From: Paracoccaceae bacterium
GTDB lineage: Bacteria; Pseudomonadota; Alphaproteobacteria; Rhodobacterales; Rhodobacteraceae
Length of the DNA stretch: 35,476 nt
Assembly (NCBI GenBank): GCA_030065075.1
Contig: JASJDQ010000005.1
Location: 1-35,476, forward strand
Direction: 5' to 3'
The notes beneath the pieces are model-generated. The model saw nothing but the letters and a program-made list of their open reading frames with translations. It was not told the origin of the DNA and did not search any database. Made by a program: the position numbers and the translations under genes. Positions 1 through 35,476 of this stretch are shown here, in pieces; positions within the stretch are counted from its first letter, which is position 1, and each line of letters starts with the position of its first letter.

Positions 1-99
1 CGCCGCTATGCCAGCGTCCATGTCGAAGCCTGGCAAGATCACAAGATCCGTCCGTTCGCGCAAGGCACGGGGCATTTCCTGATGCCTGCCGATCTGTGA
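1..99 (+). CDS. C-terminal end of a probable PaaI-type (hotdog fold) thioesterase, partial
   Basis: Only the last 32 codons of this gene are inside the window, in frame 1, ending in TGA at 97-99. The visible tail reads as a beta-strand rich end (VHVEAWQD, then IRPFAQGTGHF) that resembles the last two strands of PaaI-family acyl-CoA thioesterases, where a V-x-V-E-x-W-Q-D-D pattern is followed by a strand carrying A-x-G-x-F. The catalytic region lies upstream of the window and cannot be checked. The stop codon overlaps the GTG start of the MATE gene by 4 bp, so the two genes are probably translated together. The family call rests on the tail pattern alone. Confidence 0.5.
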   Translation, partial: RRYASVHVEAWQDHKIRPFAQGTGHFLMPADL

Positions 100-1409
100 G
101 CCGCCAGCGAGAGATCACGCAAAAACGCGTTCTTGGCATTGCTGTGCCCATCGTGCTGTCGAACGCAACAGTGCCGCTCTTGGGCTTGGTGGACACAGGC
201 GTCGTTGGCCAGTTGGGGGACCCTGTACCCATCGGCGCTGTTGGAATTGGCGCAATCATATTGTCGGCCATCTATTGGCTCTTTGGCTTCTTGCGCATGG
301 GCACCACCGGCCTGACCAGTCAGGCGCTGGGAGCCGAAGATCAGGGCGAGGCAGATGCGCTTTTGACACGCGCGCTGATGATCGGGTTCGGAGGTGGCCT
401 CGCTTTGGTCCTGCTGCAGTGGGCGATTATCCCAGCGGCCTTCTGGATCTCGCCTGCATCGCCAGAGGTCGAGGCGTTGGCGCGCGATTACATGGCAATA
501 CGCATCTGGTCCGCGCCCGCGACGATTGCCCTCTTCGGGATCACCGGCTGGCTGATCGCAGCCGAGCGCACGCGAGCGGTTTTGCTGCTTCAGGTCTGGA
601 TGAACGGGCTGAATATTTTTCTGGATCTGCTTTTCGTCCTGGGTCTTGGCTGGGGTGTCAGTGGTGTCGCCTTCGCCACGTTCCTGGCGGAGTGGAGCGG
701 TTTGGGCCTGGGCCTATGGCTTTGCCGCGATGCCTTTGCCCGGCCATTCTGGAATGATCGGGCCCGGGTGCTGGACAGCGCAAGACTGATGCGCATGGCC
801 GCCGTCAATAGCGACATCCTGCTGCGTTCGCTGGCTTTGGAGTCTGTTTTCGTATCATTCATGTTTTTTGGAGCACGCGCCGGAGACCTGCCTTTGGCGG
901 CCAACCAGATCCTGCTGCAGTTTCTGCACGTGGCGGCCTATGCGTTGGATGGCTTCGCCTTTGCCGCCGAAACGCTGGTGGGACACGCGATGGGCGCCCG
1001 AAACCCGCGCCGACTAAGACGTGCAGCGCTTTTATCGTCGGCCTGGAGCGGAGCAATAGCCGTCCTGTTCGCATTGGGATTGGCGGTCTTTGGACCGGGG
1101 CTGATCGACCTGATGACCACATCCGACATCGTTCGCGAGACCACGCGCGAGTTCCTCCCTTGGATGATCCTCGCACCACTTCTGGGATTAGCGGCATGGA
1201 TGCTGGACGGCATCTTCATCGGCGCCACTCGCACGGCAGACATGCGCAACATGACCGCGATATCAGCCATCGTCTATTTTCTGGCTGTCTGGGCGTTGAT
1301 GCCAGCCTTTGGCAACCACGGGCTCTGGGCCGCGCTCATGATTTCATTCATCGCCCGAGCGGTTACACTTGGCTTGAAGTATCCAGCCCTAGAGCGCGCG
1401 GCTGCCTGA
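96..1409 (+). CDS. MATE family multidrug/organic cation exporter (DinF-like)
   Basis: A 437-residue integral membrane protein of the usual MATE length, with about 12 hydrophobic segments in two similar halves. The N-terminal signature (VPIVLSNATVPLLGLVDTGVVGQLG) is typical of the DinF/NorM superfamily: a Pro in helix 1 and an Asp in the L-V-D-T motif of helix 1/2. The family exports cationic or lipophilic compounds across the inner membrane, driven by Na+ or H+. The start is GTG at 96 (MSRQREIT), overlapping the upstream TGA in a GTGA junction, so it is probably coupled to the partial gene before it. The next gene is convergent. The substrate cannot be inferred from the sequence. Confidence 0.9.
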   Translation: MSRQREITQKRVLGIAVPIVLSNATVPLLGLVDTGVVGQLGDPVPIGAVGIGAIILSAIYWLFGFLRMGTTGLTSQALGAEDQGEADALLTRALMIGFGGGLALVLLQWAIIPAAFWISPASPEVEALARDYMAIRIWSAPATIALFGITGWLIAAERTRAVLLLQVWMNGLNIFLDLLFVLGLGWGVSGVAFATFLAEWSGLGLGLWLCRDAFARPFWNDRARVLDSARLMRMAAVNSDILLRSLALESVFVSFMFFGARAGDLPLAANQILLQFLHVAAYALDGFAFAAETLVGHAMGARNPRRLRRAALLSSAWSGAIAVLFALGLAVFGPGLIDLMTTSDIVRETTREFLPWMILAPLLGLAAWMLDGIFIGATRTADMRNMTAISAIVYFLAVWALMPAFGNHGLWAALMISFIARAVTLGLKYPALERAAA

Positions 1410-1414
1410 GGCAC

Positions 1415-1435
1415 CGATTTCTGAACCAGAAATCG
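1415..1435. terminator. Hairpin between convergent MATE and arsC genes
   Basis: A perfect 9-bp stem (CGATTTCTG at 1415-1423 and CAGAAATCG at 1427-1435) with a 3-nt AAC loop starts 5 bp after the MATE stop codon. A second short inverted repeat (CGGAAA at 1439-1444 and TTTCCG at 1454-1459) reaches into the end of arsC. No clear U tract follows on either strand, so this is a terminator by position and structure only. It could serve both converging genes. Confidence 0.5.
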
Positions 1436-1449
1436 TTACGGAAAATGCA

Positions 1450-1806
1450 TCACTTTCCGCCGCCCAGAATTTCCAGAACGGCTTCAGGCGGGCGACCGAT
1501 CCGCGCCTTGCCATTTGCAAAAACAATCGGTCGTTCAATAAGCTTCGGATACGCCGCCATCGCCTCGAGGATGACGGCGTCTGAACTGTCCTTGGAAAGC
1601 CCTGCCGCCTTGAAGTTCGGCTCGCCGGTGCGCACCAAATCCATGGCGCAGAGACCAAGTCTTGCCAGCGCATCTGTCAGTTCGGCAGCCGTCGGTGGGT
1701 CTGACAAGTAGAGCCGGATCGTTGGCGCGATACCCCGTTCTTCAAGCAGAGCAAGTGTGGCGCGCGATTTCGAGCAGCGCGGGTTGTGCCATATCGTGGC
1801 GGTCAA
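1450..1806 (-). CDS. arsC: ArsC-family arsenate reductase (glutaredoxin-dependent type)
   Basis: A 118-residue thioredoxin-fold protein of the ArsC/Spx family. It has the active-site signature HNPRCSKSR near the N-terminus, with the catalytic Cys at residue 11. Arginines in LVRTGEP, IERPIV and IGRPPE sit at about 59, 92 and 105. These match the three Arg (60, 94, 107) that bind the oxyanion in plasmid R773 ArsC, so reductase activity is plausible. I place the start at TTG 1806: it overlaps the pyrD stop in a TTGA junction and lies 7 nt after a GGAGG ribosome site (1814-1818); a TTG at 1812 would be too close to that site. There are no other arsenic genes nearby, so it is a stand-alone copy in the pyrD operon. 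A non-arsenic YffB-like role remains possible. Confidence 0.85.
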
Positions 1807-2843
1807 AACCAATCCTCCACGCCCGTTCCGACAGCCTCGCTGACATTGCTGAACCCATCGTGTGCCAGCATCTCGTCCAACCCACGCGCAATCCTATAGG
1901 ACAGTGACAAACCTCGGAACACCATCGCGGTGTAAAGCTGCACAAGGCTGGCCCCAGCCTTGATCTTGGCATAGGCGTCCGCCGCCGATGCCACACCTCC
2001 AACACCGATGAGGGGCATCTCGCCGCCTGTTTCCTTGTAGAGCCGCGCCAAGACGCGGGTCGATGGCACGAAAAGTGGGCGGCCGGACAAACCGCCCTTT
2101 TCGGCCCGGTGCCGCCCCTTCAGCCCATCGCGCGAAAGCGTGGTGTTGGTGGCGATGATCCCGGCAACGCCCGTTTCCTTTCCGACCCGCGCTATCTCTG
2201 CAATTTCGGCATCTTCCAGATCAGGTGCGATCTTAAGGAACACCGGGACCTTGCCGCTTTCAGCCAGAACACCTGCCAAGAGCGCTTGGAGCGCTTCCTT
2301 TCCCTGGAGATCGCGGAGCTTTTCGGTGTTCGGGGACGACACATTCACGGTCGCGAAATCGACCAGCGTTCGCGTGACCTTCATTACCTTGGCGTAGTCG
2401 GCTGCCCGATCCTCGCTGTCCTTGTTGGCGCCGATATTCAGTCCTACGGGGATGCCTTCGGGCCGATTGGCAAGCCGATCAGCGATGGTTTCAACGCCGT
2501 CATTGTTGAAACCGAAACGATTGATCGCCGCCTTGTCTCTTCTCAGGCGGAAAAGCCTGGGACGCGGATTGCCAGGCTGGGCCCGAGGTGTCGCCGCTCC
2601 AACTTCGATGAACCCGAACCCGGCCTGCATGAGCGGCGCCAGAGCCGTGGCGTTCTTGTCGAAGCCTGCCGCCAACCCGACCGGGTTCGGCATCGACACC
2701 CCAGCGACGGATGTCTTCAGCCTTGGTGACTCGACCGGTCCATACAAAGGGGCAAACGGCGTGTGCAGTCCACGCAGCGCCAGATCATGGGCGACCTCGG
2801 GATCGAGCCAATTCAGAGCGGCGACGCTCAGGCGTTCAATCAC
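1803..2843 (-). CDS. pyrD: Dihydroorotate dehydrogenase (quinone), class 2
   Basis: A 346-residue FMN enzyme that oxidises dihydroorotate to orotate in pyrimidine synthesis and passes electrons to quinone at the inner membrane. Family motifs in order: an N-terminal amphipathic helix region ([25 protein letters not shown]) for membrane contact; [14 protein letters not shown] for FMN and substrate; [15 protein letters not shown] with the catalytic Ser of class 2 enzymes; KIAPDL; ATNTT; and [12 protein letters not shown] for FMN phosphate. The start is GTG at 2843, overlapping the DUF952 stop in a GTGA junction. The stop overlaps the TTG of arsC. The order DUF952 > pyrD > arsC is one operon. Confidence 0.96.
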
Positions 2844-3181
2844 GAGAGCAGCCCTTTGAAATCATGTTTGCCGTTCTTGAGGCGCAGGTCGCGCGCAAAT
2901 AGCACATCGCCGGCGACGAGTTCACGGTAGAGATGCGGGAACAACGCACCGCCCCGCGAAGGCTCCCATATCAGGTCACTCCCCAAGGTGTCTGCGTCGA
3001 GCCCGAGCAGCTTCAGATCACCTTCGCCGTTGAAATGCTTCGCTGCAGTTTCTTCCACCTGCTCGCCGGTTGAGAAATGAATGTAGCCATCTGCCAAATC
3101 GACAGGTGCACCACGCGTTCGGCCGGCGCTGATGAAATCGGCATATTCGTCGGGTCGGAATATTTTGTAGATGATCGTCAT
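2840..3181 (-). CDS. DUF952 family protein
   Basis: A 113-residue protein matching DUF952: it starts MTIIYKIF, continues with a W/Y-rich first strand region and [15 protein letters not shown], the typical G-(Y/F)-I-H-x-S block of the family, and ends with [11 protein letters not shown]. The ATG at 3181 fits family starts better than a reading frame beginning upstream at 3235, which adds 18 non-conserved residues. It is first in the operon with pyrD and arsC (4-bp overlap with pyrD) and is divergent from the phosphoesterase gene. DUF952 proteins have a fold related to ADP-ribosyl-handling proteins, but no role is established. Confidence 0.85.
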
Positions 3182-3209
3182 GCGAACGTCCGGGTGGTTC
3201 GCTTCTCTT

Positions 3210-3238
3210 TTGACACCTTGCCCGGATGACGGCAATCT
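3210..3238 (+). promoter_or_regulatory. Possible promoter for the secreted phosphoesterase gene
   Basis: A perfect TTGACA (-35) at 3210-3215 is followed 17 nt later by CAATCT, a poor -10 box at 3233-3238. It is in the right place for the gene at 3272, within the 90-bp divergent gap. The call relies on the -35 box and position. Confidence 0.35.
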
Positions 3239-3271
3239 TGATTGAAAGAATCCGATAGGGGGATCCTAGAT

Positions 3272-4834
3272 ATGCTCAGAAAAATGCTCATGAGCGCTGC
3301 GGCACTTGTCGTGAGCGCACCGATAGCGGTAGCCGACTACTCGATCACCATCCTGCATACGAACGACTTTCATGATCGCTTCGAGCCGATCAATCGCTTC
3401 GATTCAGGCTGCAACGAAGAAGACAATGCAGAAGGCAAGTGCTTCGGCGGCATGGCGCGCATTGTGACGGCGGTTGAGGCTGCCAAGACTCGCCACGACA
3501 ACTGGCTATTGGTGGACGCCGGCGATCAGTTCCAAGGCACGCTGTTCTACCAGTTCTACAAGGGTGATGTGGCGGCCGAGATGATGAACAAGCTGGGCTA
3601 CGACGCGATGGCCATCGGCAACCACGAGTTCAACCACGGCCCCGAGAACCTCGCTGCCTTTGTCGAAAAGGCAAACTTCCCCGTCTTGATGTCGAATGCC
3701 GATCTGTCCATGGAACCAGCGCTGAAGGACCTTGTCCTTAAGTCGACCGTCATCGAGAAGGCTGGACAGCGCATCGGCCTTGTGGGTGTCACGCCGCGCA
3801 ACAACGACGAGCTAAGCTCGCCCGGGCCGAACATTGTCTTCACCGATCCTTCGCCCGCCATTCAGGCCGAAGTCGACGCGCTGACGGCGGATGGTGTGAA
3901 CAAGATCATCGTTCTCAGCCATTCGGGATATCCAACCGACAACGTGATCGCACTGAACACGACCGGTGTCGATCTGATCGTCGGCGGGCATTCTAACACA
4001 TTTCTGTCGAACACCGACGAAGACGCGGACGGTCCCTATCCGGATACCGTGAACGGTGTTCCGATTGTCCAGGCCTATGCTTATGGCAAATATCTGGGCG
4101 AGTTGGAGATCACCTTTGACGACGCTGGCGAAGTCGTTTCGGCAACAGGCGAACCCATCCTTCTGGACGCGACCGTTTCGGAAGATGAGACCACAAAGGC
4201 GCGGATCGCCGAACTTGCAGGGCCGCTCGACGAGATCCGGAACGAAGTCGTCGCTGAAGCTGCCGAGCCCATCGAAGGGGATCGCAGTTTCTGCCGTGCA
4301 GTGGAATGCCCGATGGGGAATATTATCGCCGATGCCATGCTGGACCGCGTGAAGGATCAAGGCATCGAGATCGCCATTCAAAACGGTGGAGGCATTCGTG
4401 CAAGCATTGACGCAGGCCCGATCACTAAGGGCGAGGTCCTGACGGTTCTGCCGTTCCAGAACACGCTTTCCACCTTTCAGGTGAGTGGCACCACGATCCT
4501 GGCAGCACTTGAAAACGGGGTGAGCCAGGTCGAGGAAGGCGCGGGCCGCTTCCCACAGGTCGCGGGCATGACATTCACCGTCGATCTGAGCCAAGCGCCA
4601 GGTAGCCGGATCAGCGACGTCATGGTTGGTGGCGCCGCGCTGGAAGCAGAAAAGATGTATGGCGTGGTATCGAACAACTATGTCCGAAACGGTGGTGACG
4701 GCTATGATATGTTCGTCGGCGCCGAGAACGCCTATGATTTCGGGCCGGACCTGGCGGATGTGACGGCCGAATATATGGCAGCGCAGGGCCCCGTTACGCC
4801 CTACACGGACGGTCGGATCACGATCAAGGAATGA
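3272..4834 (+). CDS. Secreted 5'-nucleotidase / UshA-like metallophosphoesterase
   Basis: A 520-residue protein with a cleavable signal peptide (MLRKMLMSAAALVVSAPIAVA), so probably periplasmic. The N-terminal calcineurin-type domain carries the metal-binding set HTNDFHDRFEP, DAGDQFQGT, AIGNHEFNHG, LSHSGYPTD and GGHSNTF. The C-terminal 5'-nucleotidase domain has NGGGIRASI, VLPFQNTL and NNYVRNGGDGYD, which stacks the base in UshA. The family cleaves nucleotides or UDP-sugars to nucleosides and phosphate for uptake; exact substrate is not visible. The start is ATG 3272, preceded at 9 nt by an AGGGGG ribosome site; an in-frame TTG at 3242 has no such site and would spoil the signal peptide. Two hairpins follow the stop. 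Confidence 0.93.
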   Translation: MLRKMLMSAAALVVSAPIAVADYSITILHTNDFHDRFEPINRFDSGCNEEDNAEGKCFGGMARIVTAVEAAKTRHDNWLLVDAGDQFQGTLFYQFYKGDVAAEMMNKLGYDAMAIGNHEFNHGPENLAAFVEKANFPVLMSNADLSMEPALKDLVLKSTVIEKAGQRIGLVGVTPRNNDELSSPGPNIVFTDPSPAIQAEVDALTADGVNKIIVLSHSGYPTDNVIALNTTGVDLIVGGHSNTFLSNTDEDADGPYPDTVNGVPIVQAYAYGKYLGELEITFDDAGEVVSATGEPILLDATVSEDETTKARIAELAGPLDEIRNEVVAEAAEPIEGDRSFCRAVECPMGNIIADAMLDRVKDQGIEIAIQNGGGIRASIDAGPITKGEVLTVLPFQNTLSTFQVSGTTILAALENGVSQVEEGAGRFPQVAGMTFTVDLSQAPGSRISDVMVGGAALEAEKMYGVVSNNYVRNGGDGYDMFVGAENAYDFGPDLADVTAEYMAAQGPVTPYTDGRITIKE

Positions 4835-4843
4835 AAACTGTTC

Positions 4844-4894
4844 TGGCCGTCGCACGAATGCGGCGGCCATTTACCCACGTGAAGAGTGGGTGAA
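4844..4894. terminator. Two tandem hairpins between converging genes
   Basis: The first stem is TGGCCGTCGC (4844-4853) against GCGGCGGCCA (4860-4869), 10 bp with one G-U pair and a 6-nt loop, followed directly by TTT. The second is TTTACCCAC (4870-4878) against GTGGGTGAA (4886-4894), with one G-U pair and a 7-nt loop. They lie between the stops of the phosphoesterase (+) and yqgE (-), so a two-way terminator is likely. Confidence 0.6.
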
Positions 4895-4909
4895 CGCTCC
4901 GGAAAAAGG

Positions 4910-5479
4910 CTAGGCCCGACCTGCCGTTGATGACAATGTCAGTGGATCAACGCCCAAGGTCTTCAGAGCCCCTTCCCACTTCGCGTCGTCATCAAGGCCA
5001 AAGACCAGTTCGGGTTTGGCCTCGCACGTAAGCCAGCCGTTCTGCAGGATCTCGTCCTCCAATTGCCCTGGTCCCCAGCCGGAATACCCAAGCGCCAACA
5101 GCGCCGAGCTGGGTCCGTCCCCGCGGGCGATCGCCTCCAACACATCCAGCGTCGCGGTCATACCAAAGGTGTCGGTCACTTTCAGCGTCGCAGCGTCTGC
5201 TTCGTAATCGCCAGAGTGCAGCACAAACCCTCGCTCGTTCTCCACAGGCCCACCGAAGTGCACACGAATATCACGTTGCGCCGGGCCAACGTTGATATCC
5301 AACTGCTCGAGCAAAGAATCGAACTCCAGTTCGCGACTGGGTTTGTTAATGATCAGGCCCAACGCGCCGTCGGCAGAATGAGCGCACATAAAAACAACGC
5401 TTCGCTCGAAGCGCGGATCGCCCATGCCCGGCATGGCGATCAGTAGTTGTCCGTCAAGATGTGCGAATTGATCGGCCAT
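4910..5479 (-). CDS. YqgE/AlgH family protein (UPF0301)
   Basis: A 189-residue cytosolic protein with the whole UPF0301 pattern: L-x-G-x-L-L-I-A-M-P-G-M-x-D-P-x-F near the N-terminus, S-V-V-F-M-C-x-H, GALGLIINKP, HFGGPVE, GFVLHSGDYE, and LALGYSGWGPGQLEDEI. Despite the AlgH name (a regulator of alginate genes in Pseudomonas), no biochemical function is settled. ATG 5479 gives a start matching the family (MADQFAHLDGQLLIAMPGM). It is divergent from the DsbD-alpha-like gene across a 104-113 bp gap that contains a 13-bp palindrome, so the two may share control. Confidence 0.93.
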   Translation of the reverse strand: MADQFAHLDGQLLIAMPGMGDPRFERSVVFMCAHSADGALGLIINKPSRELEFDSLLEQLDINVGPAQRDIRVHFGGPVENERGFVLHSGDYEADAATLKVTDTFGMTATLDVLEAIARGDGPSSALLALGYSGWGPGQLEDEILQNGWLTCEAKPELVFGLDDDAKWEGALKTLGVDPLTLSSTAGRA

Positions 5480-5539
5480 AATAACCAGATTGGCGTATTG
5501 TCAGCGCACATCAAGGGATAGAACGCAACAATCACAAAG

Positions 5540-5552
5540 CATTACCGTAATG
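5540..5552. promoter_or_regulatory. Palindrome in the yqgE / DsbD-alpha divergent gap
   Basis: CATTACCGTAATG is a perfect 6+1+6 palindrome. It sits about 60 bp from the yqgE start and about 40 bp from the DsbD-alpha-like gene, flanked by AATCA on the left and TGATT on the right at unequal spacing. Its central position between divergent genes fits an operator; the binding protein is unknown. Confidence 0.35.
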
Positions 5553-5592
5553 TGATTTCCCTGTTTCGGGGCTTCCGGGCTATGTGACGCAT

Positions 5593-6366
5593 ATGTTAAA
5601 GGCCGGATTACTCTTTGTTTTCTTAGGATTTGCTGCGGCCGCGTCGGCGCAGTCCTTCTCCGGTGCCGCCACCGGCGAGATCCTGAGCGGGTGGCGAGAA
5701 TCTGATGGACGCCACATTGCGGGACTGTCCGTCCGGCTGGCGCCCGGGTGGAAAACCTACTGGCGCACACCGGGCGAAGGCGGGATTCCCCCACGCTTCA
5801 ACTGGTCCGGGTCACGCAATTTGGCAAGCGTCAATGTCATGTTTCCAATCCCGAAAGTGTTGGATCAGAACGGTCTACGTTCCATCGGCTATGACCGTGA
5901 TGTGGTGTTCCCGCTATTCGTCCACGCCAATGACGATGCGCAGCCGGTGGCATTGCGGGGCGAGATCGAGATTGGCGTCTGCGAAGAGATTTGCATTCCC
6001 ATGACGCTGACGCTTTCGGCGCTTCTTCCCGCGAACGGGGCGCCGGATGCCCGTATCTCGGATGTCATTCGGAACCAGCCAAGAAGCGCAGGCTCCTTTT
6101 CCTGCGAGATTGAGCCCATACCCGACGGATTGCGGTTGCGGGCTGTGACCACTGCGCCAGCGATCCGCGCCGAAATTGTCGTCATTGAACCCAGTGAAGC
6201 TGGCATCTGGACCTCTCCATCCAAAACAAAGCGTAGCGGACAACAGCTCGTCGCAGAGGTGGAAATGGTGTCTCCAACCGCCAAGCCTTTTGCCTTGGCG
6301 CGAAATGCCATTCGGATGACCGTGATTGGCGAAGGCCAAGCTGTCGAGATGTTGGGTTGCCGCTGA
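5593..6366 (+). CDS. Free-standing periplasmic DsbD-alpha / ScsB-like disulfide-exchange protein
   Basis: A roughly 257-residue exported protein: signal peptide (MLKAGLLFVFLGFAAAASAQ), then a region matching the N-terminal immunoglobulin-like domain of DsbD/ScsB. Visible marks are APGWKTYWRTPGEGGIPPRF, a strand with GYDRDVVFPL, and the cysteine pair in GVCEEICIP, equivalent in position to the DsbD-alpha pair that passes electrons to periplasmic thiol proteins. The membrane (beta) and thioredoxin (gamma) domains of full DsbD are absent, so it must work with a separate membrane partner such as a CcdA-like protein, not in this window. One more Cys is two residues from the C-terminus. Starts are ATG 5593 or GTG 5584; neither has a strong ribosome site. 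Confidence 0.8.
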   Translation: MLKAGLLFVFLGFAAAASAQSFSGAATGEILSGWRESDGRHIAGLSVRLAPGWKTYWRTPGEGGIPPRFNWSGSRNLASVNVMFPIPKVLDQNGLRSIGYDRDVVFPLFVHANDDAQPVALRGEIEIGVCEEICIPMTLTLSALLPANGAPDARISDVIRNQPRSAGSFSCEIEPIPDGLRLRAVTTAPAIRAEIVVIEPSEAGIWTSPSKTKRSGQQLVAEVEMVSPTAKPFALARNAIRMTVIGEGQAVEMLGCR

Positions 6367-6371
6367 ACGGC

Positions 6372-9300
6372 CTATGACCGCGCGGCCATAGCAAAGCGCA
6401 GACTGGCCAAGGCCCACAGCAGCAATGCCCAGGCCGCAGACCCGGCAATGAACATCAATAGGGCTGTCGGCAGTTCAGTCCCACCACCCAGCACCTCAGG
6501 CAAAGAGCCTGAAACCATGACAGAGCCCATCGTGGCCGCGAAGATAGCCGCGGTCCCTGCAATCCCCAAGATTAGAAGGGGTGCCAGACCCGGTGCGCGA
6601 TCTGCGGGAGCAAGCCCACGACGGAAAGCGCGTGCGTTTCGCCCCAGATCGTGACCGATGGCCAAAAGCGATGGCACGACGAGCAGCACAAGCACCAGAC
6701 CGAAACCCAGCCCGTACGTCAGCGTGATCACTGTCGGGCGCAGGAACTGGGCTTGCTGCGAGCTTTCGTAAAGCAGTGGCGTCAGGCCCAGTACCGTCGT
6801 CGCTGTCGTCAGGAAGACGGGGCGCAATCGATCGGCAGCGCCGTCTATGATCGCTGGGATAAGGCCCCGGTCTTCGGCGTACTCGTCGACGGTCGTTACC
6901 AAGACAATGCTGTCATTGATGATAATGCCGACCATGCCGATCAGACCGACGACCGAGAACATCGAAAGTGGCACGTCCCAAGCGTAGTGCCCCCAGATCG
7001 CTCCGACCAAGCCAAAGGGAATGATCGCCATGACCACGAAAGGTCGCGACCAGCTCGCGAAGACCCAAGAGAGTGTCAGGTAGATCCCGGCCAGGCACAA
7101 CACCAGGCCCGTCATGGCGTCGGACAGGAATTCACGCTCCTGTTCGGCAAGGCCAGACATATAGGTAGAGATACCGAAGTCTTCTTCCAGCTTCGGCAGG
7201 ATCTCGGATTGAAGTTCTTCGGTGATCTCGGTCGCGCGGTCGGCATCGTCTTCCGAGATGTCACCAGTGACGGAGATGACCTGGATGCCGTTCTCGCGCC
7301 GTATGACCGAGAAGCCCGTCTGGCGTTCGACGGTGACAATGTCGGCGAGCGGGACATAGACCCCCTCGCCCGTCGTTGACGGACCAGTGCGCACCAACAG
7401 ACGCTCTAGAAAGTCTGCCGTCAACTCGCCGCTCGGCAACTCCACACGGATCGCCGCTGTCCGCGGGCCGTCGGGATACGTTGCAGCCTCGATCCCGTTG
7501 AGGCGCGCGCGTAGGGTCTGACCAAGATCGTCAATGGTGAGACCCAGGGCCTGACCCTGGGGCGTCAGCTCAAGGATCAGTTCTTCCTTGTCGTAGGACA
7601 TTGAGTCCTCGATGGCCGAGATCTCGCCATACTGCGCGAGTTGAGCCTTGAGCGCCTCGGCGGCCTCTTTCAGCGTTTCGGCAGAGGCGCCCGACAGTTC
7701 GATATCGATGGAGTCGCCGCCCGGACCCGAGCGCCAGCCGCGGAAGCTGACGGTCTCCAGCAAGGGGTGGCGCGGAACGGCATCTTGCAGCTCGGCAACG
7801 AAGGCGAAGCTGGAATAGGGCCGCAGGTCGGCATCGATCAGTTCAATCGCAATCGAGCCAAGCTCATCCGGCTCTTTCGTTTCTTGCCCCGCCAGTCCGC
7901 GCCCGCTGGTCCCCCCGATCTCTGCCAGTGCAAACTGGATCGGATTGCGGCCGTGTTCTTCTTCGTACTGCTTGCCCAAATCCTCGACGGTCTTCTGAAG
8001 TGTCCGCATGAATTCATAGGTGTTTTCGCGCGTCGCGCCCGGCACCATGGCGAAGTTGCCGGTGACCGAGCTTCGTTCGGGAGCGTTGAAGAAACGCCAT
8101 TGAACATCACCTTGCAGGAACAGCGCCGCCTGGCTGGCCAGCGCCACGAAAGCCATCGCGATGACCGGATAGCGCGCCCAGATGACGCATGCGATGAATG
8201 GTCGAAAGAGCGTTTCGCGGAACCACCGGAAACCCTTGTTTATTTGGCGCGACGGCCAGTCATACCAGTGTTCCTTCGCCGTATGCGTCAGGGCATGGCG
8301 CATGTGGTTGGGCAGGATCAGGAAGCATTCGATCAGCGATGCGACAAGGACCATGATCACCGTGACTGGGATGTCGATGATCAGGCTGCCGAAGCGCCCG
8401 CCGACGAAGGTCAGGGCGAAGAAGGCAATGATGGTCGTGATAGTGGCCGAAAAAACCGGGGTGAACATGCGTTTGGCTGCGTTTTCCGCCGCGGTTGTCG
8501 GATCCTCGCCCAGACGGCGTGCGCGGAAGTCGGCATGTTCGCCAACGACGATGGCATCATCCACGACGATGCCCAGCGTGATTATCAGCGCAAAGAGCGA
8601 GATCATATTGATCGTCATGCCCGCGACAAACATGATCGCGATTGTCGCAGTCATAGCGACCGGGATGCCGATGGCTACCCAGAATGCCGTGCGGGCGTTC
8701 AGGAACAAGAACAGCAGGATAAGGACAAGGCCCAGGCCCATTAGGCCGTTGTCCAATAGGATGTTCAGGCGGCTTGTGATAGTTTCCGCAAGCGTCCGGA
8801 TCAAAGTGATTTCGACACCTTGAGGCAGGGTCGTTTCCATCTGCGCCGCGACCTCTTCGACGGTGCGCTGCATGCCAATGGCATCGCCGGTAGCCGAGCG
8901 GTCGACACGGACGGAAATCGCTGGATCGGGACCGACGAAATAGGCGCGTTCGCGATCGACGCCTTCGACCTGAACGCGGGCCACATCGCCGATTGTCAAC
9001 TGAGTGCCATCCGAAGACGACCGCAGCACAATGGCGGCGATCTGATCCGCCGAGCGCTTGGCGACGCCCGTACGGACACGCGCCGCGCCTGACACGTCGC
9101 CCGCCGGGTCGGCTTCGGCCTCGGCGGAAATGGCATTGGCGATCTCGCGCATCGTCAGATCGTGGCGGATCAGGTCAAGCGAGGTGACTTCCACAATGGT
9201 CTCGGGTGCAGCCAATCCCCTAATTGTCGTGCGCGTAATCCCTTCGGTGAAGAGGCGCGAGACGAACTCATCGGCGAAATTGGCCAGCTGGTCGGTGCCA

Positions 9301-9761
9301 ACAGGTCCCTTGATCACAACATCCGTCACGCGATCCGACCAACGGCGGCTGATGATCTCGGGGGCTTCCGCGTCCGACGGCAGGTTGTTCACGTCGCTTA
9401 ATGCGGCGAGGACATCTTCATTGGCTTGCGCCATGTCCCAGCCGGGTTCGAACTCGAGCGTGATGTACGCGTTTCCTTCCCGTGAGGTGCCCTCTGTTTC
9501 CGTGACACCATCGACGCTCTGCAGCGCTGGTTCCAGAACCTGAACGATCGCGGCATCGACATCGCCCGCGCCGGCCCCGTCCCAGGACACGGAAACGTTG
9601 ATATCGTCGACGATGACATCTGGAAAGAACTGCGCCCGCATCTGCGGTGCCGCCCAGAGCCCGGCGAGGACGAGGACAAGCAGCAACAGGTTCGCCGCCG
9701 TTCTGTGGCGCGTGAAATAAGAGAGTATGCCACCGGTCGCCCGTCCAAGATCGCGTGCCAT
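6372..9761 (-). CDS. RND family efflux transporter, inner-membrane permease (AcrB/MdtB-like)
   Basis: A 1129-residue permease with the RND layout: TM1 (NLLLLVLVLAGLWAAPQM), a large periplasmic loop, a block of helices including GIVVDDAIVVGEH, a second periplasmic loop, and a second helix block with MVGIIINDSIVLV. The DD pair of TM4 (AcrB D407/D408) is present, so proton coupling is likely. The TM10 position that carries the key Lys in AcrB falls in I-N-D-S here, so the relay is not AcrB-like in detail. The C-terminus has two extra hydrophobic segments (LAPLLILGIAGTAAIFAATM and TALLMFIAGSAAWALLLWAL), unlike the short tail of AcrB. It lies 8 bp downstream of its adaptor gene, one operon. No TolC-type outer membrane gene is nearby. 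Substrate unknown. Confidence 0.95.
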   Translation of the reverse strand: MARDLGRATGGILSYFTRHRTAANLLLLVLVLAGLWAAPQMRAQFFPDVIVDDINVSVSWDGAGAGDVDAAIVQVLEPALQSVDGVTETEGTSREGNAYITLEFEPGWDMAQANEDVLAALSDVNNLPSDAEAPEIISRRWSDRVTDVVIKGPVGTDQLANFADEFVSRLFTEGITRTTIRGLAAPETIVEVTSLDLIRHDLTMREIANAISAEAEADPAGDVSGAARVRTGVAKRSADQIAAIVLRSSSDGTQLTIGDVARVQVEGVDRERAYFVGPDPAISVRVDRSATGDAIGMQRTVEEVAAQMETTLPQGVEITLIRTLAETITSRLNILLDNGLMGLGLVLILLFLFLNARTAFWVAIGIPVAMTATIAIMFVAGMTINMISLFALIITLGIVVDDAIVVGEHADFRARRLGEDPTTAAENAAKRMFTPVFSATITTIIAFFALTFVGGRFGSLIIDIPVTVIMVLVASLIECFLILPNHMRHALTHTAKEHWYDWPSRQINKGFRWFRETLFRPFIACVIWARYPVIAMAFVALASQAALFLQGDVQWRFFNAPERSSVTGNFAMVPGATRENTYEFMRTLQKTVEDLGKQYEEEHGRNPIQFALAEIGGTSGRGLAGQETKEPDELGSIAIELIDADLRPYSSFAFVAELQDAVPRHPLLETVSFRGWRSGPGGDSIDIELSGASAETLKEAAEALKAQLAQYGEISAIEDSMSYDKEELILELTPQGQALGLTIDDLGQTLRARLNGIEAATYPDGPRTAAIRVELPSGELTADFLERLLVRTGPSTTGEGVYVPLADIVTVERQTGFSVIRRENGIQVISVTGDISEDDADRATEITEELQSEILPKLEEDFGISTYMSGLAEQEREFLSDAMTGLVLCLAGIYLTLSWVFASWSRPFVVMAIIPFGLVGAIWGHYAWDVPLSMFSVVGLIGMVGIIINDSIVLVTTVDEYAEDRGLIPAIIDGAADRLRPVFLTTATTVLGLTPLLYESSQQAQFLRPTVITLTYGLGFGLVLVLLVVPSLLAIGHDLGRNARAFRRGLAPADRAPGLAPLLILGIAGTAAIFAATMGSVMVSGSLPEVLGGGTELPTALLMFIAGSAAWALLLWALASLRFAMAARS

Positions 9762-9769
9762 GTGCGTCC

Positions 9770-11224
9770 CTAGTTCATCCGGCTTTCAATTCGTTCGATC
9801 ATCCGTGCCGGAACCTTGTCCTTCTGGAGTTGACCCAGAACACGCTCTTTTGCCTCGGCTGGCATCCGCTGATTGCCTTCGACGAAGGCGACCAGTTTGG
9901 CCCGCCGTTCGGGGTCAAGTTCAACCAGATCGGGCCCCTCGGGCGCTTCGGCCCCGCCTGGGCGAATCGGCCTGATACGAATACCTGCGCCCAGAAGCGG
10001 CGTACGTTCGGCGACAACCTCGCGTCCCGCAAGCCCGCCCGCGCGTACGATCACATCATCGCCTTCGCGGCGCAGAAGCTCGACTTCGGCCACTTCCAAC
10101 CGGTCTTCCTCACCCACGGTCAAAACGGTGCCTGCCGCGTCAACGGCGGTCGAAGGCAAACGCACGACACGCTCCAATGGCGGTTCGCTGATCTTGACCG
10201 TGACGAAATCGCCGGGCCGGAAACCGGGCGCGTCGGCGAGGCGCGCGAAGAGCAGACGTCCGGTTTGGCCTTCGCCCACCGCCGCGCTTTCACGGCTGAC
10301 CTTGCCCTTTGCCTCCAGGTCGACACCAAGGATGTCGATGGCCGCCGTGACATCGGCCCCGATCAGGCGTCCACCTTCGTACACGAAGCGCGCGTATTGC
10401 GGCGTCGACAGCCGGAACGTGACCTCAAGCGCAGACGGATCGATCAATTCAGCCAGCGTTTCGCCCTGGCTGACCAGGCCGCCTTCGACGATGTTGACGT
10501 TGTTCAGAACGCCGGTGAACCCGGCCTGCACTTCGGTGTCCGCCAAGTCGCGCTGGGCATCGGCCAGGGCGATATTGCGGCGCTGCAACATCGTGCGCGC
10601 CTGATCGATCCGAGCCTCGGCGGCGGCGGCGGCCTGACGGCGGGACAGAAGTGACTGGTTGGCCGAAGACAGCGCAAGTTCGGCTGTTTCGACGGCAGCC
10701 GTCGAGCCGACGCCACGGTCAAGCAAATCCTGCTGCCTGGTCAAGGCGCTGGCCCGCAACCGCGCCTGGTCTTCGGCAGCGACGACTTCATCCTTTGACA
10801 GAAGCAGCGTGCGTTCGGCGTCGCGCAGGTCGGCTTCAGCCTCGGCCTTGTCCGCTGTGGCGGTATCGAGTGCGGCCTGCGCGTCAGCCGGGTCAATCCG
10901 GAGGAGCAGGTCACCCGCTTCAACAGCGCCGCCTTCTTCGAAGACCTCGGAAAGCCAGATGACCTCGCCCGCGGCAGACGCGCGAAGCTGCAACGTTCGA
11001 CTGGAGCGTACCTCGCCAAAAGTCGTCAGGACGGGACTGATGGTTTCTGGCTGCACGGCAACCACATTGGCCGCAAAGACTCGTTCCCGCGCCGGACGGT
11101 TTTGGGTTTCCTTGCTCCACCGCGCTTCCAGTGACTGCCAGACCGTGAATCCGGCAAAGGCCATCAACCCGAAGGTGATGGAAAGAAGAAAAAGACCGAC
11201 GATAGATCGACGTATGAAGCGCAC
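9770..11224 (-). CDS. RND efflux periplasmic adaptor (membrane fusion protein, HlyD/AcrA-like)
   Basis: A 484-residue adaptor that links the RND permease to an outer membrane channel. It has a single N-terminal membrane anchor (VGLFLLSITFGLMAFAGFTVW), a lipoyl half (AAGEVIWLSEVFEEGGAVEAGDLLLRID), a long alpha-helical hairpin rich in Ala/Glu/Gln, the second lipoyl half (AGFTGVLNNVNIVEGGLVSQGE), a beta-barrel and a membrane-proximal domain. The last 50 residues are an extra helical stretch (LDPERRAKLVAFVEGNQRM onward) beyond the usual end. I choose GTG 11224, because a perfect GGAGG lies 6 nt upstream (11231-11235); an in-frame start at 11284 has no such support. No lipobox Cys is present. Confidence 0.92.
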   Translation of the reverse strand: MRFIRRSIVGLFLLSITFGLMAFAGFTVWQSLEARWSKETQNRPARERVFAANVVAVQPETISPVLTTFGEVRSSRTLQLRASAAGEVIWLSEVFEEGGAVEAGDLLLRIDPADAQAALDTATADKAEAEADLRDAERTLLLSKDEVVAAEDQARLRASALTRQQDLLDRGVGSTAAVETAELALSSANQSLLSRRQAAAAAEARIDQARTMLQRRNIALADAQRDLADTEVQAGFTGVLNNVNIVEGGLVSQGETLAELIDPSALEVTFRLSTPQYARFVYEGGRLIGADVTAAIDILGVDLEAKGKVSRESAAVGEGQTGRLLFARLADAPGFRPGDFVTVKISEPPLERVVRLPSTAVDAAGTVLTVGEEDRLEVAEVELLRREGDDVIVRAGGLAGREVVAERTPLLGAGIRIRPIRPGGAEAPEGPDLVELDPERRAKLVAFVEGNQRMPAEAKERVLGQLQKDKVPARMIERIESRMN

Positions 11225-11230
11225 CAAGGG

Positions 11231-11235
11231 CCTCC
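11231..11235 (-). promoter_or_regulatory. Ribosome binding site that fixes the adaptor start
   Basis: Reading the minus strand, GGAGG is followed by CCCTTG and then GTG at 11224. The spacing of 6 nt is ideal. It moves the start 20 codons downstream of the longest open frame and places the membrane anchor close to the N-terminus, as expected for RND adaptors. Confidence 0.7.
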
Positions 11236-11313
11236 GCGCGTGGAAAACGTGCCTATTATGTATGTTTTTGCCCGGCTTTGGCAAAAGACCTGCGTAACAA
11301 ACGCGTGGGCGCG

Positions 11314-11856
11314 CTATTTCCGTCGCAGATGTTCGTCAAGACGCGGCATTATTTCAACGAAATTGCAGGGACGATGCCGGTAATCGAGTTGCAGCGAAAG
11401 GATTTCGTCCCAAGCGTCCTTACATGCGCCGGGCGACCCCGGCAAAGCGAAGAGATACGTGCCGTTTGCTACGCCGCCACAAGCGCGAGATTGGACCGCC
11501 GATGTCCCTATCTTGGCCATAGAAACATGGGTGAATACAGTGCCGAAGGCTTCGATTTCCTTCTCATAGACGTCGCGGTGCGCTTCGACGGTCACGTCGC
11601 GGCCGGTGAGGCCCGTTCCGCCTGTGGATAGGATGACGTCGATCCCGTCATCCGTGCTCCACTCCCGAAGGATCCCCGCTATCTGCGCACGTTCATCAGG
11701 CACGATGTCACGCCTTGCCAGAATGTGGCCCGCAGCTTCAATACGTTTGACAAGGGTGTCACCGGATTTGTCATCTTCGACTGACCGCGTGTCGCTGACG
11801 GTCAGCACAGCAATCCGGACCGGGACGAAGTCTTTGGTCTCGTCGATACGGCTCAT
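11314..11856 (-). CDS. moaB: Molybdenum cofactor biosynthesis protein MoaB
   Basis: A 180-residue MoaB/MogA-fold protein: RIAVLTVSDTRS near the N-terminus, then D-x-V-P-D-E, VILSTGGTGLTGRDVT (the molybdopterin-binding loop), the acidic segment E-K-E-I-E-A-F-G-T-V-F, and LFALPGSPGACKDAWDEIL. The family adenylylates molybdopterin or otherwise prepares it for molybdenum insertion; MoaB and MogA are hard to tell apart, but the length and the F-x-x-x-S-M-A-K-I-G-T-S-A block favour MoaB. Its ATG overlaps the stop of the uracil-DNA glycosylase gene by 4 bp, so it is the last gene of the coupled chain that begins at plsY. No other cofactor genes are in the window. Confidence 0.93.
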   Translation of the reverse strand: MSRIDETKDFVPVRIAVLTVSDTRSVEDDKSGDTLVKRIEAAGHILARRDIVPDERAQIAGILREWSTDDGIDVILSTGGTGLTGRDVTVEAHRDVYEKEIEAFGTVFTHVSMAKIGTSAVQSRACGGVANGTYLFALPGSPGACKDAWDEILSLQLDYRHRPCNFVEIMPRLDEHLRRK

Positions 11857-12617
11857 TGTGGCCTCAGCCTTGATTTCAGGTTCAGAAGATCAGCCCAGGC
11901 TTCGCGCTTCGCTTCGGGCGTGCGCAACAGGTAAGCAGGGTGGAACATCGGCAAGACAGGCTTGCCGAAAGCCTCGGCCCAAGTGCCGCGCAGCCGCGTG
12001 ATCCCGCGTTTGCCCAGCAGGGCGTGGCAGGCGTGGTTGCCCATTGCGACGATCAAATCGGGGTCGATTAGCTCGATGTGACGGGTCAGAAACGGCAGCA
12101 TCATTGCCATTTCCTCTGGTTTCGGATCGCGGTTCTGGGGCGGCCGCCATGGCAGGACGTTCGTGATGTAGAGCGCGTGTTCCCCATCGGGCGAGATGCG
12201 TGACAAACCGATGTGGCTGAACATCAAATCCAATAGCTGCCCTGCACGACCGACAAAGGGCTTGCCCTGCAAATCCTCGTCGCGCCCGGGTGCCTCACCA
12301 ATGATCATGACCCGCGCCTTGGGTTGACCGTCGGCAAACACAAGCTGGCGGGCGCCCAGTTTCAACTCGCAAAGATCATAACCTTCCATTGCGACCTTAA
12401 GTGCATCCAGAGAACTGGCCTGCTCGGCAAGGCTGCGCGAAACTGCGACGGCATCGACTGAAGGTGCGGCCATTTCGGATTTTGGCGCAACGGGGTCGGG
12501 CTTTGCCACCGCAACCGTGCGGTCGACAGGTTTGGGCAGGATCGCTTCGTCAACGCCCATGGCCAACTGCCATTCAAGCGCCGCGCGCATCTCCCAATAT
12601 CCCATCTCGGCCATCAA
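11853..12617 (-). CDS. Family 4-like uracil-DNA glycosylase without the iron-sulfur cysteines
   Basis: A 254-residue protein of the uracil-DNA glycosylase superfamily, which removes uracil from DNA. Motif 1 is GEAPGRDED (residues 107-115), followed by GKPFVGRAGQLLD (118-130), TNVLPWRPPQNR (152-163) and motif 2 HPAYLLR (226-232), all typical of family 4. Family 4 normally binds a 4Fe-4S cluster through four Cys. Here only Cys83 remains at such a site; the others appear to be Tyr80, Trp157 and Met173. The one other Cys (197) is not at a ligand position. The first 60 residues are a variable leader. It overlaps its neighbours on both sides by 4 bp. The enzyme may be active without a cluster. Confidence 0.88.
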   Translation of the reverse strand: MMAEMGYWEMRAALEWQLAMGVDEAILPKPVDRTVAVAKPDPVAPKSEMAAPSVDAVAVSRSLAEQASSLDALKVAMEGYDLCELKLGARQLVFADGQPKARVMIIGEAPGRDEDLQGKPFVGRAGQLLDLMFSHIGLSRISPDGEHALYITNVLPWRPPQNRDPKPEEMAMMLPFLTRHIELIDPDLIVAMGNHACHALLGKRGITRLRGTWAEAFGKPVLPMFHPAYLLRTPEAKREAWADLLNLKSRLRPQ

Positions 12618-12880
12618 TCCGCAGTCACCCCCAAGACGAAGTCCATCACCTTTTCCACAGACATCTCGCAGGGTTTCAGAAGCGTTTCCCCGCCCGTCAG
12701 GCGATAGACATTGAAACTGACATAGTCGTTCCCGCCCAACTCCTCGGCTTCCAGCTTCTGGCTGCGACCCGTGACGAGGATGGATTTAACGATGCGGTAT
12801 CGTTTGCCATCGTAGGTACCACCGTAGGCGCCCCTCGGCAGGTTGTCGAAAGCAGCCAGAAAGGCATCGTGATCTCTCAT
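12614..12880 (-). CDS. Small conserved-looking protein, function unknown
   Basis: An 88-residue protein starting MRDHDAFLAAFDNLPRGAYG at ATG 12880. The start overlaps the plsY stop, and the stop overlaps the uracil-DNA glycosylase start, each as ATGA; these two junctions strongly support that it is real. The sequence reads as one small alpha/beta domain: a short helix, then strands such as TYDGKRYRIVKSILV and YVSFNVYRL, then a C-terminal helix (SVEKVMDFVLGV). It has no signal peptide or membrane segment and one Cys. I do not recognise the family. A reading frame extending upstream to 13096 is only antisense/overlap with plsY. Confidence 0.8.
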   Translation of the reverse strand: MRDHDAFLAAFDNLPRGAYGGTYDGKRYRIVKSILVTGRSQKLEAEELGGNDYVSFNVYRLTGGETLLKPCEMSVEKVMDFVLGVTAD

Positions 12881-13488
12881 CCGCTGTTTGACCCTACTCT
12901 GGCTTCCGTGCCTGCGCGTAGGCGGGAGATATTCTCGCGATGCCGCCAGGCAAGAAGTGCCGACATGGCCAATATAACCAGGAAAGTATTCCAACCACCG
13001 CCCAGCAGAGCCACAAGCGGCATCATGGCCGCGGCCATCAGGGCCGAGAGCGATGAATAGCGCGTCAACACGAAGGTCGCGAGCCAGAACACACACGCTA
13101 TGGCGCCAAGCATAAATGCCAAACCAAAAAGTGCGCCAAGGTAGGTTGCAACGCCTTTGCCTCCCTTGAAACTAAGAAACGCTGAATAACAATGCCCGAG
13201 GAACGCGAAAAAGGCCGCAGCCAGTGCACCATCTTCACCAGTCAGCGCGCGCGCCACGACAACGGCGATCAGTCCTTTGGCCGCATCCAGAAGAAGGGTT
13301 GCCAGCGCTGCCCCTTTCGACCCGGTCCGGAGCACGTTCGTAGCTCCGATGTTCTTCGATCCGATGGACCGAGGATCCGGCAAGCCCATGGCCTTCGCGA
13401 CGATCAGTCCAAACGGAACCGAACCAAGAATGAACGCCAGAATGGCGACGGCTAAAAGGACAAGGGGCGAGGTCTCAAAGATTGTCAT
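12877..13488 (-). CDS. plsY: Acyl-phosphate:glycerol-3-phosphate acyltransferase PlsY
   Basis: A 203-residue integral membrane enzyme that moves an acyl group from acyl-phosphate to glycerol-3-phosphate, the first step of phospholipid synthesis. It has the three PlsY motifs: GSVPFGLIVAKAMGLPDPRSIGSKNIGATNVLRTG (positive residues for the phosphate), LGHCYSAFLSFKGGKGVAT, and a third cytosolic segment near the C-terminus (WRHRENISRLRAGTEARVG). About five to six helices are visible. It lies 60 bp downstream of pyrC' on the same strand and probably belongs to the same transcription unit, or has its own promoter in that gap. Confidence 0.96.
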   Translation of the reverse strand: MTIFETSPLVLLAVAILAFILGSVPFGLIVAKAMGLPDPRSIGSKNIGATNVLRTGSKGAALATLLLDAAKGLIAVVVARALTGEDGALAAAFFAFLGHCYSAFLSFKGGKGVATYLGALFGLAFMLGAIACVFWLATFVLTRYSSLSALMAAAMMPLVALLGGGWNTFLVILAMSALLAWRHRENISRLRAGTEARVGSNSG

Positions 13489-13548
13489 AGGCGCATTCTG
13501 AGTTGTGCAGCAAAGCTACGACGGAGCCAGCACTGCCACAAGCCTGCA

Positions 13549-14817
13549 TCACGGCGATGGCCAGACGCGATTGCCGCTGATCCAGGTACCCAGCACCTTG
13601 CCTTCCATCCGCGCCTCGTCAAACGGAGTGTTCTTGGACTTCGAGAGTAGCTGGAACCGGTTCAGCACAAACGGCGCATCGGGATCGAACAGGACGAGGT
13701 CTGCGGGTGCGTCGGACCGCAATCGTCCGGCGTCCAGACCAAGGCGCTTGGCCGGATTCAGCGAAAGCGCCCTCCAGAGCGTCGGCAGATCCATATACCC
13801 GCCGTGAACCAGTCGCATCGCAGCAGGCAGCAGCGTCTCGAGCCCGATTGCGCCTGACGCGGCTTCTTCGAAGGGTAGGCGCTTCGATTCTTCGTCCTGA
13901 GGCGTGTGCATCGAGGAAATCACATCGATCAGACCGCTTGCCACAGCCTCGACCGAGGCAACCCGGTCGCTTTCCGCACGAAGGGGTGGCTTGACCTTAA
14001 AGAAGGTCCGGAAATCGCCAACATCGAGCTCATTCAAGGTGAGGTGATGAATCGAGACACCGGCTGTCAAATCCAGACCCGCCTCTTTCGCACGCTCCAA
14101 ACGGCGAAGAGCACGCGCCGTCGTGACCTGATCGGCGTGGTATCGCGCGCCCGTCATTTCGACCAAAGCAATGTCGCGATCAAGACCCATGCGTTCGGCC
14201 ATGGGGGAGACAGTTGGCAGTCCCTTGAGTGCTGCGAACTTGCCGCTGGTTGCGGCTGCACCCGCTGACAGAACCGGCTCTTGCGGGTGCCCCACGACAA
14301 GTGCGCCAAGCGACGCGGCATACGTCAAGCAGCGCGACAGCACCTTTGCGTCCTGCACAACGCGATCACAGTCAGTAAAGGCGACCGCGCCGGCATCCAG
14401 AAGAAATCCGATTTCGGCCATCTCACGGCCCTCGCGGCCACGCGTTAGCGCGGCCATGGGCATTACATTCACGGGCGCCGCTTCGTTTGCGCGGCGGCGT
14501 ACGAATTCAAGCACCTCGGGCGTGTCGATGGCGGGAAGTGTATCGGGGCGCGTGACCATGGTCGTGACGCCGCCCGCGGCGGCAGCGCGTCCAGCGCTGG
14601 TAAAACTTTCCTTGTGGCGTTCGCCGGGCTCCGAGACTTTGACACCGATGTCAATAATGCCCGGTGCAAGACACTTGCCGGCGCAATCGACGACAGTGGC
14701 ACCATCCATGCCCATGGCGCCGGCAATCTTTCCATCCGTAACTGCCAAGGTGCCGACCGTGTCGGTCCCCTTCTCAGGGTCGATCAGTCGGGCGTTCTTG
14801 AACAGAAGCGGCGTCAT
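13549..14817 (-). CDS. pyrC': Dihydroorotase-like protein PyrC' (predicted inactive, PyrB partner)
   Basis: A 422-residue amidohydrolase-fold protein of the dihydroorotase family, but the metal site is gone. The canonical D-x-H-x-H after P-G-x-I-D is D-I-G-V-K here (residues 56-60). The ligand His of H-V-S is replaced in YHADQVTT (about residue 231), and the catalytic Asp of the D-H-A-P motif is missing (SSMHTP, 302-307). His178 survives but cannot hold a binuclear zinc site. It lies two genes from pyrB. In Pseudomonas, such inactive PyrC' chains assemble with PyrB into a dodecameric aspartate carbamoyltransferase; I infer the same role. An active dihydroorotase must be encoded elsewhere. Confidence 0.9.
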   Translation of the reverse strand: MTPLLFKNARLIDPEKGTDTVGTLAVTDGKIAGAMGMDGATVVDCAGKCLAPGIIDIGVKVSEPGERHKESFTSAGRAAAAGGVTTMVTRPDTLPAIDTPEVLEFVRRRANEAAPVNVMPMAALTRGREGREMAEIGFLLDAGAVAFTDCDRVVQDAKVLSRCLTYAASLGALVVGHPQEPVLSAGAAATSGKFAALKGLPTVSPMAERMGLDRDIALVEMTGARYHADQVTTARALRRLERAKEAGLDLTAGVSIHHLTLNELDVGDFRTFFKVKPPLRAESDRVASVEAVASGLIDVISSMHTPQDEESKRLPFEEAASGAIGLETLLPAAMRLVHGGYMDLPTLWRALSLNPAKRLGLDAGRLRSDAPADLVLFDPDAPFVLNRFQLLSKSKNTPFDEARMEGKVLGTWISGNRVWPSP

Positions 14818-14829
14818 GGGGATGAGGTG

Positions 14830-15360
14830 TCAGAGAACAAGGAAAAGCACAAGTGCGGCGGCGAACAGAACGGCGAGCAGAACGAGCGCCCAATGACTAC
14901 CTCTTCGGGACATCGGCGGAGGCGCTTCGCCCGTCGGCGAAAGCTGACCTTCTGCGGCGTCGGGCGACGTCATCTTGACCGGGGGATCCGGGCGCGGTTC
15001 GAAAAAGACACCGACGTATCTCAGGCCGGCATTTGGCTCGAGGGTTGTCGCTTTTCCCTTAAAGGCGCCCGAGGCCACGAGTATGACAAGTCCCGTCAGG
15101 GCGTCGAGAGCTGCTGACGTGCCCTTCAGATCGCTCATGGGAACGCCGTACCCTTCATGCAGATAGGCGGAAAGACCCATGCCGTCGAGTGCCTTGGACG
15201 GAAACACTTCAATCCGATTGGCATCAAGATCCAAGTCCTCTCCCAGCAGCTTGTGGACGTTCTTCGGCGTGATTGCTGCGTTGCCTTCCGGGTCAAGATC
15301 GGTGGTGAAAACACGGACGCCGCCGCGTTCGGACGACGGGATGTCGAAGGGATCGGTCAT
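14830..15360 (-). CDS. Tail-anchored protein of unknown function between pyrB and pyrC'
   Basis: A 176-residue protein with no signal peptide. Residues 1-118 form a soluble region with strands such as RVFTTDL and LRYVGVFFEP and an Ala/Gly-rich hydrophobic stretch (ALDALTGLVILVASGAFKG). Then comes a Pro-rich linker and one C-terminal membrane helix (HWALVLLAVLFAAALVLFLVL) that ends the protein, a tail-anchor layout. It starts at ATG 15360, 1 bp from the pyrB stop, and ends 12 bp before pyrC', so it is clearly inside the pyrimidine operon. I do not recognise a named family. Placement between two chains expected to form one complex suggests a link to it, but this is inference. Confidence 0.8.
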   Translation of the reverse strand: MTDPFDIPSSERGGVRVFTTDLDPEGNAAITPKNVHKLLGEDLDLDANRIEVFPSKALDGMGLSAYLHEGYGVPMSDLKGTSAALDALTGLVILVASGAFKGKATTLEPNAGLRYVGVFFEPRPDPPVKMTSPDAAEGQLSPTGEAPPPMSRRGSHWALVLLAVLFAAALVLFLVL

Positions 15361-15361
15361 G

Positions 15362-16318
15362 TCAGACCAAAACCTCCTCCGACGCGCGTACGATCTTCAG
15401 GTTTCGCGCCAGGAGGTCCATTGCGGCCATCCGGACTGCAACGCCCATTTCCACCTGGTCCTGGATCACCGACCGGTTGATGTCATCGGCAATGTTTCCG
15501 TCGATCTCGACACCGCGGTTCATTGGTCCCGGGTGCATGACGATAGCATCCGGCTTGGCATAAGCCAGCTTTTCCGCATCCAGGCCGTAGCGGTGGAAAT
15601 ACTCGCGCTCGGACGGAATGAACGCGCCATCCATGCGCTCTTTCTGAAGGCGAAGCATCATGACGACGTCAGCGTCCTTCAAGCCTTCTTCCATCGTGTC
15701 ATAGACCTCCACACCCCAGTCCGCCGCGTGCGATGGCATCAGCGTCGGCGGCCCGACAAGGCGGACGCGGTTCTCCATCTTGCCAAGCAGATGGATGTTG
15801 GAACGCGCTACTCGGCTGTGCGCAACGTCCCCGCAAATAGCCACCGTCAGGCGATGCAGACGGCCCTTGCTGTGCCGGATGGTCAGCGCATCCAGAAGCG
15901 CCTGCGTGGGGTGTTCGTGCCGTCCGTCTCCTGCGTTGAGGACCGCACAATGCACCTTCTGCGACAGCAGGCTCGCCGCACCGGAATGAGGATGGCGAAC
16001 GACCAGCAAATCGGGATGCATGGCGTTCAGCGTCATGGCGGTGTCGATCAGCGTTTCGCCCTTTTTGACCGACGATGCCTCCATATGCATATTCATTACG
16101 TCCGCACCAAGCCGCTTTCCCGCGATCTCGAAACTGGCCTGAGTGCGGGTCGAAGCTTCAAAGAACATGTTGACCTGGGTAAGGCCCCGAAGCGCATCCG
16201 AGTGCTTGGTCTCGCTTCGGTTCAGGACCGAATAGGTGTCGGCTAGGTCCAGAATCGACGCGATCTCGTCCGGCGCGAGATGCTCGATCCCCAAAAGGTG
16301 ACGGGCGCGAAAGGTCAT
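15362..16318 (-). CDS. pyrB: Aspartate carbamoyltransferase catalytic subunit
   Basis: A 318-residue enzyme that joins carbamoyl phosphate and aspartate, the committed step of pyrimidine synthesis. All main motifs are present: [20 protein letters not shown] (carbamoyl phosphate loop), SSVKKGETL (the Ser/Lys loop), [35 protein letters not shown] and [12 protein letters not shown] choose ATG 16318 ([11 protein letters not shown]); an upstream frame opening at TTG 16366 adds 16 residues not expected for the family. No pyrI regulatory gene is present. The nearby PyrC' suggests the large PyrB/PyrC' type. It is the first gene of the minus-strand run and is divergent from the gbsR-like gene. Confidence 0.97.
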
Positions 16319-16359
16319 GGCCGCTGTATAGGCGAGCCTGGGATCGCTGGAAATACATG

Positions 16360-16388
16360 TTGACAATTTCCGTAATATCAGTTATTTC
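16360..16388 (+). promoter_or_regulatory. Probable promoter of the GbsR-type regulator operon
   Basis: A perfect TTGACA (-35) at 16360-16365 is followed, 17 nt later, by TATTTC (-10) at 16383-16388. The -10 box lies inside the first copy of the 20-bp operator at 16384-16403, so a bound regulator would block RNA polymerase. The spacer contains AATTTCCGT, AATATCAGT and TATTTCAGT, three related 9-bp steps in tandem. Confidence 0.5.
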
Positions 16389-16403
16389 AGTCATGACAGA
16401 AAT
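16384..16403. promoter_or_regulatory. Operator copy 1 (20-bp near-palindrome)
   Basis: ATTTCAGTCATGACAGAAAT is an inverted repeat with a perfect GTCATGAC core and only one non-matching base pair position per arm. An identical 20-mer occurs at 16965-16984. The left flank here is CAGTT, which with ATTTC forms CAGTTATTTC, the exact reverse complement of the right arm plus flank of copy 2. It overlaps the -10 box of the regulator's promoter. Confidence 0.65.
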
Positions 16404-16414
16404 TGGTGATGTAA

Positions 16415-16948
16415 ATGAAACTAACACCGGCGATGCAGGATTTCATCCTCCACTGGGGAGAGATGGGCGCCAAGTGGGGCACCAACCGTTCGGTTGCTCA
16501 AATCCATGCGCTTCTTCACCTGAGCGACAAGCCCCTGCCTGCCGACGAGATCGCAGAAACACTGGGTATTGCCCGCTCCAATGTCTCGACCGGGTTGAAA
16601 GAACTCCAAACATGGAAACTGGTCAGCGTCGAGCGTCAATTGGGCGACCGACGGGACCACTTCACATCAATCCGCGACATGTTCGATCTGGCTCTTGTTG
16701 TCATCGAAGGGCGACGCGAACGGGAATACGCGCCTACGCTGGCCGCTTTGGAACGTGTGCTGGTCGAAGCCCGCGAAGACGGAACGCCCAAGGAAAACCT
16801 GGGCCGTATCGAGGAAACTCTGGAGACGATGCGCCTGTTCGATCGATGGTACGCCGACGTGGCGCGCCTGCCGAAAGCTGTTCATCTGGGTGCCTTGAAA
16901 CTGGGGGCAAAGATCGCCCGCTTCATCCCGGGCGGAAAAAGCTCTTAA
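16415..16948 (+). CDS. GbsR/MarR-type winged-helix transcriptional regulator
   Basis: A 177-residue DNA-binding protein. After an N-terminal helix (MQDFILHWGEMGAKWGTNRSVAQIHALL) typical of the GbsR branch of MarR proteins, the winged helix-turn-helix reads LPADEIAETLGIARSNVSTG (recognition helix around ARSNVSTGLKEL) followed by a wing with ERQLGDRRDHF. The C-terminal half is helical, probably for dimerisation. Relatives respond to small molecules or redox cues; the ligand here is unknown. A GGTGAT ribosome site is 6 nt before ATG 16415. Two identical operator-like palindromes flank the gene, so autorepression and control of the downstream four genes are likely. Confidence 0.88.
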   Translation: MKLTPAMQDFILHWGEMGAKWGTNRSVAQIHALLHLSDKPLPADEIAETLGIARSNVSTGLKELQTWKLVSVERQLGDRRDHFTSIRDMFDLALVVIEGRREREYAPTLAALERVLVEAREDGTPKENLGRIEETLETMRLFDRWYADVARLPKAVHLGALKLGAKIARFIPGGKSS

Positions 16949-16964
16949 AAAAATTTGCCAGGAA

Positions 16965-16984
16965 ATTTCAGTCATGACAGAAAT
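16965..16984. promoter_or_regulatory. Operator copy 2, across the start codon of the membrane protein gene
   Basis: The same 20-mer as at 16384-16403. The ATG of the next gene (16974-16976) is in the middle of it, so the first codons ATG ACA GAA AT are part of the site. The right flank AACTG extends the arm to GAAATAACTG. A regulator bound here could act as a roadblock or control an internal promoter. Confidence 0.6.
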
Positions 16985-17372
16985 AACTGTATATACCGAC
17001 AAGCGTGAATCCCACCCTATACGTTGGAATGCTTTCATACTTGCTTTGGTGCTGGCACCGATCGTCGTCGGCATTCTGGGGATTTGGGCGGTCATTCCCG
17101 TCTTCGCAGTGATGTTAGGAGCCCCCACTTACATAGTCTTCGGAACGCCCGCGTTTCTCTTTGCCATTATGAAATACAACGCGGGTCCGCTGGGTTTGGC
17201 GTTTGCGGGCTTTCTTGCGAACCTTGCGGCTTACCCGGCCGTTCTGCTGCTGTACGGACCAGATACCGCAGAATTCATAACCTCCTTCGGATACGTCTTT
17301 GCCCCACTTTGGGGACTGATGTTCGGGTTTCTGTATCTGACGTTCCAAGCATTCGGGGAGCGGGCGTCATGA
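16974..17372 (+). CDS. Four-helix membrane protein, function unknown
   Basis: A 132-residue protein with a polar N-terminus (MTEITVYTDKRESHPIRWN) and about four hydrophobic helices: around residues 19-41, 45-68, 72-94 and 104-127. It has no Cys and few charged residues within the helices. AGGAAA lies about 9 nt upstream of the ATG. The stop overlaps the start of the thiol oxidoreductase gene in an ATGA junction, so the two are coupled and may work together at the membrane. I do not recognise a named family. Confidence 0.8.
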   Translation: MTEITVYTDKRESHPIRWNAFILALVLAPIVVGILGIWAVIPVFAVMLGAPTYIVFGTPAFLFAIMKYNAGPLGLAFAGFLANLAAYPAVLLLYGPDTAEFITSFGYVFAPLWGLMFGFLYLTFQAFGERAS

Positions 17373-17800
17373 ACCGCATCATTCCATTCGACATCAGCGG
17401 CGACGGCAGGGTGTTCGTGGTCATGGACGCAAACTGTCTACTCTGCGCAATGGGCGCACGCTGGATCGCCCACAATGATCGCCACGACGTCTTCCGCATC
17501 GTTCCCGCCGATTCTGCCTTGGGCGCGTCTTTGCTTCGGCGGCAAGGTCTGGACGAACTCGATCCCGAAAGCTGGCTTCTGATTGACGCCGTTGGCGCGC
17601 ACCAATCGTTGGATGCGCTTATGCGCGCGGGAGTTCATCTTGGTGGCTTATGGCAGGTCTTGGGCGTTTTGCAGCTTCTGCCACGCTGCTGGAGAGACTG
17701 GCTCTACCACGTTGCGGCGCGTAACAGATATCGGCTCTTTGGCAAGGCCGACATGTGCCGGATGCCGGACCCAGCCATTCGGAGGCGACTGGTCCAATGA
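17369..17800 (+). CDS. DCC family thiol-disulfide oxidoreductase (DUF393)
   Basis: A 143-residue protein of the DCC family: the name-giving motif is MDANCLLCAMGARWIAHND near residues 19-37, with the C-x-x-C redox pair at about Cys22 and Cys25. It continues with FRIVPADSALGASLL, LDPESWLLID, a hydrophobic stretch (GGLWQVLGVLQLLP), and the typical C-terminal WLYHVAARNRYRLFGKADMC. The DCC family is thought to use a thioredoxin-like fold for dithiol chemistry, but substrates are not known. It starts at ATG 17369 overlapping the membrane protein gene, and its stop overlaps the DUF4166 gene. A third Cys near the end (CRMPDPA) is shared with many homologues. Confidence 0.88.
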   Translation: MNRIIPFDISGDGRVFVVMDANCLLCAMGARWIAHNDRHDVFRIVPADSALGASLLRRQGLDELDPESWLLIDAVGAHQSLDALMRAGVHLGGLWQVLGVLQLLPRCWRDWLYHVAARNRYRLFGKADMCRMPDPAIRRRLVQ

Positions 17801-18357
17801 CGTCTCTAACACCAGCACTTTATCCATCGCTTTTGGGCGACGCCTATGCGAACCTGCCCGCGCCGGTTCAAGCGTTGCATGGGACGCAGAGCCGACGCGT
17901 CTGGTCCGGGACGGCAAATGTCACACGCGGCAAAAACACGATTGCGAGGCTCATCGCTCGTCTCTTCGGGTTTCCACCGGACGCCGCGAGCGTGCCCTTG
18001 CGCATCACTTTCGACGCGGACGGGGACACAGAGCGGTGGACTCGCGACTTTGCCGGGCATGTACTGCGATCAGTGCAAAGCAGCGGAATAGGGCGAAACG
18101 AAGGTTTGCTTATAGAGCGGTTTGGACCGCTGAATGTCGCCTTGGCTCTTGCAGTCGAAGGCGACCGGCTCTGCCTGACCCCGCGTCGATGGTCGTTTCT
18201 CGGCGTCCCGTTGCCAAAGGCATTTCTGCCGACCGGGGAGAGCTTCGAGACTGCGCAAAACGGCCGTTTTCAATTCGATGTCGCGATCACGGCACCCGTT
18301 ATCGGACTGATCGTGGCGTACCGGGGGGAGTTGGAGGAGTGTGATGATGACGATTGA
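17797..18357 (+). CDS. DUF4166 domain protein
   Basis: A 186-residue soluble protein. Marks of DUF4166 are the N-terminal LPAPVQALHGTQSRRVWSGTANV, a hydrophobic LFGFPPDAASVPLRITF, W-T-R-D-F-A-G, and the C-terminal LPKAFLPTGESFE followed by F-D-V-A-I-T-A-P-V-I-G. In other bacteria this domain is often fused to, or next to, saccharopine-dehydrogenase-like or DCC proteins; here it directly follows the DCC gene with an ATGA overlap at 17797-17800. Enzymatic role unknown. The frame extends 14 codons upstream to 17755, but the ATG at 17797 (MTSLTPALYPSLLG) fits the overlap pattern. Confidence 0.85.
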   Translation: MTSLTPALYPSLLGDAYANLPAPVQALHGTQSRRVWSGTANVTRGKNTIARLIARLFGFPPDAASVPLRITFDADGDTERWTRDFAGHVLRSVQSSGIGRNEGLLIERFGPLNVALALAVEGDRLCLTPRRWSFLGVPLPKAFLPTGESFETAQNGRFQFDVAITAPVIGLIVAYRGELEECDDDD

Positions 18358-19126
18358 AGCTGATTACGAGCGTTTCCAAAGCGAAGGCGAAACTATGGCC
18401 GGAGAGTTGGGCGACTTTCGGCAACGGGCACGCGCCTATCATCGGCTCTACCGGCACTCGAAGGGGAACTTCGCTTTTCCACTTCTGGCAGCGCATGGGG
18501 CGCTATGGGGCGCGGGACATATGCGGCGCGGGTTGTTCGTTAGCCGGGTTCTGTTGATGCTGTCGCCGCGACGTGGCGGCGCGACCGCACGCCTTGCGAT
18601 GGTTGAGGACTTCACCAACGCCCTGAAAGAGATCAACCGGCAAGTCCTGATCAAGACCTATGTCGCCTATCAGATGACCCGGTATCACGCCGACGACCCA
18701 CGGCTGGCCGAATACGTGGCACCCGAACTGAGCGCGCCTTTGGCAGCTTGCCACGAAGCGCGGCGATTGGGTCAAAGGCTTCCCGACGAGGATCGGCGCA
18801 ACCTGTTCGAGGCTGCCTTCCTCTTTGAGCAGGACTTCGTCGTTGGACCGTCAATCGATGCCGCATTGCCGCAGTTCAACTGGCCGTTGGTGCGCGCCTT
18901 GGCGATGCGCCCACCGATAGGCTTTCGTTACTTCGGACCGTTGGAGCGCCTTTGGTTCGCCGATTTCTCGGACAAAGACGAACGCATCAAGCGGGGTCTG
19001 CAAGCCTACGATATCGCTGAACGGCAGGGTTGGGACTTTACGGAAGGCGCTCTGGCAAACTACCCATGCGAAAAGGGACAACGCCCCAAATTCCTGAACG
19101 CGTTCTGTCGCGCAGTTTGCCAGTAA
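18344..19126 (+). CDS. Protein of unknown function, last gene of the GbsR-type operon
   Basis: A protein of about 260 residues with no signal peptide and no sure membrane helix. It is Arg- and aromatic-rich: HRLYRHSKGNFAFPLLAAHG, a moderately hydrophobic MRRGLFVSRVLLML, a helical middle (IKTYVAYQMTRYHADDPRL) and a C-terminus with FRYFGPLERLWFADFSDKDE and GWDFTEGALANYPCEKGQ. Starts at 18341 (GTG), 18344 and 18347 (ATG) are all possible; a GGAGGA at 18333-18338 is 5 nt before 18344. It overlaps the DUF4166 gene by 14 bp, so it is coupled to it. I do not recognise the family. Confidence 0.8.
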   Translation: MMTIEADYERFQSEGETMAGELGDFRQRARAYHRLYRHSKGNFAFPLLAAHGALWGAGHMRRGLFVSRVLLMLSPRRGGATARLAMVEDFTNALKEINRQVLIKTYVAYQMTRYHADDPRLAEYVAPELSAPLAACHEARRLGQRLPDEDRRNLFEAAFLFEQDFVVGPSIDAALPQFNWPLVRALAMRPPIGFRYFGPLERLWFADFSDKDERIKRGLQAYDIAERQGWDFTEGALANYPCEKGQRPKFLNAFCRAVCQ

Positions 19127-19308
19127 TCGTTTTGGAAGGCACCACAACCAGAGGCGTTTGCCCGCAAGAAAAACTGTTTGAAATAGCACGCACACACGGT
19201 CGCGCGCAGACACCCCTGATTGCAGCACATTCATAGTCGCCTGTAAGCATGTTGTGGGCAACCTGTGGATAACTACAAAATGTTGAGTGTTGCTGCGTTG
19301 CCGCAACG
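19127..19308. other. Gap between converging genes; one DnaA-box match and a weak hairpin
   Basis: This 182-bp gap separates the unknown gene (+) and gshA (-). I see no gene in it. TGTGGATAA at 19264-19272 is a perfect DnaA box on the minus strand (TTATCCACA), but it is single. CGTTG-CCG-CAACG near 19297-19309 can form a 5-bp hairpin next to the gshA stop, without a U tract. Confidence 0.4.
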
Positions 19309-20679
19309 TCAATAGCTGTATTCGGCAAACACCCGCGTAACGTCCTGATCCCAATCAGAATTAAAGTGGCGGATCAATTCGTCCGCCGGCGTCTCGCCTG
19401 AGTCCAAAGTTTCCTTCAGGGCATTCAGAAAGTGGGTTTCGTCGGGCAAGAGCCCGCCCGCCCCTTCGCGTTTGCGGGCCTTCAGTCCGGCTTCGGCAAT
19501 CGCAACGCACTCGCGCGCGATATCTGTCATGCTTATGCCGTTGACTTCAGCGGCAAGCCCATCGACCGATGCGGCAACGCGCAGACCTTCGCGCGTCTCA
19601 GTGTCCAACCCCTTGGCAAGATCCCACGCCGCATCCAAGGCGCCCTGATCATAAATCAAACCGACCCAGAACGCCGGGAGCGCGCAAAGCCGACGCCACG
19701 GACCGCCATCCGCGCCACGCATCTCTATGAATTTCTTGATCCGCGCTTCGGGGAAGAGCGTGGTCAGGTGATCCGCCCAATCAGACAGCGTCGGCATCTC
19801 TCCCGGCAAAGCCGGTAACTCGCCTTTCAGGAAATCCCGGAAGGACATGCCAAGGGCGTCGATGTACTGCCCGTCGCGATAAACGAAGTACATTGGCACA
19901 TCGAGCGCATACTGCACCCAAGCCTCGAAGCCGAACCCGTCTTCGAAGACGAAAGGCAATGTACCTGTCCGATCAGGATCAAGATCGCGCCAGATGCGGC
20001 TGCGCCAACTTTTGTGTCCGTTCAGTCTGCCTTCGGTGAAAGGCGAGTTGGAAAAGAGCGCGGTCGCGACCGGCTGCAACGCAAGCGCCACGCGCAACTT
20101 CTGGACCATATCGGCTTCGGACGCGAAATCGAGGTTCACCTGCACCGTGCAGGTGCGCCGCATCATGGACGTGCCAAGGGTGCCCACCTTCTGCATGTAG
20201 GCATCCATCAGCTTGTACCGGCCCTTCGGCATCAGCGGCATGTCGTCATGTGTCCAATGGGGGGCTGACCCCAATCCGATGAAACGGGCGCCGATATCGT
20301 CTGCAACCGACTGAACCTCGCGCAGGTGCTCGTTTACTTCATCACAAGTCTGATGAATGTTCTCGAGCGGGGCACCGGAGAGTTCCAGCTGACCACCAGG
20401 TTCCAGCGAGATATTCGCACCGTCCTTCACCAAACCGATGATGTTCCCGCCCTCATCTATGGGCGTCCAACCGAACCGATCCCGCAAGCCGGTCAACATC
20501 GCCTTGATCGAGCGATCGCCATCATAGGGCAAAGGCTTCAAAGTGTCCTTGCAATATCCGAACTTCTCGTGCTCGGTCCCGATGCGCCAGTCTTCCTTAG
20601 GTTTGCAGCCCGACTCCAGATATTCGGCCAATTGTTCATGCCGCTCGATGGGGCCGCCGCCTGACTGTGGGATGGACAT
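19309..20679 (-). CDS. gshA: Glutamate-cysteine ligase (proteobacterial/plant type)
   Basis: A 456-residue ATP-dependent enzyme that makes gamma-glutamylcysteine, the first step of glutathione synthesis. Type-specific marks: WRIGTEHEKFGY near the N-terminus, SLEPGGQLELSGAPLENIHQTC (glutamate and metal binding), RYKLMDAYMQKVGTLGTSMM, TCTVQVNLDFASEADM, FSNSPFTEGRLNGHKSWRSRIW, and IEMRGADGG. This matches the alphaproteobacterial/plant group, not E. coli GshA. The start ATG 20679 has GGAGG 8 nt upstream. It lies 66 bp downstream of a small membrane protein gene on the same strand and follows the rsmE group. Confidence 0.97.
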   Translation of the reverse strand: MSIPQSGGGPIERHEQLAEYLESGCKPKEDWRIGTEHEKFGYCKDTLKPLPYDGDRSIKAMLTGLRDRFGWTPIDEGGNIIGLVKDGANISLEPGGQLELSGAPLENIHQTCDEVNEHLREVQSVADDIGARFIGLGSAPHWTHDDMPLMPKGRYKLMDAYMQKVGTLGTSMMRRTCTVQVNLDFASEADMVQKLRVALALQPVATALFSNSPFTEGRLNGHKSWRSRIWRDLDPDRTGTLPFVFEDGFGFEAWVQYALDVPMYFVYRDGQYIDALGMSFRDFLKGELPALPGEMPTLSDWADHLTTLFPEARIKKFIEMRGADGGPWRRLCALPAFWVGLIYDQGALDAAWDLAKGLDTETREGLRVAASVDGLAAEVNGISMTDIARECVAIAEAGLKARKREGAGGLLPDETHFLNALKETLDSGETPADELIRHFNSDWDQDVTRVFAEYSY

Positions 20680-20745
20680 GCTCTCAGCCTCCTGAAGGTC
20701 GAACCCTTGGGTTTGCGCGAAAGTGCGGGGAAGTCAATGTAGGGT

Positions 20746-21261
20746 CTACTGTGTCGCTTCCCACACAAGGAACTCCGCCTGCTCAGTCGATCCAGACGCG
20801 GTGATGACCGCTTCATAATCGGCGCCCGGCAGAGCCGTCAGCGCATCGAAGAGCGTACCGGCGTTTTCCGCGTCGCCGGGAATGGTCAGGCGCTGCCCCG
20901 ATTTGTCGGTGAACTCCCAGTAGAAATCCGATGACATCGGGCCAAGGTCGGTGGTCCGTACTTTAACACGCTGCAACTCGTTGATCGAAATCGCGCCGCC
21001 ACCGTGGGGGCCGAAATAGGTGATCTGGCGTTCATCGACCTCGACGACACCGACGCCGCCCGTGTCCTTCGGAAATCGCGCGCGACGCACGCCTTCGATG
21101 AAGAGAGCCGCACCGATCAGCACGCCAGCCCAGCCGATGCCGCGCAGCACGCCGGTGGAGGACGCGACGAGTTGCAGGTTGCCCATCAACACGACCCCGC
21201 CAAAGATCGCTTCGCGCCATTTCTTGAAAAAGGCGGCGACTTCAGGGCGAACGAAGCTCAT
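20746..21261 (-). CDS. Small membrane protein with a PH-like soluble domain, function unknown
   Basis: A 171-residue protein. Two hydrophobic segments at about residues 19-35 (IFGGVVLMGNLQLVASST) and 39-57 (GIGWAGVLIGAALFIEGV) form a hairpin anchor. The remaining part is beta-rich (GVVEVDERQITYFGPHGGGAISINEL, VKVRTTDLG) followed by a helix and reads like a small cytosolic barrel, but I cannot assign it to a family. ATG 21261 overlaps the upstream stop by 4 bp. It may share a transcript with gshA 66 bp downstream. Confidence 0.8.
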   Translation of the reverse strand: MSFVRPEVAAFFKKWREAIFGGVVLMGNLQLVASSTGVLRGIGWAGVLIGAALFIEGVRRARFPKDTGGVGVVEVDERQITYFGPHGGGAISINELQRVKVRTTDLGPMSSDFYWEFTDKSGQRLTIPGDAENAGTLFDALTALPGADYEAVITASGSTEQAEFLVWEATQ

Positions 21262-22001
21262 GTGTCACCATTCAGCGGGTGCCAGGGCGCGGTCTCGCGA
21301 TCTGGTGTTTCGGGTCGCCAGTCATAAGGCGCGCGGATAGGTTCGAATTCCATTTCGGTGAAGTCGCGGATCAATTCCAGTTCCATGCCCTTGCGACGAT
21401 AGAGCTTGCCGCCTTGCGAGTCATAACGGTCAAGCGCGTCCGTCTGGGGTTCGCTCAGTCGGTCGTAGATCTCGCCCATGCTGGTAGGACGCGGATCGGC
21501 AAGGACGCGCTTCGTGACCTTGCGATCCAGCGGCGCACGCCCGCCGGTCATCAGACGTATGCCGGTGCTGCAGCCCTTCGACGGCTCTCCGAAGGTGACG
21601 CGCGAAAGCCCCTTGTCACGCCCGATGATGTCGTGGCCGCCCCAGGCAAAGTAATGTGTGTTGTCAATGAACAAGCTGTGCCCGGTCCACGTGTCGCCCT
21701 GTCGAAAAAGCGACAATGCGGTCCAATAGGGCGGCTTCGACAGGACCGAGTAGCTGCCCATCGCGTCGCTGTTCCACTTGCCGTCCAGTATGAAATAGAG
21801 AAAGTGCTGGCCATCGGGCGACAGCGCGCAGCGTTCGACATAGACCTTGTTCTTGATCCACTGACCGTCCTCGAACGTGTCGGTGTCGCGGTGCCACAGG
21901 ATCATGCGAAATTGCCGCGACGGTCCTTGCCGCAGGATCACGGCGCGGTCGTTTTCGGTTGCAAAGAACAGGTGAAGGCGAATGATGGGCTTGGCCGTCA
22001 T
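21258..22001 (-). CDS. Protein of unknown function downstream of rsmE
   Basis: A 247-residue soluble protein beginning MTAKPIIRLHLFFATENDRAV at ATG 22001, which overlaps the rsmE stop in ATGA; a longer frame to 22031 adds ten non-supported residues. It is rich in Trp, Tyr and Gly with repeated strands such as KVYVERCALSPDGQHFLYFI, TALSLFRQGDTWTGHSLFID and THYFAWGGHDIIG, which suggests a beta-rich (possibly propeller-like) fold. No signal peptide. The C-terminus is Pro/acidic (YDWRPETPDRE). It is coupled to both neighbours. I do not recognise a named family. Confidence 0.8.
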   Translation of the reverse strand: MTAKPIIRLHLFFATENDRAVILRQGPSRQFRMILWHRDTDTFEDGQWIKNKVYVERCALSPDGQHFLYFILDGKWNSDAMGSYSVLSKPPYWTALSLFRQGDTWTGHSLFIDNTHYFAWGGHDIIGRDKGLSRVTFGEPSKGCSTGIRLMTGGRAPLDRKVTKRVLADPRPTSMGEIYDRLSEPQTDALDRYDSQGGKLYRRKGMELELIRDFTEMEFEPIRAPYDWRPETPDRETAPWHPLNGDT

Positions 22002-22717
22002 GACTGCCAATCCCCGTGTTTCGATTGCCACAGAGTCAGCGCCGCGACTGCAGCGGTGTCGGCGCGCAGGATGCGAGGGCCAAGCGAAACGGGGTGCGCC
22101 ATGTCGCGCAGCTGGTCGCGCTCGGTCTTCGAGAACCCGCCTTCTGGACCAATGAGGATCGCCCAGGGGCCCTTGATATTGGGCAGCGCGCGCGCCTCTC
22201 CGGCAAGCATCTCATCGCAAAACATCAGCGCCCGGTCTTCCGGCCATGTGTCCAGGACCTTGTCCAGCCGCTGAAGGTCTTCGACGAGGGGCACGAAGGT
22301 GCCGCCGCATTGCTCGGCAGCTTCGATAGCATGGGCTTGCAGCCGGTCGCGGCGGATGCGTTCGGCATTCGTGAACTCGGTTTGAACAGGCAGGATGCGC
22401 GCGGCCCCCATCTCGGCAGCCTTCTCGACTATGAAGTCGGTTCGGGCTTTCTTGATCGGAGCGAACAGCAACCAAAGATCGGGCGGATTGCGTTGGGGAG
22501 CCGTTTGCTCGACGCAGGCCAACACACCGCCGCGTTTGCCTGCCTCGACAACCTGGGCCCGCCATTCACCATCAGACCCGTTGAACACAAGAACGCTGTC
22601 GCCTTCGGCCAGTCGCATCACGCCAAAAAGGTAATGGGCCTGGTCCCGCGACAAGGGAACCGATTGCCCCTTCTCCAGAGGGTGATCTACAAAGAGCCGA
22701 GTTTTCGCAGCTATCAT
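21998..22717 (-). CDS. rsmE: 16S rRNA (uracil-1498-N3)-methyltransferase
   Basis: A 239-residue SPOUT methyltransferase that modifies U1498 of 16S rRNA. The N-terminal PUA-like part begins RLFVDHPLEKGQSVPLSRDQAHYLFGVMRL; the C-terminal knot has ILIGPEGGFSKTERDQL and VSLGPRILRADTAAVAAL, both diagnostic. Other family residues are KKARTDFIVEKAAEMGAARI and RLQAHAIEAAEQCGG. I prefer ATG 22717 (MIAAKTRLFVDHP), since family members begin a few residues before the R-L-F/Y motif; ATG 22726 is the alternative. It is the first gene of the minus group leading to gshA and starts only 9 nt from ubiA on the other strand. Confidence 0.95.
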   Translation of the reverse strand: MIAAKTRLFVDHPLEKGQSVPLSRDQAHYLFGVMRLAEGDSVLVFNGSDGEWRAQVVEAGKRGGVLACVEQTAPQRNPPDLWLLFAPIKKARTDFIVEKAAEMGAARILPVQTEFTNAERIRRDRLQAHAIEAAEQCGGTFVPLVEDLQRLDKVLDTWPEDRALMFCDEMLAGEARALPNIKGPWAILIGPEGGFSKTERDQLRDMAHPVSLGPRILRADTAAVAALTLWQSKHGDWQS

Positions 22718-22726
22718 GAGGAACAT

Positions 22727-23683
22727 ATGACCGAGGCCGCCCCGAAGGGACAAGTGGCTGATGCTGTGAAAGGCAATTGGGTGGACACCATCGCACCCGA
22801 AGCCACCCGCCCCTTTCTGCGACTGTCGCGCGCGGATCGCCCCATTGGGACATGGTTGTTGCTGATCCCTTGCTGGTGGGGGCTGGGGGCTGCCGCCCTT
22901 TCACAAGGTCAATTCACCCTGCATCACCTGTGGATCGCGGTGGGTTGCGCCGTTGGGGCTTGGCTAATGAGGGGCGCCGGGTGCACTTGGAACGACATCA
23001 CCGACCGAGACTTCGATGGCGCAGTCGAGCGCACGCGGTCGCGGCCCATCCCATCGGGGCAAGTGACGGTAAGAGGCGCAGTCATCTGGATGGTGGCGCA
23101 AGCGTTTCTGGCCTTCGGCATCTTGCTGACCTTTCACTGGAACGCTATCTGGCTGGGAGTCGCATCCCTTGCGTTTGTCGGCATTTATCCGTTTGCCAAG
23201 CGGTTCACTTGGTGGCCACAGGTCTTCCTCGGGCTGGCGTTCAATTGGGGAGCACTTCTGGCATGGACGGCGGCGACCGGACGGTTGGAGTGGCCCGCTG
23301 TCTTGTTATACTTGGCGGGCATTGCATGGACGTTGTTCTATGACACCATCTATGCCCATCAGGACAAGGAAGACGACGCGCTGATCGGCGTGAAATCCAC
23401 CGCCCGCCTGTTCGGTGAGGACACGCCGAAATGGTTGAAATGGTTCCTGATCGCGACAGTCACGCTATTAGCGGCCGGGCTGATTTTGGCACTGGTAGAA
23501 ACAGCCAACCCACTGCAATTGGTCGTTTCCCTCTGCGGCGTCTGGGCGCTTGGCTGGCACTTGGCGTGGCAATTGCGACAACTGAACACGGATGATGCCG
23601 AGGTTTGCCTGAAAATTTTCCGTTCGAACCGGGATGCTGGCCTGATCCCTGTGCTGTTTCTTGCGATCGCGTTCTTCCTGTGA
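22727..23683 (+). CDS. ubiA: 4-hydroxybenzoate polyprenyltransferase
   Basis: A 318-residue membrane enzyme of ubiquinone synthesis that attaches the prenyl chain to 4-hydroxybenzoate. The first Asp-rich motif is NDITDRDFDGAVERTRSRP and the second is DTIYAHQDKEDDALIGVKSTARLFG; both are diagnostic for UbiA. About eight to nine hydrophobic helices follow the hydrophilic N-terminal 40 residues. ATG 22727 is preceded 5-6 nt upstream by GAGGA. The promoter must lie inside the start of rsmE, because only 9 nt separate the two start codons. It is followed by the OmpA-domain gene 36 bp later. Confidence 0.96.
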   Translation: MTEAAPKGQVADAVKGNWVDTIAPEATRPFLRLSRADRPIGTWLLLIPCWWGLGAAALSQGQFTLHHLWIAVGCAVGAWLMRGAGCTWNDITDRDFDGAVERTRSRPIPSGQVTVRGAVIWMVAQAFLAFGILLTFHWNAIWLGVASLAFVGIYPFAKRFTWWPQVFLGLAFNWGALLAWTAATGRLEWPAVLLYLAGIAWTLFYDTIYAHQDKEDDALIGVKSTARLFGEDTPKWLKWFLIATVTLLAAGLILALVETANPLQLVVSLCGVWALGWHLAWQLRQLNTDDAEVCLKIFRSNRDAGLIPVLFLAIAFFL

Positions 23684-23719
23684 TTGCGCGAACCGGAAAG
23701 GCAGCTTAACTAGACGCCC

Positions 23720-25630
23720 ATGGCATCGCTCCGATCCACGCTTTTGTCCGGTTTTGTCCCGCACACCCTTGCGATATTCGTCGCCGCGGCAGGCTGCGTG
23801 GCAGTCGCGTTCTGGGCAAAGGACCTGATCGAACAGGCGGCGTATGACGACCTCAACCTTGCCTTTAGCCAGTCTGGTCATGACTGGACAGATGTTGCAG
23901 TGGACGGGCTGTCTGTCGAACTGACCGGGACAGCGCCTGACGAAGCGACGCGCTTTGCAGCATTGTCGGTCGCGGGCTCGGTCGTTGATGCGTCGCGCAT
24001 CACCGACAGCATGGGTGTCGTGGCCGCCGCGGCTTTGCAGCCGCCGGAGTTCTCGATTGAGATACTGAAGAACGACGACGGCGTGTCCTTGATCGGGCTC
24101 GTGCCGCTTGTCTCGGACCCCGAGGCGATCGTGCAGAGCGTAACGGCAATAGCCGATGACGCGCCTGTATCTGATCTGTTGGAGGTCGCGGATTTCCCGG
24201 TGCCACAAGGATGGGAATCGGCTTTGTCCTATGGCATCGACGTCCTGGACATTTTGCCCAGATCGAAGATCTCGATTGCACCGGGGGCGTTGACGATCAA
24301 GGCGGCTGCGGAGGACGAAGAGAACAAGCGACGCCTCGAACGTCGCTTACAACGTGATGCCCCCAATGGGGTGCGGCTCATCCTCAACATAACGGCCCCG
24401 CGCCCAGTCGTGGCGCCTTTCACCCTGAGGGCTGTGCTGGACGATAGTGGCGGGCGTTTCGATGCCTGTACGGCAGATAGCGAAGCCTCACAGGCGATGA
24501 TCCTTCGCGCCGCCGCCGAGGCCGGGATTTCAAGCGGCGCAGAATGCGTGCTTGGCCTTGGCACACCATCGACGCGGTGGGGCGAAGCTTCGACTGCAGC
24601 GCTGAGGGCCCTGGGTGCACTGGGTGCGGGAACTTTGACCCTGTCAAACGCGGACGTGACCTTGGTTGGCACCGAAGACATGGTGGAGTCGCTTTTCGAA
24701 CGGACGGTTGGCGACTTGGAAGCGGCGCTTCCACCGGTTTTTTCGTTGAACGCGGTCCTGCCACGCCCGGCCGACGAACCGGCAGAAGGGGCCGCGACAC
24801 CAGCTGAATTCATCGCGACGAGATCGCCTGAGGGTCAGGTGCAACTAAGGGGCCGTTTGGCGGATGAAACGACGCAGGCCGCCGTCGAAAGTTTCGCCGC
24901 AGCCGAGTTCGGTGCAGACAAGGTTTATCCCGCCACGCGACTAAATGCGAATGTCCCTCCGCGATGGCCGTCTCGGATCATGGCCGCGCTGGAGGCCTTG
25001 GGGCATCTGCACAACGGGGTGACGACGGTAACACCGGACAAGATCACCGTGCGCGGCAGCACGGGCGATCAGAACGCGCAGGCAGAGATCACGCGGCTCT
25101 TTTCGGCGCGTCTGGGGAGTGCTGCCACTTACGAGTTGGACATTGCCTATTCCGAGGCGCTGGATGCACTTGCCTCGCTTCCTACACCCGAGGAATGCAT
25201 CGCGTTGCTGAACCAGGCCGCTAGCGTACGTAAGATTACCTTCGCGCCGGGATCGTCCGATATCGAAGACGATGCGCAGGACACCATCGATGCGGTGGCC
25301 GATATTGTACGAGATTGTCAGGGGATCCCGATCGAGATCGGCGGACACACGGACAGTCAGGGACGCGAGATTATGAACGAACAACTAAGCCAGGCCCGAG
25401 CCGACGCGGTTCTGAACGCGATCATGGCGCGGCGTGTTCTTGTTTCCAATCTTAGCGCCAAGGGCTATGGCGAAGCCCGCCCGATTGCGGACAATGGAAC
25501 CGAGGCGGGGCGCGAAGCCAACCGCCGGATCGAGTTCCAGTTGGCGGGACGGGCCGGTCTGGAAGAGACTGAAGAACAGACGGCCGAGGCCGATGACGGC
25601 CAGGAAGAAACCGGGGAGGCCAGTGAATGA
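23720..25630 (+). CDS. Inner-membrane-anchored OmpA-domain protein with BON-like repeats
   Basis: A 636-residue envelope protein. One N-terminal hydrophobic segment (HTLAIFVAAAGCVAVAFWA, about residues 15-34) is probably an uncleaved anchor. It is followed by two or more BON-like modules (for example DVAVDGLSVELTGTAPDEAT and KISIAPGALTIKAAAEDEE; later QVQLRGRLADETTQAAVESF and DKITVRGSTGDQNAQAEI). The C-terminal OmpA domain spans about 505-608: ITFAPGSSDIED, IEIGGHTDSQG, LSQARADAVL, ANRRIEF, the usual peptidoglycan-binding pattern. The tail is acidic (about 28 residues rich in Glu). No ribosome site is obvious before ATG 23720. It is coupled to the small coiled-coil gene by an ATGA overlap. 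Confidence 0.88.
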   Translation: MASLRSTLLSGFVPHTLAIFVAAAGCVAVAFWAKDLIEQAAYDDLNLAFSQSGHDWTDVAVDGLSVELTGTAPDEATRFAALSVAGSVVDASRITDSMGVVAAAALQPPEFSIEILKNDDGVSLIGLVPLVSDPEAIVQSVTAIADDAPVSDLLEVADFPVPQGWESALSYGIDVLDILPRSKISIAPGALTIKAAAEDEENKRRLERRLQRDAPNGVRLILNITAPRPVVAPFTLRAVLDDSGGRFDACTADSEASQAMILRAAAEAGISSGAECVLGLGTPSTRWGEASTAALRALGALGAGTLTLSNADVTLVGTEDMVESLFERTVGDLEAALPPVFSLNAVLPRPADEPAEGAATPAEFIATRSPEGQVQLRGRLADETTQAAVESFAAAEFGADKVYPATRLNANVPPRWPSRIMAALEALGHLHNGVTTVTPDKITVRGSTGDQNAQAEITRLFSARLGSAATYELDIAYSEALDALASLPTPEECIALLNQAASVRKITFAPGSSDIEDDAQDTIDAVADIVRDCQGIPIEIGGHTDSQGREIMNEQLSQARADAVLNAIMARRVLVSNLSAKGYGEARPIADNGTEAGREANRRIEFQLAGRAGLEETEEQTAEADDGQEETGEASE

Positions 25631-25953
25631 ACGGCGCCGAGTTTATCGCAGCGACGGCTGCCATCTTGTTCATGGCCTTTCTGGCGGGATGGTTCACCCA
25701 CTGGCTGATCAGTCGCATTACGCGGGTGACGCGCTCGGACATGGACGATCTGGACAAGATGGCGCAGGAATTGCACCACGCTGAAGAAGCGCGCGACGAG
25801 GCCACCAGCTATTTCCAGCAGCGCGAGGCCGAACTGACCAACAAGCTCAGCCAGACCGAGGCCGAGTTAGAAGCGGCGATGGATGGCCTTCGCACGTCAC
25901 GGACGGAAGCCGAAGAACTGCGCGCCTACATCGAGCGGGTCAAGCAGGCGTAA
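25627..25953 (+). CDS. Small membrane-anchored coiled-coil protein
   Basis: A 108-residue protein: one membrane helix at about 8-31 (ATAAILFMAFLAGWFTHWLI) and then a long, continuous helix with heptad-like spacing (MDDLDKMAQELHHAEEARDE through EAELEAAMDGLRTSRTEAEE). No Cys. ATG 25627 overlaps the stop of the OmpA-domain gene by 4 bp, so it is probably made with it and may be its partner in the envelope. No known family recognised. Confidence 0.85.
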   Translation: MNGAEFIAATAAILFMAFLAGWFTHWLISRITRVTRSDMDDLDKMAQELHHAEEARDEATSYFQQREAELTNKLSQTEAELEAAMDGLRTSRTEAEELRAYIERVKQA

Positions 25954-25985
25954 ATCGTTGATCAATCGTTCACTCGCAGGGCGTT

Positions 25986-26002
25986 GCGGGCGACACGCCC
26001 GC
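25986..26002. terminator. GC-rich hairpin after the OmpA/coiled-coil operon
   Basis: GCGGGCG-ACA-CGCCCGC is a perfect 7-bp stem with a 3-nt loop, 32 bp after the stop codon at 25951-25953. There is no U tract, so it may be a terminator aided by Rho or an RNA 3'-end stabiliser. Confidence 0.4.
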
Positions 26003-26114
26003 CCGTAAACCTCTTGAAATGCGGTCCACGACGGCGGAATCAGGTATCGGAATTACGTCGGTATCGCGTCGGTGCATGGATCGTCAGAGCCAAACGAGCG
26101 GCCGCCACACACCA

Positions 26115-26140
26115 CGGTCGTTAACATAGGTTAGCGACCG
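26115..26140 (+). terminator. Hairpin with nearby T run in the gyrB-proximal gap
   Basis: CGGTCGTTAAC (26115-26125) pairs with GTTAGCGACCG (26130-26140), 11 bp with one G-U pair and a 4-nt loop. On the plus strand it is followed by ATCAAGTTTT, a weak T run. On the minus strand it lies 67 bp past the gyrB stop and could also end that transcript. Confidence 0.4.
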
Positions 26141-26207
26141 ATCAAGTTTTCAGAATTCCCTTGAAACATAGGGGAAAAAGTCCGAGCGCGACGGGAGCCT
26201 CTTATCG

Positions 26208-28721
<2,514 letters not shown>

Positions 28722-28758
28722 TCACGAGAGGTTTTGTGCCCGCTTCGCGCCGCGCCGG

Positions 28759-28779
28759 GCGAGGGGCGCTGCCCCTCGC
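28759..28779. repeat. Intergenic palindromic element (REP-like)
   Basis: GCGAGGGGC-GCT-GCCCCTCGC is a perfect 9-bp stem with a 3-nt loop, embedded in CGCGCCGGGC before and GCTCCCCGGGATATTT after. From memory, this type of sequence, ending in CCCCGGGATATTT or close to it, recurs between genes in many Rhodobacteraceae genomes. Only one copy is in the window, so repeat status is not shown here. It could also stop transcription. Confidence 0.5.
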
Positions 28780-28867
28780 GCTCCCCGGGATATTTGACAA
28801 CGGGCGAAGGACAGGTCGGTCACCAAACAGTGTAGCGATCTCCTGATTTTTGGTGATAACATTCAAT

Positions 28868-29215
28868 ATGCGCTGGACTTTTTTCACCCTTTTCCTCGCC
28901 ACACCTGTGCTTGCCGACGATGCTGTCGTCGAGAACGTGGAGGCGCGGCAAAGCGGTGCTGCCTGGTCTTTTTCCGTGACGCTGTCCCACGGCGACACTG
29001 GGTGGGACGATTATGCCGACGGCTGGCGCGTTGTCAGCGAGGATGGCACCGAGTTGGGCATGCGCGTGCTGCATCATCCGCATGTGACCGAGCAGCCCTT
29101 TACGCGGTCGCTGAGCGGGGTCGAGGTGCCAAACGGACTTTCGACGGTTTACATCGAGGCGCGAACCAATGTGGACGGCTGGGGCGCGGCGCGGTATCCG
29201 GTTTCGCTGAAATAG
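28868..29215 (+). CDS. Small secreted protein of unknown function
   Basis: A 115-residue exported protein: signal peptide MRWTFFTLFLATPVLA with cleavage before DD, then a single compact beta-rich domain (VVENVEARQSGAAWSFSVTL, GWDDYADGWRVVSEDGTELG, VSGL-like S-G-V-E-V-P-N-G, TVYIEARTNVDGWGAARYPV). The W/G/D pattern looks like a small immunoglobulin-like fold. ATG 28868 is chosen over a TTG at 28850 because the signal peptide then starts normally. It has no Cys. It is divergent from gyrB and 65 bp ahead of aroQ, possibly cotranscribed with it. No named family recognised. Confidence 0.8.
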   Translation: MRWTFFTLFLATPVLADDAVVENVEARQSGAAWSFSVTLSHGDTGWDDYADGWRVVSEDGTELGMRVLHHPHVTEQPFTRSLSGVEVPNGLSTVYIEARTNVDGWGAARYPVSLK

Positions 29216-29280
29216 CACAGGCGAGGGAAAATCGGCGGGACGCTCTGGCAGAGCCCTGCCCTGTCCGCTAGGCAACTCTC

Positions 29281-29718
29281 ATGAGCAAGACGATCCTGAT
29301 CCTGAACGGGCCCAACCTGAACATGTTGGGTCAGCGCCAGCCCGAGATTTATGGGGGCGAGACTTTAAACGACGTCGCGACCATGTGTGCCGAGGCGGCA
29401 GGCGCGTTCGACGCCGGTATTGTGATGCGCCAGTCGAACCACGAGGGCGAGCTGGTGACGTGGATACAGGAAGCGCGCGACGGGATGGATGCGATTGTCA
29501 TTAATCCTGGCGCCTACTCGCATTCGTCGATTGCCATTCTGGACGCGCTGAACATGTTCGAAGGCCCGGTGATGGAAGTGCATGTGTCGAACATTCATGC
29601 CCGCGAGGCCTTCAGGCATCATTCTTATGTGTCCGGGCGGGCCGACGCGATCATCGCGGGGTGCGGTGTGGATGGCTATACCTTCGCCGTGCAGCGGATC
29701 GGAAAACTTCTGGCATAA
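29281..29718 (+). CDS. aroQ: Type II 3-dehydroquinate dehydratase
   Basis: A 145-residue enzyme that dehydrates 3-dehydroquinate in the shikimate pathway. Visible family motifs: NGPNLNMLGQRQPEIYGGETL with Arg19 and catalytic Tyr24, QSNHEGELV, VINPGAYSHSSIAILDAL with Asn75 and His81 as substrate or catalytic residues, and MEVHVSNIHAREAFRHHSYVSG with His101. Length and motifs are typical of the dodecameric type II enzyme. No other shikimate genes are nearby. The stop TAA at 29716-29718 directly borders the ArsR operator. Confidence 0.97.
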   Translation: MSKTILILNGPNLNMLGQRQPEIYGGETLNDVATMCAEAAGAFDAGIVMRQSNHEGELVTWIQEARDGMDAIVINPGAYSHSSIAILDALNMFEGPVMEVHVSNIHAREAFRHHSYVSGRADAIIAGCGVDGYTFAVQRIGKLLA

Positions 29719-29750
29719 ATAACGAATTCCTTATATAAAGGATTCGTTAT
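29719..29750. promoter_or_regulatory. 32-bp palindrome filling the gap before the ArsR gene
   Basis: The segment from the base after the aroQ stop to the second base of the ArsR start codon is an inverted repeat in which 14 of 16 base-pair positions match. The outer arms are ATAACGAAT and ATTCGTTAT and the centre is TTATATAA. The ribosome site AAGGA and a TATATAA sequence are inside it, so binding there would stop both transcription and translation start. Confidence 0.7.
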
Positions 29751-30069
29751 GAATATTGAAACGGCATTTGCCGCCCTTTCCGATGAAACGCGTTTGTCGA
29801 TCGTGACGCGGTTGGCGGAAAAGGGCGAGACCGATGCGACCGAACTGGCAAATCCGTTTGGCATTTCGCAGCCGGCGATCTCGCGTCATCTGCGCATCCT
29901 CGAAGATGCAGGATGGGTTTTGCGGCGTCGCATCGGCACGCGCAGGCCGGTTCGGCTGAACCCTGTGCGATTGGACGAGGTGGCCGTGTGGTCGGGAAAG
30001 CTCAAGGCAGCCTTGGCGGCGAATTATGCACGACTGGATCAGGTACTGGAAGAGGGAGAGGACGGATGA
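29749..30069 (+). CDS. ArsR family winged-helix regulator
   Basis: A 106-residue DNA-binding protein: FAALSDETRLSIVTRLAEKG, then the helix-turn-helix ATELANPFGISQPAISRHLRILEDAG and the wing (WVLRRRIGTRRPVRLNP). No Cys at all, so it is not a metal sensor of the ArsR/SmtB thiolate type; it belongs to the branch that pairs with SRPBCC proteins. It overlaps the SRPBCC gene by 4 bp (ATGA at 30066-30069). The preceding gap is almost entirely a palindrome, so autorepression is very likely. Inducer unknown. Confidence 0.92.
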   Translation: MNIETAFAALSDETRLSIVTRLAEKGETDATELANPFGISQPAISRHLRILEDAGWVLRRRIGTRRPVRLNPVRLDEVAVWSGKLKAALAANYARLDQVLEEGEDG

Positions 30070-30527
30070 CACTGAGTGTGACCAAAGTGGGCGACACCGA
30101 TCTGAAGATCACCCGAAGCTTTCGGGCGCCGCCAGGACGTGCATTTGAAGCACATGTCAACGCGGACATCCTGAAGACCTGGTTGCTGGGACCCGATGGC
30201 TGGACCATGCCGGAATGCATCAGCGACCCGGTTCCGGGCGGACGCATCCGCTTCACCTGGTCGAACGCCGAGGGGCAGTCGTTTTCGTTGAACGGGGAAT
30301 ATCTTGAACTCGATCCGCCGCATCGGATCGTGCACAAGGAGGCCTTCGAGGGTAATCCACCGATGCCGCCGTCACGCGTCGTCACCGAGTTCAAGCCAGA
30401 GGGCAACGGGACGCGAATGGAGATGATCATCCAGTACGACAGCAAGGACATCCGCGAGAATATGCTGGCGAGCGGCATGACAGACGGGATGGAGTCGAGT
30501 TACGTCCGATTGGACGACTCGACGTAG
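30066..30527 (+). CDS. SRPBCC (AHSA1-like) domain protein
   Basis: A 153-residue protein with the START-like ligand-cavity fold. Marks are DLKITRSFRAPPGRAFEAHVNADILKTWLLGPDGWTMP at the start, GGRIRFTWSNAEGQSFSLNGEYLELDPPHRIVHKE in the middle and TRMEMIIQYDSKDIRENMLASGMTDGMESSY at the end. Such proteins bind hydrophobic small molecules, or relate to the Hsp90 activator Aha1. Pairing with an ArsR regulator by gene overlap is common; the pair may sense and bind the same compound. Its stop is 1 bp from the stop of the converging spermidine-synthase-like gene. Confidence 0.9.
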   Translation: MTLSVTKVGDTDLKITRSFRAPPGRAFEAHVNADILKTWLLGPDGWTMPECISDPVPGGRIRFTWSNAEGQSFSLNGEYLELDPPHRIVHKEAFEGNPPMPPSRVVTEFKPEGNGTRMEMIIQYDSKDIRENMLASGMTDGMESSYVRLDDST

Positions 30528-30528
30528 G

Positions 30529-32067
30529 TTAATTCATCCAACGCGCCCAGCCATTTTCGTAGTAGCGCACCAGCGGATGCGACTGGATGGTGTTCCGCTC
30601 TGTGTCCAACGGGCCGCTATCGGGCGCGAAGGTGACCATGGCGGGCCACATCCTGGGGCTGTAGAACCGGAGACCCTCGGGCAGCGCTCGCGGATTGGCA
30701 AGGGGCGCGTGGCTGGCGAGAACGAAGCCCCAGTCGCCGAAGCTGGGGACATAGGCGTGATAGGGCGTCGTGATCAGCGCTGTCCCGGGTCGCGACGGGT
30801 TCGAGGTTTCGGTCAACGTGCGGTGGATCGACCAGAACGCCTCGCGCGCGAAAACGGGCGAACCGGCTTGCGTGACAAGGGCACCGCGCGGCGACAGGCG
30901 CTGGCTGAGGGCTGCGTAAAACTCGGCGGAATAGAGCTTGGACACAGCGAAATCGCGCGGGTCGGGCAGATCGGCGATGATGGCGTCGAAGGTGTCTGGG
31001 TTGTCGCGCACCCACGTCCAGGCATCCTCGTTGACGATCGTCACGCGCGGGTCGTTCAGCGCATTGGCGTTGAGGCCCGTCAACGTGGCGTTGGAGGCGA
31101 AGAGCCGGGTCACCCTTGGGTCCAGATCGACGAGCGTGATCTGCTGCACATCGGGCCATTTCAGCACTTCGCGTGCCGCCATGCCGTCGCCACCGCCGAA
31201 GATCAGGATATTTGCGCGCCTGGGCACGCGCGACAAGGCAGGGTGAACAAGTGCTTCGTGATAGCGGTGCTCGTCCAGCGTGTCGAACTGGATCGATCCG
31301 TTCAGGAACAGGCGGTAGCGGTCCTTCCAGCGGGTGACTACGATGCGTTGGTAAGGCGTTTCCTCGGCCAGGATGACCTCGTCATCGAAGAACGCCGCAT
31401 CGGTCAATGAGACAAGGCGATCCGACCAAACAAGACCTCCGAGGCAGGCGGCAAGGCCCAGCACCCATGTGCCGCGCAGCGCCCAGCCGATGCGGTCGCG
31501 AAAGACCCAGACGGAAATGCCCGCGACCACGAGGTTCAAGAGGCCGAAGGTCAGGCTGGCCGCCATCAATCCCAGTTGCGGGACGACCAGCAGCGGGAAG
31601 GCGATCGCGGCCACAAGCGCGCCGGCATAATCGGCTGTGAGCACATTCGAGAGCGTGTGGCTCATCGCCTTCCGCTCTTGCAGGATGCGCGTGATCAGCG
31701 GGATTTCGAGCCCCGAGAGTGTGCCGATGGCGATGACCAGCGAAAATAGTATGGCGTGCAGCCCGTCGAGGTAGCCGTAGGCCAGGAACAGGAGCGGCGC
31801 GGAGAAGCCGCCGACGATGCCAAGCAGGATCTGGCTGAGCGTGAAACCGCGCTCGGCGCGCGTCACGAAGCGCGAGGCCCAGGCGCCCAGACCCATCGAC
31901 GTCATAAAGATGCCGATGACCAGCGAGAACTGGGTGACGCTGTCGCCCAGAAGGTAGCTGGAAACAGTGCCCGCGATGAGTTCATAGACAAGGCCGGCGA
32001 CCGCGACCGTGAAGGTCGCCGCCAGAAGCCAGAGGGCCTGGCCGTCGCGTGCGCGCGGTGTGCTCAT
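30529..32067 (-). CDS. Membrane-fused spermidine synthase-like protein
   Basis: A 512-residue protein. Residues 1-215 hold about seven membrane helices; residues 225 onward are a spermidine synthase-like (aminopropyltransferase) domain. Key positions are Q239 in TPYQRIV, DEHRYHEAL (265-273), IFGGGDGMAARE (289-300), LVDLDPRV (312-319, with Asp where soluble enzymes have Glu), NEDAW (346-350) and ADLPDP (365-370), so the site for decarboxylated S-adenosylmethionine and the catalytic Asp appear intact. The normal reaction moves an aminopropyl group to a polyamine; substrate here is unknown. ATG 32067 overlaps the DUF350 stop by 4 bp. No speD gene is in the window. Confidence 0.88.
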   Translation of the reverse strand: MSTPRARDGQALWLLAATFTVAVAGLVYELIAGTVSSYLLGDSVTQFSLVIGIFMTSMGLGAWASRFVTRAERGFTLSQILLGIVGGFSAPLLFLAYGYLDGLHAILFSLVIAIGTLSGLEIPLITRILQERKAMSHTLSNVLTADYAGALVAAIAFPLLVVPQLGLMAASLTFGLLNLVVAGISVWVFRDRIGWALRGTWVLGLAACLGGLVWSDRLVSLTDAAFFDDEVILAEETPYQRIVVTRWKDRYRLFLNGSIQFDTLDEHRYHEALVHPALSRVPRRANILIFGGGDGMAAREVLKWPDVQQITLVDLDPRVTRLFASNATLTGLNANALNDPRVTIVNEDAWTWVRDNPDTFDAIIADLPDPRDFAVSKLYSAEFYAALSQRLSPRGALVTQAGSPVFAREAFWSIHRTLTETSNPSRPGTALITTPYHAYVPSFGDWGFVLASHAPLANPRALPEGLRFYSPRMWPAMVTFAPDSGPLDTERNTIQSHPLVRYYENGWARWMN

Positions 32068-32288
32068 CCCGAGAGGATGACGGCGCCAATCAGAAGCGAG
32101 ATCGAGATGAACAGGCTGCCGATCAGGATGGCGATAGCGTTGTTTTGATCGTCTTCGATCTCTTTTCGGAGCGAGAAAGGCGTGAGCCATTCTATTGCCT
32201 TCCAACTGATTCCCAAAAGGACCAGTCCAAGGATGGTGTAGAACACCGTGGCCACAACCTCGGCCAGGATCACTTCGCTGAAGATCAT
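32064..32288 (-). CDS. DUF350 family small membrane protein
   Basis: A 74-residue protein of two membrane helices (ATVFYTILGLVLLGISWKAI and AIAILIGSLFISISLLIGAVIL) separated by a polar stretch (PFSLRKEIEDDQNNA) with the N-N-A-x-A-I pattern seen in DUF350 (E. coli YjfL family). ATG 32288 has an AGGAGG ribosome site 6 nt upstream that overlaps the stop of the previous small gene. It is coupled to the spermidine synthase-like gene. From memory, DUF350 genes are often next to polyamine synthase-like, DUF4178 or PspA-like genes; the role is unknown. Confidence 0.85.
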   Translation of the reverse strand: MIFSEVILAEVVATVFYTILGLVLLGISWKAIEWLTPFSLRKEIEDDQNNAIAILIGSLFISISLLIGAVILSG

Positions 32289-32297
32289 CTTATCCTC

Positions 32298-32459
32298 CTA
32301 TTTGACACCGCGCCCACCGACGCCATAGCCGCCACCGGGTGATCCGGCACGGGTTGAGATAACGGAACTGCTTTCGCCCCAGACGCCGCGCATGGCGGCA
32401 TAGCTGGCGGCGCCGACCATAGCGGCAACCAGAACGACGAGGACAACGCGCGCCACCAT
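32298..32459 (-). CDS. 53-residue membrane protein with a Gly-rich tail
   Basis: A very short gene: ATG 32459 to TAG 32298. One membrane helix (VARVVLVVLVAAMVGAASYAAM, residues 2-23) is followed by a polar tail ending in GSPGGGYGVGGRGVK. It overlaps the stop of the DUF4178 gene in an ATGA junction and ends where the DUF350 ribosome site begins, which strongly supports a real gene. No family recognised; a small subunit of the membrane complex encoded here is plausible. Confidence 0.7.
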   Translation of the reverse strand: MVARVVLVVLVAAMVGAASYAAMRGVWGESSSVISTRAGSPGGGYGVGGRGVK

Positions 32460-33730
32460 CAGTCGTCGCTCCAATCGCTGCCCGCCATGCGGCGCGTGTT
32501 GTGAACGACCGGGCCGACCATCTGGGCAAGACCGAGAACACCGAAGACCACCGCCGTAATCCAAAGCCAGAAAGTGGTGTTGACACCGTGTGAAACGGTG
32601 ATCTGGTATCTGGTGGCTTCGGTGCCACCGGCCCAATCGACGACAGCTTGCGTGTTATTGATGCTGAGTTCGTAGGTGCCCGGCGGCAAGTGAAGCCGTG
32701 TTCGCACGCGTTGTGATCCTTCGGACCAGTCCGATCCCTTGTAGTATTCAACTCCGCGCTCGAACTCGGCGACTGGTTCACCTTCGCCGTCCAGAAGCTC
32801 GGCTTCGAACCACGCCCAGCTGTTGTAGGCATTGGCCCAGATCTCGATCTCGGTCAACCGACCTGCATTCGTGATTTCGAATGGCAGGGTGACGTCGCGC
32901 GAAATCCCGACCGTCTCTGATTGCGAGATGGTCTGGCCCGAACCTGAGAGCATGAGTCCGATCAGCAGGGTGACGGCGGAAGCCACAAAGAAAACGGTGC
33001 GTGCGAACGTCGCGAAAGGGGATTGATGATAGACCTGAAGCGGATGGACGCCGCGCGGCTTGGGCCATCTTCCGGCGGGCACGTCGAAGCTTGCGAGGGT
33101 CGCGGCTTGGTCGGGCAGGCTGACAAGTTCATATTCGCGTTCCTGACCACTTTCGATGATGTCCAACATCTGGTGGTGGCCAAGTAGAGAGACATAGCGC
33201 GCACTTTCGTCCAGCGATGGCCGATAGTTGAACTCGCCTTCTATGAACGTCGGCTTGATGCGACCAGAGCTGTAGTAACGGAAGGACTGGCCGCCAAAGC
33301 TCACGCTGGGTCGGCGTTCGGCATTTTCGATGAAGGATTCGCTTAGGCTGGTGGGCGACGACGCCATGCGCTGCTTTCGGGCATAGGTGACGAAGCCGTC
33401 TTCCACCGTCAGCCAGGCATACCCGTGAGTCGGGGAGTAGAGCTGGTGGTTGACCCATTCCCACCGCTTCCCGTTGTGGAATTCGACCCAGGCCATCGTG
33501 CCGATCACTGTGAATCCGACGCCCCAAAGCTCCCCTGTCATTCCGATCGAGAACGGTGAGGCGGGCCGTTCGAGGTCGCGGTACTTGGCCAATACCTTGT
33601 AGTCGTCCTGCGCGTCCAGTTCCGCGCCACAGTAGGAACAGATATGCACACGCACCCGACCACCGCCTAGTGCATCGAGCCCGGCGCCGCATTCGGTGCA
33701 GTTGAAGGAAGAAGCGCGCGCGGTGCTCAT
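32459..33730 (-). CDS. Zinc-ribbon, DUF4178 and periplasmic beta-domain membrane protein
   Basis: A 423-residue protein. Two CxxCG knuckles (residues 11-15 and 31-35) form a zinc ribbon. Residues about 60-200 match DUF4178 (GTMAWVEFHNGKRWEWVNHQLYSP, AWLTVEDGFVTYARK). Then come a membrane helix at about 243-263, a beta-rich periplasmic part at 264-384 (FEITNAGRLTEIEIWANAYN, LPPGTYELSINNTQ), which looks like a small sandwich domain, and a second helix at about 386-408. So a cytosolic zinc/DUF4178 sensor-like part is linked to a periplasmic domain. ATG 33730 overlaps the upstream stop by 4 bp. Function unknown. Confidence 0.85.
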   Translation of the reverse strand: MSTARASSFNCTECGAGLDALGGGRVRVHICSYCGAELDAQDDYKVLAKYRDLERPASPFSIGMTGELWGVGFTVIGTMAWVEFHNGKRWEWVNHQLYSPTHGYAWLTVEDGFVTYARKQRMASSPTSLSESFIENAERRPSVSFGGQSFRYYSSGRIKPTFIEGEFNYRPSLDESARYVSLLGHHQMLDIIESGQEREYELVSLPDQAATLASFDVPAGRWPKPRGVHPLQVYHQSPFATFARTVFFVASAVTLLIGLMLSGSGQTISQSETVGISRDVTLPFEITNAGRLTEIEIWANAYNSWAWFEAELLDGEGEPVAEFERGVEYYKGSDWSEGSQRVRTRLHLPPGTYELSINNTQAVVDWAGGTEATRYQITVSHGVNTTFWLWITAVVFGVLGLAQMVGPVVHNTRRMAGSDWSDD

Positions 33731-34335
33731 GACCGTCGCACGTCCCAGGCGTCGATCCAGGACCCGATGCTCCAGGCTTCGCCGCCATCCCAGCGCTCGC
33801 ATGTCGCGATTTCACCGTCCAGTCCGGTGAGGTCGAAGTAGAGATGCGTCTCGCCCACCGCCAGCGCTTCGGGAAACTCACCTTTGACCGCGCTGCAGGT
33901 CGCGGTTTCCGCTTCGGTCACGCGAAAGGGGATGCCGTTTATTTCTGTAGCGGCCCCCAGGGCAGGCCGGAACCCTTTGGGCCAGGCAGAGCGGGGAAGT
34001 GTCCGCTCAAGCGCATAATCGCCCTCATCGACGCTGAGCCAGTAGCCATCGCCCTGCTCGTTCAGACACCAGAATTCGTCCCACCAGCCGCGGCCATAGT
34101 CGAACTGCGCTTGGCCCACCGGCAGATAGAACTGGCCCGTGACTTCGATCTGAACACCGAGTTCGACCATGGACGGCGCGTCCTGAATCACACCGCCCGA
34201 TCCGGCCAGACGAAAGACATCATCTTCCAATACCGAGGTCGACCCGCAGTGCTCGCAGGTTATCATGCGCGTCTTATCGAACTGCCGGAAGAGCGCGGCG
34301 CCGCAGTTTTCGCAACTATGCTTGGACTGGGTCAA
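33727..34335 (-). CDS. Zinc-ribbon DUF4178-like protein
   Basis: A protein of about 202 residues with two CxxCG knuckles (residues 8-12 and 27-31), then a DUF4178-like domain (QFDYGRGWWDEFWCLNEQGD, YWLSVDEGDYALER) related in layout to the next gene's product, but with no membrane helix. The frame is open to 34539, but that reaches into the divergent DUF3228 gene. No ATG suits; TTG 34335 keeps both zinc knuckles and avoids the overlap, so I use it with caution. It is the first gene of the five-gene operon; its stop overlaps the next start. Confidence 0.75.
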   Translation of the reverse strand: MTQSKHSCENCGAALFRQFDKTRMITCEHCGSTSVLEDDVFRLAGSGGVIQDAPSMVELGVQIEVTGQFYLPVGQAQFDYGRGWWDEFWCLNEQGDGYWLSVDEGDYALERTLPRSAWPKGFRPALGAATEINGIPFRVTEAETATCSAVKGEFPEALAVGETHLYFDLTGLDGEIATCERWDGGEAWSIGSWIDAWDVRRS

Positions 34336-34429
34336 TGGAATGCTGCGTAAATCGAGGTGCTCCCAAGATGAATCAGCTTGCAGCAAAGGGCAACCGTCTG
34401 GATAGAAGATCCATGGCAGGAGGACACAC

Positions 34430-34996
34430 ATGCGCATCGCGATAACCGACTTCGCATTGCGGAACTGGCAGGAGGGCGCCAGCACCAAGATCGAAGGCAT
34501 GACACCTGACGAATTGGTGAAGCTCTGCAACGCGGCCACGCGCCCTTTGGCGGAGGGCTATGCCCCCTTTTGCAAGCACCTGTTCCTTGAAAATACCTCG
34601 CCGACGAAGGCCGCCTTTGCCGAGATCACGGAGGCGACGCAGCCCTATCTGCGATCGGGCTATGTGGCGCGTCGGGAAGGCGAACGCGCGGTTCTGGAAC
34701 GCTGGTTCGAGGGGCTTGAGGCGACGCGGGCCGCATGGCTGGACGTGATCCTTTACAGCTACGACCAGCTTCTGAAAGAGGCCGCAGATTTTACTGAAGA
34801 ACAGGACGTGCCCGACTGCGACTGGGGCATCGTGTCGATCATTGGTGTGCTGGAACCGGTCGAGCCGCCGATGCCACCGATCACGCAGATGCGGAACGCA
34901 TTGGGCCGAGAAGCCGGGGGGTCGGGCGTGGCACTGGACCCGGAGGCCTATGACCAGGCGGTCGCCTTTTGGGACCGACACGCGGCCATTCGGTAG
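34430..34996 (+). CDS. DUF3228 family protein
   Basis: A 188-residue soluble protein of the DUF3228 type: IAITDFALRNWQEGASTKIEG, PLAEGYAPFCKHLFLENTSP, YLRSGYVARREGERAVLERWF, LDVILYSYDQLLKE, and DCDWGIVSIIGVLEPVEPPMPPITQMRN near the end. The start ATG 34430 is preceded by GGAGGA with 6-7 nt spacing. Divergent from the zinc-ribbon gene (94 bp apart), and its stop directly abuts the trhO stop. Biochemical role unknown; it could be unrelated to the polyamine-type operon. Confidence 0.88.
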   Translation: MRIAITDFALRNWQEGASTKIEGMTPDELVKLCNAATRPLAEGYAPFCKHLFLENTSPTKAAFAEITEATQPYLRSGYVARREGERAVLERWFEGLEATRAAWLDVILYSYDQLLKEAADFTEEQDVPDCDWGIVSIIGVLEPVEPPMPPITQMRNALGREAGGSGVALDPEAYDQAVAFWDRHAAIR

Positions 34997-35476
34997 CTAA
35001 CCTCCGATATGGGCCTCTCCCCGCGCCCTGGCCAGTGTGATCTGTTTCTGGCGCTCGCGAAACCGGGCTCTGTCGTCCTCGCTGGTTTCCTCGATGCATT
35101 GCGGGCAAGAGACGCCCAATTCGAAGTGCGGGCTGGCCTTGTCCGCCTCGGACAAAGGGCGGCGGCAGGCATGGCAGAGGTCGTAAGAGCCTTCTTCCAG
35201 CCCATGGCCCACGGACACACGCTGGTCGAACACGAAGCATTCGCCCCGCCAGGTGCTGTCTTCTTCCGGGATCTCTTCCAGATACTTGAGAATCCCGCCT
35301 TTCAGATGAAACACGTCCTCGACGCCTTCGCCGATCAGATAGTTGGTCGCCTTCTCGCAGCGAATGCCACCGGTGCAAAACATCGCCAGCGGCTTGGCTT
35401 TGTCGGCGCTCGCCAGTTCGTTCGCGAACGCCTCGAATTCTCTGAAACTGTCGGTGCGCGGGTCGATCGCATTCGG
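34997..35476 (-). CDS. trhO: tRNA uridine(34) hydroxylase TrhO (rhodanese-related), N-terminus outside window
   Basis: The last 159 codons of a rhodanese-related protein (YceA/TrhO) that hydroxylates U34 of tRNA using oxygen. The frame is open to the window edge. The rhodanese active-site loop [14 protein letters not shown] has the catalytic Cys, followed by [19 protein letters not shown] and the TrhO-specific [18 protein letters not shown], then a four-Cys zinc-like motif (CHACRRPL and CPQCIEE). This matches the C-terminal half of family members. The stop TAG touches the DUF3228 stop back to back (TAG then CTA). Confidence 0.93.

Follow-up and report, generated by a model that had tools for sequence, protein, structure and literature searches.

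Bacterial operons that combine a seven-transmembrane (7TM) domain fused to spermidine synthase with DUF350 and DUF4178 genes have been described, as have variants with AdoMet decarboxylase, band-7 and polyamine oxidase genes, in a recent study (Ravi 2024, PMC11237479). This gene association is therefore already known, and the claim of an earlier note on the DNA analysed here, that these families recur together in distant bacteria, is real and in print (Ravi 2024). The window, a stretch of 35,476 nucleotides from a Paracoccaceae bacterium (assembly GCA_030065075.1, contig JASJDQ010000005.1), carries an operon that shares 7TM-spermidine synthase, DUF350 and DUF4178 with the second group of PspA/CesT-Tir polyamine operons, as set out in that study. 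The operon itself differs from this group in being devoid of PspA and CesT/Tir genes and in having two DUF4178 proteins, and it encodes a short two-helix DUF350 and a tiny non-lipoprotein where the described group has an 8TM DUF350 and a lipoprotein. The main text of Ravi 2024 never mentions lysine, and in the passages considered here neither a C-terminal lysine (Lys) rule nor a catalytic domain in the periplasm is described. Our literature search likewise found no report of these two features, which the earlier note had also missed, or of a linkage to speD.

Layout and recurrence of the operon

All five open reading frames are located on the minus strand, from 34335 down to 30529, in the order that the earlier note had given (Table 1), and the flanking ORFs are unrelated. 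Of the three ATGA overlaps claimed at first, two exist (junctions 1/2 and 4/5), whereas the third is a one-base TGATG overlap (2/3), and junction 3/4 is a 9-nt gap with a GGAG-type ribosome site.

Table 1. Positions in the window of the five genes and of the proposed modification site
Feature	Description	Position	Strand	Remark
Gene 1	Zinc ribbon (2 x CxxC) + DUF4178, 202 aa	33727..34335	-	Pfam PF13785
Gene 2	Zinc ribbon + divergent DUF4178 + two TM helices + beta domain, 423 aa	32459..33730	-	
Gene 3	53-aa single-TM protein, MVARVV...STRAGSPGGGYGVGGRGVK	32298..32459	-	Proposed acceptor
AAATAG	C-terminal Lys codon AAA + stop TAG of gene 3, proposed modification site	32298..32303	-	Direct reading
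Gene 4	DUF350, 74 aa, two-helix short form	32064..32288	-	PF03994
Gene 5	7-TM domain + aminopropyltransferase (SpdSyn fold), 512 aa	30529..32067	-	NF002956

Gene 1 starts with TTG, and its product has no TM helix, is predicted to be cytosolic and scores 63.5 bits against the Pfam DUF4178 model (gathering score 25; 3e-17). The window copy of gene 2 falls below detection by this model, but orthologues in the same slot score above the gathering threshold, so that the name DUF4178 is probably right for gene 2 as well, in line with the initial assignment of two zinc-ribbon DUF4178 proteins. Most of the 17 genomes with the operon (see below) show two adjacent matches to the model. In gene 2, DUF4178 is followed by a TM helix (238-262), a beta-sandwich (266-383) and a second TM helix (387-414), and a confident AlphaFold model (pLDDT 91.8) backs the layout of two TM helices together with the periplasmic beta domain that the earlier note had suggested. 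Foldseek returned partial matches only for this model, one of them a GOLD-type beta-sandwich; assignment of the DUF4178 fold by this means was dropped, the matches being generic beta-sandwiches with poor superposition. The gene 3 product, which matched no Pfam family, ends in GVK and has no lipobox cysteine. Gene 4 aligns with positions 3-65 of the 133 in its Pfam profile, that is with one half of the model (47.6 bits, 2e-12). Gene 5 matches Pfam Spermine_synth (6e-35) and its NCBIfam model (624 bits, cut-off 472), and is modelled by AlphaFold (pLDDT 91.4) with the TM helices first and then the SpdSyn fold; its soluble domain takes up about residues 226-512.

The five-gene order was found again in 17 of 121 Rhodobacterales genomes. 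Because it recurs there with differing flanks, it is beyond chance, and co-occurrence of the five families, proposed earlier as a check, is borne out. DUF350 is present in all 17 operon genomes and above cut-off in no other genome of the 121, and speD occurs in 17/17 of them versus 9/104 of the others (Fisher 1e-14). It had been noted that speD is missing; this is true of the window, but the host genome has the gene on another contig, and in most other phyla speD lies inside the operon. The DUF350/DUF4178/membrane-SpdSyn cluster occurs widely: loci were read from Proteobacteria, Campylobacterota, Acidobacteria, Gemmatimonadetes, Bacteroidota, Elusimicrobia and Myxococcota. Its cultured carriers include Silicimonas algicola (L077), with an enzyme that is 74% identical, and Chitinophaga eiseniae (L145). 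A literature search on its mycobacterial relatives, which we take to be Rv2598-Rv2601, yielded nothing useful.

The C-terminal lysine rule

A set of 127 membrane SpdSyn sequences, non-redundant at 97% identity, was reduced to 124 by setting aside three on cut contigs. A Lys-tailed protein is encoded in or beside the operon for 116 of these enzymes and elsewhere in the genome for six, giving 122/124 overall, some 16 odd loci having been classified manually, under looser search rules than the remaining ones. In the other two (L105/G447 and L195/G121) the enzyme is present and the Lys-tailed gene was not found where searched. False automatic picks (L105, L117, L145, L188 and extra ORFs in L182/L183) were corrected by eye. 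Where the enzyme is encoded apart from DUF350, the Lys-tailed gene adjoins the remote DUF350 in five genomes. As background, a terminal Lys is found in 8.1% of 775 genes and a comparable rich Lys tail in 4 of 494 distant genes.

All Rhodobacterales copies of the 53-aa protein end in Lys, and so do its non-homologous equivalents across phyla. The carriers comprise tiny 1-TM proteins, Gly-rich proteins of 57-100 aa, lipoproteins of 250-390 aa, DUF4178 proteins extended at the C terminus (some Proteobacteria), and a protein of 195 aa. The last belongs to a second Rhodobacterales cluster, in which speD and the enzyme gene accompany it with no DUF350 or DUF4178 nearby. In 82 small proteins, 76 of whose tails are distinct, the terminal Lys is the sole invariant residue among the last 12. 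Its codon is AAA in 59 and AAG in 23 of these relatives; since both occur, conservation acts on the residue rather than on its codon. A synthetic version of the tail would read GGGYGVGGRGVK.

Active site and topology of the membrane enzyme

Every catalytic residue is present in gene 5, as the claim of an intact aminopropyltransferase active site had it. The motifs YQ, Q, DE..YHE, GGGDG, DxD, DA and DxPDP are invariant in 97 membrane enzymes, bar single conservative changes, and these catalytic and donor-binding motifs are mostly common to soluble SpeE. On the donor side the residues are those of SpeE (GGGDG, DxD, DxxD), with Asp294 invariant (126/126), and the linkage to speD is an indirect suggestion that the membrane enzyme uses decarboxylated AdoMet (dcAdoMet). 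Acceptor-side positions are family-specific: P368, F443 and G444 are found in 126/126 and S403 in 125/126 sequences, versus T, Y, mostly A, and V, in that order, in soluble enzymes. Foldseek aligned gene 5 with the Thermus aminopropyltransferase 1uir (6e-17; TM-score 0.75 by target length). R268, invariant in a set of 52 sequences, was considered as a signature for binding the carboxylate of the terminal Lys. It was rejected because 15 of 126 sequences, mostly from Alteromonadales-type operons, have Ile or Tyr there.

Over 97 sequences, the cytosolic loops carry 2.1/3.2/2.8 K+R versus 0.3/0.4/0.8 in the outer loops, in keeping with the positive-inside rule. This charge pattern on the seven predicted TM helices, together with the helix model, makes it likely that the catalytic domain resides in the periplasm. 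The Lys tail would also be periplasmic, as indicated by carriers with a lipobox and by fusions to DUF4178 whose zinc ribbons are cytosolic; taken alone, the tiny proteins show a weak charge bias. The same location is suggested for the amine oxidase encoded in operons of other phyla, which bears twin-arginine signal motifs. Against a periplasmic reaction, we know of no AdoMet-type donor compounds in the periplasm, and no exporter of dcAdoMet was identified.

The proposed modification, its rivals and known systems

The speD linkage and the invariant residues support the earlier proposal of a system that makes or attaches a polyamine, and the Lys-tailed partner sharpens it toward attachment. Because speD is found in all operon genomes, the dcAdoMet-binding and catalytic residues are invariant and a Lys-terminated protein travels with the enzyme, attachment to an anchor protein is the reading that we favour: it appears slightly more probable than its negation that the operon attaches an aminopropyl group to the C-terminal Lys of the tiny membrane protein, in the periplasm. 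The five gene products would constitute a membrane-embedded protein-modifying machine, in which SpeD would provide dcAdoMet as donor. From this donor the 7-TM aminopropyltransferase would pass the 3-aminopropyl group to the last residue of the single-TM protein, the invariant Lys, at its side-chain amine, so that a polyamine-like tail would face the periplasm. DUF350 and the two zinc-ribbon DUF4178 proteins may form a membrane complex and a cytosolic/periplasmic scaffold around the enzyme; we infer these roles, like the route of dcAdoMet to the periplasm and the physiological role of the system. Outside Rhodobacterales, oxidation or removal of the aminopropyl group could fall to the Tat-type FAD amine oxidase encoded in the operon. 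The envelope-stress role put forward in the earlier note, with sensing by DUF4178 or the periplasmic domain, is a hypothesis. The wider proposal, that periplasmic C-terminal-Lys aminopropylation is a widespread bacterial post-translational modification with a dedicated dcAdoMet supply and, in many phyla, a Tat-type amine oxidase that might reverse it or process it further, stands in our view at even chances.

In the main rival, which we consider rather unlikely, the product of the enzyme at the membrane is free spermidine or a related polyamine, destined for the cell or the periplasm, and the Lys-tailed protein is a subunit, an anchor or a pseudosubstrate regulator whose Lys enters the active site. 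The catalytic residues do match soluble SpeE. Since classical soluble speE was not found in 15/17 operon genomes and nspC, of the carboxyspermidine route, is lacking in 16 (present in 1/17 versus 45/104 of the others, p=0.003), the enzyme could be the sole spermidine route in most of them, and rarity of nspC is expected if it also supplies free polyamine. However, speD and nspC are both absent from about 50 genomes of the same 121-genome sample, so that these bacteria can do without a known spermidine route, and three operon genomes have soluble speE (G016, G097) or nspC (G058) in addition. The acceptor-side residues are unlike those of SpeE, and a protein acceptor fits better because the catalytic domain is predicted to be periplasmic and the carriers share the terminal Lys alone.

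The Lys tail could also be a docking or assembly signal and not a substrate, recognized by a protease, by DUF350 or during sorting and separate from aminopropyl chemistry. DUF350 does adjoin the Lys-tailed gene even when the enzyme is encoded elsewhere, but the second Rhodobacterales cluster keeps speD, Lys-tailed protein and enzyme together with no DUF350 nearby, and DUF350 systems with an ATP-grasp ligase have a tail ending in GG, not K; we regard this explanation as improbable. A methyltransferase or other AdoMet enzyme acting on a secreted protein, after the fungal 7TM LPMO histidine methyltransferase (NHMT), whose 7TM + SpdSyn-fold architecture is identical and whose substrates take the secretory path, is very improbable and was rejected, as the fungal enzyme has Ile for the GxG(D/E)G acid (PMC10349129), here the invariant Asp294, and speD accompanies every operon.

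If shown by experiment, aminopropylation of the C-terminal Lys would be a previously unknown kind of protein modification. It would explain why many genomes have speD but no soluble speE, and provide a rationale for a membrane-located spermidine-synthase domain. The Lys rule singles out one substrate residue and predicts a defined mass shift (+57.058 Da, C3H7N), which differs from that of an added Gly (+57.021), and the open problem therefore reduces to a single mass-spectrometry experiment.

Among known systems, fungal NHMT also joins a 7TM domain, reported from filamentous fungi only, to a SpdSyn-fold domain and acts on secreted proteins in the ER, but it transfers methyl to an N-terminal His and is devoid of the GxG(D/E)G acid (PMC10349129). 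SpeE and the Thermus and plant aminopropyltransferases (1uir, 6bq2) share fold and donor-side residues with gene 5, which differs from them by its 7-TM domain, likely periplasmic location and altered acceptor-side residues. Polyamine-type extensions on protein Lys are found as hypusine in eIF5A, whose deoxyhypusine precursor derives from spermidine and not directly from dcAdoMet, and in the polyamine-modified lysines of diatom silaffins; unlike the proposed site, neither is the C-terminal Lys of a bacterial membrane protein. The E. coli parallel drawn earlier, on a DUF350 gene (yjfL) near a glutathionylspermidine synthase-like gene, is real and closer than claimed. The yjf operon encodes DUF350, as does the window operon, and YgiC/YjfC are annotated as peptide-spermidine ligases, an activity that a 2023 paper by Pederick reportedly treats. 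Their DUF1190 partners YgiB/YjfM carry a Gly/Ser-rich C-terminal tail and polyamine chemistry takes place on a peptide, as it would in the window system. DUF1190 tails adjoining such ligases mostly end in GG and never in K; Pfam detected neither ATP-grasp nor DUF1190 among the five window products, and DUF1190 was not found in the host genome. E. coli thus pairs an ATP-grasp ligase with a GG-ended tail, whereas the window pairs an aminopropyltransferase with a K-ended one, and the proposed system, if real, would be a transferase-based counterpart to the placing of spermidine on peptides by the ATP-grasp system.

The operon and its known relatives

Sequence reading and Pfam/NCBIfam matches bear out the five genes described in the earlier note, on the minus strand. 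Of the three ATGA overlaps claimed there, two stand; the other two junctions are a one-base TGATG overlap and a 9-nt gap containing a GGAG-type ribosome site. The operon is flanked by a divergent DUF3228 gene on one side and a convergent AHSA1-type gene on the other; the gap to the DUF3228 gene is short and presumably holds both promoters. Among 121 genomes of the order, DUF4178 occurs in 17, DUF350 exceeds the cut-off in exactly these, and in all 17 the long membrane aminopropyltransferase (membrane SpdSyn) adjoins them. Because their order is constant while the flanking genes vary, the five genes form a self-contained unit.

The operon class is already known. Ravi et al. (2024; PMC11237479) reported operons that encode a 7TM-fused spermidine synthase together with DUF350, DUF4178 and a lipoprotein, frequently joined by PspA and a CesT/Tir-like protein. 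Some variants also contain AdoMet decarboxylase, polyamine oxidase or band-7 proteins. The roles suggested there are polyamine monitoring or aminopropylation of other substrates. The gene association is therefore not new. The main text of that paper does not contain the word 'lysine'.

Lysine-ended carriers

The 53-residue protein ends in lysine in every aligned Rhodobacterales copy. Scans of named genomes and of the phylum to which the window belongs yielded membrane SpdSyn loci in many phyla. Almost all of them come with a Lys-ended protein, the preceding stretch being rich in Gly, Ser, Arg, His and aromatic residues (GRVK, YGK, GGK, YHK, RGK). Removal of near-identical enzymes at 97% left 127, or 124 once three at contig ends were set aside. 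The Lys-tailed gene lies in or beside the operon for 116/124 and elsewhere in the genome for six; for two, none was found where looked for. After clustering at 70% the count is 64 of 66. As background, a final Lys is seen in about 8% of the other proteins encoded at these loci, and about 1% of proteins have a similarly rich Lys tail. Where enzyme and DUF350 are apart, the Lys-tailed gene stands beside the separate DUF350 gene in five genomes.

The carriers differ in design. Some are single-TM proteins of 45-70 aa, Gly-rich proteins of 57-100 aa or lipoproteins of 250-390 aa. In others the DUF4178 protein itself bears the tail (...SGGSHK) and a C-terminal TM, and one design is a 195-aa protein. 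Such DUF4178 fusions, with a TM helix before ...YSSGGGHK, occur in some Proteobacteria (loci L154, from Variovorax, L161, L163, L165 and L167). The 195-aa protein (...SGGPRxGK) belongs to a second Rhodobacterales cluster, together with speD, a rhomboid-GNAT fusion or GNAT alone, and membrane SpdSyn; neither DUF350 nor DUF4178 lies near it in L074, L075 or L076. Every cluster type contains both the enzyme and a Lys-tailed protein, while speD can lie within or outside the cluster. A 600-kb plasmid of Alteromonas mediterranea carries an operon of SpdSyn, speD, a toxic anion resistance protein, DUF4178, a 510-aa lipoprotein ending in SSGK and a long DUF350.

Location of features in the window and in the loci compared
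Feature	Position	Remark
DUF3228 gene	window 34430-34996	divergent from operon
Second Rhodobacterales cluster	L074:4599-8495	
Second Rhodobacterales cluster	L075:2378-6178	
Second Rhodobacterales cluster	L076:8007-11806	
A. mediterranea plasmid operon	L157:8971-15629	
Twin-arginine FAD amine oxidase	L101, L108, L115, L117, L128, L137, L141, L155	downstream of SpdSyn
nspC-like gene, Campylobacterota	L094:10505-11578	after enzyme
nspC-like gene, Campylobacterota	L096:9032-9931	after enzyme
nspC-like gene, Campylobacterota	L112:3783-4838	after enzyme

Donor, putative acceptor and compartment

Donor-side and catalytic residues of the membrane enzymes are those of soluble SpeE, whereas P368, S403, F443 and G444, nearly invariant in the membrane enzymes, are replaced in the soluble ones. 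Solved-structure relatives include triamine/agmatine and thermospermine-type aminopropyltransferases, which accept longer acceptors. In the draft genome that the window comes from (83% complete), the window's enzyme is the only Spermine_synth-domain protein, and a single speD lies on a different contig, its ESH cleavage motif intact. Among the sampled genomes of the order, speD is present in 17/17 operon genomes vs 9/104 others (Fisher 1.4e-14), one of these nine matches being a fragment at a contig end; seven of the nine genomes have a classical soluble speE close by, and G077 has the second kind of cluster. In other phyla speD lies mostly within the operon itself, and this position, with the co-occurrence, ties the enzyme to decarboxylated AdoMet. 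It is the first operon gene in many Acidobacteria, Gemmatimonadetes and Bacteroidota; in L106 and L118 a Band-7/SPFH protein with a C-terminal zinc ribbon is encoded upstream of it.

A rival reading is that the enzyme makes free spermidine. Consistent with such a role, nspC, the other spermidine route in the order, is found in 1/17 operon genomes vs 45/104 others, yet about 50 of the 121 genomes have neither nspC nor a speD-based system. The two are nearly mutually exclusive, only G058 having both among the genomes listed. The enzyme gene of Campylobacterota is followed by one that resembles, by eye only, carboxynorspermidine decarboxylase (nspC).

A confident structure model has seven TM helices (pLDDT 91; two merged as one long helix in DSSP). 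Together with the K+R distribution over 97 membrane SpdSyn sequences, it puts the N-terminal end on the cytosolic side, and the catalytic domain would be periplasmic. The Lys tail would lie in the periplasm too, given the lipoprotein carriers and the zinc-ribbon-DUF4178 fusions. Outside Rhodobacterales, an FAD amine oxidase gene follows the enzyme; in at least eight loci its product starts, as judged by eye, with a twin-arginine signal motif (e.g. TRRRFLRGFGGG, SRRAFLARTGAG and MERRAFLAAAG), sometimes also with a lipobox-like Cys. These features point to one compartment for catalytic domain, tail and oxidase. We hypothesize that the C-terminal lysine, as putative acceptor, is aminopropylated in the periplasm; decarboxylated AdoMet might enter through the 7-TM domain or DUF350, both candidates. 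The earlier proposal of a membrane complex that makes or attaches a polyamine is partly supported; the envelope-stress role and the sensing that it includes are conjectural. The lysine-tail rule and the aminopropylation hypothesis appear to be new, no earlier report having been found in the literature searched, and are directly testable.

Tail chemistry and the E. coli parallel

Aminopropyltransferases require an amine acceptor, and in its aminobutyl arm the side chain of lysine closely resembles putrescine or cadaverine; YgiC/YjfC-type ligases require a carboxylate. The E. coli gene for DUF350, yjfL, is grouped with pspA-like yjfJ, DUF1190 yjfM and yjfC, now annotated as a peptide-spermidine ligase. 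The DUF1190 partners there end in small residues (YgiB ...SMGG, YjfM ...HWGG), and among ten further DUF1190 genes, taken from other genomes, the products of six end in GG, those of four otherwise and none in Lys. As the amine-needing enzyme goes with a Lys tail and the carboxylate-needing ligase with a small-residue tail, this sequence pattern suggests that the tail end matches the chemistry of its partner enzyme: K with the aminopropyltransferase, mostly GG with the ligase.
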